Assembly (NCBI RefSeq): GCF_013363755.1
Contig: NZ_CP054840.1
Location: 3,155,501-3,219,500, forward strand
Length of the DNA stretch: 64,000 nucleotides
Origin: Comamonas antarctica
Lineage (GTDB): Bacteria > Pseudomonadota > Gammaproteobacteria > Burkholderiales > Burkholderiaceae_C
Reading direction: 5' to 3'
Position 1 is the stretch's first letter, and each line of letters begins with the position of its first letter. The translations under genes and the position numbers were made by a program. Below are positions 1 through 64,000 of this stretch, piece after piece. The notes below the pieces were generated by a model. That model did no database searches. It was given only the letters and a program-made list of their open reading frames with translations, and was not told where the DNA came from.

Positions 1-728
1 GCCGAGAAACCCGCGGGACGCTTGTCGACCTTGCTGTAGATCACATGCGCCGGCATGACGCTGGTCAACACCGACGACAGCCAGGGATAGGGCGCGGCAT
101 CGTCAGCCAGGATGGCCGAGAGGCTGCGCCGGTCCACGGGAATGTCGGTGTGCGAATCTGCCTTGACGAAGCCATGGCCGGGAAAATGCTTGCCGCAGTT
201 GGCCATGCCGGCCTGCAGCAGGCCGTGCATCAGGCTCTTGGCGAGCGCTGCCACCACGCGCGCATCCGAGTGGAAGGCGCGGTCGCCAATGACGCCGCTC
301 TCGCCCCAGTCGAGGTCCAGCACCGGCGTGAAGGAGAAATCGACGCCGCAGGCGCGCAGCTCGCTGCCCAGCACATAGCCGACCGCCGTGGCTGCATCCA
401 TGGCGCGCAGCGCGCCGCTGCCTTCGCGGCGCTTCGCGCCCTGGCCGTCATCCATCCACATGGCGCCAAAAGCACGCATCGGTGGCAGATGCGTGAAGCC
501 GTCGGTGCGAAAGCGCTGCACGCGCCCGCCTTCGTGGTCGACGCAGATCAGCAGGTCGTCGCGCACCGCCTTGATCTCGGCCGTGAGCGCCAGCAACTGC
601 GCGCGGTCCTGCCAGTTGCGCGCAAACAGGATCATGCCGCCGACCAGCGGGTGCGCCAGGCGCGCGCGGTCGGCAGGCGTGAGTTCGGTGCCGGCGATGT
701 CGATGATCAGGGGTGCGTGCTCGGTCAT
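1..728 (-). CDS. nagZ: Beta-N-acetylhexosaminidase NagZ (C-terminus cut by window edge)
   Basis: Glycoside hydrolase family 3 enzyme that removes N-acetylglucosamine from muropeptides in the cytoplasm during peptidoglycan recycling. The 242 visible residues start at ATG 728 with MTEHAPLIIDIAG. They contain the substrate-site segment DHEGGRVQRF (about residues 64-73) and the family signature KHFPGHG (about 180-186), followed by DSHTD, the loop that carries the catalytic His. The family is usually about 340-370 residues, so roughly the last third lies outside the window. It follows acpS by 25 bases on the same strand and is the last gene seen of the lepA-to-nagZ operon. Identification is firm; only the missing C-terminus is unseen. 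Confidence 0.95.
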   Translation of the reverse strand, partial: MTEHAPLIIDIAGTELTPADRARLAHPLVGGMILFARNWQDRAQLLALTAEIKAVRDDLLICVDHEGGRVQRFRTDGFTHLPPMRAFGAMWMDDGQGAKRREGSGALRAMDAATAVGYVLGSELRACGVDFSFTPVLDLDWGESGVIGDRAFHSDARVVAALAKSLMHGLLQAGMANCGKHFPGHGFVKADSHTDIPVDRRSLSAILADDAAPYPWLSSVLTSVMPAHVIYSKVDKRPAGFS

Positions 729-753
729 TCAGGGCAATCCTTGGAGGGAAAAA

Positions 754-1155
754 TCAATTCGCAGGCTTTTTCTCGACCACGCAGAAGCTCGCGGCGTAGT
801 CGCTTTCATCGGTCACGCTCAGATGCACCTGCAGGCCGCGTTCCTCGAACCATTGCTTGAGCGCGCCGTGCAGCACGATGCTGGGCTGGCCGCTGGGCAG
901 GTTGACGATCTCGCAGTGGCGCCAGGTCATGGGCATGCGCATGCCCAGGCCGATGGCCTTGCTGAACGATTCCTTCGCCGAAAAGCGCGTGGCCACGTAG
1001 CGCACGCCGCGGTCGGGCCAGCGCGCGCTGCGCGCACGCCAGGTCGCCAGCTCGCCTTCGGCCAGGACCTTTTCGGCAAAGCGGTCGCCCAGGCGCTCCA
1101 GGCTGGAGCGGATGCGCCGCACGTCGCAGATATCGGTGCCTATGCCGTAGATCAT
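754..1155 (-). CDS. acpS: Holo-[acyl-carrier-protein] synthase AcpS
   Basis: Transfers 4'-phosphopantetheine from CoA to the conserved serine of acyl carrier protein, here the AcpP encoded at 12752-12991. The 133-residue protein starts [15 protein letters not shown]. The Mg-binding Asp8 and Glu62 (in [12 protein letters not shown]) of the trimeric AcpS family are present. The frame is open 7 codons further upstream, but ATG 1155 is chosen because it places the canonical IYGIGTD at the N-terminus and gives a 4-base ATGA overlap with the pdxJ stop, which suggests translational coupling. Adjacent pdxJ-acpS is common in proteobacteria. Length and motifs are normal. Confidence 0.95.
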
Positions 1156-1913
1156 GGCTGGGCCGAGGCAATGCATTGCAGATAGGCCTGTACCGCGCCC
1201 GCATAGCCGCGCTCGAGCGCGCCGCCGATCAGCGCATGGCCGATGGAGACCTCGAGCAGGCCGGGCACGCCGGCGGCAAATGCGCCGAGGTTGTCGAGGC
1301 TCAGGTCATGGCCCGCATTGACGCCCAGGCCGGCATCGAGCGCGGCCTGGGCCGCGGCGCGGTAGGCTTCGAGCTGCTGCGCCTGCGCGGGCGTGCCCCA
1401 GGCCGCGGCATAGGGCTCGGTGTAGAGCTCGACGCGGTCGGCGCCCACGGCCTTGGCGGCGGCCATCTGCTCGGGGACCGGGTCCATGAACAGGCTCACG
1501 CGCACGCCCAGCGCCCGGCATTCGGCAATCAGCGGCGCGAGGCGCTCGGCGTCCTGTGGGAAGCTCCAGCCATGGTCGCTGGTGAACTGGTCCTGGCCGT
1601 CAGGCACGAAGGTGGCCTGCTGCGGCCGGTATGCGCGGACGAAGTCCATCAGGTTGTGGAACGGATTGCCCTCGATGTTGTATTCCGCTTCGGGCCACTG
1701 TTTCAGCAGTTCGTGCAGCTCGGCCACATCGCTGGCGCGGATGTGGCGCTCGTCGGGCCGCGGATGCACGGTGATGCCCTGCGCGCCGGCCTCGAGGCAC
1801 AGCTGCGCGGCGCGCGTGACGCTGGGAATGCCCAGGTGGCGCGTGTTGCGCACCAGCGCGACCTTGTTGACATTAACGGACAGCGCAGTTCGGGAAGAGG
1901 CGGAAGTGGTCAT
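1152..1913 (-). CDS. pdxJ: Pyridoxine 5'-phosphate synthase PdxJ
   Basis: Condenses 1-deoxy-D-xylulose 5-phosphate with 3-amino-2-oxopropyl phosphate in the last ring-forming step of de novo vitamin B6 synthesis. The protein has 253 residues. After a short Ser-rich start it reads [17 protein letters not shown], the first beta strand with the conserved Asn residues, then [12 protein letters not shown], the phosphate- and substrate-binding loop of the TIM barrel. ATG 1913 is chosen over upstream in-frame starts because it overlaps the recO stop by four bases (ATGA), the same coupling seen at its other end with acpS. Everything looks intact. Confidence 0.95.
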
Positions 1914-2680
1914 AGGTTTTGCAGGTCCATCATCAGCTGGCGGGTGCGCAGCAGCGGGTTGCCGCAATGGTATTGCAGCAGCGTGCGCAGTTGGGATTTG
2001 AGGGCCAGCGCCACCGGCGCGGCCGCGCGCAGCGCCGCGGTATACGCCTGTGGCGCGTGGCCCGCGCCCAGGGCCTGCTCCAGCGCCTGCCACTGCGCGC
2101 CGGTCAACGCCGCGCGCTCGCCGGCCGCGGCCTGGCGCAGGCCGCCTTCGGGCACCAGCATGTAGCGGCTGCGCGCCGACAGCGCCGAAAGCGTCATGGT
2201 TTCCTCGGCCAGGCTGGGCAGCAGACCCAGCTCGCGCAGCAGTATCAGCTCGAAGGCGCGCAGCACCGGCTCCAGCGTCTCGCCCTGGGTGCCGGCCAGC
2301 ACCCGCACGACGCCCGCATAGACGTCAAACAGCGCCGCATACGGGTCGTCGCGCGCCAGCAGGCGCAGCAGCAGTTCGTTGAGGTACAGCCCCGAGAGCA
2401 GTGCATCGGCCATCGGCATCACATGGCCGCCGGCCCACTCCGCGCCCTTGAGGGTGTGGATCTCGGCGTTGCCCTCGGCGCCCAAGGTGTAGGTCACGCG
2501 CAGCGGCTGCAGCGGCAGCAGCACCGGGCGGAAGTTGGAGGTCGGCTTCTTCGCGCCGCGCGCCGCCAGCGCGACCCGGCCGCGGTGGCGTGTGAAGACC
2601 TCCAGGATCAGGCTGGATTCGCTCCAGTCATAGCGGTGGAGCACAAAGGCGGGTTCGTCGGAGACGCGCTTGGCGGCCAT
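1910..2680 (-). CDS. recO: DNA repair protein RecO
   Basis: RecO helps RecR load RecA onto SSB-coated single-stranded DNA in recombinational gap repair. The 256 residues begin with an OB-fold region ([20 protein letters not shown], then [17 protein letters not shown]), followed by the helical C-terminal part with [19 protein letters not shown], typical of the family. No four-cysteine zinc site is evident, as in many proteobacterial RecO proteins. It sits between era and pdxJ, the usual betaproteobacterial order. A perfect 22-bp palindrome lies in the 38-base gap just upstream of its ATG. Confidence 0.93.
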
Positions 2681-2690
2681 GCGGGCCTCA

Positions 2691-2712
2691 GAACATGTCC
2701 ATGGACATGTTC
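2691..2712. repeat. Perfect 22-bp palindrome upstream of recO
   Basis: The two 11-base arms, GAACATGTCCA and its reverse complement, meet with no spacer. The element occupies most of the 38-base era-recO gap, ending 10 bases before the recO ATG. It could be a binding site for a dimeric regulator or a mRNA hairpin between two coupled genes. There is no T-run, so it does not look like an intrinsic terminator. Confidence 0.6.
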
Positions 2713-2718
2713 CCGAGC

Positions 2719-3723
2719 TTATTCGTAACCGAAGGAGCGCACGCGCGCTTCGTCGTCGGCCCAGCCCGAGCGCACCTTGACCCAGACTTCGAGGAACACC
2801 TTGCCGTCGAGCAGGCGCTCGAGCTCCTGGCGCGCCTCGGTGCTGATGCGCTTGAGGCGCTCGCCCTTGTCGCCGATGACCATGGCCTTGTGGCCTTCGC
2901 GCTCGACGACGATGGTCACCGCGGTGCGCACGAAGCGCTTGTGCAGCTTGCTCTTTTCCTCGGTGAACTTGTCGAGCACGACCGTCGAGGTATAGGGCAG
3001 CTCGTCGCCGGTGAAGCGAAACAGCTTCTCGCGCACGGTCTCGGTGACCAGGAACTTCTCGCTGCGGTCGGTGAGCTCGTCCGGGCCGTAGAACCAGGGC
3101 TGCTCGGGCAGGTACTTCTCGCAGATGCCGAACAGGCGCTGGATGTCGTCGCGCTTCTTGGCCGACATCGGCACGAATTCAGCGAACGGGTGGCGTTCCT
3201 GCATGCTCTTGAGCCAGGGCGCGATATCGCCGCGGCGGTGCACCTGGTCGAGCTTGTTGGCGATGAGCAGTGTCGGAATGCCAGGCTTGAACAGGCTCAG
3301 CACCTTGGCATCGGCCAGCGTGAAGTTGCCGGCCTCGACGACGAACAGGATCAGGTCGACATCGCTGATCGCGCCCATGACGGTCTTGTTCAGCGACTTG
3401 TTGAGCGCGGTCGAATGGTGCGTCTGGAAGCCCGGGGTGTCGACAAACACGAACTGCGTGGCTTCGCGCGTGGCGATGCCGGTGATGCGGTGGCGCGTGG
3501 TCTGGGCCTTGCGCGAGGTGATGCTGATCTTCTGGCCGACCAGCGCGTTCATCAGCGTCGACTTGCCGACGTTGGGCTTGCCGACAATCGCAATCAGGCC
3601 GCAGCGCTGGCCTTCGACATGCAGCGGCGCGCCGGCCGCCGCCAGCATCGCGCCGATCGGGTCATGCTGCGCAGGGTTCTCGTCGCCTGCGTCGCCGGCT
3701 ACGTCGTGGGTAGCGTCATTCAT
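2719..3723 (-). CDS. era: GTPase Era
   Basis: Ras-like GTPase that binds the 3' end of 16S rRNA and checks 30S subunit maturation. The G1 motif GKPNVGKS is at about residues 48-55, G3 DTPGF at 95-99 and G4 NKLD at 156-159. A KH RNA-binding domain fills the last third ([20 protein letters not shown]). The protein has 334 residues, about 30 more than the E. coli protein, owing to an acidic, low-complexity N-terminal extension before the GTPase domain. The reading frame overlaps the end of rnc by eight bases, so the two ribosome-maturation genes are coupled. Confidence 0.96.
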
Positions 3724-4402
3724 GGTTCTTTGCTTTCAATGTGGTCAACATGGCCTCGGCCGCGGACTGTTCGCCGGCACGGCGGGAGCCGCCCGTGCCG
3801 CGCTCGACCAGGCCCATCTCGGCGATGGCGCATTCGATTTCAAACTGCTGGCGGTGCGCCGCGCCGGTGGTTGCGACCACACGGTACTGCGGCAGCTTCC
3901 TCTTGCGGCCCTGCAGCCATTCCTGGAGTGCGGTCTTTGCATCCTTGGCCGCAGCATCCATCTGCGGATTGATCTCGACCTTCTCGAACAGGTGGTGCAC
4001 CAACACCTCGGCGGGCGCATAGCCGGCGTCGAGATAGACCGCGCCGATGATCGCCTCGACCGCATCGGCAAGGATGGATGGGCGCTGCTTGCCGCCCGAC
4101 TTGAATTCGCCCTCGCCCAGGCGCAGCACGTCAGGCAGTTGCAGGCGCACGGCAATGCGGTGCAGCGTGTCTTGCTTGACGAGGTTGGCGCGCACGCGCG
4201 AGAGGTCGCCTTCGGGCAACGAGCGCAGGCGCTGGAACAGCAGGCTGGAAATCGCCAGGCTGAGCACCGAGTCGCCGAGGAATTCCAGGCGTTCGTTGTG
4301 GTCTGCCGAGAAGCTGCGGTGCGTCAGCGCACGCTGCAGCAGGGCAGGATCCTTGAATGTGTACTGCAGGCGCTGCTGCAATGCGTTGAGTCCGGTTTGC
4401 AC
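3716..4402 (-). CDS. rnc: Ribonuclease III
   Basis: Double-strand-specific endoribonuclease that processes rRNA precursors and some mRNAs. In 228 residues it has the RNase III signature [11 protein letters not shown] (about 37-47) with the metal-binding Glu and Asp, a second acidic cluster in [16 protein letters not shown], and a C-terminal dsRNA-binding domain ([20 protein letters not shown]). The start is a GTG at 4402, immediately after the TAG stop of the upstream DUF4845 gene with no spacer. The predicted N-terminus matches the family closely, so the GTG start is well supported. Confidence 0.95.
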
Positions 4403-4768
4403 CTAGGGGGTCTGCTTGTTGAAACGGTAAACGAGATAGGCCGGCCCGACGAGCGCAATCTCGCGGGAATAGCTGAAGGCCACCTGCACCCGTTCGTTGT
4501 GCTTGGTGACCTCCAGGTCGGAGCCCTGGATGGAAGTGATGCTGTCGATGGTGGCCGCGCGGTCGAAGATGGCGCGCACTTCGGCCACCGTGGTGCCCTC
4601 GCGGGCCGCCTTGTTGGCGGCCTTGGTGACCGCCTGGTATTCGATGAAGATCGGAACGGATTTTCCGCCAATTGCGACAGCCGAGACGGCCACCACTGCG
4701 ATAAACACCAAACCCAGGAAGGACAGCCCGTGCTGGCGCGCGCGGCGGCCGCTGCTGTGCATTCTCAT
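4403..4768 (-). CDS. DUF4845 domain small membrane protein
   Basis: Function unknown. The 121-residue protein has a basic N-terminus (MRMHSSGRRARQHG) and a single membrane segment at about residues 15-35 (LSFLGLVFIAVVAVSAVAIGG), followed by a soluble, probably periplasmic domain. This layout resembles type IV pilin-like or minor-pilin N-termini. DUF4845 proteins sit between lepB and rnc throughout betaproteobacteria. The ATG at 4768 has a good AGGAG site eight bases upstream. The position directly after the leader peptidase gene suggests an envelope role, but that is inference only. Confidence 0.85.
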   Translation of the reverse strand: MRMHSSGRRARQHGLSFLGLVFIAVVAVSAVAIGGKSVPIFIEYQAVTKAANKAAREGTTVAEVRAIFDRAATIDSITSIQGSDLEVTKHNERVQVAFSYSREIALVGPAYLVYRFNKQTP

Positions 4769-4824
4769 GTTCCCGTCTCCTCGTCGCGGGCCCCCTCGGC
4801 CCAGGCCTGTATGTGCGCCAGCGT

Positions 4825-5801
4825 TCAGTGGAAGCTGCCGATGCGCTTGATGTCGCCGAAGTTCATCCAGACAAAGAAGGCCTTGCCGACGATGTTCTCG
4901 TCAGGCACGAACCCCCAGTAGCGCGAATCCAGCGAATTGTCGCGATTGTCGCCCATCACGAAGTAGTGTCCTTCAGGCACCTTGCAGCTCACGCCTTCGA
5001 CACTGTAGCGGCAGTTCTCGCGGTAGGCAAAATTGCTCGCGCCCTGGATGAAGGCCGGCGTGCTGGGGTCGTTGAGCAGGCGATGCGGCTTGCCGCCGAG
5101 CTTTTCCTCGAACTGCTTGAAGTAGCGCATGGTGTCCTTCTCGAAGAAATCGGGAAGGTTGCTGGTTTCCACGGGCTGGCCGTTGATCGTCAGGCGCTTG
5201 TTCAGGTAGGCCACCTCGTCGCCGGGCACGCCGACCACGCGCTTGATGTAGTCGAGGTTCGGCTGGGGCGGATAGCGGAACACCATCACATCGCCGCGCT
5301 CGGGATTCGAGGTCTCGATGATCTTCTTGTTGAGCACCGGCAGGCGCACGCCATAGGTGAACTTGTTGACCAGGATCAGGTCGCCGACCAACAGCGTCGG
5401 GATCATCGAGCCCGAAGGGATCTTGAACGGCTCGAACAGGAAGGAGCGCAGCACGAACACGATGGCGATCACCGGGAACAGGCCGGCGGTCCAGTCCAGC
5501 CACCACGGCTGCATCAGCACGCGGCCGCGCGCTTCGGGGCTGACCTCGATGTCGACCTTGGCAATGCCCTTGCGGTCCAGCTCGGCGCGCCGCGCCACCG
5601 CGGCCTCTTCCAGCGCCGCCGCGGCCTTGCGCCGGCGCGGCCAGAAATACAGGCGCTCGGCAACCCAGTAGATGCCGGTCACCACGCTGGCCAGGAACAG
5701 CAGCAGCGAAAAGTTGCCCTGCAGGATGCCCAGGTACCAGGCACCGATGTAACCCACGAAAGCAGCCAGGATGGCCGCCGTGATCCATTGCATTGCTCGC
5801 A

Positions 5802-5802
<1 letters not shown>
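4825..5802 (-). CDS. lepB: Signal peptidase I
   Basis: Membrane-bound Ser/Lys protease that cleaves signal peptides of Sec- and Tat-exported proteins. The chosen product is 325 residues. It has two N-terminal membrane segments (about 6-25 and 30-47), a charged cytoplasmic loop, a further hydrophobic stretch at about 105-122, then PSGSM with nucleophile Ser132 and YIKRVVGVPGDEV with general base Lys187. The late family box GDNRDNSLDSRYWG is near the C-terminus. Start ATG 5802 shares one base with the lepA stop (TGATG); an ATG at 5793 is also possible. The 45-codon open extension upstream lies within lepA and is not expected to be used. Confidence 0.95.
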
Positions 5803-7610
<1,808 letters not shown>

Positions 7611-7663
7611 CAACGAAAGGCGTCTGGTAAGAAAAAACGAAAAAGGCGTGCCGCGGACGCGTG

Positions 7664-7699
7664 CAAGAAAAAAGGGCGCGTCGACTGAAGACGCGCCCT
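7664..7699 (-). terminator. Rho-independent terminator between mucD and lepA
   Basis: A perfect 10-bp GC-rich stem (arms 7673-7682 and 7690-7699, 7-base loop) is followed in the minus-strand direction by six T residues and CTT. It lies about 260 bases past the mucD stop and 54-63 bases before the lepA ATG, so it could end the mucD transcript or act inside the lepA leader. Confidence 0.75.
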
Positions 7700-7738
7700 G
7701 AACCAACAATCTAGGGCAACTGCGATGGTTGGGGCTTC

Positions 7739-7766
7739 ATTGTAGGCAAAAAGCCCGCCAACAAAA
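7739..7766 (-). promoter_or_regulatory. Possible lepA operon promoter
   Basis: On the minus strand TACAAT (7744-7739) resembles a sigma-70 -10 box. A T-rich TTTTGT about 16 bases upstream is only a weak -35 match. If real, the transcript would start near 7732 and carry the terminator-like hairpin in its leader before lepA. Confidence 0.25.
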
Positions 7767-7959
7767 GCCGCGCACCACCGCCCCCCGAGGGGATTTGCCA
7801 GTTGGCGACAGGGTCATGCCTGCGGGGCAATGCCCCGCGTCGCGCTCCCCCGGCCTGCATGGCCGGCTGGCCGGCGCGGCGTCCCTGCAAGCCCATGTTT
7901 GCCGCCGGTCCTGGCCGCAACCGGCAATTCTACCCAATGCGCCGAAGCCGGCGCTGCGC

Positions 7960-9465
7960 TCAGCGTGCAGGACGGATCAGCACGTACTGCGCCCACTCGC
8001 CGCGGCGCACCAGCAGGTTGATCGGCTTGCTCTTGTCGGCCTTGGCCAGCGCTGCCTCGAAGCTCTTCATGTTGGTGATCTCGGTGTTGGCCACGGCCAG
8101 CAGCACATCGCCTTCGCGCAGCCCGGCACGCGCGGCCGCGCCGTCGGCCGACGCCACGCGCACGCCGCCCTTGATCTTGAGCTCTTTTTTCTGCGCTTCG
8201 GTCAACTCCGCCACCGCCAGGCCCAGTTGCTGCGCCGCGGCCGATGCCTTGGGCGCCTTTTCCTCGCTCGCGGGTGCGGCTGCCGCTGCCTTCTCGTCGG
8301 GTTCGACCTCGGCAATGGTGATGCTCAGGTCGCGCTGGCTGCCGCGGCGGAACACGGTGATCGCGCTCTTGGTGCCGGGCTTGGTGTTGCCGACCATGCG
8401 CGGCAGGTCGCCGAACTTCTCGATCGGCTTGCCTTCATAGCGCGTGATCACGTCGCCGGCCTCGATGCCGGCCTTCTCGGCGGGCGAGCCGGCCTCGACG
8501 GCGCTGACCAGCGCGCCCTGGGGCTTGCCCAGGCCGATGGATTCGGCCACGTCCTTGGTCACGGCGCCGATCTGCACGCCGATGCGCCCACGCGTGACCT
8601 TGCCCGTGGTGCGCAGCTGGTCGCTGACGCGGATGGCTTCATCCATGGGGATCGCGAACGAGATGCCCATGAAGCCGCCCGAGCGCGAGTAGATCTGGCT
8701 GTTGATGCCGACCACCTCGCCGCGCAGGTTGATCAGCGGGCCGCCCGAGTTGCCGGGATTGATGGCGACGTCGGTCTGGATGAAGGGAATGTATTCGCCG
8801 GTATCGCGCTGCTTGGCGCTGACGATGCCCGCCGTGACGCTGTTTTCGAGGCCGAACGGCGAGCCGATGGCCATGACCCACTCGCCGACCTTGAGGCGGT
8901 TCACGTCGCCCACCTTCACGGCGGGCAGGCCCTTGGCGTCAATCTTCACCACGGCGACGTCGGTGCGCTTGTCCGAGCCGATGATCTTGGCCTTGAATTC
9001 ACGCTTGTCGGTGAGCGTCACGATGACTTCGGACGCGCCTTCGACCACATGGGCGTTGGTCATCACGTAACCGTCCTGCGTCAGGATGAAGCCCGAGCCC
9101 ACGCCGCGCGGCTGATCTTCCTCGGCCTGCGGCTGCTGCGGACGCTGCGGGCGCTGCGGCAGGTTGGGAATGGGCACGCCGAAGCGCCGGAAGAACTCCA
9201 GCATGTCTTCGTCCATGCCGCTGGCATTGCCGCGGCTCGCGACCTTTTCCGAGGTGCGGATGTTGACCACCGAAGGCCCGACCTGCTCCACCAGGTCGGT
9301 GAAGTCGGGCAGGCCGCGCACCGCGGCCGCGGCAGCCGACGGCAGCGCCGCCGGCGCGGGCGCCTGGGCGAACGCCGAAGCGGGCAGCAGCGCGCCCGTC
9401 GACACGGCAGCCATGACCGATGCCAGCACGCAGGAACGCGCCGATCTCCAGGGGGTATTGGACAT
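7960..9465 (-). CDS. mucD: DegP/MucD-type periplasmic serine protease
   Basis: HtrA-family protease and chaperone that degrades misfolded envelope proteins. The 501-residue product has a signal peptide (cleavage probably after AFAQA, about residue 35). The trypsin-like domain carries triad residues His139 (TNAHVVEGA), Asp169 (DKRTDVAVV) and Ser240 (NPGNSGGPL), followed by two PDZ domains. Start ATG 9465 is preferred over ATG 9471 because AAGGA lies five bases upstream of it. It follows rseA by 120 bases, in the rpoE-rseA-mucD arrangement of the sigma-E stress response; a sigma-E-like promoter is seen just upstream. DegQ would be an equally fair family label. Confidence 0.93.
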   Translation of the reverse strand: MSNTPWRSARSCVLASVMAAVSTGALLPASAFAQAPAPAALPSAAAAAVRGLPDFTDLVEQVGPSVVNIRTSEKVASRGNASGMDEDMLEFFRRFGVPIPNLPQRPQRPQQPQAEEDQPRGVGSGFILTQDGYVMTNAHVVEGASEVIVTLTDKREFKAKIIGSDKRTDVAVVKIDAKGLPAVKVGDVNRLKVGEWVMAIGSPFGLENSVTAGIVSAKQRDTGEYIPFIQTDVAINPGNSGGPLINLRGEVVGINSQIYSRSGGFMGISFAIPMDEAIRVSDQLRTTGKVTRGRIGVQIGAVTKDVAESIGLGKPQGALVSAVEAGSPAEKAGIEAGDVITRYEGKPIEKFGDLPRMVGNTKPGTKSAITVFRRGSQRDLSITIAEVEPDEKAAAAAPASEEKAPKASAAAQQLGLAVAELTEAQKKELKIKGGVRVASADGAAARAGLREGDVLLAVANTEITNMKSFEAALAKADKSKPINLLVRRGEWAQYVLIRPAR

Positions 9466-9500
9466 TCTCATCCTTTCACAATACTCGAAGCAAACACGGT

Positions 9501-9528
9501 TTGGAAGGCACTTTGGGGAAATGGTTCC
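9501..9528 (-). promoter_or_regulatory. Candidate sigma-E promoter of mucD
   Basis: On the minus strand GGAACC (9528-9523) resembles the sigma-E -35 element GGAACTT. TCCAA (9505-9501), reached after 16 intervening bases from the end of the 7-mer, resembles the TCNNA -10. The predicted start would be about 30 bases before the mucD ATG. The GGAAC element also sits in a small GGGGAA/TTCCCC hairpin. The call is by eye only. Confidence 0.35.
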
Positions 9529-9585
9529 CCGGCCGCCGGGCGCGGCGCGCACCCGGCCATGATGCACGCGCCGCGGCGGGCGCGC

Positions 9586-10203
9586 TCAGCGGCGAACGGA
9601 AGTGTCCGAGAAACCCGCGTTGCGCAGGAAGTTGGCCGGCATCTGCAGCGCCGCGACGCTGCTGTACTGGCGGTGCGCGGCCAGCAGTTCGTCCAGGCGC
9701 GGATCGCGCAGCATGACCGGCGCGCCGGGGCCCGACTGCATGGCGACAATCTCGGTGGGCACCGACTGCTGGGGCGCGCCGTTTTGCACCAGCTCGATGC
9801 CTGCGGGCGCGCTGCCGCTGCCGAGCATCGAACTCCAGCCCAGCGCCGCCACGGCCGCGACCGACGCCACGCCGGCCGCCACCTTCCAGCGGAACACCGA
9901 GCCATTGGCGGCCCGGTCCACGCCCTGCGCAGCAGTAATCGCTTGCAGTGCCATCGGCTGCAGCTGCGGCCTGGGCTCGCGCGCCAGCTGCGCGCGCACG
10001 CCGGACAGCACATCGTGCTGGGCGTGGTGCGCCAGTTCGGGCGAGCGCAATACGTCGCCGACCAACTGGTACAGCTGCCAGGTCTGGCGGCCCTCATCGC
10101 TGTCCGCAAACGCCAGCGCCGCGCCGATGTCGCCAGCCGCCAGCTGGCCGTCGGCCAATGCCGACAACTGCTCTTTTTGACTTTGGTTCAGATCTTGTTT
10201 CAT
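9586..10203 (-). CDS. rseA: Anti-sigma-E factor RseA (MucA-like)
   Basis: Inner-membrane anti-sigma factor that holds RpoE inactive until envelope stress triggers its proteolysis. The 205-residue protein starts MKQDLNQSQKEQLSALADGQL, typical of the cytoplasmic RseA N-terminal domain that binds sigma-E. It has one membrane segment at about residues 105-125 (VAAGVASVAAVAALGW) and a periplasmic C-terminus that ends with a conserved-looking SVAALQMPANFLRNAGFSD. ATG 10203 is chosen rather than an ATG four codons upstream. It lies 46 bases after rpoE. The partner rseB/mucB gene, usual downstream in related bacteria, is not here. Confidence 0.88.
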   Translation of the reverse strand: MKQDLNQSQKEQLSALADGQLAAGDIGAALAFADSDEGRQTWQLYQLVGDVLRSPELAHHAQHDVLSGVRAQLAREPRPQLQPMALQAITAAQGVDRAANGSVFRWKVAAGVASVAAVAALGWSSMLGSGSAPAGIELVQNGAPQQSVPTEIVAMQSGPGAPVMLRDPRLDELLAAHRQYSSVAALQMPANFLRNAGFSDTSVRR

Positions 10204-10240
10204 GATGCCATCCACCGGCGCCGCTGCAGCGCCACCCTAC

Positions 10241-10260
10241 TACCAACGCTTACCAACGCT
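10241..10260. repeat. 10-bp tandem duplication over the rpoE stop codon
   Basis: TACCAACGCT occurs twice back to back. On the minus strand the first copy encodes the last residues and stop of RpoE, and the second lies just after it. It is probably a slippage product with no effect on the protein. Confidence 0.7.
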
Positions 10261-10879
10261 TGCCCGTCTGGTTTTCCAGCAAGGGCTTGACCCGTGCGGA
10301 GATCGCCTCGCGGGCGCGAAAGATGCGCGAACGCACCGTGCCGATCGGACACTCCATGGCCGCGGCAATCTCCTCATAGCTCAAGCCCTCGATCTCGCGC
10401 AGCGTGACCGCCTGGCGCAATTCCTCGGGCAAGGCCTGCATTGCGGCATTGACCGCCTGGGCGATTTCCTGTGCCGCCAGCACCGTTTCCGGTGTCTCGT
10501 CCGTGGTTAGTTCTTGTCCCGGCGCAGAAGTTTCATCTTCATCGCTTTGGTTACGTAACGCCGAATCGGTGACCACCGGATTGCGCTTCATGTCGAGCAG
10601 CGCCTTCTTCGCGGTGTTGACCGCGATGCGGTAGAGCCAGGTATAGAACTGGGCCTCGCCGCGAAACTGGTGCAGCGCGCGGTAGGCGCGGATGAAGGTT
10701 TCCTGGGCAATGTCCTGCACCTGGTCGGTATCGCGCACCATGCGCGCGATCAGCCGTTCGATGCGGCGCTGGTACTTGATCACCAGCAGCTCGAAGGCAC
10801 GCTGGTCACCGGCATTTGTGCGCTCCACCAATTGGAGGTCGCTGTCGCTGGCGCTGGGAGGTGTCACGGAAGGCTTCAT
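10250..10879 (-). CDS. rpoE: RNA polymerase sigma factor RpoE (AlgU-like)
   Basis: ECF sigma factor for envelope stress genes. The 209-residue product has region 2 (AFELLVIKYQRRIERLIARM, then DTDQVQDIAQETFIRAYRAL) and region 4 (LPEELRQAVTLREIEGLSYE, then MECPIGTVRSRIFRAREA). The linker, about 25 residues, is acidic. ATG 10879 gives a normal family length; a 48-codon open extension upstream has no family resemblance. It is directly followed by rseA. The gene upstream encodes a small membrane protein, and fabF lies beyond that, as in other Burkholderiales. Confidence 0.95.
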   Translation of the reverse strand: MKPSVTPPSASDSDLQLVERTNAGDQRAFELLVIKYQRRIERLIARMVRDTDQVQDIAQETFIRAYRALHQFRGEAQFYTWLYRIAVNTAKKALLDMKRNPVVTDSALRNQSDEDETSAPGQELTTDETPETVLAAQEIAQAVNAAMQALPEELRQAVTLREIEGLSYEEIAAAMECPIGTVRSRIFRAREAISARVKPLLENQTGKRW

Positions 10880-10916
10880 GGAATCGTTCGGGGCGCGCCG
10901 CGCCGCTTTTGCGCCA

Positions 10917-11375
10917 TCAGGCGCTCGCGGCAGGCCGGGCGCGCCAATATACCGCACGCCGCAGATCTCCCCACAGCACCGGTGCGCTCGTACCCTGAAG
11001 CCAGAGCCAGTGCGGACGTCCACTCCCTGGCGCTATGCGCAGCAGCAGGAAACCCTGTCCGTCCCAGCAGACTTCGGGCGCGGCGCGCAACAGCACCGGC
11101 CCGCCCGCGAGGCCCGCATGCAACCACCATTCAAGTCCATCCCATTCGAGCCAGCCGCCGAGCCAGTGCCGCCAGCGCCACCAGGCGCTGCCCCCGGCCG
11201 CGAGCCACAGCGCCAGGCCCAGCAGCGCAGGCCAAGGCCCTGGCCCTGCTCCATGCAATGCCCACAGCAGCAGCCCCGCCGCCCCCATGGCCGCCAGCGC
11301 CACCAAGCCTGCGCCGACAGCCCAGGGAGGCCGTGCCAGCGCATAACGCAGGCGCGTGGGTGCGGTGCGCGTCAT
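10917..11375 (-). CDS. Small membrane protein of unknown function upstream of rpoE
   Basis: The product, 152 residues, was not recognised as a named family. It has two probable membrane segments near residues 18-41 (WAVGAGLVALAAMGAAGLLL) and 47-65, then a Trp-rich region and a C-terminal soluble part (VLWGDLRRAVYWRARP). Trp and Leu content is very high. The location between fabF and rpoE recalls the short YgfX-like or toxin-like hypothetical membrane genes often found there. It lies 37 bases before rpoE on the same strand and could be in its transcript. The start at ATG 11375 is the only good choice. Confidence 0.7.
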   Translation of the reverse strand: MTRTAPTRLRYALARPPWAVGAGLVALAAMGAAGLLLWALHGAGPGPWPALLGLALWLAAGGSAWWRWRHWLGGWLEWDGLEWWLHAGLAGGPVLLRAAPEVCWDGQGFLLLRIAPGSGRPHWLWLQGTSAPVLWGDLRRAVYWRARPAASA

Positions 11376-11391
11376 GGCCCATGCAGACCAT

Positions 11392-11437
11392 GAAAAAGGC
11401 GCCGTCTCACCGGCAGATTTGCGGGAGAGCGGCGCCT
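11392..11437 (-). terminator. Rho-independent terminator after fabF
   Basis: In the minus-strand direction AGGCGCCG-CTCTC pairs with GAGA-CGGCGCCT (arms about 11425-11437 and 11397-11408, one bulge) and is followed by TTTTT at 11396-11392. It lies 27 bases past the fabF stop and ends the fab transcript before the rpoE module. Confidence 0.8.
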
Positions 11438-11463
11438 GGGCATGGTGCGGCGGAGGAAAAGGG

Positions 11464-12708
11464 TCAGATCCGCTTGAAGATCAGCGAGCCGTTGGTCCCG
11501 CCGAAACCGAAGTTGTTCTTCAGCGCCACGTCGATCTTCATGTCCCGCGCGGTGTTCGCGCAGTAATCGAGATCGCATTCGGGATCCTGCGAGAAGATGT
11601 TGATCGTCGGCGGCACTTTCTGGTGGTGCAGCGCCAGCACGGTGAACACGCTCTCGATGCCGCCGGCGCCGCCCAGCAGGTGGCCGGTCATCGACTTGGT
11701 CGAGCTCACGACCGTCTTCTTCGCATGGTCGCCGAGCGCGGCCTTGATGGCATTCGTCTCGTTGAGGTCGCCCAGCGGCGTGGAAGTGCCATGGGCATTG
11801 AGGTAGTCCACCTGGTCGGCGTTCATCCCTGCATTGCGCAAAGCATTGAGCATGGCGCGGCGCGGGCCGTCCATGTTGGGTGCCGTCATGTGGCCGGCAT
11901 CGGCGCTCATGCCGAAGCCCGCCAGTTCGGCGTAAATCTTGGCACCGCGGGCCTTGGCGTGCTCGTACTCTTCGAGCACCAGCATGCCGGCGCCCTCGCC
12001 CAGCACAAAACCGTCACGGTCCTTGTCCCAGGGGCGCGACGCCGTCTTCGGGTCGTCATTGCGCGTGGAAAGCGCGCGCATGGCGGCAAAACCGCCGACG
12101 CCCAGAGGCGAGACTGTTGCTTCCGTGCCGCCGGCGATCACCACGTCGGCGTCGCCGTACTCGATCATGCGACCCGCTTCACCGATGCAATGCAGACCGG
12201 TGGTACATGCCGTGACCACCGCGAGGTTCGGCCCCTTGAAGCCAAACCGCATGGACACATGTCCGGCCACCATGTTGATGATGGACGCGGGCACGAAGAA
12301 CGGCGTGATGCGGCGCGGGCCGCGGTTGCTCAGTTCGATCTGGGTGTTCTCGATCAGCGGCAAGCCGCCAATACCCGAACCCACGACGCAGGCAATGCGC
12401 GTGGCCAGATCATCGGACAGGGCCTCGCCCGTAGGCAAGCCCGCATCCTGCACGGCTTGCGCCGCAGCCGCAATGCCATAGTGGATGAAGGTGTCCATCG
12501 CCCGCGCATCCTTTGCGCTGAGATAGGACTCCACATCAAACCCTTTGACCTCACCTGCGATCTTGCAGGCAAAGTTCGACGCGTCGAACTTGGTGATGAG
12601 GTCAATTCCGGACTGGCCGGCCAAAAGATTGGCCCAGGCATCCGCCACCGTGTTACCTACGGGGCTGATGCAACCCAGGCCGGTCACGACAACGCGACGA
12701 CGGCTCAT
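11464..12708 (-). CDS. fabF: Beta-ketoacyl-ACP synthase II
   Basis: Elongating condensing enzyme of type II fatty acid synthesis; adds malonyl-ACP units to acyl-ACP. The 414 residues include nucleophile Cys168 ([10 protein letters not shown]), His306 ([11 protein letters not shown]), Lys338 and His343 ([13 protein letters not shown]), the full KAS II catalytic set. The N-terminus [18 protein letters not shown] is canonical. It is separated from acpP by 43 bases and followed by a strong terminator, so it is the last gene of the plsX-fab cluster. Confidence 0.97.
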
Positions 12709-12751
12709 GCGTAAAACTTTCTCTACTTGACGCGCAGGGCGCGCAGGCCTA

Positions 12752-13027
<276 letters not shown>

Positions 13028-13092
13028 CTAGCTGTTCAGGGCAAAACCCCTGCACAACCTGCCGCCCGGATATACGGCATGACTCTTGACAA

Positions 13093-13836
13093 TTACATGT
13101 ACATGCCACCGTTGACATGCAATTCCTGGCCTGTGACATAGCCCGCACCCGTGGATGCGAGGTAGGCCACCGCGTGTGCGATGTCGGACGGCTGGCCCAG
13201 TTGCCCCAGGGCAATCTGCGATTGCAGCGCCTGGCGCTGCTCCTGCGGCAGCTGCGCGGTCATGTCGGTTTCAATGAAACCAGGGGCCACGCAGTTGACG
13301 GTGATGCCGCGGCTGCCGAGCTCGCGCGCCAGGGCGCGCGTCATGCCGGCAACACCCGCCTTGGCGGCAGCGTAGTTGGCCTGGCCCGGGTTGCCCGATG
13401 CGCCGACCACGCTGGTGATCGAAATGATACGGCCAAAGCGCTGCTTCATCATCGGACGAATGGCGGCGCGGCTCACGCGAAAGACCGCCTTGAGATTGGT
13501 GTCGATCACCGCATCCCAGTCGTCGTCCTTCATGCGCATGGCCAGCTGGTCGCGCGTGATGCCGGCGTTGTTGACCAGCACGTGCAGGCCGCCCTGGGTC
13601 TTGACGATGTTCTCGACCAGCGCCTCGACGGCCGCGCCGTCGGTGACGTTCAGATTGACGCCGCGGCAGCCGGGAAAGGCTGCCAGGGCTTCGCCAATGC
13701 GCTCGGCGCCGCTGTCGGAGGTGGCCGTGCCGACCACCTGGAAGCCGCGGCTGGCGAGTTCGAGCGCAATGGCGGCACCGATGCCGCGCGTGGCGCCGGT
13801 CACCAGGGCCACTTGGGGTTTGGAGGATTCAGTCAT
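13093..13836 (-). CDS. fabG: 3-oxoacyl-ACP reductase FabG
   Basis: NADPH-dependent short-chain dehydrogenase reducing 3-oxoacyl-ACP to 3-hydroxyacyl-ACP. The protein has 247 residues: cofactor loop TGATRGIG (13-20), NNAG (89-92), Asn114, and the catalytic Ser142, Tyr155 and Lys159 (YAAAK). ATG 13836 is selected because it overlaps the fabD stop by four bases and yields the family length. The 52-codon upstream extension lies inside fabD. Confidence 0.96.
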   Translation of the reverse strand: MTESSKPQVALVTGATRGIGAAIALELASRGFQVVGTATSDSGAERIGEALAAFPGCRGVNLNVTDGAAVEALVENIVKTQGGLHVLVNNAGITRDQLAMRMKDDDWDAVIDTNLKAVFRVSRAAIRPMMKQRFGRIISITSVVGASGNPGQANYAAAKAGVAGMTRALARELGSRGITVNCVAPGFIETDMTAQLPQEQRQALQSQIALGQLGQPSDIAHAVAYLASTGAGYVTGQELHVNGGMYM

Positions 13837-14777
13837 GCGATCAGTTCTTTCACTTCGGCCAGCGTGGCCGGGTCGTAGAGGGCTGCGCCCACGAGTTCGG
13901 CATCGATGCGGCGCGTCAGGCCTGCCAGCACCTTGCCCGGGCCGCATTCGATGAGATGGGTGATGCCGCGGGCCTTCATGGCCTGCACGCATTCGACCCA
14001 GCGCACCGGACCGAACGCCTGGCGGTACAGCGCCTCGCGGATGGCATCGGGCTCGGTCTGCACCGTGACGTCGATGTTGTTGATGACCGGGATCTGCGGC
14101 GCGGCCAGCGCGATCTGCGCCAGTGCGGCGCGCAGTTTCTCGGCGGCGGGCTTCATCAGGCTCGAATGGAACGGCGCCGACACCGGCAGCGGCAGCGCGC
14201 GCTTGGCGCCCGCGGCCTTGAGGGCTTCACAGGCCTTTTCGACAGCCAGCTTGCTGCCGGCAATGACGGTCTGTGCGGGATCGTTGAAATTCACCGCCTC
14301 GACGGTTTCGGCGCCGCCCAGGCTTGCCGTGACTTCAGCGCAACCGGCCGTCACCGCGTCGGCATTCATGCCCAGGATGGCCGCCATCGCGCCCGTGCCC
14401 ACCGGCACGGCTTCCTGCATGGCCTGCGCACGCAGGCGTACCAGCGGTGCGGCCTGGGCCAGCGTCAGCACGCCCGCGGCAACCAGCGCCGAGTACTCGC
14501 CCAGCGAATGGCCGGCCAGCGCTGCGGGCGTTGCGCCGCCTTCGGCACGCCAGACACGCCATGCGGCCACGCCCGCGACCAGCATCACCGGCTGGGTGTT
14601 GGTGGTCAGCGCCAGCGCTTCCTTCGGGCCTTCGTGGATCAGCCGCCCGACATTCTCGCCGAGCGCTTCGGAGGCTTCGGCCAGGGTCTCGACGACCACC
14701 GGATGGTCTTGCCAGGCGTCCAGCATGCCCACGGATTGCGAGCCTTGGCCGGGAAAGACAAATGCAAATTTCTTCAT
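13833..14777 (-). CDS. fabD: Malonyl-CoA:ACP transacylase FabD
   Basis: Loads malonyl groups onto ACP for fatty acid synthesis. The 314-residue protein starts MKKFAFVFPGQGSQSVGM and has nucleophile Ser91 in GHSLGE, an Arg in the substrate position (RLRAQAM) and His204 in VSAPFHSSLM. Its stop overlaps the fabG start (ATGA). It lies 49 bases downstream of fabH. Confidence 0.97.
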   Translation of the reverse strand: MKKFAFVFPGQGSQSVGMLDAWQDHPVVVETLAEASEALGENVGRLIHEGPKEALALTTNTQPVMLVAGVAAWRVWRAEGGATPAALAGHSLGEYSALVAAGVLTLAQAAPLVRLRAQAMQEAVPVGTGAMAAILGMNADAVTAGCAEVTASLGGAETVEAVNFNDPAQTVIAGSKLAVEKACEALKAAGAKRALPLPVSAPFHSSLMKPAAEKLRAALAQIALAAPQIPVINNIDVTVQTEPDAIREALYRQAFGPVRWVECVQAMKARGITHLIECGPGKVLAGLTRRIDAELVGAALYDPATLAEVKELIA

Positions 14778-14826
14778 GCGGTCTTCTTTTAGTTTTTTCG
14801 AAAAAGGCGGTCAGGGCCGCCCGTGG

Positions 14827-15804
14827 TCACAGCTTGAGCAGCACCGCGCCCCAGGTGAAGCCCCCGCCCACCCCTTCCAGCAGCAGGTTCTGGCCGGGCT
14901 TGATCTGGCCGGAGCGCACGCCATGGTCGAGCGCCAGCGGAATCGATGCCGCCGAGGTGTTGCCATGCTGATCGACGGTGACGATGACCTTCTCCATCGG
15001 CAGCTTGAGCTTCCTGGCGGTGCTCTGCATGATGCGGATGTTGGCCTGGTGCGGAATCAGCCAGTCGATGTCGGCCTCGGTCATGCCGGCCTTGTCCAGG
15101 GTGGCGCGCGCGGCCTTCTCGAGCACGCCCACCGCCAGCTTGAACACCGCCTGCCCGTCCATCTTCAGCACCGGGTCGCCAATGATCTTGCCGCCCGACA
15201 CATTGCCCGGCACGCACAGGATGTCGCTGTGCTTGCCGTCGGCATGCAGATCGCTGGCCAGGATGCCGGGCTGGTCGGACGCTTCGAGCACCACCGCGCC
15301 CGCACCGTCGCCAAACAGCACGCAGGTCGTGCGGTCGTTGAAATCGAGGATGCGGCTGAACACCTCGGCGCCGATCACCAGCGCGCACTTGGCCGCGCCG
15401 GTCTGGATCAGCGCATCGGCCACGGTCAGCGCGTAGACGAAGCCGCTGCACACCGCCTGCACGTCGAATGCCGGGCAGCCGCTGGCGCCGAGCTTGTGCT
15501 GCAGGATCGCGGCGCTCGACGGGAAAACCATGTCGGGCGTGGACGTGGCAACGATGATCAGGTCCACTTCGTCGGCCGTGCGGCCTGCGGCTTCAAGCGC
15601 CTTGCGCGCGGCTTCGAGGCCCAGGTCGCTGCTGGTGACATCGGGTGCGGCAAAGTGCCGCGCGCGGATGCCGGTGCGCTCGACGATCCACTCGTCCGAA
15701 GTCTCAATGCCGCGCGTGGCCAGATCGGCCTGGATGTCCTGATTGGTCACGCGCCGGGGTGGCAGATAGCTTCCGGTGCCGGTGATGCGGGAATAGATTC
15801 TCAT
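14827..15804 (-). CDS. fabH: Beta-ketoacyl-ACP synthase III FabH
   Basis: Starts fatty acid synthesis by condensing acetyl-CoA with malonyl-ACP. In 325 residues it has the catalytic Cys119 (AVCSGFVYA), His252 (IPHQANIRI) and Asn282 (HGNTSAAS), a complete KAS III triad. Compare the divergent ketosynthase at 20969-22903, which keeps Cys, His and Asn but lacks the HQAN motif. It lies 12 bases after plsX and is probably cotranscribed with it. Confidence 0.97.
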
Positions 15805-15816
15805 CTTTTTAAAGGC

Positions 15817-16863
15817 TCAAGACGCCGACAGGGGAGCAGCCGCAATGGCAGGCGTGGCGTCCAGCAAGGGCGCGGCACGGGCAATCCGGGAACGGACGCG
15901 GTCGAGCAAGTTATTGCAGGCCGCATCATACGCCCGGCTCAGCGCGTACTCGAAAGCAATCGCATCCGCGGAACCATGGCTCTTGAACACCAGGCCGCGC
16001 AGGCCCAGCAACGCCGCGCCGTTGTAGCGCCGGTGATCCATGCGCTTCATCAGCGCCGACAGCACCGGGTAGGCGATGACGGCGGCGAGCTTGGTCAGCA
16101 GGTTGCGCTTGAACTCCTGCTTGAGGCCGTTGCTGATCATCGAAGCCACGCCCTCGCTGGTCTTGAGCGCGACATTGCCGACGAAACCGTCGCAGACCAC
16201 GATATCGACCGTGCCCTTGAAGATGTCATTGCCTTCGACGTTGCCGAAGAAGTTGATCTCCCCGGCCTGGCCCGCCGTGCGCAGCAATTCGCCGCTGCGC
16301 TTGATGATGTCGCTGCCCTTGATGGCTTCCTCGCCGATGTTGAGCAGGCCGACCGACGCCTTGGAGCCTTCGTCAAGCACCGACACCAGCGCCGTGCCCA
16401 TGAACGCGAACTGCAGCAGGTGTTCGGCCGTGCAGTCGACGTTGGCACCCAGGTCGAGCACGGTGGTCGCGCGGCCCAGGCCGTTGGGCAGCTGCGCGGC
16501 AATCGCGGGACGGTCGATGCCGTCGAGGGTCTTGAGCACGTAGCGCGCAATGGCCATCAGCGCGCCGGTGTTGCCGGCCGAGACGGCGGCGGCGGCAGCG
16601 CCGGCCTTGACCTGCTCGATGGCCACGCGCATGGACGAGTCTTTCTTGCGCCGCAGTGCGACTTCGACCGGGTCGTCCATGCCCACGACTTCGGAAGCCG
16701 CGACCAGGGTGACGCGTTCATGCTGGAAGGATTCCAGGCTCTCGGTCTTGCCGACGAGCAAAAGGTGCGCCTTGGGATGTTTGTCGAGAAACTGACGGCA
16801 CGCCGCGAGCGTGACGCGGGGGCCATGATCGCCCCCCATGCAGTCAACAGCCAGTGTGATCAT
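15817..16863 (-). CDS. plsX: Phosphate acyltransferase PlsX
   Basis: Converts acyl-ACP to acyl-phosphate, which PlsY uses to acylate glycerol 3-phosphate, so it links fatty acid and phospholipid synthesis. The 348-residue protein starts [15 protein letters not shown], the family hallmark, and contains SAGNTGALM and [14 protein letters not shown]. It is placed between rpmF and fabH as in most proteobacteria. Confidence 0.96.
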
Positions 16864-16914
16864 GGGCGACTTGCGGACCTCGAGCGAGGCCTTAAAGAAA
16901 AAATAACGCGTTCA

Positions 16915-16955
16915 AAAACACAAAAGCCCGCGCTACTTATTTTGTAGCCGCGGGC
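16915..16955 (-). terminator. Hairpin terminator between rpmF and plsX
   Basis: In the minus-strand direction GCCCGCGGCTAC pairs with GTAGCGCGGGC (arms 16944-16955 and 16926-16936, one bulge, 7-base A/T loop). It is followed by TTTTGTGTTTTTG. It lies 20 bases past the rpmF stop and probably reduces read-through from the highly expressed ribosomal gene into plsX. Confidence 0.7.
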
Positions 16956-16975
16956 CCTGTGGGAGCGGTCGAAGA

Positions 16976-17158
16976 TCAGGCTTCGGACTTGTTCTTCAGC
17001 ACCTGGCGGCCGCGGTAGACACCGGTGGGGCTGATGTGGTGACGCAGGTGGGTTTCACCCGTGGTCGGCTCGACAGCGATGCCGGGCACGTTCAGGGCGT
17101 TGTGCGAACGGTGCATGCCGCGCTTGGAGGGGGATTTCTTGTTTTGCTGAACAGCCAT
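16976..17158 (-). CDS. rpmF: 50S ribosomal protein L32
   Basis: The 60-residue basic protein starts [20 protein letters not shown] and contains [16 protein letters not shown]. It is the cysteine-free form of L32, as in E. coli, so it does not need zinc. An AGGAG ribosome-binding site lies just before the ATG. It is found between the DUF177 gene and plsX, the usual order. Confidence 0.97.
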
Positions 17159-17269
17159 GGTGGCTCCTGAGTCTTGAAGGGGTTGGTAAAAAACGCGATC
17201 AGCCCATTGAAGACACGAGGGGATCTGCGAATAGCCGGCAATTATAACGCAATCACATCGGAAGGGGAA

Positions 17270-17821
17270 TTACTGCTTGGGCTTGGCGATGCGCAGGCTG
17301 GCCAGCGCGGCAAAAGGATTGGGCTTTTCGCTGGTGGCCTGGTTGAAATTCGCGTCGCTCGAGGCCAGCGGCACGGCATCGGGACAGACGTCGTGCATGG
17401 GCACCACGGGCAGCTCCATCAGCAGTTCGTCCTCGAGCAGCTCGCGCAGCGCGAACTCCTTGCTCAGAGCCAGCAGGTCCTCTTCGCTTTCGTCGTCCAG
17501 CGCCTCGGCCGTGGCTTCATCGGCAACGAAGCGGAAAGACCGGTCCACATCCAGGGGGATAGCCGCCAGCGTGAGGCAGCGCTGGCAGACCATGGGCAGG
17601 TCGAGTTCGGCCTGCAGGTGCAGCCAGACCTGGGGCGCGGCGCCGGTTTCGCTGCGCAGCTCGCCCTGGGCCGCCCAGCGGACATGGACATCATCGTGCG
17701 GGCCCTGGGCTTCCTGCGCCAGGCGTTTGAATTGCGAGAGCGGATCCTGGCCCTCGAGGTGCGCCTGCGCCTGCGCAAACGCCTTGATGTCGAGCCGGTC
17801 CGGGGAAAATTCCTTGGTCAT
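17270..17821 (-). CDS. yceD: DUF177 (YceD) family 23S rRNA accumulation protein
   Basis: DUF177 proteins are needed for normal 23S rRNA accumulation in plants and bacteria; the exact mechanism is unsettled. The 183-residue product has the conserved MVCQRCLTLAAIPLDVDRSF segment with a CxxC pair, an acidic middle (DDESEEDLLAL) and the ending LLEDELLMELPVVPMHD. Start ATG 17821 is chosen by family length; the frame stays open far upstream through the divergent gene. Only 26 bases separate it from the oppositely oriented yceF, so the two promoters must overlap each other or the coding ends. Confidence 0.88.
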   Translation of the reverse strand: MTKEFSPDRLDIKAFAQAQAHLEGQDPLSQFKRLAQEAQGPHDDVHVRWAAQGELRSETGAAPQVWLHLQAELDLPMVCQRCLTLAAIPLDVDRSFRFVADEATAEALDDESEEDLLALSKEFALRELLEDELLMELPVVPMHDVCPDAVPLASSDANFNQATSEKPNPFAALASLRIAKPKQ

Positions 17822-17847
17822 GGCGGCCAGTGTAAGAGAATCGGCGC

Positions 17848-18462
17848 ATGCTTGAATCCCCTGCCAATACGAACCCTTTGCGCCAGCGGGCCCTGATCCT
17901 GGGCTCGACCTCGCGCTACCGCCGCGAACTGCTGGCGCGCCTGGGCCTGCCCTTTGAAACGGCCGCGCCCGAAGTCGACGAGACACCGCTGCCCGATGAA
18001 GCGCCGCGCGCGCTGGCCCTGCGCCTGGCCGAAGCCAAGGCACGCGCCGTGGCCGCGCTGCACCCCGACGCCATCGTGATCGGCTCCGACCAGGTGGCCG
18101 ATCTCGCGGGCAAGCCGCTGGGCAAGCCGCTGACGCACGAGCGCGCGGTGCGCCAGCTGCAGGCCATGCGCGGCCAGACGGTGCTGTTCGAGACCGCGGT
18201 GAGCGTCGTATGCCAGGCCAGCGGGTTTGCGCAGACCGCGCTGGCCACGGTGGAAGTGCAGTTCCGCGACCTGGCCGACGACGAGATCGAGCGCTACCTG
18301 CGTGCCGAGCAGCCCTATGACTGCGCCGGCAGCGCAAAAAGCGAGGGCCTGGGCATCACGCTGCTGACGCAGATCCTCAATGACGATCCGACGGCGCTGA
18401 TCGGCCTGCCGCTGATCCGCACCGCCCAGCTGCTGCGCGCCGCGGGGCTGCAACTGCCATGA
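17848..18462 (+). CDS. yceF: Maf-like nucleotide pyrophosphatase, YceF type
   Basis: House-cleaning enzyme; the YceF subgroup hydrolyses 7-methyl-GTP. The 204-residue protein has the Maf loop GSTSRYRR (19-26), then AAPEVDETPLPDE, catalytic Asp81 in GSDQVADL, and CAGSAKSEGLGITL. These match the YceF subgroup rather than the dTTP-specific YhdE subgroup. Its stop overlaps the next gene by four bases (ATGA). Confidence 0.9.
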   Translation: MLESPANTNPLRQRALILGSTSRYRRELLARLGLPFETAAPEVDETPLPDEAPRALALRLAEAKARAVAALHPDAIVIGSDQVADLAGKPLGKPLTHERAVRQLQAMRGQTVLFETAVSVVCQASGFAQTALATVEVQFRDLADDEIERYLRAEQPYDCAGSAKSEGLGITLLTQILNDDPTALIGLPLIRTAQLLRAAGLQLP

Positions 18463-19247
18463 GCGGCGCCGCCAACACCGCGCGCGGCACGCTGTACCTC
18501 GTGCCCGCGCCGCTGGACTTCGGCTGCGACAGCCAGGCGCCGCTGGGCGATGTGCTGCCCGAGGCCACGCTGCGCCGCGCCGCCAGCCTCACGCACTGGA
18601 TCTGCGAGAACGCCAAGAGCACCCGCGGCTACCTGAACCGCATCGCACCCCTCCACCCGCTGGCCGCGCCGCTGCAGGCGCAGTCGATCGTCGAGCTGCC
18701 GCGCGAAGTGCACAAGAAAGGCGACCATGGCGACAAGGGCAGCGCGGTGTTCGACGCCAAGACCCTGCTCGCGCCGGCCTTGCAGGGCCACGACATCGGC
18801 CTGGTCAGCGAAGCCGGCATGCCGGCGATTGCCGACCCGGGCAGCTCCGTCGTGCGCGCCGCGCATGACCTGGGGCTGGCCGTGGTGCCGCTGGTCGGTC
18901 CGGTGTCGCTGCTGCTGACGCTGGCCGCGAGCGGCCTCAACGGCCAGAACTTCGCGTTTGTCGGCTATCTGCCCCAGGACGGCGCGGCGCGCGCCCAGCG
19001 CATCCGCGAACTCGAAGCCTTGGCGCTGCGCCAGGGCCAGACCCAGCTGTTCATCGAGACGCCCTACCGCAACCCGGCGCTGTGGCAGGCGCTGCTGCAG
19101 ACCTTGCAGCCCAACAGCCGGCTCGCGCTCGCCGCCGGCCTCACGCTGGCCACGGCGCGCATCGAGAGCCGGCTGGTGCGCGACTGGAAACAGCTGCCCG
19201 TCCCTGCCGACAACCGCACGCCGGTGGTGTTTGCGCTCGGACGCTGA
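18459..19247 (+). CDS. SAM-dependent methylase, RsmI/tetrapyrrole methylase family
   Basis: The 262-residue protein belongs to the tetrapyrrole-methylase fold family that includes RsmI, which 2'-O-methylates 16S rRNA C1402. It starts GTLYLVPAPLDFGC and contains SEAGMPAIADPGSSVVRAAH, LVGPVSLLLTLAASGL and FVGYLPQDGAAR, all RsmI-like. It is shorter and less canonical than true RsmI and lies in the maf-methylase position conserved in Burkholderiales, so it is probably a paralogue. It is coupled to yceF by a 4-base overlap. Confidence 0.85.
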   Translation: MSGAANTARGTLYLVPAPLDFGCDSQAPLGDVLPEATLRRAASLTHWICENAKSTRGYLNRIAPLHPLAAPLQAQSIVELPREVHKKGDHGDKGSAVFDAKTLLAPALQGHDIGLVSEAGMPAIADPGSSVVRAAHDLGLAVVPLVGPVSLLLTLAASGLNGQNFAFVGYLPQDGAARAQRIRELEALALRQGQTQLFIETPYRNPALWQALLQTLQPNSRLALAAGLTLATARIESRLVRDWKQLPVPADNRTPVVFALGR

Positions 19248-19307
19248 ACCGGAGCCCATCCCGCTATCATTGGCCGCGGTGGGATGCTTTCACCGGATGG
19301 AGCCTTG

Positions 19308-20042
19308 ATGGACACTGGGAGTTGGTTCGTCCAGCTCGATGCCTGGCAGGTCATGGCATTGGGTCTGGTCTTTTTCGGCAGCCTGTACTGCCTGGGCGGC
19401 TGGGGCATGACGGCGCTCACGCGCAGTCTCGCGCGGCGCGGCATCGGCCGGGTGCTCGATGCGCGCGCGCTCAAGCCCGACCAGTTGCGCCGCGAATGGC
19501 GCCAGTCGCTGCACTCGGTGCTGATCTTCGGCATTGGCATGGTCGTGCCCTGGGGATTGCTGCAATTGGGGTGGGCGCAGCTCGCGCCCAGCGCCAGCGC
19601 GGGCCGCATTGCGCTCGAGATCGCCGCGCTGCTGGTCTGGAACGATGTGCATTTCTGGCTCAACCACCGGCTGCTGCACACGCGCCGGCTGGTGCGCTTC
19701 CATGGCGACCACCACCGCTCGGTGGTCACGACGCCCTGGTCGACCTACAGCTTCCACCCGATCGAAGCCATCATGCTGGGCAATATCATCCTGCTGCCGA
19801 TGCTGGTGCATGACTTCTATTTCTGGTCGCTGGCCAGCGTGCCGGTGCTGAGCCTGCTGCTCAATGTGATCGGCCACGCCAACTACGACTTCTTCCCGCG
19901 CGTGTCCGACACCCACCCGCTGGCCGCGAGCCGGCGCCACCACCTGCACCACGCGCGCCCGGCCGGCAACTACGGCTTTGCGCTGGCTTTCATGGACCAG
20001 TTGATGCGCACCCGGGTCGAGTCCGCGCCGGGTCCGCGCTGA
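19308..20042 (+). CDS. Sterol desaturase/fatty acid hydroxylase family membrane enzyme
   Basis: Membrane diiron oxygenase of the sterol desaturase fold (SUR2/ERG3/carotene hydroxylase superfamily). The protein has 244 residues from ATG 19308, which has GGAG five bases upstream; an ATG at 19284 is less likely. The three His clusters are H120RLLH, H132GDHH and H211HLHH, with membrane segments near 14-34, 70-92, 102-115 and 160-190. The substrate, probably a lipid chain, is unknown. It is the first gene of a four-gene plus-strand cassette and ends exactly where the next gene begins. It comes 60 bases after the RsmI-like gene and could share its transcript. Confidence 0.88.
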   Translation: MDTGSWFVQLDAWQVMALGLVFFGSLYCLGGWGMTALTRSLARRGIGRVLDARALKPDQLRREWRQSLHSVLIFGIGMVVPWGLLQLGWAQLAPSASAGRIALEIAALLVWNDVHFWLNHRLLHTRRLVRFHGDHHRSVVTTPWSTYSFHPIEAIMLGNIILLPMLVHDFYFWSLASVPVLSLLLNVIGHANYDFFPRVSDTHPLAASRRHHLHHARPAGNYGFALAFMDQLMRTRVESAPGPR

Positions 20043-20951
20043 ATGGGTTGGCGGCTGCGCCACTGGCGCGACTGGCAATCCGTGGCCTATATGCTGGCCT
20101 TGCCGCTGCTGGTCTGGTGGCAATGGACGCATGGCTGGCACTGGCTGCTCTACGGCCTGACCCTGTTCCTCACGCTGGGCGTGGGCGTGATCCACCACAA
20201 CCACACGCATCTGCGCATGTGGCGCGGCCGCCGGGCCAATCGCTTCACGGACTACTGGCTCACGCTGCTGCAGGGCCACCCGACCTTTGTGTTCTGGCCC
20301 GCGCATGTCGCCAACCACCACCGCTTTCGCCACGGCCCGCGCGATATCGCGCGCACCTACCGGCGCGAGTTCGGCGGCGACACCAACCACCTGTGGGGCT
20401 ATCTGATCCACCCGGTACAGGCCGCGCTGGTGCTGTACCCGCTGTTCCTGCACTGGCTGGGCCGGCTGCGCATCCATTCGCCCGGCGCCTTTCGCTACTG
20501 CATGGGCCAGTACGCGCTGTGGCTGGGCAGCTGGGCGCTGCTGCTGGCGCTCGACTGGAAGAAGGCCCTGCTGTTCGTCATCGTGCCGCAACTGCATGGA
20601 CTGCACTGGCTGCTGGCGACCAACTACCTGCAGCACGCGCATGCCGACGGCCGGCCGCTGGGCCGCGCGCAGCGCCAGGCGCCGGACACGCCGCTGAACT
20701 ACGCGCGCAATTTCGAAGGCTGGGTCAACCCGCTGCTGTTCAATATCGGCCTGCACACCGCGCACCATGAATGCCCGCAGGCCCACTGGTCGGAGCTGAC
20801 GCGGCTGCATGCCGAGCATTATCGCCAGCGCGTCGATCCCGCGCTCAACGAGGGCGGGCTGCTGCCCTACATGGGGCGGGTGTTCGTGCTGGGCCTGTTG
20901 CGGCCCGCAGCGCGCACCCGGCCGCAGATGCCGCCCGGCTCCATCGAATAA
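20043..20951 (+). CDS. Membrane fatty acid desaturase
   Basis: Membrane diiron desaturase of the FA_desaturase family. The 302-residue protein has His boxes HHNHTH (51-56), HVANHHRFRH (88-97) and HTAHHE (238-243), plus a conserved-looking NYLQHAH near 194-200. Membrane segments flank these boxes. The ATG at 20043 directly follows the TGA of the sterol-desaturase-like gene with no spacer. Two adjacent membrane oxidases of different families next to a ketosynthase suggest that the acyl chain is both unsaturated and hydroxylated. Regiospecificity cannot be read from the sequence. Confidence 0.9.
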   Translation: MGWRLRHWRDWQSVAYMLALPLLVWWQWTHGWHWLLYGLTLFLTLGVGVIHHNHTHLRMWRGRRANRFTDYWLTLLQGHPTFVFWPAHVANHHRFRHGPRDIARTYRREFGGDTNHLWGYLIHPVQAALVLYPLFLHWLGRLRIHSPGAFRYCMGQYALWLGSWALLLALDWKKALLFVIVPQLHGLHWLLATNYLQHAHADGRPLGRAQRQAPDTPLNYARNFEGWVNPLLFNIGLHTAHHECPQAHWSELTRLHAEHYRQRVDPALNEGGLLPYMGRVFVLGLLRPAARTRPQMPPGSIE

Positions 20952-20968
20952 CCACTGCCCTAGAAGCC

Positions 20969-22903
20969 ATGCCTGTTGCCTATTCCAACGTATACCTTCA
21001 ATCCGCGGGAATGTTCCTGCCCGGCGCCCCGGTCGACAACGCCGGCATGGATGCCTACGTCGCGCCGCTGAACCGCATCTCCGAGCGCCTCAAGCGCCGC
21101 ATCCTGGCCGAGAACGGCATCCAGACGCGCCACTACGCCATCGACGGCGCAGGCGCGACGGTATTCAGCAACGCGCAGATGGCGGCCGGCGCGATCCAGG
21201 CCACGCTGGCCGCGGCCGGCAAGTCGCTGGCCGACATCGGTTTCCTGTCCAGCGGCTCCTCGGGCGGCGATGCGCTGATGCCGGGCTTTGCGAGCATGAT
21301 CCAGGGCGAGATGGCCGCGCCGCCGATGGAGACGCTGTCGGTGCATGGCGTCTGCGCGGCCAGCGTGGGCGCGCTGCAGGCCGCGGCCATGGCCGTCGAA
21401 AGCGGCGCGCACCCGCTGGCGCTGGCCGTGGCCAGCGAGATGCCGTCGCGGCTGTTCAAGCGCTCGCGCTTTGCGGCCCAGGGCTATGACACCGATTTCG
21501 ACGCGCATTTCCTGCGCTGGATGCTGTCGGACGGCGCGGGCGCGGCGCTGCTCGGCGGCCCGCAGGCCCTGCCCCAGGCGGGCGGCCTGCGGCTGCAGCT
21601 CAAGTGGACCCATCTGCGCAGCTTTGCGGGCGACTATCCGGTCTGCATGCAGCTGGGCATGACGGCCGACCGCAGCCAGAGCCATCTCGACTTCCCGGCC
21701 TGGGGCGATGCCGAGGCCGCGGGCGCGCTCGCGCTGCGCCAGGACATCCGGCTGCTGCCGCACCTGTTCGATGTCTGCATCCACGAATACGCCGATCTCG
21801 CGCACAAGGGCTGGGTGCCCGAGCGCGGCATCGACCATTTCCTGTGCCACTACTCGTCCGAACGCTTCATTCCCGTGGTCGACGACCTGCTGAACAAGGC
21901 GCAGCTGTCGATCCCGCGCGCGCGCTGGTGGAGCAATCTGGCCTGGCGCGGCAACACCGGCGCGGCCTCGATCTTCATCATGCTGGCGGAATTCCTGGAG
22001 CAGCGCGGCGCGGCGCTCAAGGCCGGCGAGACCGTGCTGTGCTTCATTCCCGAGTCGGGGCGCTTCACGGCCGGCTACATGCTGTGGGAGGTGGTGGCGG
22101 ACACTCCGGCCGAAGCCGCGGCCGCGTATCCGCGCCAGCCCGCGGCCAGCCATGCCATTGCCGATGACGCGCTGCCCGATGTCAGCACCATTGCGCCGCC
22201 GCACGATCCGGCCGCGGCGCCGCGGGCCCTGGCGCCGCTGCTGACCGAGCTGGCCAGCATCTGGCAGGACTACCGGTCGCAGGTCTGGCGCACGCCGCTG
22301 CTGCAGCGCATCCGCACGCGCCAGCTGCAGACCGCCGACTACGTGCGCTGGATGGGCCAGTGGATTCCCCAGGTGCGCGAAGGCAGCCTGTGGATGCGCG
22401 AGGGCGCGGCCTCGCTGACCGGCGACTACGCGGCGCTGGCGGCGCTGATCGACCTGCACGCGGGCGAGGAGCAAAACGATTTCAGGATACTGCACAGCGA
22501 CTACCTCAAGGCCGGCGGCACCCAGACCGACATCGGCGCGCTGCGCCGCAACCCCGGCGGCGAGGCGCTCAATGCCTATCTGCACAGCCTGGCGGCCACG
22601 CCCGACCCGATCGGCCTGCTGGGCGCGATCTACATCATCGAGGGCACGGGCCAGCGCATCGTGCCCAGCCTGCTGCCGCTGCTGCGCGCGGCGCTGCCGC
22701 TGCCGCCCGATGCCTTCCGCTTCCTCGAATACCACGGCGCCAACGACGAGCACCATCTCGAGCGCTGGCTGATGGCGGTGCAGATGGCGCTGGAACTAGA
22801 CACCACGGGCACGGCCCAGCAGGCCATCGTGCAGACCGCGCGCAACACGGCGGCGATGTATCTGATGCAGTTCCAGCATGTGCTGGGGCCGGACGGACAG
22901 TAA
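20969..22903 (+). CDS. DarB/StlD-like ketosynthase fused to a heme-oxygenase-like diiron oxidase domain
   Basis: The 644-residue protein appears to have two enzymes. Residues 1 to about 378 are a KAS III-fold ketosynthase like DarB/StlD, which join two acyl units to a cyclohexanedione in dialkylresorcinol and stilbene pathways. Cues are NGIQTRHYAID, nucleophile Cys129 (HGVCAAS), FLRWMLSDGAGA, His294 (FLCHYSSERF), Asn329 (RGNTGAAS) and PESGRF near 361-366. After an Ala/Pro linker (about 380-420), residues about 421-644 are mostly helical and resemble iron-containing oxidases of the TenA/UndA/CADD type. Candidate metal ligands are His497, Glu500/501, Glu558 and Glu587, with the set His589-x3-Asp593-x2-His596. 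The start is at ATG 20969, since the upstream frame overlaps the desaturase gene. No aromatase (darA) is nearby. The ketosynthase call is strong by motif memory; the oxidase call is moderately strong; the product is unknown. Confidence 0.82.
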   Translation: MPVAYSNVYLQSAGMFLPGAPVDNAGMDAYVAPLNRISERLKRRILAENGIQTRHYAIDGAGATVFSNAQMAAGAIQATLAAAGKSLADIGFLSSGSSGGDALMPGFASMIQGEMAAPPMETLSVHGVCAASVGALQAAAMAVESGAHPLALAVASEMPSRLFKRSRFAAQGYDTDFDAHFLRWMLSDGAGAALLGGPQALPQAGGLRLQLKWTHLRSFAGDYPVCMQLGMTADRSQSHLDFPAWGDAEAAGALALRQDIRLLPHLFDVCIHEYADLAHKGWVPERGIDHFLCHYSSERFIPVVDDLLNKAQLSIPRARWWSNLAWRGNTGAASIFIMLAEFLEQRGAALKAGETVLCFIPESGRFTAGYMLWEVVADTPAEAAAAYPRQPAASHAIADDALPDVSTIAPPHDPAAAPRALAPLLTELASIWQDYRSQVWRTPLLQRIRTRQLQTADYVRWMGQWIPQVREGSLWMREGAASLTGDYAALAALIDLHAGEEQNDFRILHSDYLKAGGTQTDIGALRRNPGGEALNAYLHSLAATPDPIGLLGAIYIIEGTGQRIVPSLLPLLRAALPLPPDAFRFLEYHGANDEHHLERWLMAVQMALELDTTGTAQQAIVQTARNTAAMYLMQFQHVLGPDGQ

Positions 22904-22913
22904 GGAGGCGCCC

Positions 22914-23837
22914 ATGAAGAACGAATACGCCGAGCACGCCTGGGACGAACGCGACCCCAGCCCCTGGCTGGCGCTCTACCTCGACCAGAGCACGCCGCTG
23001 CCCGACGAGGTCAAGGCGGCCTGGCTGCGCGACTGCAGCGGCGGCTCGCGCCAGTTCTTCCTGCCGCTGATCCGGCCGCTGGCGCGGCTGTCGATGATCA
23101 TCATCCAGGTACTGAAGGTGTTCCTGCCCAAGCGCTGGTCGCACTCGATGCTGCTGCACCGGCTGCTGGCCTTCAGCATGAACCGCTTCGTCTCGCCCGA
23201 GGCCAACTGGCTGATCATGCGCCACTTCCACCTGGGCTCGCAGGTGCTGTCCTTCGTCGCCGCGAACGCGCCCGTGCCGGTGGGCACCACGCCGCTCGCG
23301 CCGATGGCCATCGACGAGGTCAAGGACGAGCTGTTCCTGCGCCACGACCTGAACCTGTTCAATTTCGTGATCCGCCTGAACAAGGCGCTGCGCGCCGCAG
23401 GCAGGGAGCTGGTGGCCGTGCCCGAGCCGGATTTCTCCATGCTGCACGAGCCCGCGCTGCGCATCGAGGACATGCCGCGCGGCCGCTTCAACCTGCTGGA
23501 CCTGCAAAGCGCGATCGAGATCTATACGCCGGTCTACCAGCTGCTGCTGACCGACAACGACTTCTGGCGCGCCAGCAACTCGCTGCAGCTCGACGAGACC
23601 GTGGCCATCTACTGCGCCAAGATCCTGGCCTCGCCCGAGCACCTGGTGCTGCTCAACAACAAGCACCCGATGGTGCCGATGAGCACGCTCTATGCGGCCT
23701 ACCGGCTGGTGCTGCATGGACTGTCGACGGAGATGCTGCATGCGCTGCTGATGCGCATGGCCAGGGGAGAAATTCCCATCCCGGCGCGCGAGTTTGCGAA
23801 GATGCACGACGCGGCGGAGATGGTGGTTGGGGAATGA
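22914..23837 (+). CDS. Conserved-looking hypothetical protein in lipid cassette
   Basis: Not recognised. The 307-residue product starts at ATG 22914 with an excellent AAGGAGG site and lies 10 bases after the ketosynthase-oxidase gene, so it is almost certainly cotranscribed. It is probably mainly helical, with a hydrophobic stretch at about 49-72 (FLPLIRPLARLSMIIIQVLK) that could contact the membrane. Scattered His and acidic residues (RHFHLGSQ near 103-110, DELFLRHDLNLFNF in the middle) could bind metal, but no standard catalytic motif is visible. Possible roles are a membrane-associated partner, a further lipid-modifying enzyme or a carrier-handling protein; none can be chosen. Confidence 0.75.
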   Translation: MKNEYAEHAWDERDPSPWLALYLDQSTPLPDEVKAAWLRDCSGGSRQFFLPLIRPLARLSMIIIQVLKVFLPKRWSHSMLLHRLLAFSMNRFVSPEANWLIMRHFHLGSQVLSFVAANAPVPVGTTPLAPMAIDEVKDELFLRHDLNLFNFVIRLNKALRAAGRELVAVPEPDFSMLHEPALRIEDMPRGRFNLLDLQSAIEIYTPVYQLLLTDNDFWRASNSLQLDETVAIYCAKILASPEHLVLLNNKHPMVPMSTLYAAYRLVLHGLSTEMLHALLMRMARGEIPIPAREFAKMHDAAEMVVGE

Positions 23838-23867
23838 AGACGCCCTGTATCTGGAGGACAGGGCATT

Positions 23868-23942
23868 CACCCTTCGACGCGGCCGGCGAGGCAGGCTCAG
23901 CGCGAATGGGAAACCCGTTCGCCCTGAGCCTGTCGAAGGGTG
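23868..23942. repeat. REP-like imperfect inverted repeat, copy 1
   Basis: The outer arms CACCCTTCGAC (23868-23878) and GTCGAAGGGTG (23932-23942) enclose inner arms AGGCTCAGCGCGAATGGG and CCCGTTCGCCCTGAGCCT, paired at 16 of 18 positions with a 3-base turn. The right arm shares a core with copies at 33427-33470 and 38794-38819. It lies between the convergent lipid cassette and sppA and could act as a two-way transcription stop. A separate small GCCCTGT/ACAGGGC hairpin precedes it at about 23842-23864. Confidence 0.75.
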
Positions 23943-23985
23943 GACGGCCTGCCCTATGAATATATAAGGCGCCGCCCCAGCGAGC

Positions 23986-25047
23986 TCAGCGCAGCACCGG
24001 CAGCGCCGACCGCAAGGTCTGCACCGCCCCGCCGCCAATCGCCGCGCCGAATTTCTTCGCCAGCCGCTCGGCCACGTTGTCGCGGCGCGTGTAGTCGATG
24101 ACTTCCTCGACCTTCACGACCTCGCGCGCCACGTAGTCGAGGTTGCCGAGCTTGTCGGCCAGGCCCATATCGACCGCCTGCTGGCCGGTCCAGAACAGGC
24201 CGCTGAAGGTATCGGAGTCGATCTTCAGGCGCTCGCCGCGGCCGTTCTTCACGGCAGTGATGAACTGCTGGTGGATCTGGTCGAGCATGGTCTGCGCATG
24301 CGCGCGCTGGGCTTCGGTCTGCGGGCTGAACGGGTCGAGAAAGCCCTTGTTCTCGCCGGCGGTCATCAGGCGGCGTTCGACGCCGAGCTTTTCCATCGTG
24401 CCGGTGAAGCCGAAGCCGTCCATGAGCACGCCGATGCTGCCGACGATGCTGGCCTTGTCGACGAAGATCTCGTCGGCCGCGGCGGCAATGTAATAGGCGG
24501 CCGAGGCGCAGGTTTCCTCGACCACGGCGTAGACCGGCTTGTCGTGCTTGGCCTTGAGGCGCCGGATCTCGTCGTTGATGATGCCGGCCTGCACCGGGCT
24601 GCCGCCGGGCGAGTTGATCAGCAGCACCACGGCCTTGGAGCCGCTGTCCTCGAACGCGCTGCGCATCGCGGCGACCACGAACTCGGCGCTGGCTTCGGCA
24701 CCGGTGGCGATTTCACCCTTGATGTCGACCACGGCGGTATGCGGGCCGCTCACGGTGGTGGTGGCGACATCGCGGCCGAACATCATCCAGCTCAGCAGCA
24801 AGAGCACCAGCAGCCAGGACATGCGGCCGAACAAGCGCCAGCGGCGCGCGGCGCGCTGTTCGCGGATGCTGGCCATGACCAGGTTTTCCAGCACTTCGCG
24901 CTCCCAGCCCGGCGACTGCGCATGCACGGCGCCAGGATCGGCGGCTGCCGACGCGGCGTCTTCGGGCCGTGCCTGCGCCCACAGGTCGGGTGCCGCGGGA
25001 GGAAGAGGTTCGGAGCCCGGGGCTCCTGGAGGCAAAGGGGTGGTCAT
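23986..25047 (-). CDS. sppA: S49 family signal peptide peptidase (SppA-like)
   Basis: Membrane-bound serine protease that digests cleaved signal peptides. The 353-residue short form has a Pro/Ala-rich cytoplasmic N-terminus and one membrane segment at about 77-90 (LLVLLLLSWMMF). The single protease domain contains NSPGGSPVQAG, nucleophile Ser182 (ETCASAAYYI) and general base Lys234 (GENKGFLDP). It is about half the length of the E. coli tandem-domain protein, typical of the SohB/short SppA type. It lies downstream of the HAD and rluC genes on the same strand. Confidence 0.92.
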   Translation of the reverse strand: MTTPLPPGAPGSEPLPPAAPDLWAQARPEDAASAAADPGAVHAQSPGWEREVLENLVMASIREQRAARRWRLFGRMSWLLVLLLLSWMMFGRDVATTTVSGPHTAVVDIKGEIATGAEASAEFVVAAMRSAFEDSGSKAVVLLINSPGGSPVQAGIINDEIRRLKAKHDKPVYAVVEETCASAAYYIAAAADEIFVDKASIVGSIGVLMDGFGFTGTMEKLGVERRLMTAGENKGFLDPFSPQTEAQRAHAQTMLDQIHQQFITAVKNGRGERLKIDSDTFSGLFWTGQQAVDMGLADKLGNLDYVAREVVKVEEVIDYTRRDNVAERLAKKFGAAIGGGAVQTLRSALPVLR

Positions 25048-25120
25048 GTCAGGACTCGACAGGTATCAGGTCCCAGCCAGTATGCCAGCGCACCCTGCTC
25101 CGAGCCTTACACAATGGCTT

Positions 25121-25789
25121 TCAGCCGTTGGCAAGCAGCCAGTGGTGCAGATCTGCAACGGATTCGGCGACATGCAGCGGAAGGTGCTCGGCAAAGCCCA
25201 GCGCCGGATGCGCGCCATAGGCCACGCCCACGCTGGCGCAGCCGGCGCTGCGCGCCATCTGCAGGTCGTGCGTGGTGTCGCCGATCATCAGCACGCGCTC
25301 GGGCTCGACGCCGAACTCGGCCATCAGTTCCTGCAGCATCAGCGGATGCGGCTTGCCCGCGGTCTCGTCCGCGGTGCGCGAGCCGTCGATCAGGCCCTTG
25401 AGCGGCACGCTGGCGAGCACCTCGTCCAGGCCGCGCCGGCTCTTGCCCGTGGCCACCGTGAGCAGGTAGCCGCGCTCGCGCAGCCCTTCGAGCATGGGCA
25501 CGACGCCCTCGAACAGCGTCAGGTCGTTGTGGTGCTGCAGGTAGTGGTAGCGGTAGCGGTTGCCCAGCTCGGGGTACTTTTCGGGCGGCACGTCGGGCGC
25601 CGCATGGGCCAGCGCCTGCGCCAGCGCCATGCCGATCACATAGGAAGCGGCCTCCTGCGTTGGCACCTGGCCGCCGACGTCGCGCACCGCTTCCTGGATG
25701 CTTTTGGTGATGGCCGCGGTCGAATCGTAGAGCGTGCCGTCCCAGTCGAAGGCAATCAGGTCGAAACGGCGGGAAGAAACAGAAGGCAT
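25121..25789 (-). CDS. HAD-superfamily phosphatase (phosphoglycolate phosphatase-like)
   Basis: The 222-residue protein has the HAD motif I DWDGTLYDS (residues 15-23), a helical cap, motif II in TVATGKS, the conserved Lys in ETAGKPHPLM and motif III GDTTHDLQMARSAG. This matches Gph-type phosphatases, which act on small phosphorylated metabolites, but substrate choice cannot be told from the motifs. It lies 36 bases after rluC, and the pair is conserved in Burkholderiales. A 73-base gap separates it from sppA; I recall a Rieske protein gene between them in relatives, but there is none here. Confidence 0.87.
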   Translation of the reverse strand: MPSVSSRRFDLIAFDWDGTLYDSTAAITKSIQEAVRDVGGQVPTQEAASYVIGMALAQALAHAAPDVPPEKYPELGNRYRYHYLQHHNDLTLFEGVVPMLEGLRERGYLLTVATGKSRRGLDEVLASVPLKGLIDGSRTADETAGKPHPLMLQELMAEFGVEPERVLMIGDTTHDLQMARSAGCASVGVAYGAHPALGFAEHLPLHVAESVADLHHWLLANG

Positions 25790-25825
25790 GGAAATTCCGT
25801 CAGAAAGCAGCAGGACAAGCGAGTT

Positions 25826-26830
25826 TCAGGCCACGAAAGCGGCCAGTTCGGCAGGCAGTTCGGCGCGCAGCTCGATGCGCTCGCCCGAGGCCGGGTGGTT
25901 GAACTGTAACCGCCAGGCATGCAGGAACATGCGTTTGAGCCCCTGCTTTTGCACGCGCCGGTTCAGGTCGAAATCGCCATATTTGTCGTCGCCGACGATG
26001 CCGTGGCCCTGCGAGGCCAGGTGCACGCGGATCTGGTGCGTGCGCCCGGTCTTGATGGTGACCTCGAGCAGGCTCATCGCGGGCAGGCCGAGCAAGGGCC
26101 GCGCGGCAATCTGCGAGCGCACCTTGACCAGCGTCACCGAGCGCATGCCGTCGGGATCCTCGGGCGTGGTCACGCGCACGCGGCGCTCGCCATCGGGCAG
26201 CAGGTACTTGTGCAGCGGGGTGTCGATGACCTTCTTGTTGGCCGGCCAGCTGCCCTGCACCAGCGCCAGATAGGTCTTGCCGGTCTCGCGCTCGCGGAAC
26301 TGGTCCTGCAGCGCGGTGAGCGCCGAGCGCTTCTTGGCCACCAGCAGGATGCCCGAGGTTTCGCGGTCCAGCCGGTGCACGAGTTCAAGGAACTTGGCCT
26401 GCGGCCGCGCCTGGCGCAACTGCTCGATCACGCCGAAGCTGACGCCGCTGCCGCCATGCACGGCCACGCCCGCGGGCTTGTCGATGGCCAGCACATGCTC
26501 GTCCTCGAGCAACTGCGGGAATTCGCGCGCCGGCGCGGGCTGGGCGGCTTTTTCCGCGACCTTGTCGGAGATGCGCACCGGCGGCAGGCGCACGCTGTCG
26601 CCCTCGGCGACGCGCGTGTCGGCGCTGGCGCGGCCCTTGTTGATGCGCACTTCGCCGCTGCGGATGATGCGGTAGACATGGGTTTTGGGCACGCCCTTGA
26701 GATGGCGTATCAGGAAGTTATCGAGGCGTTGGCCTGCGGAATCGGCGTCGACTGCGATGAAGCGCGCCGCAGGGGCTGTGTTGCCTTGGGCTCGGTCCAT
26801 CGCCGGTTTGCCCTCTATAATGTGTTTCAC
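25826..26830 (-). CDS. rluC: Ribosomal large subunit pseudouridine synthase RluC
   Basis: Isomerises uridines 955, 2504 and 2580 of 23S rRNA (E. coli numbering). The 334-residue protein has an N-terminal S4 RNA-binding domain (QRLDNFLIRHLKGVPKTHVY) and the RluA-family catalytic motif HRLDRETSGILLVAKK with the essential Asp, then KTGRTHQIRVHLASQGHGI. The start at 26830 has AGGTGA five bases upstream; ATG 26800 is an alternative giving 324 residues. It is divergent from rne, as in E. coli and most proteobacteria. Confidence 0.94.
   Translation of the reverse strand: MKHIIEGKPAMDRAQGNTAPAARFIAVDADSAGQRLDNFLIRHLKGVPKTHVYRIIRSGEVRINKGRASADTRVAEGDSVRLPPVRISDKVAEKAAQPAPAREFPQLLEDEHVLAIDKPAGVAVHGGSGVSFGVIEQLRQARPQAKFLELVHRLDRETSGILLVAKKRSALTALQDQFRERETGKTYLALVQGSWPANKKVIDTPLHKYLLPDGERRVRVTTPEDPDGMRSVTLVKVRSQIAARPLLGLPAMSLLEVTIKTGRTHQIRVHLASQGHGIVGDDKYGDFDLNRRVQKQGLKRMFLHAWRLQFNHPASGERIELRAELPAELAAFVA
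26816..26821 (+). promoter_or_regulatory. Candidate rne -10 box
   Basis: A perfect TATAAT lies at the rluC start on the plus strand. No good -35 is seen 16-18 bases upstream, and no TG extension is present. If used, it would give an rne leader close to 600 bases long. Confidence 0.3.
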
Positions 26831-27424
26831 CTGCGCGATACTAGTGTAAGTGGTTGATTTGCATGGAGTTTAGTCCACCCAGCCATTTCCCGCTGCGCAG
26901 GCAGGTCGATGCCAGCCGGTGTCGCACACGCAAATCGCAGGCCGGATGCCTGTATTTCCTGTGCCACAACGGGCAATCTGACGAATTGAAACACTGATAC
27001 GGAATCTCACAGTTGGCAGCTTTCGGCGAACCCGGCGTTTGCACCTGCCAACGGATCAAAGCGAGCATGTGGATCTTTTATGCATGGATGGTCTTACTGG
27101 GACGGAGGTCTTTGCCTCCGCACCGGCCTGTCCGTGCCCCCAAGGTCCCGGCTTTTCCAGCGCCGCCGCTGTCCCGTACCCGGGTCAAGCGGTACGCGCA
27201 TTCACTCGCTCCCATCCAAGCGCCCTTGCCCCCCTTGCTGACATAAACCCGATGATGGTCAGCAACACGCGGCATTCGCAGCCATTCCTTTTCGTTTCAA
27301 GACGTCAGTCCGGCATCATCGGCTCCCATAGAGCCCGTCTTTGATTGAGTCACAAGGCGAGCCGTTCCGACAGCGCCACAGGCTGAGAACGGCCCGCCTT
27401 CATAACGAATAGAGGAAGCGCATC
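26831..27424 (+). promoter_or_regulatory. Long leader/intergenic region upstream of rne
   Basis: No convincing gene is present in these 594 bases; the short open frames lack ribosome-binding sites and family resemblance. The region contains a 6-bp CGGAGG/CCTCCG hairpin at 27103-27120 and a ribosome-binding site GAGGA before the rne ATG. In E. coli the rne leader is 361 bases and lets RNase E control its own mRNA; a similar role here is inferred from position and length only. Confidence 0.5.
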
Positions 27425-30400
27425 ATGAAACGGATGCTTATCAATGCCACGCAGGCCGAAGAACGCCGTCTTGCCATCGTCGACGGCCAGAAGCTGCTTG
27501 ACTACGAAATCGAGATCGAAGGCCGCGAGCAGCGCAAGGGCAACATCTACAAGGCGGTCGTCACCCGCGTCGAACCCTCCCTCGAAGCCTGCTTCGTCGA
27601 TTACGGCGAAGACCGCCACGGCTTCCTGCCCTTCAAGGAAATCTCGCGCCAGTACTTTGCCGACGGCGTGCCCCCCAGCCAGGCACGCATCAACGATGTG
27701 ATCCGCGAAGGCCAGGAAATGCTGGTTCAGGTGGAAAAGGAAGAACGCGGCAACAAGGGCGCGGCCCTCACCACCTTCATCTCGCTGGCCGGCCGCTATG
27801 TCGTGCTGATGCCCAACAACCCGCGCGGCGGCGGCGTCTCGCGCCGCATCGAGGGCGAAGACCGGGCCGAGCTCAAGGAAGCGATGGACCAGCTCGAGTA
27901 CCCCAAGGGCATGAGCATCATCGCGCGCACCGCCGGCATCGGCCGCAGCGCCCCCGAACTGCAATGGGACCTGAACTACCTGCTCAAGCTCTGGAGCGCG
28001 ATCGACGGCGCGGCCAAGGGCAAGGGCGCATTCCTGATCTACCAGGAATCGAGCCTGGTGATCCGCGCGATCCGCGACTACTTCAACAACGAGATCGGTG
28101 ACATCCTCATCGATACCGACGACATCTACGAGCAGGCCCAGCAGTTCATGGCGCACGTGATGCCCGAGCATGCGGCCCGGGTCAAGCGCTACCGCGACGA
28201 CGCGCCGCTGTTCAGCCGCTTCCAGATCGAGCACCAGATCGAGTCGGCCTATTCGCGCACCGTGACCCTGCCCTCGGGCGGTGCCGTGGTCATCGACCAC
28301 ACCGAAGCCCTGGTTTCGGTCGACGTGAACTCGGCGCGCGCCATCAAGGGCGGCGACATCGAGGAAACCGCGACCCGCACCAACCTCGAAGCCGCCGACG
28401 AAGTCGCGCGCCAGATGCGCCTGCGCGACCTGGGCGGCCTGATCGTCATCGACTTCATCGACATGGAAGAGTCGAAGAACCGCCGCGAAGTCGAGAACCG
28501 CCTGCGCGACGCGCTGCGCCAGGACCGCGCGCGCGTGCAGTTCGGCAGCATCAGCAAGTTCGGCCTGATGGAAATGAGCCGCCAGCGCCTCAAGCCCGCG
28601 CTGTCCGAAGGCGCGCACATCAACTGCCCGCGCTGCGGCGGTTCGGGCCATATCCGCGACACCGAAAGCTCGGCGCTGCAGATCCTGCGCATCATCCAGG
28701 AAGAGTCGATGAAGGACAACACCGCGGCCGTGCACTGCCAGGTGCCGGTCGAGGTCGCCTCCTTCCTGCTCAACGAGAAGCGCAACGAGATCGCCAAGAT
28801 CGAACTCAAGCAGCGTGTGTCGGTGCTGATGGTGCCCAACAAGACGCTGGAAACCCCGCACTACAAGCTCGAGCGCCTCAAGCACGACGATCCGCGCCTG
28901 GAAAACCTCGACGCGAGCTACAAGCTGGCCGACGAAGTCGAGGCCAACACCGCCGTGACGCGCCGCTCGCAGGAGCCGACCAACAAGCAGACGCCGGTGA
29001 TCAAGGGCGTGCTGCGCGACACCCCGGCGCCCGTGGCCGAACCCGCGCCGCGTACTGCTGCTCCGGCGGCTGCCGCGGCACGCCCGGCACCTGCAGGCCG
29101 CGCTGGCGCTGCCCGCCCGGCCGCGCCGCGGCCCACGGCGCCCGTGCAACGCGAGCAAGGCTTCTTTGCCTGGCTCAAGAACCTGTTTGGCTTCGGACCC
29201 GCTCCCGTGCCCGCCATGCCCGTGGCCACGGCCGCCGAAGCGCCCGCCGCACGTGAAGCACGGCGCGATGGCCGCACGGGTGAAGGCCGCAGCGGCGAAG
29301 GCCGTGGCCGCCGCGGCGAGGGCCGCCCCGGCGAGGGCCGCAACGGTGCGCGCGATGGCGCCGGCGAAGGCCGCGGACGCCGTGGCGAGCGCGCGGAAGG
29401 CCGCCCCGCGGAAGGCCGCAACGGTCCGGGCCGTGATGCCGAGCGCGCCGAAGGCCGCGACCACCGCAACGGCCGCGACAGCGATCGCCACGAAGGCCGC
29501 AATGGCCGCGCCGAAGGCGAACGCGGCGGCGAGGGCCGCCCGGGCGAGGGTCGCCGCAACCGCGGTGAACGTGGCGAACGCAACGAGCGCCGCGAGCAGG
29601 AAGCCCGCCAGCCGCTCGAAGCCGCAGCCCAGCTGGCCCAGGTCGGCGCTGTCGACCAGGATGTCTCGCTCGAGGCCGATGGCCGCGGCGAGCGCGGCCC
29701 GCGCCGTGAACGTGGCGAGCGTGGCGAACGCCCCGAAGGCAGCGCCCGCCGCGAGCGCGGTGAACGCGGCGAGCGCCGCGAGCGCGCGCCCCGTCCCGTC
29801 GAGGCAGGCGAAGCCCAGCCGCTGGACCGCCAGCCGCTGGACCGCCAGTCGCTGGATCGCCAGCCGCTGGACCTCGACACCGCCGTGCCCGAAGCGGCCG
29901 CGGTCGAAGGCGATGGCTTCCAGCCGCCTGCGACGACTGCTGAAGGCGAACCCCGCCAGCGCCGCTCGCGTGACCGCTACGGCCGCGACCGCCGCGAACG
30001 TGGCGAGCGCCCGCCGCGTGACGCAGCAGCGCAGCCCGCGTTTGACGCAGACCAGGACGCCGAAGCCAACGCTCCAGTGGCACTGAACGCGCCATCCGTG
30101 GCCGAGCCAGCCGAAAACGCCCCGGCGGAGCCGGCACGCCGCAGCTACTTCAGCGCGCCGGCGGCCGAACCCGTGGCAGCGCAAGCCCCTGTGGCCGCCG
30201 CACCGGTGGCGCCGCAAGCGCCGGCCGCGGTGCCCGTGGCTGCTGAAGCACCCGTTGCCGAGCAAGCCCCGGTGGTTGTGGCTCCCGCTGCGGCCGAGGC
30301 TCCGGTGGCGCTGGCTCCGGTTGCCGCCCCTGTGGCCGCCGCGCCCGCAGTGGCGCCCGTCGAAGTGGCTGCGGCCGCTGCGCCCCAGGCCGCGCCTGTG

Positions 30401-30673
30401 GCCGCTGCCGGCCTGCCGCGCATCGAGGGCTTCACGCTGCCGATCGAGGCGCTGCAGGGTATCGCGCGCGACTCGGGCCTGGAGTGGGTGAACTCCGACG
30501 CCCAGAAGATCGCCGCCGTGCAGGCCGCCATTGCCGCCGAGCCCAAGCCGGTGCATGTGCCGCGCGAGCGCCCCGCGCCCGTGGTGATCGACGAAGGCCC
30601 GCTGGTGCTGGTCGAGACCCGTCGTGACCTGCGCGAGATGACGCTGCCGTTCGAGCAGTCCAGCAACGCTTGA
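27425..30673 (+). CDS. rne: Ribonuclease E
   Basis: Main endoribonuclease for mRNA decay and rRNA/tRNA processing, and scaffold of the degradosome. The 1082-residue protein has an S1 domain (about 36-120), a 5'-sensor/RNase H region, catalytic Asp300 (VSVDVNSARA) and Asp343 (LIVIDFIDM), and the Zn-link CPRCGGSG (401-408) that joins dimers. Residues about 540-1000 are low complexity: Ala/Pro-rich, then a long Arg/Gly/Glu region with repeated EGR and RGER units, a PLDRQ repeat, and an Ala/Val/Pro-rich stretch. The last 70 residues (GFTLPIEALQGIARDSGLEW) look folded or conserved. The Arg-rich part probably binds RNA and protein partners. A terminator follows. Confidence 0.96.
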   Translation: MKRMLINATQAEERRLAIVDGQKLLDYEIEIEGREQRKGNIYKAVVTRVEPSLEACFVDYGEDRHGFLPFKEISRQYFADGVPPSQARINDVIREGQEMLVQVEKEERGNKGAALTTFISLAGRYVVLMPNNPRGGGVSRRIEGEDRAELKEAMDQLEYPKGMSIIARTAGIGRSAPELQWDLNYLLKLWSAIDGAAKGKGAFLIYQESSLVIRAIRDYFNNEIGDILIDTDDIYEQAQQFMAHVMPEHAARVKRYRDDAPLFSRFQIEHQIESAYSRTVTLPSGGAVVIDHTEALVSVDVNSARAIKGGDIEETATRTNLEAADEVARQMRLRDLGGLIVIDFIDMEESKNRREVENRLRDALRQDRARVQFGSISKFGLMEMSRQRLKPALSEGAHINCPRCGGSGHIRDTESSALQILRIIQEESMKDNTAAVHCQVPVEVASFLLNEKRNEIAKIELKQRVSVLMVPNKTLETPHYKLERLKHDDPRLENLDASYKLADEVEANTAVTRRSQEPTNKQTPVIKGVLRDTPAPVAEPAPRTAAPAAAAARPAPAGRAGAARPAAPRPTAPVQREQGFFAWLKNLFGFGPAPVPAMPVATAAEAPAAREARRDGRTGEGRSGEGRGRRGEGRPGEGRNGARDGAGEGRGRRGERAEGRPAEGRNGPGRDAERAEGRDHRNGRDSDRHEGRNGRAEGERGGEGRPGEGRRNRGERGERNERREQEARQPLEAAAQLAQVGAVDQDVSLEADGRGERGPRRERGERGERPEGSARRERGERGERRERAPRPVEAGEAQPLDRQPLDRQSLDRQPLDLDTAVPEAAAVEGDGFQPPATTAEGEPRQRRSRDRYGRDRRERGERPPRDAAAQPAFDADQDAEANAPVALNAPSVAEPAENAPAEPARRSYFSAPAAEPVAAQAPVAAAPVAPQAPAAVPVAAEAPVAEQAPVVVAPAAAEAPVALAPVAAPVAAAPAVAPVEVAAAAAPQAAPVAAAGLPRIEGFTLPIEALQGIARDSGLEWVNSDAQKIAAVQAAIAAEPKPVHVPRERPAPVVIDEGPLVLVETRRDLREMTLPFEQSSNA
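29819..29878 (+). repeat. 15-bp tandem repeat inside rne
   Basis: Four units close to CCGCTGGACCGCCAG lie head to tail, the last diverging at its end. They encode repeated PLDRQ/SLDRQ pentapeptides in the disordered C-terminal half of RNase E. Unit length is a multiple of three, so copy changes would keep the frame. Confidence 0.85.
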
Positions 30674-30682
30674 AAGCGCTGA

Positions 30683-30714
30683 AACCAGGGGCCTTTCGGG
30701 GCCCCTGGTTGTTT
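30683..30714 (+). terminator. Rho-independent terminator after rne
   Basis: A perfect 11-bp stem AACCAGGGGCC/GGCCCCTGGTT (30683-30693 and 30700-30710) with a 6-base loop is followed by GTTTCT. It lies 10 bases past the rne stop. Confidence 0.8.
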
Positions 30715-30751
30715 CTGGGCTTGTTGTTTCAAAGATTGACGCCTTCTATCC

Positions 30752-31528
30752 ATGCTGCTGCTGCTGTCCCCTGCCAAATCCCTTGACTACGAAACGCCAC
30801 TGCCCGCGGGTCTGAAGCACACCCTGCCGCCGTTCATCGACCAGTCGAACGAGCTGATCGAGCTGCTGCGCCAGCAGACGCCGCAATCGCTGGCCACGCT
30901 GATGGGCCTGAGCGACAAGCTGGCCGCGCTGAACGTCGCGCGCTACGCGGCCTGGAGCCCGGAATTCACGGCGGGCAACGCGCGCCAGGCGCTGTTTGCG
31001 TTCAATGGCGATGTCTATGAAGGCCTCGACGCCGCCACGCTGTCGAAGGCGGACATTGCCTGGGCCCAGGAGCATCTGGCCATGCTCAGCGGCCTGTATG
31101 GCGTGCTGCGCCCGCTGGACTGGATGCAGCCCTATCGCCTGGAGATGGGCACGCGGCTCGAGAACGCCGCGGGCAGCAACCTGTATGCGTTCTGGGGCGC
31201 GCGGATCGCCGAGCACCTCAACCAGCGCCAGGAGCAGGAGAAGAACCCGGTCGTGGTCAACCTGGCCTCGCAGGAATATTTCAAGTCGGTGGACCGCAAG
31301 CTGCTGCGCGCCCGCGTGGTCGAGTGCGTGTTCGAGGACTTCAAGGCCGGCAAGTACAAGATCATCAGCTTCCACGCCAAGCGCGCGCGCGGGCTGATGG
31401 CGCGCCATGCCGTCCAGCAGCGCCTCACACGACCCACCCAGTTGCAGGGATTTGATGCCGAGGGCTATGCTTTTGCGGATGCGGCCTCGACACCCGAACG
31501 CCTGGTGTTCCGCCGCAAGGCCGACTGA
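30752..31528 (+). CDS. yaaA: Peroxide stress protein YaaA
   Basis: YaaA (DUF328/UPF0246) limits free iron during hydrogen peroxide stress in E. coli and binds DNA. The 258-residue protein starts [17 protein letters not shown] and contains [33 protein letters not shown] and NLASQEYF, all family signatures, and the late [13 protein letters not shown]. It lies in a region with other oxidative-metabolism genes but no operon partner is clear; the next gene starts 43 bases later on the same strand. Confidence 0.94.
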
Positions 31529-31571
31529 GCGCGGCCTCTCCCGCTGTTTCATCCAGGAGCCGACCCGCCGC

Positions 31572-32426
31572 ATGTCCCGATCCACGTCTTCCCCATCGAC
31601 CACGCAAAACCCCGCTGGCGCCACGCCGGAGCTGCACCAATGGATCGACCAGCAACGGTCGCTGGGCGTGCAGGACGGCGCGCTGTTCACGTCCATGGTG
31701 GCCGCGGGCTGGGACGAAGGCGTGGCATGCCAGGCGCTGGACCCGGCGCCTGCGGCCAGCACGCCCACCGCGGCGCTGCCCGAACCCGATCTGGGCGGCG
31801 AGCCCGGATCCATCGATGTCGGCGACCGCGCGGTGCGCGTGCTGATGAGCATGAATGCGCCGCGCGTGGTGCTGTTTGGCGAGATCCTGTCTGCCGATGA
31901 GTGCGAAGCGCTGATCGAGGCCGCCAAGCCGCGGCTGGCGCGTTCGCTCACGGTTGAAACCGCGTCGGGCGGCGAGGAGATCAACGCCGACCGCACCAGC
32001 GACGGCATGTTCTTCCAGCGCGGCGAACTGCCGCTGGTGCAGCAGCTCGAGGAGCGCATCGCGCGCCTGCTGAACTGGCCGGTCGAAAATGGCGAAGGCC
32101 TGCAGGTGCTGCGCTACGGCCCGGGCGCGGAATACAAGCCGCACCACGATTATTTCGATCCCCACGAGCCCGGCACGGCCAGCATCGTGCGCCGCGGCGG
32201 GCAGCGCGTGGGCACGCTGATCATCTATCTCAACGAACCCGCCCAGGGCGGCGCCACGACCTTTCCCGAAGCCGGGCTGCAGGTCGTGCCCCAGCGCGGC
32301 CACGCCGTGTTCTTCAGCTACGCACAGCCCGATCCGGCCACGCGCACGCTGCATGGCGGCGCACCCGTGATCCGCGGCCAGAAGTGGATCGCCACCAAAT
32401 GGCTGCGCCAGGGACGGTTTGACTAA
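31572..32426 (+). CDS. Prolyl 4-hydroxylase-like 2OG-Fe(II) oxygenase
   Basis: 2-oxoglutarate and iron-dependent hydroxylase of the P4H family. The 284-residue protein has an N-terminal Ser/Thr/Pro and Ala-rich part of about 80 residues before the double-stranded beta helix. Iron ligands are the His-x-Asp of KPHHDYFDP and the distal His in RTLHGGAPV, and WIATKWLRQ carries the 2OG-binding Lys. The start at ATG 31572 has AGGAG 13 bases upstream, which is a long spacing. The target is unknown; bacterial P4Hs can modify proline or peptides such as EF-Tu. Confidence 0.88.
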
Positions 32427-32427
32427 C

Positions 32428-32464
32428 CTGGCCGCCCCGGCCAGGGTTGGCCGCCCCGGCCAGG
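32428..32464 (+). repeat. Direct repeat with hairpin between the oxygenase gene and queF
   Basis: The 16-base unit GGCCGCCCCGGCCAGG occurs twice, three bases apart. Together with flanking bases each can fold as CCTGGCC/GGCCAGG with a GCCCC loop. No T-run follows, so a rho-independent terminator is unlikely; it may slow the polymerase or be a slippage product. Confidence 0.5.
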
Positions 32465-32514
32465 CTTGTTATTTTCCGCGCGGCCGCATGCCGCGCCCTC
32501 TTACGGATTTCCGC

Positions 32515-33360
32515 ATGAACACCCCTGAACATTCGCAGCTGGGCAAGACCTCTGCCTATATCGACCAATACCACGCCGGCTTGCTGTTTCCGCTGCCGCG
32601 CGCCACCAAGCGCGCCGAGATCGGCCTCTCGGGCCAGACACCGTTCTTCGGCGCCGATCTCTGGACTGCCTTCGAGCTGTCCTGGCTGAACCTGCGCGGC
32701 AAGCCCCAGGTGGCGCTGGCGCATGTGACCATTCCCTGCGAAACGCCGAACATCATCGAGAGCAAGTCGTTCAAGCTCTATCTCAACAGTTTCAACAACA
32801 CCCGCCTGGCAGATGCCGGCGAGGTGCTGGCGCGGCTGCGCGCCGACCTGGCCGAGGCCGCCTGGCGCGGCAGCGAGCAGCGCGGCAGCGTCGGCGTGCA
32901 ACTGCTGCTGCCCGAGATGTTCGACCGCCAGCAGGTGCAGGAATTCGACGGCCTCAACCTCGACCGGCTGGACGTGGAATGCACGCATTACCAGCCCGCG
33001 CCCGAGCTGCTGCGCGCCAACCACGACGAAGCGCCCGTAACCGAAACCCTGACCAGCAACCTGCTCAAGAGCAACTGCCTGGTCACGGGCCAGCCCGACT
33101 GGGGCAGCGTGCAGATCCGCTACAGCGGCGCAAAGATCGACGAGGAGCGCCTGCTCCAGTATCTGGTGAGCTTTCGCAACCACAACGAATTCCACGAACA
33201 ATGCGTCGAGCGCATTTTCATGGACATCTGGCGCCGCTGCGCACCGCTCAAGCTCTCGGTCTACGCACGCTACACGCGCCGCGGCGGCCTGGACATCAAC
33301 CCGCTGCGCACCAGCCACCCGCAGGCACTGCCGGGCAATATCCGCAACGCAAGGCAATAA
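32515..33360 (+). CDS. queF: NADPH-dependent preQ0 reductase QueF
   Basis: Reduces 7-cyano-7-deazaguanine to preQ1 in queuosine biosynthesis. The 281-residue long-form (YqfD-type, two-domain) enzyme has the substrate motif [12 protein letters not shown] (about 82-93), the nucleophilic Cys188 in [14 protein letters not shown] and Asp195. ATG 32515 is chosen over an upstream in-frame start that overlaps the oxygenase gene. No preQ1 riboswitch was recognised upstream. Confidence 0.95.
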
Positions 33361-33426
33361 CGGGCGCTGCCAACGATAACGGCCCCTTCACCGGCCCGCC
33401 AAGACAGGGCCCTGTGCCAAGGCGCG

Positions 33427-33470
33427 GTGAAAACCCCGTTCGTGCTGAGCCTGTCGAAGCCCGTTTTCAC
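33427..33470. repeat. REP-like element, copy 2, flanked by 8-bp inverted arms
   Basis: The core CGTTCGTGCTGAGCCTGTC (33437-33455) matches the right arm of the copy at 23868-23942. Outer arms GTGAAAAC (33427-33434) and GTTTTCAC (33463-33470) pair perfectly. It lies between convergent queF and the chemoreceptor gene and abuts the latter's stop codon, so it may end both transcripts. Confidence 0.7.
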
Positions 33471-35039
33471 TCAATCCAGCTTGAACACATCCACCGAGCG
33501 CCGCAGCATCTGCGCACGGCCGCCCAGCGACGCCGCCGCTGCCGCCGACTGCTCGGCCATGGCCGCGTTCTGCTGCGTGGCCGCGTCCAGCTGAACCACG
33601 GCGACGTTGACCTGGGCAATGCCCTGCGACTGCTCGCGCGTGGCGATGCTGATCTCCTGCACCAGCCCGCCGACGCGGTCCACGGCCGCGACCATGCCGG
33701 CAATCGTGTCGCCAGCCTGCGACATGCGCGCGTTGCCGTCGTTGATGCCATCGACGGTACTGTTGATCAGCGTGCCGATCTCCTTGGCCGAGGCCGCGCT
33801 GCGCTGCGCCAGCGCGCGCACCTCGCCGGCCACGACCGCAAAGCCCCGGCCCTGCTCGCCCGCGCGCGCGGCTTCGACGGCGGCATTGAGCGCCAGCAGA
33901 TTGGTCTGGAAGGCAATGCTTTCAATCACGCCGATGATCTCCCGCATGCGCGTGGACGAGGCGCGGATGCGCTCCATGGCCGCGCCGACTTCCTGGATGG
34001 CCGCGCCGCTGCGGCTGGCCACCTCGGTGCTCTGCTCGCTCGCGCCGGCCATGTGCTGGGCGGTTGTGGCGGTCTGGTTCACGGTGCCCGTCAGCTGCTC
34101 CAGCGTGGCCGCGGTCTGCTGCAGATGGCCCGCCTGGGATTCGGTGCGCGTGGCCAGGTTGGCGCTGCCCTGGGCCATCTCCTGCGCGGTCTGCACGAAG
34201 CCGCGCGCATCGTGCAGCAGGTCGCCCAGCACGGCGCGCAGATTGATCTGAACCTGCTGCATGCGCCGCAGCAGCGTGCCCGTGGCGCCGGTCTCCTGCG
34301 CATGGCGCAGGTCAGGCTGGGTCATGAGATTGCAGCCGGCGAGATCGGCGGCGAATTGCTGCGCGGCTTCGAGCCCGGCGGCGCAGCGCGAATGGAAGCG
34401 CCACAGCACCCAGGCCGCGCCCAGCGCCAGCACCAGCAGCCGCGTACCCCAGGCTGGCGCCCCGGTCCAGCCGAGCAGATCGGGCAGCAGCACCAGCAGC
34501 GACACCACCAGCAGCATCAGCGCCATGCGCGCCGTGAGTCCCACGTCATGCCACCGGTTCGGCAGGCCGCGCCAGCCCAGCGCCCGCACCTCGCCGCCGC
34601 GCAGGCGCAGTGTCGCCTGGCCCGCGGCCTCTTCGGTGCGCATGCGCGCATACAGGGCTTCGGCTTCACGCACCGCGGCCGCGTCAGGCTTGCGGCGCAC
34701 CGACATGTAGCCGCGCGGCTTGCCGTTCTCCATGATCGGCGTGACGTTGGCGTGCACCCAGTAATGGTCGCCGTTCTTGCGCCGGTTCTTCACCAGGCCG
34801 GTCCACGGGTAGCCATGTGCAATCGTGCGCCACATGTCCTTGAACGCGGCTTCGGGCATGTCGGGGTGGCGCACCAGGTTGTGCGGCTGGCCCATCAGTT
34901 CGTCGTAGGAATAGCCGCTGACGCGCGCGAACGCCGCGTTGCAGTGCGTGATCTCGCCCTTGGTGTTGGTGGTCGAGACCAGCAACTCCCCCGCCGAAAA
35001 GTCATGGTTGTTGTGGGTGACGGGTAGATTGACACGCAT
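33471..35039 (-). CDS. PAS-domain methyl-accepting chemotaxis protein (Aer-like)
   Basis: Chemoreceptor likely for redox or oxygen taxis. The 522 residues have an N-terminal PAS domain (about 10-115; NAAFARVSGYSYDELMGQPH and GDHYWVHANVTPIMENGKP), as in Aer, which binds FAD. Then come two close membrane segments (about 168-188 and 196-214), a short HAMP-like linker and an MCP signalling domain with the conserved tip FQTNLLALNAAVEAARAGEQ. The protein ends at VDVFKLD with no CheR-binding pentapeptide. No che genes are in the window. Whether the PAS domain binds FAD or heme is not evident. Confidence 0.92.
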   Translation of the reverse strand: MRVNLPVTHNNHDFSAGELLVSTTNTKGEITHCNAAFARVSGYSYDELMGQPHNLVRHPDMPEAAFKDMWRTIAHGYPWTGLVKNRRKNGDHYWVHANVTPIMENGKPRGYMSVRRKPDAAAVREAEALYARMRTEEAAGQATLRLRGGEVRALGWRGLPNRWHDVGLTARMALMLLVVSLLVLLPDLLGWTGAPAWGTRLLVLALGAAWVLWRFHSRCAAGLEAAQQFAADLAGCNLMTQPDLRHAQETGATGTLLRRMQQVQINLRAVLGDLLHDARGFVQTAQEMAQGSANLATRTESQAGHLQQTAATLEQLTGTVNQTATTAQHMAGASEQSTEVASRSGAAIQEVGAAMERIRASSTRMREIIGVIESIAFQTNLLALNAAVEAARAGEQGRGFAVVAGEVRALAQRSAASAKEIGTLINSTVDGINDGNARMSQAGDTIAGMVAAVDRVGGLVQEISIATREQSQGIAQVNVAVVQLDAATQQNAAMAEQSAAAAASLGGRAQMLRRSVDVFKLD

Positions 35040-35135
35040 GCGGTACTCCTGGTTTCTAGTTATTGCGGTACGGCCGGGCCCTGGCGGCCAAGCTGCGCAG
35101 GCCCATCGAAGGGCCTGTGGTCGATCATCGCATAG

Positions 35136-36380
35136 CTAGAACAGCGGCGCGGTGAACGGATCGGAGTCGGCGCGCGTGCGCCGAGCGGGCGTGCGCCGAG
35201 CGGGAGGTGGCGGCTCCTCGCCGGCCTTGACCAGCGCGCCGACGCGTACGCCCAGCAGGCGCAGCCGCTGCGTCAGCGGCACGCGCTTGAGGCATTGGCC
35301 CGCCGCGCGCCGGATGGCCGCGGCATCGGCAATCGGCAAATCCAGCGTCATGTCGCGCGTGGCGGTCTTGAAGTCGGCGTAGCGCAGCTTGATGCCTATC
35401 GTGCGGCCCGAGTAGCCCTTGCGCTGCAGGTCGGCCGCCACCTGCTCGCACAGCCGCGTGAACACCGCGCCCAGTTCCTGGCGGTCGTCACGCGCATGCA
35501 GGTCGCGCTCGAAAGTGGTCTCGCGGCTCATGCTCACCGGCTCGCTCTCGGTGACCACGGGACGATCGTCGCGGCCCCAGGCGGCATCGTGCAGCCAGGC
35601 GCCATAAGCCTTGCCGAACTGCTGCACCAGCCAGGGGCGGGGGCGCGCCGCGAGATCGCCGATGGTGGTGATGCCCAATGCCTGCAGCCGCGCATCGGAC
35701 TTCGGGCCGATGCCATTGATCTTGCGGCAGGCCAGCGGCCAGATCAGCCGCTGCAGATCATCGGGCTGCACGATAGAGATGCCGTGCGGCTTGTTGAATT
35801 CGCTGGCCATCTTGGCGAGCAGCTTGTTGGGCGCGACGCCGATCGAGCAGGTCAGTCCCGTGGCATCGGCGATCGCGCGCTGCATCAGCTGCGCCAGCGA
35901 GCGCCCGCCCTGGCGCTGGCCGCCGGGGATGTCGGTGAAGTCGATGTACACCTCGTCGACGCCGCGGTCCTCCATCAGCGGCGCCATGGACAGCACGATG
36001 TCCTTGAACTGGCGCGAAAAGCGCCGGTACTCGGCGAAGTCGACGGGCAGCAGGATCGCCTGTGGACACAGCCGCGCAGCCTTCATCAACCCCATCGCCG
36101 AGCCGATGCCAAACGGCCGCGCCTGGTAGGTGGCAGTGGTGATCACGCCGCGGCCGGTGTAGTCCTTGAGCAGCGGGAACTCCTCCACCGGAATGGCCGA
36201 CAGCGGCTGGCCCGCGTAGCGCTGCAGCAGCGCATTGTCGGGCCCGCGCCGGCCGCCACCGATCACCAGCGGCAGGCCCTTGAGCTGGGGATAGCGCAGC
36301 AGTTCGACCGACGCAAAGAACGCGTCCATGTCGAGGTGGGCAATGCGGCGCGGCAGCGGCAGTTCGGCGGAGGCAGTCAC
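35136..36380 (-). CDS. dinB: DNA polymerase IV (DinB)
   Basis: Y-family translesion polymerase. The 414-residue protein starts with PRRIAHLDMDAFFASVELL (motif I Asp), has EDRGVDEVYIDFTDI around the second acidic pair (most homologues have SIDE; Gly-Val precedes the DE here), a helix-hairpin-helix region (CRKINGIGPKSDARLQALGI) and a little-finger domain. The tail ends DPFTAPLF, a plausible sliding-clamp binding motif. The start is GTG 36380 with a weak ribosome-binding site. SOS control is common for dinB, but no LexA box was found by eye. Confidence 0.93.
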   Translation of the reverse strand: MTASAELPLPRRIAHLDMDAFFASVELLRYPQLKGLPLVIGGGRRGPDNALLQRYAGQPLSAIPVEEFPLLKDYTGRGVITTATYQARPFGIGSAMGLMKAARLCPQAILLPVDFAEYRRFSRQFKDIVLSMAPLMEDRGVDEVYIDFTDIPGGQRQGGRSLAQLMQRAIADATGLTCSIGVAPNKLLAKMASEFNKPHGISIVQPDDLQRLIWPLACRKINGIGPKSDARLQALGITTIGDLAARPRPWLVQQFGKAYGAWLHDAAWGRDDRPVVTESEPVSMSRETTFERDLHARDDRQELGAVFTRLCEQVAADLQRKGYSGRTIGIKLRYADFKTATRDMTLDLPIADAAAIRRAAGQCLKRVPLTQRLRLLGVRVGALVKAGEEPPPPARRTPARRTRADSDPFTAPLF

Positions 36381-36423
36381 CCGTGAATTGTGCTTGCAGC
36401 CCGGCGCCCCTGCCGGCGCGCGC

Positions 36424-37347
36424 TCAATACTCCAGTGTCACCAGGACCAATCCCACCAGCATCAGCAGCATGCCGATTTTCTCGGGCCAGCTCAGCGGCT
36501 CGCGCAGCACGCGGCGCGAGACCACGTAGCTGAACACCACCTCGACCATGCCCAGCGTGCGCACCTGGGCCGCGCCCTGCATGGCATAGGCGCTGAACCA
36601 GGCCATGGATGCGGCCGCGCCCATGCTGCCGGCGACCAGCGACACGCGCCAGGCGCGGAACACCGGCATCAGCCCGCCCGGGTGGCGCCAGGCGATCCAC
36701 GCGCCCAGCACCAGCGACTGCAGCGTCTGCGCCAGCGTCACGCCCCAGGCGCCGTTGATCCAGGGCACCGGTTCGCCCAGCGCGATGGCGCCGCCGCGAA
36801 AGCCGATGGCGGCAATTGCAAAGAACGCGCCACAGGCCAGGCCGTAGAGCGCCGAGCGGCTGAACCATGCCGCGAGCGACCAGCGCCGCTCGCGCGGCGG
36901 CAGCGACAGGATCACCACGCCCAGCGTCGCGATCACCATCGCGCCCACGGCCAGCGCCGTCGGCAGCTCATGCAGGAACACGGTGCCGAACAGCGCCACC
37001 TGCAGCACTTCGGTCTTGGACAGCGTCACCGCAATGGCGAAGTTGCGCTCGCGCATCGCCAGCAGCAGCATGGCCGTGCCGCCGACCTGGAACAGCGCGC
37101 CCAGCGCGATCCAGGCGACATAGGCGGCGCTGAAATCGGGCAGCGCGCGCGGCGACAGCAGGTAGAGAAAGCCCAGCCACAGCAGTGCAAACGGCAGGCC
37201 GTAGAGGAAGCGCACCAGCGTGGCCGGCAGCGTGCCGATGGCCTGCGTCAGGGTACGCTGCGCAGCATTGCGCGCGGTCTGGGCCAGCGCTGCGAACAGC
37301 ACCATGGGCACCCAGAGCCAGGAGAAATCAGTGGGAAGGGAGGACAT
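36424..37347 (-). CDS. DMT superfamily (EamA) transporter
   Basis: The 307-residue inner-membrane protein has about ten hydrophobic segments in two EamA halves, typical of drug/metabolite transporters that export amino acids, nucleosides or other metabolites. Substrate unknown. Features are LVRFLYGLPFALLWLGFL near the start and the second-half ending PEKIGMLLMLVGLVLVTLE. It follows dinB's region on the same strand, with 43 bases between them, and 119 bases separate it from the FMN dehydrogenase gene upstream; no functional link is clear. Confidence 0.85.
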   Translation of the reverse strand: MSSLPTDFSWLWVPMVLFAALAQTARNAAQRTLTQAIGTLPATLVRFLYGLPFALLWLGFLYLLSPRALPDFSAAYVAWIALGALFQVGGTAMLLLAMRERNFAIAVTLSKTEVLQVALFGTVFLHELPTALAVGAMVIATLGVVILSLPPRERRWSLAAWFSRSALYGLACGAFFAIAAIGFRGGAIALGEPVPWINGAWGVTLAQTLQSLVLGAWIAWRHPGGLMPVFRAWRVSLVAGSMGAAASMAWFSAYAMQGAAQVRTLGMVEVVFSYVVSRRVLREPLSWPEKIGMLLMLVGLVLVTLEY

Positions 37348-37466
37348 ACGGCAGCCAGGAAAACGGGGGCGGTTCCCCCTGCGCCGAGCATAGCGCCGCC
37401 GACTCGCGCGCGGCAGCGCTTTTGGCGAGGCGCGCCGCAGCGATCAGAGATGCGGCGCGGCCCGGC

Positions 37467-38648
37467 TCAAGCCGCCGGAAACGGCAGTGGATAGCTGCCC
37501 GGCACCAGGATGGAACGGTCCACCTGGTCGATGTGCGTGCGGCCGCAGAACGCCATGCTGATGTCGAGTTCGCGCTGGATGATCTGCAGCGCGCGTGCCA
37601 CGCCGGGCTGGCCATAGGCGCCCAGGCCGTAGAGGAAGCTGCGTCCGATCAGCGTGCCCTGCGCTCCCAGCGCGCGCGCCTTGAGCACGTCCTGGCCGCT
37701 GCGGATGCCGCCATCCATCCAGACCTCGATGTCCTTGCCCGCGGCCTCGACGATCGACGGCAGCGCCGCGATCGACGAGGGCGCGCCGTCGAGCTGGCGC
37801 CCGCCGTGGTTGCTCACCACCAGCGCATCGGCGCCGCTGTCGACGGCAAAGCGCGCGTCTTCGGCATCCATGATGCCCTTGAGAATGATCTTGCCGCCCC
37901 AGCGCTTCTTGATCCATTCGACATCGGCCCAGCTCAGCTGCGGGTCGAACTGCTCGGCCGTCCACGACGACAGCGAGGACAGGTCGGACACGCCCTTGGC
38001 GTGGCCCACGATGTTGCCGAAAGTACGGCGCTTCGTGCCTATCATGCCCAGGCACCAGTGCGGCTTGGTGGCGAGATTGAGCAGGTTGCGCAGCGTCGGC
38101 CGCGGCGGCGTCGACAGGCCGTTCTTGATGTCCTTGTGGCGCTGGCCCAGGATCTGCAGATCGAGCGTGATCTGCAGCGCCGAGCAGTTCGCGGCCTTGG
38201 CGCGGTCGATCAGGTTCTCGATGTAGCCGCGGTCGCGCATCACATACAGCTGAAACCAGAACGGGTGGCGCTGCGTGGCCTCGGCCACGTCTTCGAGCGA
38301 GCAGATGCTCATCGTCGACAGCGTGAACGGTACGCCGAATTCCTTGGCCGCGCGCGCGCCGAGGATCTCGCCGTCGGCATGCTGCATGCCGGTCAGCCCG
38401 GTGGGCGCGATCGCCACCGGCATCGCCACTTCCTGGCCCAGCATGGTGGTGCGCGTGCTGCGCCCGCTGAGATTCACGGCCACGCGCTGGCGCAGCTGGA
38501 TGCGCTGGAAATCGCTTTCGTTGGCGCGGTAGGTGGACTGCGTGTACGAGCCTGAATCCGCGTAGTCGTAGAACATGCGCGGCACACGCCGCTGCGCCAC
38601 CGCGCGCAGGTCTTCGATGCAGGTGATGTGGGAGAGGTCGGATACCAC
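37467..38648 (-). CDS. FMN-dependent alpha-hydroxyacid dehydrogenase (LldD-like)
   Basis: TIM-barrel flavoenzyme of the L-lactate dehydrogenase/glycolate oxidase family. The 393-residue protein has VPRMFYDYADSGSYT near the start, PVAIAPTGLTG, WFQLYVMRDR, the catalytic-His motif VSNHGGRQLDG and the FMN-binding WMDGGIRSGQDV. The substrate may be L-lactate, mandelate or another 2-hydroxyacid; the standard name LldD is likely but unproven. The start is GTG 38648 with AAGGG eight bases upstream. There is no lldP or regulator next to it. A REP-like copy lies upstream. Confidence 0.9.
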   Translation of the reverse strand: MVSDLSHITCIEDLRAVAQRRVPRMFYDYADSGSYTQSTYRANESDFQRIQLRQRVAVNLSGRSTRTTMLGQEVAMPVAIAPTGLTGMQHADGEILGARAAKEFGVPFTLSTMSICSLEDVAEATQRHPFWFQLYVMRDRGYIENLIDRAKAANCSALQITLDLQILGQRHKDIKNGLSTPPRPTLRNLLNLATKPHWCLGMIGTKRRTFGNIVGHAKGVSDLSSLSSWTAEQFDPQLSWADVEWIKKRWGGKIILKGIMDAEDARFAVDSGADALVVSNHGGRQLDGAPSSIAALPSIVEAAGKDIEVWMDGGIRSGQDVLKARALGAQGTLIGRSFLYGLGAYGQPGVARALQIIQRELDISMAFCGRTHIDQVDRSILVPGSYPLPFPAA

Positions 38649-38793
38649 TGGGTTGCCCTTTTCTGAACAGGGTGCATCGTAATGCGCGGCGGCGGCGCTG
38701 TGTGCGGCGCGGCGTTGAAAGGATTTCGGCGGGCGTGAAATTTTGTACAGACTACATACACGGCCCGCTCGACACCAGGCGTGGGACGTTCAT

Positions 38794-38819
38794 GCTTCGA
38801 CAAGCTCAGCACGAACGGG
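38794..38819 (-). repeat. REP-like element, copy 3
   Basis: On the minus strand it reads CCCGTTCGTGCTGAGCTTG followed by TCGAAGC, differing from copy 2 by one C-to-T change in the core. It is inside the 239-base gap between pbpC and the FMN dehydrogenase gene. No paired arm was found here. The rest of the gap shows no gene or clear promoter. Confidence 0.7.
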
Positions 38820-38887
38820 TTGACGACGGTTCGCCCCGAGCTTGGCAGCGAGCATCCTACATCCACCATCGCATCAAGTGCTCTCTC

Positions 38888-41095
38888 TCAGCGCACTCCC
38901 GCTCCCCGCACCTCGAACCCCACGCTGTCGAGCACCGCTCCCCGCGCGTCGCGCAGCTCCATCCGGTGCCGTCCCGGCCAGGGCAGCCAGGCCCAGTGCG
39001 CGCCGCGCGCGACCTCCTTGCCGTCGAGCCACCAGCGCAGCGCGCGCGCATCGCCGCCCGGGCGCTGGGCCGCGAACTGCAGGCGCTGGCGGTCGGGCGG
39101 AATGTCGGGGTCGAGCGCGATGATGGTGCCGGCCACGGGGCGCAGGATGCGGCCCTGCGCCGCCGAGGCCGCGGTCGCGGCATTCGATTCGAGCGCGAAC
39201 AGCGCCTGCTGCGTGCCGGGCAGGAACCATTCGCTGCGCGCCGCCGCCAGTGGCTCGCGCGTGGCCGGGTCAGGGCCGTAGCGCACCTCGGCGCGCAGCA
39301 AGGCCGGGCGTTGCGGCGTGGCTGCGGGCGGCCGCGGCGCGCGGCTGGCGCGCTGCGCATGCAGCTGGGCCATCACGTCGGCCCAGATCGGCGCGGCGCC
39401 GCTGCTGCCGCTCACGCCATGCATGGCCGCGCCGCCCGCATTGCCGACCCAGACGCCCACGGTGTAATGCTGCGACCAGCCCACGGCCCAGTTGTCGCGC
39501 ATGTCCTTGCTGGTGCCGGTCTTCACCGCCGTCCAGAAGCGCGTGGCCAGCACGCTGTCGGTGCCGAAAGTCGGCGCGCGCGCATTGCCGTCGGACAGGA
39601 TGTCGCCGACGATGAATGCCGCGCGCGCATCGAGCGCGTTCCTGCAGGCCGGCGCGGGCCCGGCGGCCGCCGCCAGCTGCGCCGCGGCCACGGGCCGCCA
39701 GCAGCCGCCATTGGCCAGCGCACGGTAGGCATTGGTCAGCTGCAGCAGCTGCACCTCGGCACTGCCCAGCGCCAGGCTGTAGCCGTAGTAGCCGCCGCTT
39801 TCGCGCAGCGGCATGCCCAGCGCGCGCAGCTGCTCGAAGAACGCATCGGGCGAGACCATGGCCAGCGTGCGCACCGCGGGCACGTTGAGCGAGGCCGCGA
39901 GCGCCGTGCGCACCGTGACCCAGCCCTTGAAGCGCCGGTCGTAGTTCTGCGGGATGTACAGTCCGCCGGGCGTGGGAATGTGGGCAGACGAATCCTCGAT
40001 CAGCGAGGCCGCGGTGAGCCGCTTCTCGGCCAGCGCCTGGGCATAGAGAAAGGGCTTGAGCGTCGAGCCGGGCTGGCGCAGCGCCACCACGCCGTCGACT
40101 TCGCGCGCCTGGCTCAACGCGCCCGAGGAGCCGACCCAGGCCAGCACCTCGCCCGTGGCGTTGTCCAGCACCAGCACCGCGCCGTCCTCGACATTGCGGC
40201 CCTGCAATTCGCGCAGGTGCTGCTGCAGGCTGCGCATCGCCTGGCGCTGCACCGGGCCGCTGAGCGTGCTGCGCAGGCTGCCGTTCGCCGGCGCCCCGGT
40301 TTCCGCCAGCACGCGCCGCGCAAAATGCGGCGCCACGCCATCGGCCGCCGGCCATTGCCGCTGCTGCAGGCTGCTTTCGGTGAACAGCGCCAGGGCTTCG
40401 CAGTCGACGCGCTGCTTCTGCAGCTGCTCGAGCAACGCGCAGGTGCGCTGCGCCACGCGCGCGGGCGCGGCGTTGGGCGCGCGCACCAGCACCGCGGCCA
40501 CGGCGGCCTCGCGCGCATCAAGGCCATGCGCGGCCTTGCCGAACAGCGTGCGCGACAGCGCGTCGATACCCACCAGTTCGCCGCGGAACGGCACCAGGTT
40601 CAGATAGGCCTCGAGGATCTGGTCCTTGCGCCAGCGCCGGTCGAGCACCTGCGCGGCCACGCTCTGGCCGAGCTTTTGCACCAGCGTGCGCCCGCCCGGG
40701 CCGCGCTGCCAGTCGCCATCGACCAGGCCGGCCAGCTGCATGGTGATGGTGCTCGCGCCGCGCGTGCGCTGGTGCCACAGCCGGCCCCAGGCCGCCGACG
40801 ACACCGCCGCCCAGTCCACGCCGCTGTGTTCATAGAAACGCTGGTCTTCGCTGAGCACCAGCGCCGTGCGCAGCGCGGTGGAGACATCGGCCAGCGCCAC
40901 CCATTCGCCGCGGCGCACGCTGGCATCGGTGCGCAGCCGCTGCAGCACTTCGCCCTCGCGCGACAGCACCAGGGTCTCGGAGGGACGGTGCGCAGCGCGC
41001 ACCTCGTCATAGCTGGGCAGGGCCCAGGCCGCGGGCGCCGCGGCCAGCAGCACGCCGCAGCAGGCCAGGGTTCGAACGCGCGCCACCGCGCTCAA
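38888..41095 (-). CDS. pbpC: Penicillin-binding protein 1C
   Basis: Bifunctional glycosyltransferase/transpeptidase of the PBP1C type. The 735-residue protein has an N-terminal signal anchor (about 8-25), a GT51 domain with catalytic Glu83 (SEDQRFYEHSGVD) and RGASTITMQLAGLV, and a transpeptidase domain with Ser344-x2-Lys347 (PGSTLKPFLY) and KTGTSKDMRDNW. A C-terminal PBP1C domain ends with MELRDARGAVLDSVGFEVRG. The start is a TTG (41095) overlapping the stop of the previous gene by four bases; GTG 41086 is an alternative. The A2M partner usual for pbpC lies 5 kb upstream, separated by a transporter cassette. Confidence 0.94.
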   Translation of the reverse strand: MSAVARVRTLACCGVLLAAAPAAWALPSYDEVRAAHRPSETLVLSREGEVLQRLRTDASVRRGEWVALADVSTALRTALVLSEDQRFYEHSGVDWAAVSSAAWGRLWHQRTRGASTITMQLAGLVDGDWQRGPGGRTLVQKLGQSVAAQVLDRRWRKDQILEAYLNLVPFRGELVGIDALSRTLFGKAAHGLDAREAAVAAVLVRAPNAAPARVAQRTCALLEQLQKQRVDCEALALFTESSLQQRQWPAADGVAPHFARRVLAETGAPANGSLRSTLSGPVQRQAMRSLQQHLRELQGRNVEDGAVLVLDNATGEVLAWVGSSGALSQAREVDGVVALRQPGSTLKPFLYAQALAEKRLTAASLIEDSSAHIPTPGGLYIPQNYDRRFKGWVTVRTALAASLNVPAVRTLAMVSPDAFFEQLRALGMPLRESGGYYGYSLALGSAEVQLLQLTNAYRALANGGCWRPVAAAQLAAAAGPAPACRNALDARAAFIVGDILSDGNARAPTFGTDSVLATRFWTAVKTGTSKDMRDNWAVGWSQHYTVGVWVGNAGGAAMHGVSGSSGAAPIWADVMAQLHAQRASRAPRPPAATPQRPALLRAEVRYGPDPATREPLAAARSEWFLPGTQQALFALESNAATAASAAQGRILRPVAGTIIALDPDIPPDRQRLQFAAQRPGGDARALRWWLDGKEVARGAHWAWLPWPGRHRMELRDARGAVLDSVGFEVRGAGVR

Positions 41096-41955
41096 CCCAG
41101 CGTCAGCGCCACGGGCTGGTGGTCCGAAGCCTGGGTCTTGGCGTCGACATCCCAGGCGCGCACGCGCGAGCGCAGGCTGTCGCTGACCAGCATGAAGTCG
41201 CAGGCAATCGGCTCGGGGCCGTAGCGCCGGTCGAACAGCTTGAAGGTCGGCGGCTGGGGCTGATCGGGGTGCAGCACGCGCCAGCTGTCATGCCACTGGC
41301 CCGGTTGCAACGCGCCCTCTTCGCCCGCGGTCCAGGGCGCGGTCAGCGCCGCGTATTCGGGCTCGTGCGCCTCGAAGTTGAAGTCGCCGCACAGCACGGC
41401 ATGCGGCGTCTGCGCCTTGGTCTGGAACGGCGAGCCGTCGCGGCATTCCTCGGGCGGCGCGGCGGCCACATTGCTGGCGGCAAGGTGCAGACTGCGCAGC
41501 GCGCGCGCCTGCGCCATGCGCTGGGGCTTGGAGTAGTACTCGAGATGCGTGGTCATGATGCGCACCGCGCCCAGGCGCGCATCCATCACCGTCACCACGG
41601 TGCACATACGCGGCATGCTGCGCACACCGGCGTCAGCGGGATAGGGCAAGGGGAAATGCTGCACCTGCAAGGCCGGCAGCCGCGTGGCGATCAGATTGCC
41701 AAAGCGCTGGCGGCCCGCGCTGGTGAACTCGTCGACGGCCGCGCCAAAGAACAGCTGCCAGCCCGGCAGCAGTTGCTGCAGCTGCGCCAGCTGGTCGCCG
41801 GGCTTGCCTTCGAGGCCCGGGTAGTTGATGGCGATTTCCTGCAGGCACAGCACGTCGGCATCGGCCAGCGCGCGCGCCTGTTCGATGATGCGTTGCGGGC
41901 TGACCTGCTTGTCGAGGCCGCAGCACCACTGCGTATTCCAGCTGAGGATGTTCAT
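41092..41955 (-). CDS. Endonuclease/exonuclease/phosphatase (EEP) family hydrolase
   Basis: Metal-dependent phosphodiesterase or phosphatase of the DNase I-like EEP fold. The 287-residue protein has ILSWNTQW, VLCLQEIAIN with the metal-binding Glu, TTHLEYYSKP, CGDFNFEAHEP and ASDHQPVAL with the catalytic Asp-His. The substrate may be a nucleic acid, phospholipid or phosphodiester; the fold does not decide. It has no signal peptide from ATG 41955. It lies 70 bases after ugpE and overlaps the start of pbpC. In ugp operons of other bacteria this position is often held by the glycerophosphodiesterase gene ugpQ. Confidence 0.88.
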   Translation of the reverse strand: MNILSWNTQWCCGLDKQVSPQRIIEQARALADADVLCLQEIAINYPGLEGKPGDQLAQLQQLLPGWQLFFGAAVDEFTSAGRQRFGNLIATRLPALQVQHFPLPYPADAGVRSMPRMCTVVTVMDARLGAVRIMTTHLEYYSKPQRMAQARALRSLHLAASNVAAAPPEECRDGSPFQTKAQTPHAVLCGDFNFEAHEPEYAALTAPWTAGEEGALQPGQWHDSWRVLHPDQPQPPTFKLFDRRYGPEPIACDFMLVSDSLRSRVRAWDVDAKTQASDHQPVALTLG

Positions 41956-42025
41956 GGATGCATTACAACCCAAGGCGCAGGCGCTGCAAGCCAGCAAAGG
42001 CCGCTTGCGCCTTGCGCCGCCTGAG

Positions 42026-42868
42026 CTACTTGATGCCGGCGCGCATGAAACTCTGCACGAACTGGCGCTGGAACAGCAGGAAGGCGATCAGCAGCGGCGC
42101 CGAGGTCATCAGCGTGGCCGCGGTGATGGTCGACCATTCGACGCCCTGCTCCACCGAGGAAAACACCTGCAGCCCCACGGTGAGCGGGCGCGACTCGACG
42201 CTGTTGGTGATGATCAGCGGCCACAGGAAGTTGTTCCAGTGGAAGCTCACCGACACCAGCGCAAACGCGGTATAGACCGGCTTGGCCAGCGGCACGTAGA
42301 CGCGCCACAGCGTCTGCAGCGCGCTCGCGCCCTCGACGCGCGCGGCTTCGTCCAGTTCCCTGGGAATGCCCATGAAGGTCTGGCGCAGCAGGAAGATCGC
42401 GAACGCCGACGCGAAATACGGCAGGCCGATGGCCAGCAGGCTGTCGACCAGGCCCAGCCTGGCCATGGTCTGGTAGTTCTCCACCAGCAGGATGTCGGGC
42501 ATGATCATCAGCTGCACCAGCACCAGTGCAAACGCAATGTTCTTGCCGCGGAATTCGTAGCGCGCGAACGCATACGCCGCGAGCGTGCTGAGCACCAGCT
42601 GCGCGCCCAGGATCATGGCCACCAGCAGCGTGGTGTTGAGGAAGTAGCGCGCAAACGGCGCGGCCTGCCAGGCATGGCGGAAGTTCTCGAGCGTCCAGGG
42701 CGCGGCGAGATCGAAGCGCGCGGAGAACTCGGCGGGGTGAAAGGCCGTCCAGACCGCATACACCAGCGGCAGTATCCATAGCAGCGCCAGCAGCCAGGCC
42801 GCGGCCGTGTCGAGCCACGACGCGGTGTACAGCGCCGGCCCCGGGCGCGGCAATTGTCTTGCGCTCAT
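42026..42868 (-). CDS. ugpE: ABC transporter permease, UgpE type
   Basis: Second inner-membrane permease of a carbohydrate/glycerol-3-phosphate-type ABC importer (MalG-like). The 280-residue protein has six hydrophobic segments and the EAA loop EAARVEGASALQTLWRVYVP for contact with the ATPase, and ends RQFVQSFMRAGIK. Its ATG overlaps the ugpA stop by four bases. Specificity for glycerol 3-phosphate follows from resemblance to the Ugp set only, so other sugars cannot be excluded. Confidence 0.85.
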   Translation of the reverse strand: MSARQLPRPGPALYTASWLDTAAAWLLALLWILPLVYAVWTAFHPAEFSARFDLAAPWTLENFRHAWQAAPFARYFLNTTLLVAMILGAQLVLSTLAAYAFARYEFRGKNIAFALVLVQLMIMPDILLVENYQTMARLGLVDSLLAIGLPYFASAFAIFLLRQTFMGIPRELDEAARVEGASALQTLWRVYVPLAKPVYTAFALVSVSFHWNNFLWPLIITNSVESRPLTVGLQVFSSVEQGVEWSTITAATLMTSAPLLIAFLLFQRQFVQSFMRAGIK

Positions 42869-43770
42869 TTGTAATGCACCCGCTTGTCCAACACGAAGAA
42901 CTGGAACAGCGCGACGCTGGCCAGCACCACCACCAGCACCACGGTGATGGCCGCCGCATAGCCCGCATCCCAGAACTTGAAGCCGACTTCATAGAGGTGG
43001 TAGAGCAGCAGGCTGGTGGCGTTGTCCGGTCCGCCGCGCGTCAGGATGAACACATGGTCGACCAGGCGGAACGCATTCACCACGGCATTGACCAGCACGA
43101 ACAGCGTGGTCGGCATCAGCAGCGGCCACTGCACGCGGCGGAAGTAATACCAGCGCGACGCGCCCTCGATGGCCGCGGCCTCCTTGAGGCTCGGGTTGAG
43201 CGTCTGCAGCGCCGCGAGATAGAAGATCATGAAGAAGCCGGCCTCCTTCCAGATCGCGACCAGCGTGACGCAGGCCAGCGCCGTCGACGGATCGCCGAGC
43301 CAGTTGTGCGAGGGCAGGCCCAGCGCGCCCGTGATCTGCTCGAGCAGCCCGTATTGCGGCGTGTAGAAGAACAGCCAGATATTGGCCACCGCGATCATCG
43401 GCAGCACCGTGGGCGTGAAGTAGGCCATGCGCAGGAAGGCGCGGCCGCTCAGGCGCTCATTGACCCACAGCGCCATGACCAGCGCCAGGCCGATCGACAG
43501 CGGAATCGTCGCGCCCGCAAACCACAGGTTGTTGCGCACCGCCTGCCAGAACACCGGGTCCTCGACCATCACCTGGTAGTTCTCCAGGCCGACCCACTGC
43601 GCGGGCCGGCTGCCGCGCGGCGTTGAGAAGAAGCTGTCGACCAGCGTGGCCAGCGCGGGCCAGTGCGTGAACGACACCAGCAGCACCAGCGCCGGCAGCA
43701 GCAACAGCCAGGCATGCAGGGCGCCCTGGCTGACAGCTGCGCGTGGCGCGAGAATCGGACCCGCAGCCAT
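42865..43770 (-). CDS. ugpA: ABC transporter permease, UgpA type
   Basis: First permease of the importer (MalF-like). The 301-residue protein has six hydrophobic segments, the EAA loop EAAAIEGASRWYYFRRVQWP and the subgroup feature GLENYQVMVEDPVFWQAVRN after the first segment. It begins 4 bases after the binding-protein stop and overlaps ugpE by four bases, so stoichiometric expression is likely. Confidence 0.85.
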   Translation of the reverse strand: MAAGPILAPRAAVSQGALHAWLLLLPALVLLVSFTHWPALATLVDSFFSTPRGSRPAQWVGLENYQVMVEDPVFWQAVRNNLWFAGATIPLSIGLALVMALWVNERLSGRAFLRMAYFTPTVLPMIAVANIWLFFYTPQYGLLEQITGALGLPSHNWLGDPSTALACVTLVAIWKEAGFFMIFYLAALQTLNPSLKEAAAIEGASRWYYFRRVQWPLLMPTTLFVLVNAVVNAFRLVDHVFILTRGGPDNATSLLLYHLYEVGFKFWDAGYAAAITVVLVVVLASVALFQFFVLDKRVHYK

Positions 43771-43774
43771 GCGC

Positions 43775-45061
43775 TTACTGGTAGCTGCGCAGCAGGCGGT
43801 CGGCCTCGCGCTGCGCGTCCTTGAGCGCCTGCGCCGACGTCTTGCTGCCGTTGAGCGCGGCCTGCACGGCGTCGTTGAGCAGCTTGGTCACGCGCTGGTT
43901 GTCATGCGTCGAGAACTCGGCCACCGACACCGGCAGCTGGTCGCGCGCGACCAGTGCCGGCGGGAACTCCTGGCCGTACTTCTTCAGCGTCGGCGTCTCG
44001 TACGCCGCGGGCGACACGGCCACGTAGCCGGTGTCCATGCTCCACTGCGCCGCGCGCTCGGGCTGGGTGACCCACTTGATGAACTCGAACGCGGCCTGCT
44101 GCTGCGCGGGTGTGGACTTCTTGAAAATGTAGAAGTTGCCGCCGCCCGTGGGCGAACCCTTGCGCACGTTGCCCGCGATCTGGCCGACGCCGAAATCGAA
44201 CTTGGCGTTGGCCTTGAGGTTGGTGAGGTTGCCGGTGGTGGTGACGATGATCGCCGCCTTCTGTTCGATGAAGTCCTTGGGCGTGGTGCCCCACTCGACC
44301 ACGCCGCTGGGGTGCACGCCCTGGCGCGCAAGGTTGACCCAGTAGTCGAGCGCCTCGATGACCTTGGGATGGTCGAGCGTGACCTTGGTGCCGGTGTCGT
44401 TGGCCAGCAGCACGCCGTTGGGCGTGGTGAGCGTCTGCAGCATCCAGTAGCCAAAGCCGGTCGAGGGAATCTGGATGCCGTACTGCACGACCTTGCCGCT
44501 CGCGTCCTTGCGCGTGAGCTTCTGCGCGGCGTCGCTGAGTTCCTTCCAGGTCTGCGGCGCGCGGTTCGGATCGAGCCCTGCCTGCTTGAACAGGTCCTTG
44601 TTGTAGTACATCACCACCGTCGAGCGCTGGAACGGCACGCCCCAGGTCTTGCCGCCGGTCTGGCTGTTGGCCATGAAGGCCGGGTAGAAGCCCTTGAGCC
44701 AGGCCTGGTCGTCGGCCGTCTTCACGAACTGGTCGATGGGCACGATCGCGTCTTCATCGATCAGCGTGAACATGTCGGTCGACAGCAGCACCGAGGTCGC
44801 GGGCGGCTTGCCCGACTTGTGCGCCGTGAGCGCCTTGACGATGGTTTCCTGGTAGGTGCCGGCATAGATCGGCGTGAGCTTGATGTTCGGGTTGGCCTTC
44901 ATGAAGTCGGCCGCGAAACCATCGATGGTCTTGGCAATGGCGCCGCCCACGGCCACCGGGTAGTAGAACGGCACTTCCACCTGCGCCTGGGCATGGGCCA
45001 GGCCCAGCGTGCCGAGGGCACCGGCCAGGGCCAGGGTCTGGATGAAGGTCTTGCGATGCAT
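43775..45061 (-). CDS. ugpB: Extracellular solute-binding protein, UgpB type
   Basis: Periplasmic family 1 binding protein that delivers substrate to UgpA/UgpE. The 428-residue protein starts at ATG 45061 with CAGGAG upstream and has a Sec signal peptide (MHRKTFIQTLALAGALGTLG) with cleavage probably after AHAQA. Mature-domain features resemble UgpB: FYYPVAVGGAIAKTIDGFAA, PFQRSTVVMYYNKDLFKQAG and GGGNFYIFKKS. The frame is open about 157 codons further upstream, across the ugpC gene, and that part is not coding. Confidence 0.87.
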   Translation of the reverse strand: MHRKTFIQTLALAGALGTLGLAHAQAQVEVPFYYPVAVGGAIAKTIDGFAADFMKANPNIKLTPIYAGTYQETIVKALTAHKSGKPPATSVLLSTDMFTLIDEDAIVPIDQFVKTADDQAWLKGFYPAFMANSQTGGKTWGVPFQRSTVVMYYNKDLFKQAGLDPNRAPQTWKELSDAAQKLTRKDASGKVVQYGIQIPSTGFGYWMLQTLTTPNGVLLANDTGTKVTLDHPKVIEALDYWVNLARQGVHPSGVVEWGTTPKDFIEQKAAIIVTTTGNLTNLKANAKFDFGVGQIAGNVRKGSPTGGGNFYIFKKSTPAQQQAAFEFIKWVTQPERAAQWSMDTGYVAVSPAAYETPTLKKYGQEFPPALVARDQLPVSVAEFSTHDNQRVTKLLNDAVQAALNGSKTSAQALKDAQREADRLLRSYQ

Positions 45062-45132
45062 GGAAACTCCTGAAAAAAAACACGGGGGCGGGCACCGCCG
45101 CGGCAATGCCCAAAAACCGCAAGGGCGCGGAT

Positions 45133-46173
<1,041 letters not shown>

Positions 46174-46315
46174 GGGTGCCTAGTCTAGGCAGCTCATGTG
46201 ACGGATGGATGTCAATTTTGCCCGTGCTTACCCTGATGTCACGCGGCGCATGCGCTGCATGCCACGCGGGCGCAACGACCCGTTTGTGACATGCAGCGGC
46301 GCCCTTGTGTGACGC

Positions 46316-49300
46316 TCAGGGCGCGGGCTGCACCTTCACCGAGGCGTTCGGCGCCTCGCCGAACATCTCGGGCGCGTAGAGTGCCTCGACGCGCGTGGGC
46401 GGCAGCGCGAACTCGCCGACATTGCTCAGGCGCACACGGTAGCGCAGCTTGTAATTGCCGCGCGGCAGCCATTCGTAGTATCCGCGCCACGACGAGAAAC
46501 TGCGCTCCTCGAAAGTCGGCGTGTCGACGCCCTCTTCGCGCGGCCCGCCCTGCTGCGCAATTTCCGAGTCGCGGCCCAGGCCGCTGCCCAAAATGGTCGC
46601 GCCCGCGGGAATCGGGTCGGTGACCGCGACCCAGGCCATGTCGGCGGTGGAGGTGACATCGAGCGTCACATCGAGCACCTCGCCGCGCTGGTAGCTGCCT
46701 GCGGGCAGCTGCGAGGGCGCGACGCGCGTGACGGTCTTGCGCACCGTATAGCCCGCGCTGAACGGCTTGCTCAGCGGCACGGCGGCCACGGCCTGCAGGC
46801 TGAGCCAGGGCTTGCCCGCGCCTTCGTGCGTGACCGTGAGCGGGCCTGCCGCCCAGGGCAGGAACAGGCTGTTGGCGCCCGCGCTGGCGACCGGCGCGCC
46901 CACGGGCGTGGCGCCCAGCGGCGCCCCAGCCGCCGGCACGCCCGCCATCACCGCGGGCGACGCGGCCATGCCGCGCCATTCCTTGACCACGCTTTGCGTG
47001 CCCAGCTGCGCCACGGTGCGCCCGGCCACCGGCGTGCTTTCGCGTTCGCGCGAGAAGGCCTGCAGCGCGAGCACGCCCCACAGGTTGGCCGTGGTCGTGC
47101 TCCAGGCGCCGCCGCGCTGGCGCGCGATCAGGCCTTGCGCCAGCCGCGGCACGTCGTCCTTCCATTCGGGCAACGTCAGCGCCGTGAGCAGCAGGCGCGC
47201 GGCATTGCTGTCGCCGCCCTGCATCTGCCACCACCAGTGGTCGTCCTTCTCGGTGCTGAACACCACCTGGCTGCCCTGGAACGACAGCCGGCTTTGCAGC
47301 AGCTGCTTGGCTTCCTGCAAACGCGTTTCGCGCTGCGCGGCTTCGGGCAGGCGCTGCAGGATCTGCACCCAGTCGAGCAGCGCATGCGTGGGCCATTGCG
47401 TGGGCGCGATGCGGATGCTGTCGAGCATGCGCGGCACGGCGCGGCCGTGGCGCGACAGCGCCTCGATGGCCGCGAGCTTGCGCACATCGAGCGCCAGCGC
47501 CTGCTCGTTGCGCGGGTTGCTGCCCGCGCGCTCCAGCCGGCCCTCGACAAACGCGATCAGCGCGCTTTCGAGTTGCGCGCGCAGCGCATCGGGCAGCGCC
47601 AGGCGCGGATCATGGCGCGATGCCTCGTGGCTGGCGGCCAGCAGATACGCGGTCAGGGTGTCGCTGCCGTGGTGCGGGGCGCCGGCGCGCGGCGGGAAGT
47701 ACGAGGCCAGGCCGTTCTCGTCGAGATAGCTGGGCATCTTGGCAATGACCTGCTGCCACTGCGGGGCATCGCCCAGGCCCAGCGCGCGGCTGCTGATCTG
47801 CTCCAGGCAGGTATAGGCATAGCGCAGCCACCAGTCGCGCACGCCGGGCAGCCCATCGGCCAGCTTGGGCGCGAGCGCCAGGCGCAGCCCGCCGCGGCCG
47901 GGCAAGGCATCGGCGGGCGGCGCCACCGGCAGCTGCCACTGGCCATCGATCTGCACCAGCGTCGCCTGCTGCACCGTGAGCGGCACGGCCGCCTCGATGC
48001 GCTGGCGCGTGCGAATCGCGTCGCGCGCCGGCGGCGCGCCCGGCGTCACGTCCTGGGCGTCGATCTCCCAGTCCAGGCCCGCGGCGAGGTTCTCCAGCGC
48101 GCTGCTGCCCGCGGCGTTGACCGGTACCGTGACCTCCCACGCGACTTCCTGCGACGCGCCCGCGGCCAGCGCGATGCGCTGCGCCTGCAATGCCAGCGGC
48201 GCGGCGCGCGGCGTCACCTCGACCTGCATCGCGCGCTGCGTGGTGTTGCGCAGCGTGACCTGGGCGCGGAAACGGTCGCCCTCGCGCACCAGCGGCGGCA
48301 GGCCGCTGATGATCTGCAGGTCCTGCGTGCTGCGGATGCGGGTGCGCCCGGTGCCGAACTGCTGCGCTCCGGCATCGGCCACGGCCACGATCTCGAAGCT
48401 GGTCAGCGAATCGTTGAGCGGCACGCTCACGCTGGCCTGGCCCTTGGCATCGAGCACCACGGCCGGCTGCCACAGCAGCACGCTGTCGAACAGCTCGCGC
48501 CGCGGACTGCGCCCGCCGCCGCCGCCCGCGGGCACGGCCTTGCGGCCGTAGTGGCGCCGGCCGATGACTTCCATCTGCGCCGTGGCGGTCTGCACGCCCC
48601 AGGCGCGGCGCGGCAGCATCGCGTCGAGCAGGTTCCAGCTGCCGTTGGGCATGAGTTCGAGCAGCGCCTGGTCGACGGCGGCCAGCGCAACCTCGGCCCC
48701 TGCCGCGGGCTGGCCATTGGGCAGCTTGGCGCTGATCGTGATCTGCGCCTTGCCGCGCACCGGATAGCTTTCCTGGTCGGCGCGCACCTGCACATCGATG
48801 CGGTGGGCCGCGGCATCGACCTTGAGTTCGGCCATTCCCAGTCGGAACGCGGGCCGGCTCAGGTCGACCAGCGCGGTCGGCGCCACGTATTCGCGGCCCT
48901 CATGCCAAAACGCATTCCACCAGGCGCGCGGCGACTGGTAGCCCCAGGTGAAGAAGCTGTACCAGGGCACTTCGCGCAGGCGCCCGCGCAGCGCCAGCAC
49001 GCTCACGTAGACGTTCGGGCCCCAGCTGTCCTCGATCTTCAGCTCCACCGTCGGGTTCTCGCCTTCGAGCTGCAGCACGCGCGTGCTCAGAATGCCTTCG
49101 CGCTCGACGGCCAGCAGCGCCGTCGCATGGCGAAACGGCATGCGCACCTGCAGCCGCGCGGTCTCGCCGGGCGCATAGCTGCGCTGCTCGGGCAGCAGTT
49201 CCATGCGGTCATGGTCCTCGCCGCCAAACCACAGCTCGCCCTGGCCCGTGACCCAGACCGAGGTCGCGGCCTGGGCTTCATGGCCCGCGCTGTCGCTGGC

Positions 49301-52300
49301 CGTGGCCACGAGTTCGATCTCGCCGGCCTGGGCGATCTTCGCGCTGCAACGCAGCCGGCCCTGGGCATCGCTCTTGCCCGAGCAGACCGTGCCCAGGTCC
49401 TTGAGCGAGGTCTGGTTGTCATAGCTGTAGAAGCCCCCGACCAGCCGCTTGCGGCTGCTGGTGGTGATGCGCGCGACGGCCTGCACCTTGAGCGCGGCGC
49501 CCGCCAGCGGCTTGCCCTCGAGCCCCAGCGCCAGCGCCTGGAACTGCATCTCGCGCGCGGTCGAGACCCAGTTCTCGGCCTGGATGCCGGCCACCACGGC
49601 CGCGGGCCACAGCGTCTGCGTGCTGCGCAGCGTCTGCACCTCGCCGCTCGGGTCGGCATAGGTGGCCTCGACCAGCAGTTCGCGCGCCTGGTTGCCGCGC
49701 GGCAAGGCCTTGAGCTCGATCCGGCCCGCGCCCTGGCGGTCCAGCACCAGCGGCAGCGCATCGGCAACCACCTTGGTGTCCTGCGCGGCCGTGGCTTCCT
49801 CGTCATCGCTTTGCGTGCCGTCGGCGGCCGCGCGCGGCGCGCCGAAATTGAAATCCTCATAGCCGGCGAAATCCATGGATTTCGCGCGCACCAGCGCCGA
49901 CACCTTCACCGGCAGGCCATCGGCCGGCCCGCCCGACAGATAGTTGAGCTGCACCTGCACCGGCAGCGTCTCGGCACGCACCAGCGGCTTCTTGTCCACC
50001 GGGCCGACGCGGCCCTCGAACACCGGCAGGCGGAATTCCTCGACGCGGAACGAACCGCTGGACAGCGGCTGGAAGCTCGCCCGCTCCTGCGGGTCGCGCA
50101 GTTCCACCTGGTACTCGCCGAGCTTGGCGCCCGCGGGCACGGCAAACCGGCTTTCGGCGCTCAGGCCGCCACTGCCTGTGCTGCGCCAGGCCAAAGGCTG
50201 GGTGAAGCGCTGGCCGCTGCCGATATGCGTGATGCGCAGCTCGGCGGGCCGCTGCTGCGGCAGTGCCAGGCCGGCGCTGGTCTGCTGGCGCAGGAAGTGC
50301 TTCATGGCCAGCGTCTCGCCGGCGCGCAGCAGCGTGCGGTCGAACACGGTGTGCGCGCGCAGGTCGGCCGTGGCCTCGCGGCTGGTCGGCACATTGAAGC
50401 GCCAGGGCTCGATGCCGCGCTGCCAGTCGCTCCAGGCAAACGCGAGTTCGGGGCCGCCCGCAGTCTGGGCGCGCGCGCTGACGAAATACGCGGCGTTGCG
50501 GTAGCCTTCACCGCGGCAGGCCGGGGGCTCGGGCGACAGGTCGGCAAAGCGCGCCACGCCCTGCGCATCGGTGGTCGCCGAGGCCAGCACCTCGCCATTG
50601 CAGCTCGAGACCTGCACCTTGGCGCCGGGCACGACCTGGCCCTTGTCGAGTGTGGTCACCCAGGCCGCGGAGTTCTCGCGTCCGAGCTTGAAATGCACTG
50701 CCAGGTTGGTCACTAGCGCCGAGCTGCGCACATACATGCTGCGCTGCGCGCCATAGCGCTCATCGAGCAGCGCCGTGCCCAGCAGCGGCGATGCGATCTC
50801 CACCACATGGAAGCCCGGCTCGAGCGGAATGCCCACCACCTCGAACGGCCGCGGGTCGCCCGCCACCGCGGCCGGAAGCAGCATTGCCTTGGCTTGCGGC
50901 TGCCCGGCCAGCAGCGACAGCATGCGCGTCTGCACGTAGTCGCGGTTGTCGCGGTCGATCACCGGCGGCAGCGGCCCGCGCACATCGGCCCGGGCGCGCT
51001 TGCGCGGGATCTGGCCGCGCTCGTAGTCTTCGAGCTTGTGCAGCCAGGCAATGATCTCGGCATCGCTGCGCGGCTCGATCAGGCTGACCTGGCTGCCCGG
51101 CTGCAACTGCTGGCCGGCAAGCGCCGGCTCGACCTTGCGCACCGTCACCGGCAGCAGCGCCGGACCCTTGGGGCCTTCGGCAAAGCGCTCGACGATGCCG
51201 AACGGCGCGGCCGCGAATTTGACCAGCGGCGGCATGTCGGCCGTGGCCACGGTGAGCGGGAAGGCGTCGGCATTGCGCAGCGTGCGCCCCGCCGCGTCCT
51301 TGAAGCCCGCGGGCAGCTGCAGCTGGTAGCTGGTCAGCGCGCTGAGGCCCTCGAAGCGCAGGCTCTCGACCAGCGCCTGCGGGTCGGGGCGCACCGTGGA
51401 ATCATCGCCCTCGTCGATCAGCGGCTTGAGCGTGGCGCCGCCGCCCTGCAGGCGTATGCCCTCGGCCTGCGCACGCGGCACGGGCGCATTGAAGGACAGC
51501 CGGATCGGGCGGATCGGCAGGCAGGCGGCCTGCGCGTTCTCGCGCTCGCAGCGCATCTGCGCGGCAAACGGCTCGCGCACGGTATAGCCGAACTCCTGCG
51601 CGCTGCGCGTGGCAATGCCGCTGGGCGTGGCCACGCCGCTGCCCAGCACCAGCCGCAGCTTGGCGCCGGCCGTGAGCGTGCGGCTGCAGGCCAGCGTGGC
51701 GAATTCCTGGGGCGCGGCGGCTGCCGGCTTTTCCCAATGGCGCATCTTCAGCAGTTCGGTGCGCTCGCTGCCGTCGATCCAGCGCAGCGGAATGCGCTCG
51801 CCCACGCCCTCGAGCGCGCAGTAGGCATTGGCCAGCAGCGTGTCGCGCGCCACCGGGCCGTTGAAGCGCAGCACGAAATACTGCGCTTCATCGATGGACT
51901 CGTAGGTCGACGGCGCGATGGAGATCGCCTGCGGCCCGCCGGTGCTGAACTGGTAGCGCGTGGTGCCCGTGAGCACCTGGCCCGAGGGCGACTTCAGGCC
52001 GGCCTGCAGCTGCGCCGTGCAGCGCACGCCGGGCGGCAGCGCGCGCGCGAAGTCAAACACCCATTCGCGCTCGCTGGTCCAGCGGCCCGTGCCAGCCGCG
52101 GCCTGCGCGTCGCTGCAAGCCAGCTGCAGCGGCGCCGCGGCCTTGGGGTCGCCAAAGCGCACCGCCGCGCTGTCGAACTGCACGCGCACCTGCTGCACCT
52201 TGGCGACTTCGCCCTGCGGGTTGAACTGTCCCACGGCCAGCGCCAGCGCATTGCCGGCCCACAGCGCCAAGGCGGCGCCCGTCCATTGCTTGATTCCCAC
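46316..52300 (-). CDS. Bacterial alpha-2-macroglobulin (YfhM-like)
   Basis: Large periplasmic protease-trapping protein that is thought to protect the envelope after murein damage. The 1994-residue product starts at GTG 52300 with an AGGGG ribosome-binding site and a signal peptide (GIKQWTGAALALWAGNALAL). The ATG 40 codons upstream lies inside a terminator, so it is rejected. It has MG-type beta domains, a bait region and the thioester motif CLEQ (Cys1498-Gln1501). It is longer than E. coli YfhM (about 1650) and shows no lipobox Cys after the signal peptide, so it may be soluble or held otherwise. PbpC is the usual partner. Confidence 0.92.
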   Translation of the reverse strand: MGIKQWTGAALALWAGNALALAVGQFNPQGEVAKVQQVRVQFDSAAVRFGDPKAAAPLQLACSDAQAAAGTGRWTSEREWVFDFARALPPGVRCTAQLQAGLKSPSGQVLTGTTRYQFSTGGPQAISIAPSTYESIDEAQYFVLRFNGPVARDTLLANAYCALEGVGERIPLRWIDGSERTELLKMRHWEKPAAAAPQEFATLACSRTLTAGAKLRLVLGSGVATPSGIATRSAQEFGYTVREPFAAQMRCERENAQAACLPIRPIRLSFNAPVPRAQAEGIRLQGGGATLKPLIDEGDDSTVRPDPQALVESLRFEGLSALTSYQLQLPAGFKDAAGRTLRNADAFPLTVATADMPPLVKFAAAPFGIVERFAEGPKGPALLPVTVRKVEPALAGQQLQPGSQVSLIEPRSDAEIIAWLHKLEDYERGQIPRKRARADVRGPLPPVIDRDNRDYVQTRMLSLLAGQPQAKAMLLPAAVAGDPRPFEVVGIPLEPGFHVVEIASPLLGTALLDERYGAQRSMYVRSSALVTNLAVHFKLGRENSAAWVTTLDKGQVVPGAKVQVSSCNGEVLASATTDAQGVARFADLSPEPPACRGEGYRNAAYFVSARAQTAGGPELAFAWSDWQRGIEPWRFNVPTSREATADLRAHTVFDRTLLRAGETLAMKHFLRQQTSAGLALPQQRPAELRITHIGSGQRFTQPLAWRSTGSGGLSAESRFAVPAGAKLGEYQVELRDPQERASFQPLSSGSFRVEEFRLPVFEGRVGPVDKKPLVRAETLPVQVQLNYLSGGPADGLPVKVSALVRAKSMDFAGYEDFNFGAPRAAADGTQSDDEEATAAQDTKVVADALPLVLDRQGAGRIELKALPRGNQARELLVEATYADPSGEVQTLRSTQTLWPAAVVAGIQAENWVSTAREMQFQALALGLEGKPLAGAALKVQAVARITTSSRKRLVGGFYSYDNQTSLKDLGTVCSGKSDAQGRLRCSAKIAQAGEIELVATASDSAGHEAQAATSVWVTGQGELWFGGEDHDRMELLPEQRSYAPGETARLQVRMPFRHATALLAVEREGILSTRVLQLEGENPTVELKIEDSWGPNVYVSVLALRGRLREVPWYSFFTWGYQSPRAWWNAFWHEGREYVAPTALVDLSRPAFRLGMAELKVDAAAHRIDVQVRADQESYPVRGKAQITISAKLPNGQPAAGAEVALAAVDQALLELMPNGSWNLLDAMLPRRAWGVQTATAQMEVIGRRHYGRKAVPAGGGGGRSPRRELFDSVLLWQPAVVLDAKGQASVSVPLNDSLTSFEIVAVADAGAQQFGTGRTRIRSTQDLQIISGLPPLVREGDRFRAQVTLRNTTQRAMQVEVTPRAAPLALQAQRIALAAGASQEVAWEVTVPVNAAGSSALENLAAGLDWEIDAQDVTPGAPPARDAIRTRQRIEAAVPLTVQQATLVQIDGQWQLPVAPPADALPGRGGLRLALAPKLADGLPGVRDWWLRYAYTCLEQISSRALGLGDAPQWQQVIAKMPSYLDENGLASYFPPRAGAPHHGSDTLTAYLLAASHEASRHDPRLALPDALRAQLESALIAFVEGRLERAGSNPRNEQALALDVRKLAAIEALSRHGRAVPRMLDSIRIAPTQWPTHALLDWVQILQRLPEAAQRETRLQEAKQLLQSRLSFQGSQVVFSTEKDDHWWWQMQGGDSNAARLLLTALTLPEWKDDVPRLAQGLIARQRGGAWSTTTANLWGVLALQAFSRERESTPVAGRTVAQLGTQSVVKEWRGMAASPAVMAGVPAAGAPLGATPVGAPVASAGANSLFLPWAAGPLTVTHEGAGKPWLSLQAVAAVPLSKPFSAGYTVRKTVTRVAPSQLPAGSYQRGEVLDVTLDVTSTADMAWVAVTDPIPAGATILGSGLGRDSEIAQQGGPREEGVDTPTFEERSFSSWRGYYEWLPRGNYKLRYRVRLSNVGEFALPPTRVEALYAPEMFGEAPNASVKVQPAP

Positions 52301-52403
52301 GAATAACCCCTCTCGATCCGGCGTGGCCGGCGATGCCCTGGCACGCTTGGTGGCGGCCTTTTGCGGCGTATCGGGCGATGATGGTGGGGCGGGCGCGCTT
52401 TGC

Positions 52404-52434
52404 CAAAAAAAACCCTGCATGAATGCAGGGTTTT
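52404..52434 (-). terminator. Rho-independent terminator between the Bug gene and the A2M gene
   Basis: The 12-bp stem AAAACCCTGCAT/ATGCAGGGTTTT (52409-52420 and 52423-52434, 2-base apical gap) ends, in the minus-strand direction, with eight T residues. It stops the Bug-family gene's transcript just before the alpha-2-macroglobulin gene. Confidence 0.85.
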
Positions 52435-52437
52435 AGC

Positions 52438-53412
52438 TCACTGCGGCTGGAAGCCGCTCTTGCGGATGATGGCCGTCCAGGCCCGCGTATAGGCCTGCTC
52501 GCGCTGCGCGAGCTGCTGCGGCGCCATGTGGCCCACCGTCAGGCCCAGCGCCACCAGTTGCTCGCGCACGTCCGGCAGCTGCAGCACCTTGGCCGTGGCC
52601 GCCGAGAAGCGCTCGATGAAGGCCGGGGGCGTGCCCCGGGACGCGTAGATGCCGTAATACGGCAGGTCTTCATAGCCCTTGACGCCCTGCTCGGCCAGCG
52701 TCGGCACCTCGGGCATCGAGGCCTGGCGCTTGTCGCCGAGCACCGCGATCACGCGCATCTTGCCCGCGCGCTGGTGCTCGATGAAATCCTGCACCGCGGC
52801 GATACCCGCGGGAATCTGGTTGCCCAGCATGTCGGCCAGCATCGGCGCGCTGCCGCGGTACGGCGCCGCCACCAGGTCGAGTTCGAAACGCTCCGACAGC
52901 TGCTTGACCAGGAATTCGGGTGTCGAGGCCGGTGCCGGAATGCCCACCGCGCTCTTGCCGCCCTGCTGGCGCACCCACTGCACGTACTCGGCAAGGTTCC
53001 TCGCCGGGTTCTGGCTGGAGACCGCCAGCGCGTTCACGAAGGTCGCGATGCCGGCCACCGGCACGAAATCCTGCGCCGGATCGAAGCCTGGCTTCTTCAC
53101 GACCTGCGGCAGGATGGAAATCGTGTGGTCGTGCGTGAGAAACAGCGTGTGGCCGTCGGCGGGCGCGCTCTTGAGCAGCTGCGCCGCGATCTGCCCGCCC
53201 GCGCCGGGCCGGTTGTCAACCAGCACCGTCTGCCCCAGCTCATGGCGCAGCTTCTCGGCCAGCAGCCGCGCAATGACGTCCGAGCCGCCGCCCGGTGGAA
53301 AACCCACCAGTATGCGTATCGGCTGGGGATCGGCCGCATGCACGGCACCCCAGCCCACGGCGGCAGACACGGCGGCGGCATGGGACAGAAGACGGCGGCG
53401 GGACAGGCGCAT
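52438..53412 (-). CDS. Bug family (TctC-like) tripartite tricarboxylate binding protein
   Basis: Periplasmic substrate-binding protein of the family greatly expanded in Bordetella and Comamonadaceae. The 324-residue protein begins MRLSRRRLLSHAAAVSAAVG, a twin-arginine-like signal peptide with cleavage probably after AVHA, then PIRILVGFPPGGGSDVIARL, the family hallmark, and VDNRPGAGGQIAA. ATG 53412 has GGAG five bases upstream and is preferred to GTG 53418. No TctA/TctB membrane genes are near, so it is an orphan; the ligand may be a carboxylate. Confidence 0.88.
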   Translation of the reverse strand: MRLSRRRLLSHAAAVSAAVGWGAVHAADPQPIRILVGFPPGGGSDVIARLLAEKLRHELGQTVLVDNRPGAGGQIAAQLLKSAPADGHTLFLTHDHTISILPQVVKKPGFDPAQDFVPVAGIATFVNALAVSSQNPARNLAEYVQWVRQQGGKSAVGIPAPASTPEFLVKQLSERFELDLVAAPYRGSAPMLADMLGNQIPAGIAAVQDFIEHQRAGKMRVIAVLGDKRQASMPEVPTLAEQGVKGYEDLPYYGIYASRGTPPAFIERFSAATAKVLQLPDVREQLVALGLTVGHMAPQQLAQREQAYTRAWTAIIRKSGFQPQ

Positions 53413-53443
53413 GGGCACTCCAGTGGTTATCGGTGGAAGGCGT

Positions 53444-54901
<1,458 letters not shown>

Positions 54902-54953
54902 GGAGGGGCAATAATCTAAGGGTTCAGGCAGCCGGAACAAGCCGGGTGCCGCA

Positions 54954-56024
54954 ATGCAGGATATGCAAATTTTATCGACCCCGCGCGCGCCCGCCGAAAC
55001 CAGCCCCCCACTAGCCCCCACGGCCGGTGCGGCGCAGCGCTTGCTGGTGTTCGATGCCTGCCATGTCGGCGTGGTGCTGCGCGCCGTGCTGTTCGTGCAG
55101 GCGGTGGTCGCCACCGCCGCGCTTTTCGGGGCCGGATCGGCGCTCGAATGGCTGGTGCGCACGGCCTTGTTCACCAGCGGCACGCTGCCCGGCACGCTGC
55201 TGTGGCTGGTCACGGCCTGCGCGCTCAAGCGCCTGCTGCAGCGCCTGCCGGTGCCGGCCCAGTATGCGGCCGGCATGGCGCTGGGCGCGCTGTGCGGCCT
55301 CTATGCCTGCGCCATGCTGTGGCTGGTCGACACGGCCCCGGTGTCGTCCTGGCTGGCCAGCGCCGCCAGTGGCGCGCTGTTCGCGGCGCTGCTGGTGACC
55401 GCGCTGCAGCTGCGCGCGCGCGGCCGCGCACCGGCGGCAACCACCGCGCGGCTGGCGGAGCTGCAGTCGCGCATCCGCCCGCATTTCCTGTTCAACACGC
55501 TCAACAGCGCCATTGCGCTGGTGCGCGCCGAACCCGCCAAGGCCGAAGCCCTGCTCGAGGACCTCAGCGACCTGTTCCGCGGCGCGCTGGCCGAGCCCCA
55601 TGCCAGCACCACGCTGCACGAAGAGATCGCATTGGCCCAGCGTTATCTGGCGATCGAGCAGGTGCGCTTTGGCGAGCGGCTGCGCACCAACTGGCAACTG
55701 GACCCGGCGGCGGATGCCGCGCGCCTGCCGCCGCTGCTGCTGCAGCCGCTGGTGGAAAACGCGATCCGCCATGGCATCGAGCCCTGCCCCGCAGGCGGCA
55801 CGCTCGCGCTTTGCACCGAAGTGCGCAAAGGCCGCGTGCGCATCACCCTCACCAACAGCCTGCCGCCCCGCACCGCCCCGGTCCAACCCGGCCACGGCAT
55901 GGCGCTGCGCAACGTGCGCGAGCGCCTGTCGCTGCTGCACGACCTGCAGGCCGAGTTCAGCGCCGGCCCGCATCAGGGCGGCTGGCGCGTGCGCATCATC
56001 CTGCCCCTGGAGAAAACGGCTTGA
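54954..56024 (+). CDS. LytS/AlgZ-type sensor histidine kinase
   Basis: Membrane sensor kinase of the His_kinase (LytS/YehU/AlgZ) class. The 356 residues have about four membrane segments (roughly 38-60, 70-90, 103-125 and 132-152), the phospho-acceptor motif [11 protein letters not shown] with His177 and a HATPase domain ([12 protein letters not shown]). It lacks a large extracellular sensor region. It overlaps the downstream response regulator start by four bases and lies divergent to argH; AlgZ/AlgR beside argH is known from Pseudomonas, which supports the pairing. Here the target genes are unknown. Confidence 0.88.
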
Positions 56025-56797
56025 ATTCCGCATTGCATATCCTGCTGGTCGATGACGAAGCACTGGCGCGCAGCCGGCTGCGGACGCTGCTCGAAGATGC
56101 CGCGCGCGCCGACCCCGCGCTGCCGCCGCTGGTGCCGCACGAAGCGGCCGATGCGGAGCAGGCCTGGGCACTGCTGCAGGCGCCGGGCTGCGGCATCGAG
56201 CTGGTGCTGCTCGATATCCACATGCCGGGCATGGACGGCTTGGCGCTGGCCGCGCGCCTGCGCGGCATACAGCCGCCGCCGGCGCTGGTTTTCGTCACTG
56301 CCTACAGCCTGCATGCGGTCAATGCGTTCGAGCTCGATGCCATGGACTATCTGACCAAGCCGGTGCGCCTGCCGCGGCTGCAGCAGACCCTGGCCAAGCT
56401 GATGCGCCAGCGCCTGCCGGCCAGCGCGCGCCAGGCCGGCGCGAACGCGCTGCTGATCCAGGACCGCGGCCGCACCGAACGCGTGCCGCTCGACGAAGTG
56501 ATCTATTTCAAGGCCGAGCTCAAGTACCTGACGGTGCGCACCGCCACGCAAAGCTACATCCTCGACAGCACGCTCAATGAACTCGAGGCGCGCCATGGCG
56601 CGCAGTTCCTGCGCATCCACCGCAACGCGCTGGTCGCGCGCCAGGCGCTGCGCGCGCTGGAAAAGCACCACGACCCCGAGGAGGGCGAAGGCTGGGCCGT
56701 GCGCCTGCAAGGCATCGACGAGCCGCTGGCGGTCTCGCGGCGCCAGCTCGCGGGCGTGCGCGCGGCGCTGCGCGAGGCCGCGGATTCTTCAGTGTGA
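56021..56797 (+). CDS. LytTR response regulator (AlgR-like)
   Basis: The 258-residue protein has an N-terminal receiver domain, with acidic pocket Asp11-Asp12, phospho-acceptor Asp65 (LVLLDIHMPGMDG), Thr93 and Lys113. A C-terminal LytTR DNA-binding domain (ERVPLDEVIYFKAELKYLTV and QFLRIHRNALV) follows. No ATG is available at the right place; a TTG at 56021 overlaps the kinase stop by four bases and has GGAG upstream, and a second TTG at 56033 is possible. Its 3' end overlaps the convergent ZIP gene by nine bases. Confidence 0.88.
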   Translation: MNSALHILLVDDEALARSRLRTLLEDAARADPALPPLVPHEAADAEQAWALLQAPGCGIELVLLDIHMPGMDGLALAARLRGIQPPPALVFVTAYSLHAVNAFELDAMDYLTKPVRLPRLQQTLAKLMRQRLPASARQAGANALLIQDRGRTERVPLDEVIYFKAELKYLTVRTATQSYILDSTLNELEARHGAQFLRIHRNALVARQALRALEKHHDPEEGEGWAVRLQGIDEPLAVSRRQLAGVRAALREAADSSV

Positions 56798-57610
56798 GTG
56801 CGCCAGGCCGCTGACCACGGTGACCAGCACCATGCCCGCCACCAGCCAGGCGATCTGCGCAATGGTCTCGCGCGCGGTGAGGCGCTTTTGCAGCTGGGGA
56901 ATCAGGTCGGCCAGCGCGACGTAGACAAAGCTGCTCGACGCCAGCACCAGGAAATACGGCAGCCAGTCATGCAGCTGGCCGACCAGGAAGTAGCCGGCCA
57001 TGCCGCCCAGCGCCGTCACGGCGCCGGCCAGCGAGACCTTGATCAGTGCCACGCGCCGGTTGCCGCTGGCGTTGCGCAGCACCACCAGATCGCCGATGTG
57101 GTGCGGCACCTCGTGCGCCAGCACCGAAGCCGCGGCAATCAGGCCCAGCCGCATGTCGGCGAGGAACGCCGAGGCAATCAGCACGCCGTCGCCAAAGCAA
57201 TGCACGCTGTCGCCCGTGAGCACCGCCCACCCGCCCGTGGATTTGCCATGGCCATGGCCATGGTCATGCCCGTGCGCGTGATCATGGTGGTGGTCCGGGT
57301 GGTTGTCGTGCCCATGGCCATGCTCATGGCCATGGTGCCAGAGCTCGGCCTTGTCGAGCAGGAAGAAGAACACCACGCCGATCAGCAGCGTGAGGAACAG
57401 GTCGTGCGCGCCGGCCTCGCTCTCGAAGGCTTCGGGCAGCAGGTGCATGAAGGCCGTGGCCAGCAGCGCGCCCGCCGCCAGGCTCAGCAGCCGCTGCGGC
57501 ATCATGCCGCCATTCTTCGCCGAAACGCCCACGCGCATGAGCAGCGCCGCCACCCACACGCTGCCAATGCCCGCGGCCAGGGTGGCCAGAATGATTGCTG
57601 CCAGGGTCAT
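56789..57610 (-). CDS. ZIP family metal transporter
   Basis: Imports divalent metals such as zinc. The 273-residue protein has about eight membrane segments and a very His-rich loop of nearly 40 residues (HHGHEHGHGHDNHPDHHHDH and on) between helices III and IV. Metal-site motifs are SVHCFGDGVLIASAF and LAHEVPHHIGDL (helices IV and V). The loop probably binds metal for delivery or sensing. No zur box was recognised. The 3' end overlaps the response-regulator gene from the other strand. Confidence 0.88.
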   Translation of the reverse strand: MTLAAIILATLAAGIGSVWVAALLMRVGVSAKNGGMMPQRLLSLAAGALLATAFMHLLPEAFESEAGAHDLFLTLLIGVVFFFLLDKAELWHHGHEHGHGHDNHPDHHHDHAHGHDHGHGHGKSTGGWAVLTGDSVHCFGDGVLIASAFLADMRLGLIAAASVLAHEVPHHIGDLVVLRNASGNRRVALIKVSLAGAVTALGGMAGYFLVGQLHDWLPYFLVLASSSFVYVALADLIPQLQKRLTARETIAQIAWLVAGMVLVTVVSGLAHSH

Positions 57611-57727
57611 AGCTTGATTTTCTTTTTGGAAGGGCCTTTGCGGCCAAGGCCGGGGATTTTGGCAGAAGCGCGCCGGGCGCGTGGGCCGGGAGGAAAAACC
57701 AGACCCTGATCCTCCCCCCCGCCGGCA

Positions 57728-60556
57728 TCAATGCGCCTGGTCCCAGTTCGGCCCCACACCGACTTCCGCCAGCAGCGGCACCTGGAGCTGCGCCACGCCC
57801 GCCATCAGGCGCGGAATCTCGCTCCTGAGCCAGTCGACATCGCTCTCGGGCAGCTCGAACACCAGTTCATCGTGCACCTGCAGCACGACCTGCACCGTGG
57901 GCCGGTGCGCATCGAGCTCGGCCTGCACCGCGACCATGGCCTGCTTGATCAGGTCGGCCGCCGTGCCCTGCATCGGCCCGTTGATGGCCTGGCGCTCGGC
58001 GGCCTTCTTGCGCGGGCCGTTGCCGCCATTGATGTCCGGCAGATACAGGCGCCGGCCCATCACGGTCTCGACATAGCCATGGGCGCGCGCGAATTCCACG
58101 GTGTCGTCCATGTAGCGCTTGACGCCGGGATAGCGCTGGAAATAGCGGTCGATGTAGGCCGCCGCGGCCTTGGTCTCTATGCCCAGGTTCTTCGCCAGGC
58201 CGAAGCTGCTCATGCCGTAGATCAGGCCGAAGTTGATGACCTTGGCATAGCGGCGCTGTTCGCTGCTGACCTGCTCGACCTCGACGCTGAAAACCTCGGC
58301 GGCGGTGGCGCGGTGCACGTCGCGGCCTTCCTGGAAAGCCCGCAGCAGCGATTCGTCGCCCGACAGGTGGGCCATGATGCGCAGCTCGATCTGCGAATAG
58401 TCGGCGCTGGCGATCACATGGCCCGGAGCCGCGACGAACGCCTCGCGCACGCGCCGGCCTTCGGGCGTGCGGATCGGAATGTTCTGCAGGTTCGGGTCGT
58501 TGCTCGACAGGCGGCCCGTCACCGCCACGGCCTGCGCATAGTGCGTGTGCACGCGGCCCGTGCGCGGCAGCGCGAGCTGCGCCAGCTTGTCCGTGTAGGT
58601 GCCCTTGAGCTTGGACAGGCTGCGGTGCTCGAGCAGCTTGGCCGGCAGCGGATAGTCGGCCGCGAGCTTCTCCAGCACTTCCTCATCGGTGCTGCGCGCG
58701 CCCGTCGCGGTCTTCTTCACCACCGGCATGCCCAGCTTGTCGAAGAAGATCTCGCCGAGCTGCTTGGGGCTCGACAGGTTGAACGGCTGGCCCGCGATTT
58801 CGAAGGCCTCGTTTTCCAGCTGCACGATGCGCTGGCCCAGGTCGTTGCTCTGCTTGGCCAGCGCCGCGGCGTCGATCAGCACGCCATTGCGCTCGATGCG
58901 AAACAGCGCCTCGCTGGTCTCGAGTTCGAGCGCGTAGACCGCACGCAGCCGGGGCTCGGCCTCGAGCTGCGGCCACAGCACGCGGTGCACGTCGAGCGTC
59001 TGGTCGGAGTCTTCGCAGGAATAGGCCGCGGCCTTCTCGACCGGCACCTGCGCGAACGGGATCTGGCGCGCGCCCTTGCCGCACAGGTCCTCATAGCTGG
59101 TGCCGGTGCGGTTGGTATGGCGCAGCGCCAGACTGGTCAGGCCATGCGGGCGGTGCACTTCGAGCACATAGCTCTGCAGCATGGTGTCGTGGGCGTAGCC
59201 GCGCACGTCGATGCCATGGTTGGCAAACACATGGCGGTCGTATTTGATGTGCTGGCCCAGCTTGGGGCGCTCGGGATTCTCGAGCCAGGGCTTGAGGCGC
59301 GCCAGCACTTCATCGAGCGGCAGCTGCGCCGGCACGTCGAGGCCTTCGTGGCACAGCGGGATATAAGCCGCCGCGCCCGGCGCGACGCTGAAGCTCAGGC
59401 CCACGATCTTGGCCTGCAGCTCGTCCAGCGAGGTGGTCTCGGTGTCGAGCGCCGTGAGCGGCGCGGCCTCGATCTTCGCGAGCCAGGCGTCGAAGCTCTC
59501 CCAGGTCAGGATCACGTCGTAGTCGACCTTGCGCTCCTGCGCGGCAATGGCTTCCTCGGTGGCTTCCTCCGACTCCTGGCGCTCGGCAAACATGTCGTCC
59601 GTGTCCTGGTCGGCACGCGGCTTGCCGGCCTTGGGCTTGGCCTTGCTTGCCGCCTCGGCCTCGGCCTCGGCGCGGTTTTCCAGCGCCATGGCCAGGCCGC
59701 GAAAGCCGTATTCCATGTAGAAATCACGCAGCGCGCGGTCTTCGGGCGCGCGCCATTCCAGCGCGTCGAGCGACGGCAGGCCCACCACATGCTCGACCAG
59801 GTCGCAGTCGGTCTTGATGGTCACCAGCTGGCGGCCCGTGGGCAGCCAGTCGAGACTGTCGCGCAGGTTCTGCCCAGCCACGCCCTTGATCTCGTCGGCG
59901 CGCGCCAGCAGCGCATCGAGCGAGCCGTATTCATTGAGCCACTTGGCCGCGGTCTTGGGCCCGACCTTGGGCACGCCGGGCACGTTGTCGACGGTATCGC
60001 CGACCAGCGTCTGGTAATCGACCATCAGCGACGGCGGCACGCCGAACTCGGCCGTCACGCCGGCCACGTCGCGCACCTTGCCGTTCATGGTGTCGATGAT
60101 GGTGATGTGCTCGTCGACCAGCTGGCTCAGGTCCTTGTCGCCGCTCGAGACCACCACGCGCACGCCCTGGCGCGAAGCCACCTGCGCCAGCGTGCCGATC
60201 ACGTCGTCGGCCTCGACGCCGTTGATGGCCAGCACCGGCCAGCCCAGCATGCGCACCACGGCGTGGATCGGTTCGATCTGCGTGCGCAGGTCGTCGGGCA
60301 TCGGCGAGCGGTGCGCCTTGTATTCGGGATAGATCGCGTCGCGGAAGGTCGGCCCGCTGGCATCGAAGATGCAGACCGCGTAGTCGGCCGGCACCTCGCG
60401 CTTGAGCGACTGCAGCATGTTGATCATGCCGCGGATCGCGCCCGTGGCGGGACTGGCCGGATCGCCGGGGCGCGCCCGCAGGTCGGGCATGGCGTGGTAG
60501 GCGCGGTAGAGATAGCTGGAGCCGTCCACCAGCACCAGTGTCTTGGAATTGCTCAT
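57728..60556 (-). CDS. polA: DNA polymerase I
   Basis: Repair polymerase and Okazaki-fragment processing enzyme. The 942-residue protein has the 5' nuclease domain (1 to about 290; LVLVDGSSYLYRAYHAMPDL, ISSGDKDLSQLVD region), the 3'-5' exonuclease domain (DTETTSLDELQ, acidic residues intact) and the polymerase domain with motif A ASADYSQIELRIMAHLS, motif B RRYAKVINFGLIYGMSSFGL and motif C VHDELVFELPE. A Lys/Ala-rich and acidic linker (about 305-340) separates the first two. Exonuclease residues look intact, so proofreading is likely. It is divergent to the DUF2782 gene with 66 bases between. Confidence 0.97.
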   Translation of the reverse strand: MSNSKTLVLVDGSSYLYRAYHAMPDLRARPGDPASPATGAIRGMINMLQSLKREVPADYAVCIFDASGPTFRDAIYPEYKAHRSPMPDDLRTQIEPIHAVVRMLGWPVLAINGVEADDVIGTLAQVASRQGVRVVVSSGDKDLSQLVDEHITIIDTMNGKVRDVAGVTAEFGVPPSLMVDYQTLVGDTVDNVPGVPKVGPKTAAKWLNEYGSLDALLARADEIKGVAGQNLRDSLDWLPTGRQLVTIKTDCDLVEHVVGLPSLDALEWRAPEDRALRDFYMEYGFRGLAMALENRAEAEAEAASKAKPKAGKPRADQDTDDMFAERQESEEATEEAIAAQERKVDYDVILTWESFDAWLAKIEAAPLTALDTETTSLDELQAKIVGLSFSVAPGAAAYIPLCHEGLDVPAQLPLDEVLARLKPWLENPERPKLGQHIKYDRHVFANHGIDVRGYAHDTMLQSYVLEVHRPHGLTSLALRHTNRTGTSYEDLCGKGARQIPFAQVPVEKAAAYSCEDSDQTLDVHRVLWPQLEAEPRLRAVYALELETSEALFRIERNGVLIDAAALAKQSNDLGQRIVQLENEAFEIAGQPFNLSSPKQLGEIFFDKLGMPVVKKTATGARSTDEEVLEKLAADYPLPAKLLEHRSLSKLKGTYTDKLAQLALPRTGRVHTHYAQAVAVTGRLSSNDPNLQNIPIRTPEGRRVREAFVAAPGHVIASADYSQIELRIMAHLSGDESLLRAFQEGRDVHRATAAEVFSVEVEQVSSEQRRYAKVINFGLIYGMSSFGLAKNLGIETKAAAAYIDRYFQRYPGVKRYMDDTVEFARAHGYVETVMGRRLYLPDINGGNGPRKKAAERQAINGPMQGTAADLIKQAMVAVQAELDAHRPTVQVVLQVHDELVFELPESDVDWLRSEIPRLMAGVAQLQVPLLAEVGVGPNWDQAH

Positions 60557-60622
60557 GCCAGCGATTGTGCACGCGCGCAGAGGCTGCTATGCGCGCAATT
60601 CCCCAGGCTCTACAATCCCACC

Positions 60623-60970
60623 ATGCGCGCCGCTCCACTCCTCCTTCTCCTCAGCCTGGCTGCCGGCCCCGTGCTGGCCCAGAGTCTGCCCGCCACTCCC
60701 ATCGAGGGAGCGCCTGGCACTCCCATCGAGGGTGCGCCTGACGCGCCGCCCGACCGGACGAATCAGCGCGTGGAGCGCATCCGCATCGAGGACGAAGGCA
60801 GCCGCGTCGACGAGTTGCGCATCGGCGGCCAGACCCGCAGCATCACCGTGACCCCCAAGGTCACCGAGATGCCCGCCTATGAAGTCCAGCCCACCGAAGG
60901 CGAGCGCGCGCGCAACCGCAGCGGCTCCGAAATCACGGGCCCGCGGGTGTGGAACCTCCGCAAGTTCTAA
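60623..60970 (+). CDS. DUF2782 domain protein
   Basis: Small exported protein of unknown function. The 115 residues begin with a signal peptide [20 protein letters not shown], followed by a repeated TPIEGAP motif and a conserved-looking body ([20 protein letters not shown] and [11 protein letters not shown]). DUF2782 genes commonly lie between polA and thrB in Burkholderiales. The TACAAT hexamer at 60611-60616 is only 6 bases before the ATG, so the mRNA may be leaderless or nearly so. Its frame continues far upstream inside polA on the opposite strand, but that part is not coding. Confidence 0.85.
60695..60742 (+). repeat. 24-bp tandem duplication in the DUF2782 gene
   Basis: Two units starting ACTCCCATCGAGGG and differing in two positions sit head to tail. 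They encode TPIEGAPG and TPIEGAPD just after the signal peptide. Confidence 0.85.
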
Positions 60971-61026
60971 GCGCTTCCTTCTTTCCCTTCTCCTTCCTGC
61001 GCCGCCCCCCCGGGCGAGCCCCTGCC

Positions 61027-61986
61027 ATGGCTGTTTTTACCGAAGTCTCCGAAAAAGAGGCGCGCGAGCTGCTGCGCCAACTGCCATTGGGCACCTTCCA
61101 GAGCCTGCGCGGCATCCAGGGCGGCATTGAAAACACCAACTATTTCCTCACTACCGACCAGGGGGAATGGGTGCTCACGCTGTTCGAGCGCCTCACGGCC
61201 CAGCAGCTGCCGTTCTACCTGCACCTGATGAAGCACCTCGCGCACGCCGGCATCCCCGTGCCCGACCCGCAGGCCAACCGCCAGACCGGCGACATCCTGC
61301 TGCGCGTGTGCGGCAAGCCTGCGGCCGTGGTCAACCGGCTGCGCGGCAGCAGCCAGCTCGCGCCCGCGCCCGTGCACTGCGCGGCCGTGGGCGAGATGCT
61401 GGCGCGCATGCACCTCGCGGGCCGCGACTTCGGACGCCAGCAGCCCAACCTGCGCGGCCTGCCCTGGTGGAATGAGACCGCGCCCGTGGTGCAGCCCTAT
61501 CTGGACGGCGCGCTGGCCGAACTGCTGCAGTCCGAACTGGCCTTCCAGAACCATATTGCTGCCTCGTCGGCTTATGCGGCGCTGCCGCGCGGCCCGGTGC
61601 ATGCCGACCTGTTCCGCGACAACGTCATGTTCGAGGGCGAGCAGCTCACCGGCTTCTTCGACTTCTACTTCGCGGGTGTCGACACCTGGCTGTTCGATCT
61701 CGCCGTCTGTCTCAACGACTGGTGCATCGACCACGCCACGGGCGCGCACGACGCGCCGCGCGCCCAGGCCATGCTGGCCGCCTACCAGCGCGTGCGCCCG
61801 CTCACCGGCGCCGAGCGCGAACTGCTCAATGCCCAGTTGCGCGCCAGCGCACTGCGCTTCTGGATCTCGCGCCTGTGGGACTTCTACCTGCCGCGCGAAG
61901 CCGCGCTGCTCACGCCGCACGACCCGCGCCACTTCGAGCGCGTGCTGCGCCAGCGCATCGCGCATCCACTGAGCCTGGCGGCATAG
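61027..61986 (+). CDS. thrB: Homoserine kinase, ThrB2 (aminoglycoside phosphotransferase fold)
   Basis: Phosphorylates homoserine in threonine synthesis. The 319-residue protein is of the APH-like type found in beta- and some gammaproteobacteria instead of GHMP-fold ThrB. It starts [20 protein letters not shown] and has the nucleotide-site region [17 protein letters not shown], the catalytic-loop motif [16 protein letters not shown] and metal-binding [12 protein letters not shown] 61027 was chosen because it matches the family N-terminus; the 26-codon extension overlaps the DUF2782 gene. Confidence 0.93.
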
Positions 61987-62138
61987 GCTTGCGCCTTGCC
62001 TTGCGGGGTGTTGCCGGCAAGGCCAGCGGCCGAATGCCAGCAGCCGGATGCCGGTCAAAAATGCCTGCGGTACAGTAGCGCTGTTGGCGCCCGCACGCGC
62101 CAGCCATCGCTACGCCTCCCCAGGATTCAAACCGCTTC

Positions 62139-62939
62139 ATGAAACTCCAGATCGTTCCCGCGCGCACCGGTGTGCAGTGGGTCAAACTCGGCGTCCAGAC
62201 CTTCTGGCGCCAACCCATGGCGCTGGCCGCGCTTTTCTTCCTGGCGATTGCCGGCATGTCGCTGGTCTCGCTGGTGCCGCTGATCGGGCCGGCGCTGGCG
62301 CTGGCGCTGCTGCCCTGCACCTCGCTGGCCATGATGGTCGCGGCCGCGGAAGCCACGCAGGGCCGCTTTCCCACGCCGACGCTGCTGCTGGTGGCGTTTC
62401 GCACCGGCCGCCAGCGCCTGCGCGCGATGGTCACGCTGGGCCTGCTGTATGCCGTGGCCTTTCTGGCGATCATGGGGCTGTCGGCGCTGATCGATGGCGG
62501 CACCTTTGCCGAGGTCTACCTCGGCGGCGAGACCATGACGCGCGAGATTGCCGAAGACCCGGAGTTCCAGGCGGCGATGTGGCTGTCGATGGCGCTCTAC
62601 ATCCCGCTGTCGCTGGCTTTCTGGCATGCGCCCGGCCTGATCCACTGGCATGGCATTCCGCCCGTCAAGGCGCTGTTCTTCAGCTTTGTCGCCTGCCTGC
62701 GCAACTGGGGCGCGTATCTGGTGTTCGGCCTGGCATGGATGGTTTTCTTCCTCGCCTGCGGCATGGTGCTGGCGCTCGTGACCGGCATCCTGGCCAGCCT
62801 GATCGGCTCGATTGCGGGCGGCATCATGGTCGGCGCGGCCATGATGCTGGCCGCGATGTTCTTCACCTCGGTGGTGTTCACTTTCCGCGACAGCTTTTCC
62901 GCGCCGGACGGCCGCGAGCCGGAACTCAGTGGCGATTGA
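62139..62939 (+). CDS. BPSS1780-type membrane protein
   Basis: Conserved integral membrane protein of unknown function, typically beside thrB in Burkholderiales. The 266-residue protein starts MKLQIVPARTGVQWVKLGVQ, a family hallmark, and has about six membrane segments, including LPLIGPALALALLPC-like helices and a C-terminal double helix (ASLIGSIAGGIMVGAAMMLA). The ATG has no strong ribosome-binding site. The 152-base gap before it contains a GCCTTGCC/GGCAAGGC hairpin without a T-run. A strong terminator follows. Confidence 0.82.
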   Translation: MKLQIVPARTGVQWVKLGVQTFWRQPMALAALFFLAIAGMSLVSLVPLIGPALALALLPCTSLAMMVAAAEATQGRFPTPTLLLVAFRTGRQRLRAMVTLGLLYAVAFLAIMGLSALIDGGTFAEVYLGGETMTREIAEDPEFQAAMWLSMALYIPLSLAFWHAPGLIHWHGIPPVKALFFSFVACLRNWGAYLVFGLAWMVFFLACGMVLALVTGILASLIGSIAGGIMVGAAMMLAAMFFTSVVFTFRDSFSAPDGREPELSGD

Positions 62940-62966
62940 AGCCCGCGCGATTTTCAGCAGCCCATG

Positions 62967-62993
62967 AAAAAACGCCCCGAGGGGCGTTTTTTT
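62967..62993. terminator. Bidirectional rho-independent terminator
   Basis: The 12-bp stem AAAAAACGCCCC/GGGGCGTTTTTT with a 2-base apical gap (62967-62978, 62981-62992) has T-runs in both directions. It separates the BPSS1780-type gene from the convergent PhoX-type gene. Confidence 0.85.
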
Positions 62994-63017
62994 GTGGCTG
63001 GCCGCGGCTGACGCGTA

Positions 63018-64000
63018 TCAGACGCCGATCGGCTTGCCGTCGGTGCGCTGGATCACCACCGTGGCCGAGCGCGGGCGCACCTTGGTGCTGCTCACGACCG
63101 TGGCATCGGTCGTGTCGTAGGCAGGCCAGTTCACCGGGTGCTGGATGTTCAGGAAGATGCTGGTGTTGTCGGGCGAGTAGGCGACGCCGGTGATCTCGGC
63201 TTCGTTCGGGCCGACGAAGAAGCGGCGCAGGTCGGCCTGGTTGCTGGCATTGATGACCGGGCCCGTGCCGGTGCTCTCGCTCATGGGCTTGGGGATCACG
63301 GCCAGCATCTGGTCGTTGGTGGTCTTGGCCACGTTGTTGTTGCGGCCGCCGTCAAGGCCGTTGTCGGTCTGGATCCACATGATGCCGCGGCTGTCGAAGG
63401 ACAGGCCGTCCGGGCTGGCCAGCTGGTTCACGGCAGTCAGCGACGAGCGGTTGGTATCGGCGTTGTCCAGGTCCGATGCGCCGAAGACGAAGATGTCCCA
63501 GCGGAAGGCATTGGTGCCGCTCTGGTCATGCCAGCGGATGATGTGGCCGTTGGCGTTGTTCAGGCGCGGGTTGGCGGCATTGGTGCCGGTGGTCGCGTTG
63601 CGGCTGGTGTTGTTGGTCAGCGTCAGGTAGACGTCGCCATTGGTCGGGTGCACGGCGGTCCACTCGGGGCGGTCCATGGGCGTGGCGCCGACGAAGTCGG
63701 CCGCGCCGCGGGTGTTGATCAGGATCGCCTCCAGGCTGCCGAATTCGGCGCCCAGCGTCTTGCCGCCCTTGCCCACGGTGGCGGGGACCAGTGCGACCCA
63801 TTCGCCCGAGCCGTCGTCATTGAAGCGCGCGACATACAGCGTGCCCTTGTCGAGGTATTTGGCGCCGACATTGAGGCGGTCGGTGCGCGTCGCGTCCTTG
63901 GGGTCCCAGACGGCTTCCGACACGAAGCGGTAGACATATTCGAAGCGCGAATCGTCGCCGCAGTAGAACGCCAGCGGCTGGCCTTCGACCGGGTTGCCGT
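63018..64000 (-). CDS. PhoX-type (DUF839) alkaline phosphatase, C-terminal part
   Basis: Calcium- and iron-dependent phosphomonoesterase, usually Tat-exported. The 327 visible residues begin inside the protein (GNPVEGQPLAFYCGDDSRFE, with residues extending beyond the window edge) and continue to the end (RTDGKPIGV). Family features are YCGDDSRFEYVYRFV, EWTAVHPTNGDVYLTLTN, LASPDGLSFDSRGIMWIQTD and NEAEITGVAYSPDNTSIFLN. GTG 63923 opens a shorter frame but is not the true start, since clear homology continues upstream. The Tat signal is outside the window. Phosphate control is likely by family. Confidence 0.9.
   Translation of the reverse strand, partial: GNPVEGQPLAFYCGDDSRFEYVYRFVSEAVWDPKDATRTDRLNVGAKYLDKGTLYVARFNDDGSGEWVALVPATVGKGGKTLGAEFGSLEAILINTRGAADFVGATPMDRPEWTAVHPTNGDVYLTLTNNTSRNATTGTNAANPRLNNANGHIIRWHDQSGTNAFRWDIFVFGASDLDNADTNRSSLTAVNQLASPDGLSFDSRGIMWIQTDNGLDGGRNNNVAKTTNDQMLAVIPKPMSESTGTGPVINASNQADLRRFFVGPNEAEITGVAYSPDNTSIFLNIQHPVNWPAYDTTDATVVSSTKVRPRSATVVIQRTDGKPIGV

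Follow-up and report, generated by a model that had tools for sequence, protein, structure and literature searches.

A ketosynthase (KS), a heme oxygenase-like oxidase (HDO), and a DUF6999 protein form a real, conserved gene unit. We found this core in Comamonas antarctica, within a 64,000-nucleotide stretch of contig NZ_CP054840.1 (hereafter the window), where it is preceded by genes for a membrane hydroxylase and a membrane fatty acid desaturase. An initial annotation of the sequence had grouped all four genes as one cassette. That grouping stands among Burkholderiales, 28 of whose 30 loci hold all four, but the unit conserved across phyla comprises only the KS, the HDO, and DUF6999. We found no account of the cassette as a described system in the open-licence PMC literature.

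Conservation and distribution of the core

The three core genes are linked in every locus counted. The tally of 87 comprises 80 named genome loci with DUF6999 (the best 80 of 144) and L090 to L096; it leaves out L081 to L089, and hence G196, as these are short pieces that mostly duplicate L090 to L095, L006, or the window. KS and HDO matches accompany DUF6999 in 80 of the best 80 loci, and in 87 of 87 the three lie side by side on one strand, with other genes between them in two. The gap between HDO and DUF6999 is at most 150 bases in 85 of these; the exceptions are L054, with two intervening genes that match no Pfam family, and L068, with an intervening PF00487 desaturase gene. By group, the loci comprise 30 from Burkholderiales, 36 from Bacillota (Paenibacillus, Cohnella, and one titled Bacillus), 17 from Bacteroidota, 1 from Acidobacteria, 1 from Alphaproteobacteria, and 2 from Gammaproteobacteria, a set biased to close kin and counted without reduction for relatedness. 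Unlinked genes in relatives had been named beforehand as the outcome that would speak against a cassette; the genes proved to be linked, both at the level of the core and, in Burkholderiales, at the level of all four.

KS and HDO are fused in 83 of the 87 loci. They are separate genes in L094 (alpha), L095, and L096 (both gamma), and the KS-HDO frame is broken in L065. A second alphaproteobacterial locus, L148, which is additional to the 87, also encodes the core as separate genes. The usual Paenibacillus version consists of two genes only. Directly upstream of KS, both gammaproteobacterial loci encode a 188-residue membrane-like protein that matches no Pfam family (L095:11941-12507 and L096:9639-10205). 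The two adjacent Pfam-less genes of L054 (5060-7901), an Acidobacteria metagenome-assembled genome, have starts that look alike.

The components also occur together across genomes. Of 53 genomes from the genus, 40 have both KS-HDO and DUF6999 and the other 13 have neither. Among 398 Pseudomonadota genomes, DUF6999 occurs in nine, exactly those with top-tier HDO scores (314 to 332 bits); 77 further genomes score at most 97 bits. Distance matrices of KS, HDO, and DUF6999 correlate, with r of 0.82 to 0.96 across 84 loci (L026, L039, and L065 omitted), values from which host kinship is not removed.

We find that the core is rare and patchy. DUF6999 was detected in 1 of 60 genomes representing one genome per genus of the family, this being the window's own, in 2 of 149 genomes of the family of G223, and in 1 of 148 of the order of G368. 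A single one of 14 named control genomes, that of Caulobacter vibrioides, has a match.

The four-gene cassette

The cassette at 19308-23837 consists of four intact open reading frames on the plus strand, separated by gaps of 0, 17, and 10 bases, exactly as initially described. The membrane hydroxylase gene (19308-20042, 244 amino acids) belongs to the PF04116 superfamily (74.7 bits; cut-off 31), and its frame is open from 19284, which leaves 19308 as one of two candidate starts. Its TGA is followed directly by the ATG (20040-20045) of the membrane fatty acid desaturase gene (20043-20951, 302 amino acids; PF00487, 73.3 bits; cut-off 29.7). Each of the two proteins has three His boxes, at residues 115, 132, and 211 of the hydroxylase and 51, 88, and 238 of the desaturase, which agrees with the earlier reading of a sterol-desaturase-fold hydroxylase and a fatty acid desaturase. 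The core enzyme, the KS-HDO fusion, is encoded at 20969-22903 (plus strand, 644 amino acids) and matches PF08541 (28.7 bits; cut-off 26.6) and PF14518 (35.2 bits; cut-off 28.9). The DUF6999 gene (22914-23837, plus strand) encodes a core protein of 307 amino acids, and AAGGAGG lies 5' of its ATG at 22914. We observed nothing unusual in the base composition of the cassette.

The dN/dS ratios of all four genes range from 0.13 to 0.31 (24 comparisons, each pairing a gene with its counterpart in one of six relatives), which indicates purifying selection on each. These ratios, and the retention of all four genes in 28 of 30 Burkholderiales loci, show a grouping beyond chance.

Judged by their distribution, the hydroxylase and desaturase are lineage additions that lie outside the core. 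Where presence is defined as a phmmer score above 60, 28 of 30 Burkholderiales loci have a same-strand hydroxylase, as do 15 of 17 Bacteroidota loci, and 2 of 36 Bacillota loci have one on the other strand. The desaturase was detected in every Burkholderiales locus (30 of 30) and in 0 of the 57 others; the PF00487 desaturase inside L068 (Bacteroidota) is another one. The G316 locus (L093) yielded no hydroxylase and a desaturase broken by a stop, with the frames of KS-HDO and DUF6999 still open; the core can thus persist without the two membrane enzymes. Other lipid genes adjoin the core in a few cases: phospholipase D (PLD)-family genes of two dissimilar subfamilies lie directly upstream in L022, L090, and L091, and a transporter-acyltransferase-ligase fusion adjoins the alphaproteobacterial core of L094. 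These few neighbors point to membrane lipids.

The ketosynthase domain

The KS domain (approximately residues 6 to 376; 20984-22096, plus strand) is related to StlD and DarB, as the initial annotation had proposed. StlD/DarB is its best curated family in NCBIfam, and it aligns with StlD (5gk0; isopropylstilbene) over residues 6 to 374 at 206.9 bits. The Cys-His-Asn triad aligned with that of StlD comprises Cys129 (21353), His294 (21848), and Asn329 (21953), and it is invariant in 85 of 85 loci (L039 and L065 omitted from KS and HDO residue counts). The domain nonetheless differs from StlD and DarB (dialkylresorcinol) in being fused to or located beside an HDO, and in scoring below both curated cut-offs: 308.5 of 450 bits for NF005293 (StlD/DarB) and 239 of 550 for NF053539 (DarB). 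The KS domains of seven relatives, 7 of 7, also fall below both, and the best DarB score among all eight is 395 of 550. Scores near the StlD/DarB cut-off, 424 to 440 of 450 bits, were obtained for KS domains of Bacillota, Bacteroidota, and Acidobacteria; that of the window is among the most diverged of those scanned.

The context within the cassette also differs from that of StlD and DarB. DUF6999 stands where the DarA partner would, the cassette has no ACP gene, and no DarA aromatase was named among the 14 window proteins scanned.

The oxidase domain

The second domain of the fusion (approximately residues 421 to 644; 22229-22900, plus strand) was identified by PF14518 and by a structure model. 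The model is confident (pLDDT 92) and its fold matches are of the heme oxygenase-like (HO) fold, which upholds the earlier call of an HO-like domain and which it shares with the HDOs UndA, CADD/pABA synthase, HrmI, MboA, and AetD. Candidate metal ligands are Glu471, His497, Glu501, and Asp504 (codons at 22379, 22457, 22469, and 22478), and Glu558, His589, Asp593, and His596 (codons at 22640, 22733, 22745, and 22754). These ligand-like residues are kept in 85 of 85 loci, with Glu471 replaced by Asp in 51 of them. The second group, the conserved Glu and HxxxDxxH of the later core helices that the domain has in common with other HDOs, is also present in 21 of 21 second-tier HDOs.

The first ligand-bearing helix is where the domain departs from other HDOs. 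The His of the ExxH motif on this helix is presumably a metal ligand in characterized HDOs. The core HDOs instead have ExxD in 85 of 85 loci, with an invariant His seven residues before the Asp, and ExxH is absent from all of them. At the place aligned to Asp504, 3dde, MboA, and AetD have His, as do 21 of 21 second-tier HDOs, which also have Tyr at the position of His497.

The HDO of Burkholderiales is altered relative to that of other groups. Its mean identity to Bacillota HDOs is 0.33, whereas Bacillota and Bacteroidota HDOs share 0.58, and residue 502, a Gln in 30 of 30 Burkholderiales loci, is a His in all 55 of the others. This divergence accompanies the added desaturase, which suggests a change of substrate or product.

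The second-tier HDOs have another partner. Eight of the 77 genomes were examined, and in seven of them the HDO either is fused to an AMP-binding, acyl-ligase-like gene or lies next to one; the scanned frame of the eighth, L124, gave only PF14518. In those seven, these HDOs, which we group with the orphan structure 3dde (Sden_3740), are accompanied by an AMP-binding enzyme and not by a KS. A short-chain dehydrogenase gene lies downstream in both loci scanned. Such a partner beside the next kin of the core HDO points to activated acyl substrates, and KS-HDO and ligase-HDO look like two ways of presenting an activated acyl group to an oxidase. The gene set of L149 to L154, L106, and L118 (gamma and alpha), comprising an AMP-binding ligase, a stand-alone or fused 3dde-type HDO, and, in two that were scanned, a short-chain dehydrogenase, looks like another acyl-oxidizing pathway.

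DUF6999

The fourth protein, which the initial annotation had left as unknown, is a clear member of a named family, DUF6999 (PF22523; 419 bits against a cut-off of 27). We found no described function for either family name in the open-licence PMC literature. The structure model is all-helical. Searches against the PDB returned no match by sequence, and none by Foldseek at E ≤ 0.001. Invariant residues are His104, His144-Asp145, Asp227, His268, and Glu273. HD-domain metalloenzymes carry the motif H...HD...D; set against it, His104, His144-Asp145, and Asp196/Asp227 of DUF6999 are invariant wherever they occur, and the fold matches listed for DUF6999 name no HD-domain chain. Sequence identity is about 0.5 among Burkholderiales, Bacillota, and Bacteroidota. 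In the gammaproteobacterial loci, DUF6999 is the diverged part, at about 0.25.

Genomic context

The cassette occupies different sites in different genera. In the window, it is bordered on the left by a tetrapyrrole-methylase-like (methyltransferase-like) gene (18459-19247, plus strand) and on the right by an sppA-like peptidase gene (23986-25047, minus strand). Of 19 relatives searched, 16 have the two border genes within about 1.5 kb of each other and no cassette gene separating them; DUF6999 gave no match in 15 of the 16, and in the sixteenth, G379, the cassette lies at another place. For the remaining three relatives, the sequence piece examined did not yield the methyltransferase-like gene. 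The empty site in the sister genome G463 is a clean stretch of about 200 bases between flanking proteins 92 to 95% identical to those of the window, and fits gain or loss alike. This site, and the presence of the cassette in 40 of 53 genus genomes, justify the label "accessory" that the genes had been given.

A strong hairpin lies at 23862-23950, in the interval where the DUF6999 and sppA genes converge (z-score −7.83 when 23838-23975 is folded). It is built of a TTCGACAGGCTCAG-type repeat that has three window matches at no more than one mismatch, against 0.01 expected, and that also occurs beside sppA at the empty site. The hairpin is a possible two-way terminator by prediction. In G389 (L145, L146), sppA lies in two frames, perhaps through a frameshift or sequencing error.

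Within the flanks compared, the maf/methyltransferase flank of the window is common to only L001, L002, and L026 of the 30 Burkholderiales loci. The record of L002 is titled Pantoea sp. 18069; its maf, methyltransferase, and sppA are 88 to 94% identical to those of the window, and the contig, being Comamonas-like, is probably mislabeled or a contaminant. The fab cluster at 11464-16863 had been proposed as the source of acyl chains. This suggestion is not borne out: judged by five of its genes, it is an ordinary housekeeping cluster, and because its neighborhood is kept in only 3 of 30 Burkholderiales loci, nearness says little about acyl source.

Proposed function and alternatives

We consider it somewhat better than an even chance that the cassette is biosynthetic and makes a fatty-acid-derived lipid, for which KS condenses, HDO oxidizes with O2, DUF6999 completes, and the membrane oxidases decorate. 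Cys129 of the KS would be loaded with a fatty acyl unit supplied by primary metabolism, which the KS would condense with a second acyl unit; StlD kinship and the triad are the basis of this step, and the substrates are presumed. The tethered HDO would then oxidize the condensed product through a diiron-type site and O2, as the HO fold and the invariant ligand-like residues suggest for a metal, oxidant, and reaction that are themselves conjectural. DUF6999 would perform a further obligatory step, perhaps release, cyclization, or a second metal-dependent oxidation, in keeping with its linkage and its invariant His, Asp, and Glu residues. In Burkholderiales, the hydroxylase and desaturase would act next, on the alkyl chains and within the membrane. 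A membrane-associated lipid is the probable product.

Of the explanations weighed, this KS-HDO-DUF6999 scheme is the most likely, if only modestly favored, and routes resembling those of dialkylresorcinols or of UndA are its rivals. The initial annotation's suggestion that the oxidase might stand in for DarA or decarboxylate the keto product is likewise hypothetical. In the dialkylresorcinol route, which we regard as unlikely, KS would make the ring of a dialkylresorcinol (or cyclohexanedione) in the manner of DarB/StlD, and HDO, with or without DUF6999, would replace the DarA aromatase. The curated family of the KS, and the near-cut-off scores in Bacillota, Bacteroidota, and Acidobacteria, are in its favor. 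In published work, DarB has the role of DAR cyclase and DarA that of aromatase (PMC3949708), and a darC mutant is reported to retain some HPR that is missing altogether from darA and darB mutants (PMC6403133), so that a core of two or three proteins would suffice. Another study describes an antiSMASH "resorcinol" locus in Delftia tsuruhatensis (PMC8248536), a species that encodes a window-type KS-HDO of 81% identity; the locus and this cassette may be one and the same, differently labeled. Against such a route, all eight KS domains scanned score below the StlD/DarB cut-off and far below that of DarB, the window KS is among the most diverged, and aromatization by an HDO is without precedent in the portion consulted of the HDO review (PMC13108848).

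Less probable still is a hydrocarbon or ketone route, in which head-to-head condensation by KS would be followed by UndA-like oxidative C-C cleavage or decarboxylation by HDO, yielding a long-chain alkene or ketone. That the four genes are a chance neighborhood of unrelated lipid enzymes is very improbable and already largely refuted. Other phyla do have the core without hydroxylase or desaturase, as such an explanation would allow, but all four genes persist in 28 of 30 Burkholderiales loci despite differing flanks, the only hydroxylase and desaturase matches of the window's own genome (one each at E ≤ 1e-5) lie within the cassette, and G463, with the empty site, lacks all four.

Within the favored KS-HDO-DUF6999 scheme, a more specific proposal is tentative, and we hold it to be possible but short of probable. 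The KS would pass its product to a tethered diiron oxidase with HxxxExxD ligands, and then to an enzyme of a family that has no recognized fold, in a new cross-phylum lipid core. The result would be an O2-dependent, DarA-free, and undescribed class of condensed fatty-acid lipids, which Burkholderiales would have retuned through a changed oxidase and two membrane oxidases.

Implications

The joining of KS to HDO, always with DUF6999 in the loci examined and across four phyla, suggests a class of lipids that escapes annotation or is tagged as "resorcinol" or "FabH". The HDO review counts about a dozen validated members of the superfamily (PMC13108848), to which these loci add a clade with an altered metal motif. 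Linkage within the core also gives DUF6999 a functional context. These ideas may be testable soon, since Caulobacter vibrioides, a genetic model, has a DUF6999 match and the usual Paenibacillus version comprises only two genes.
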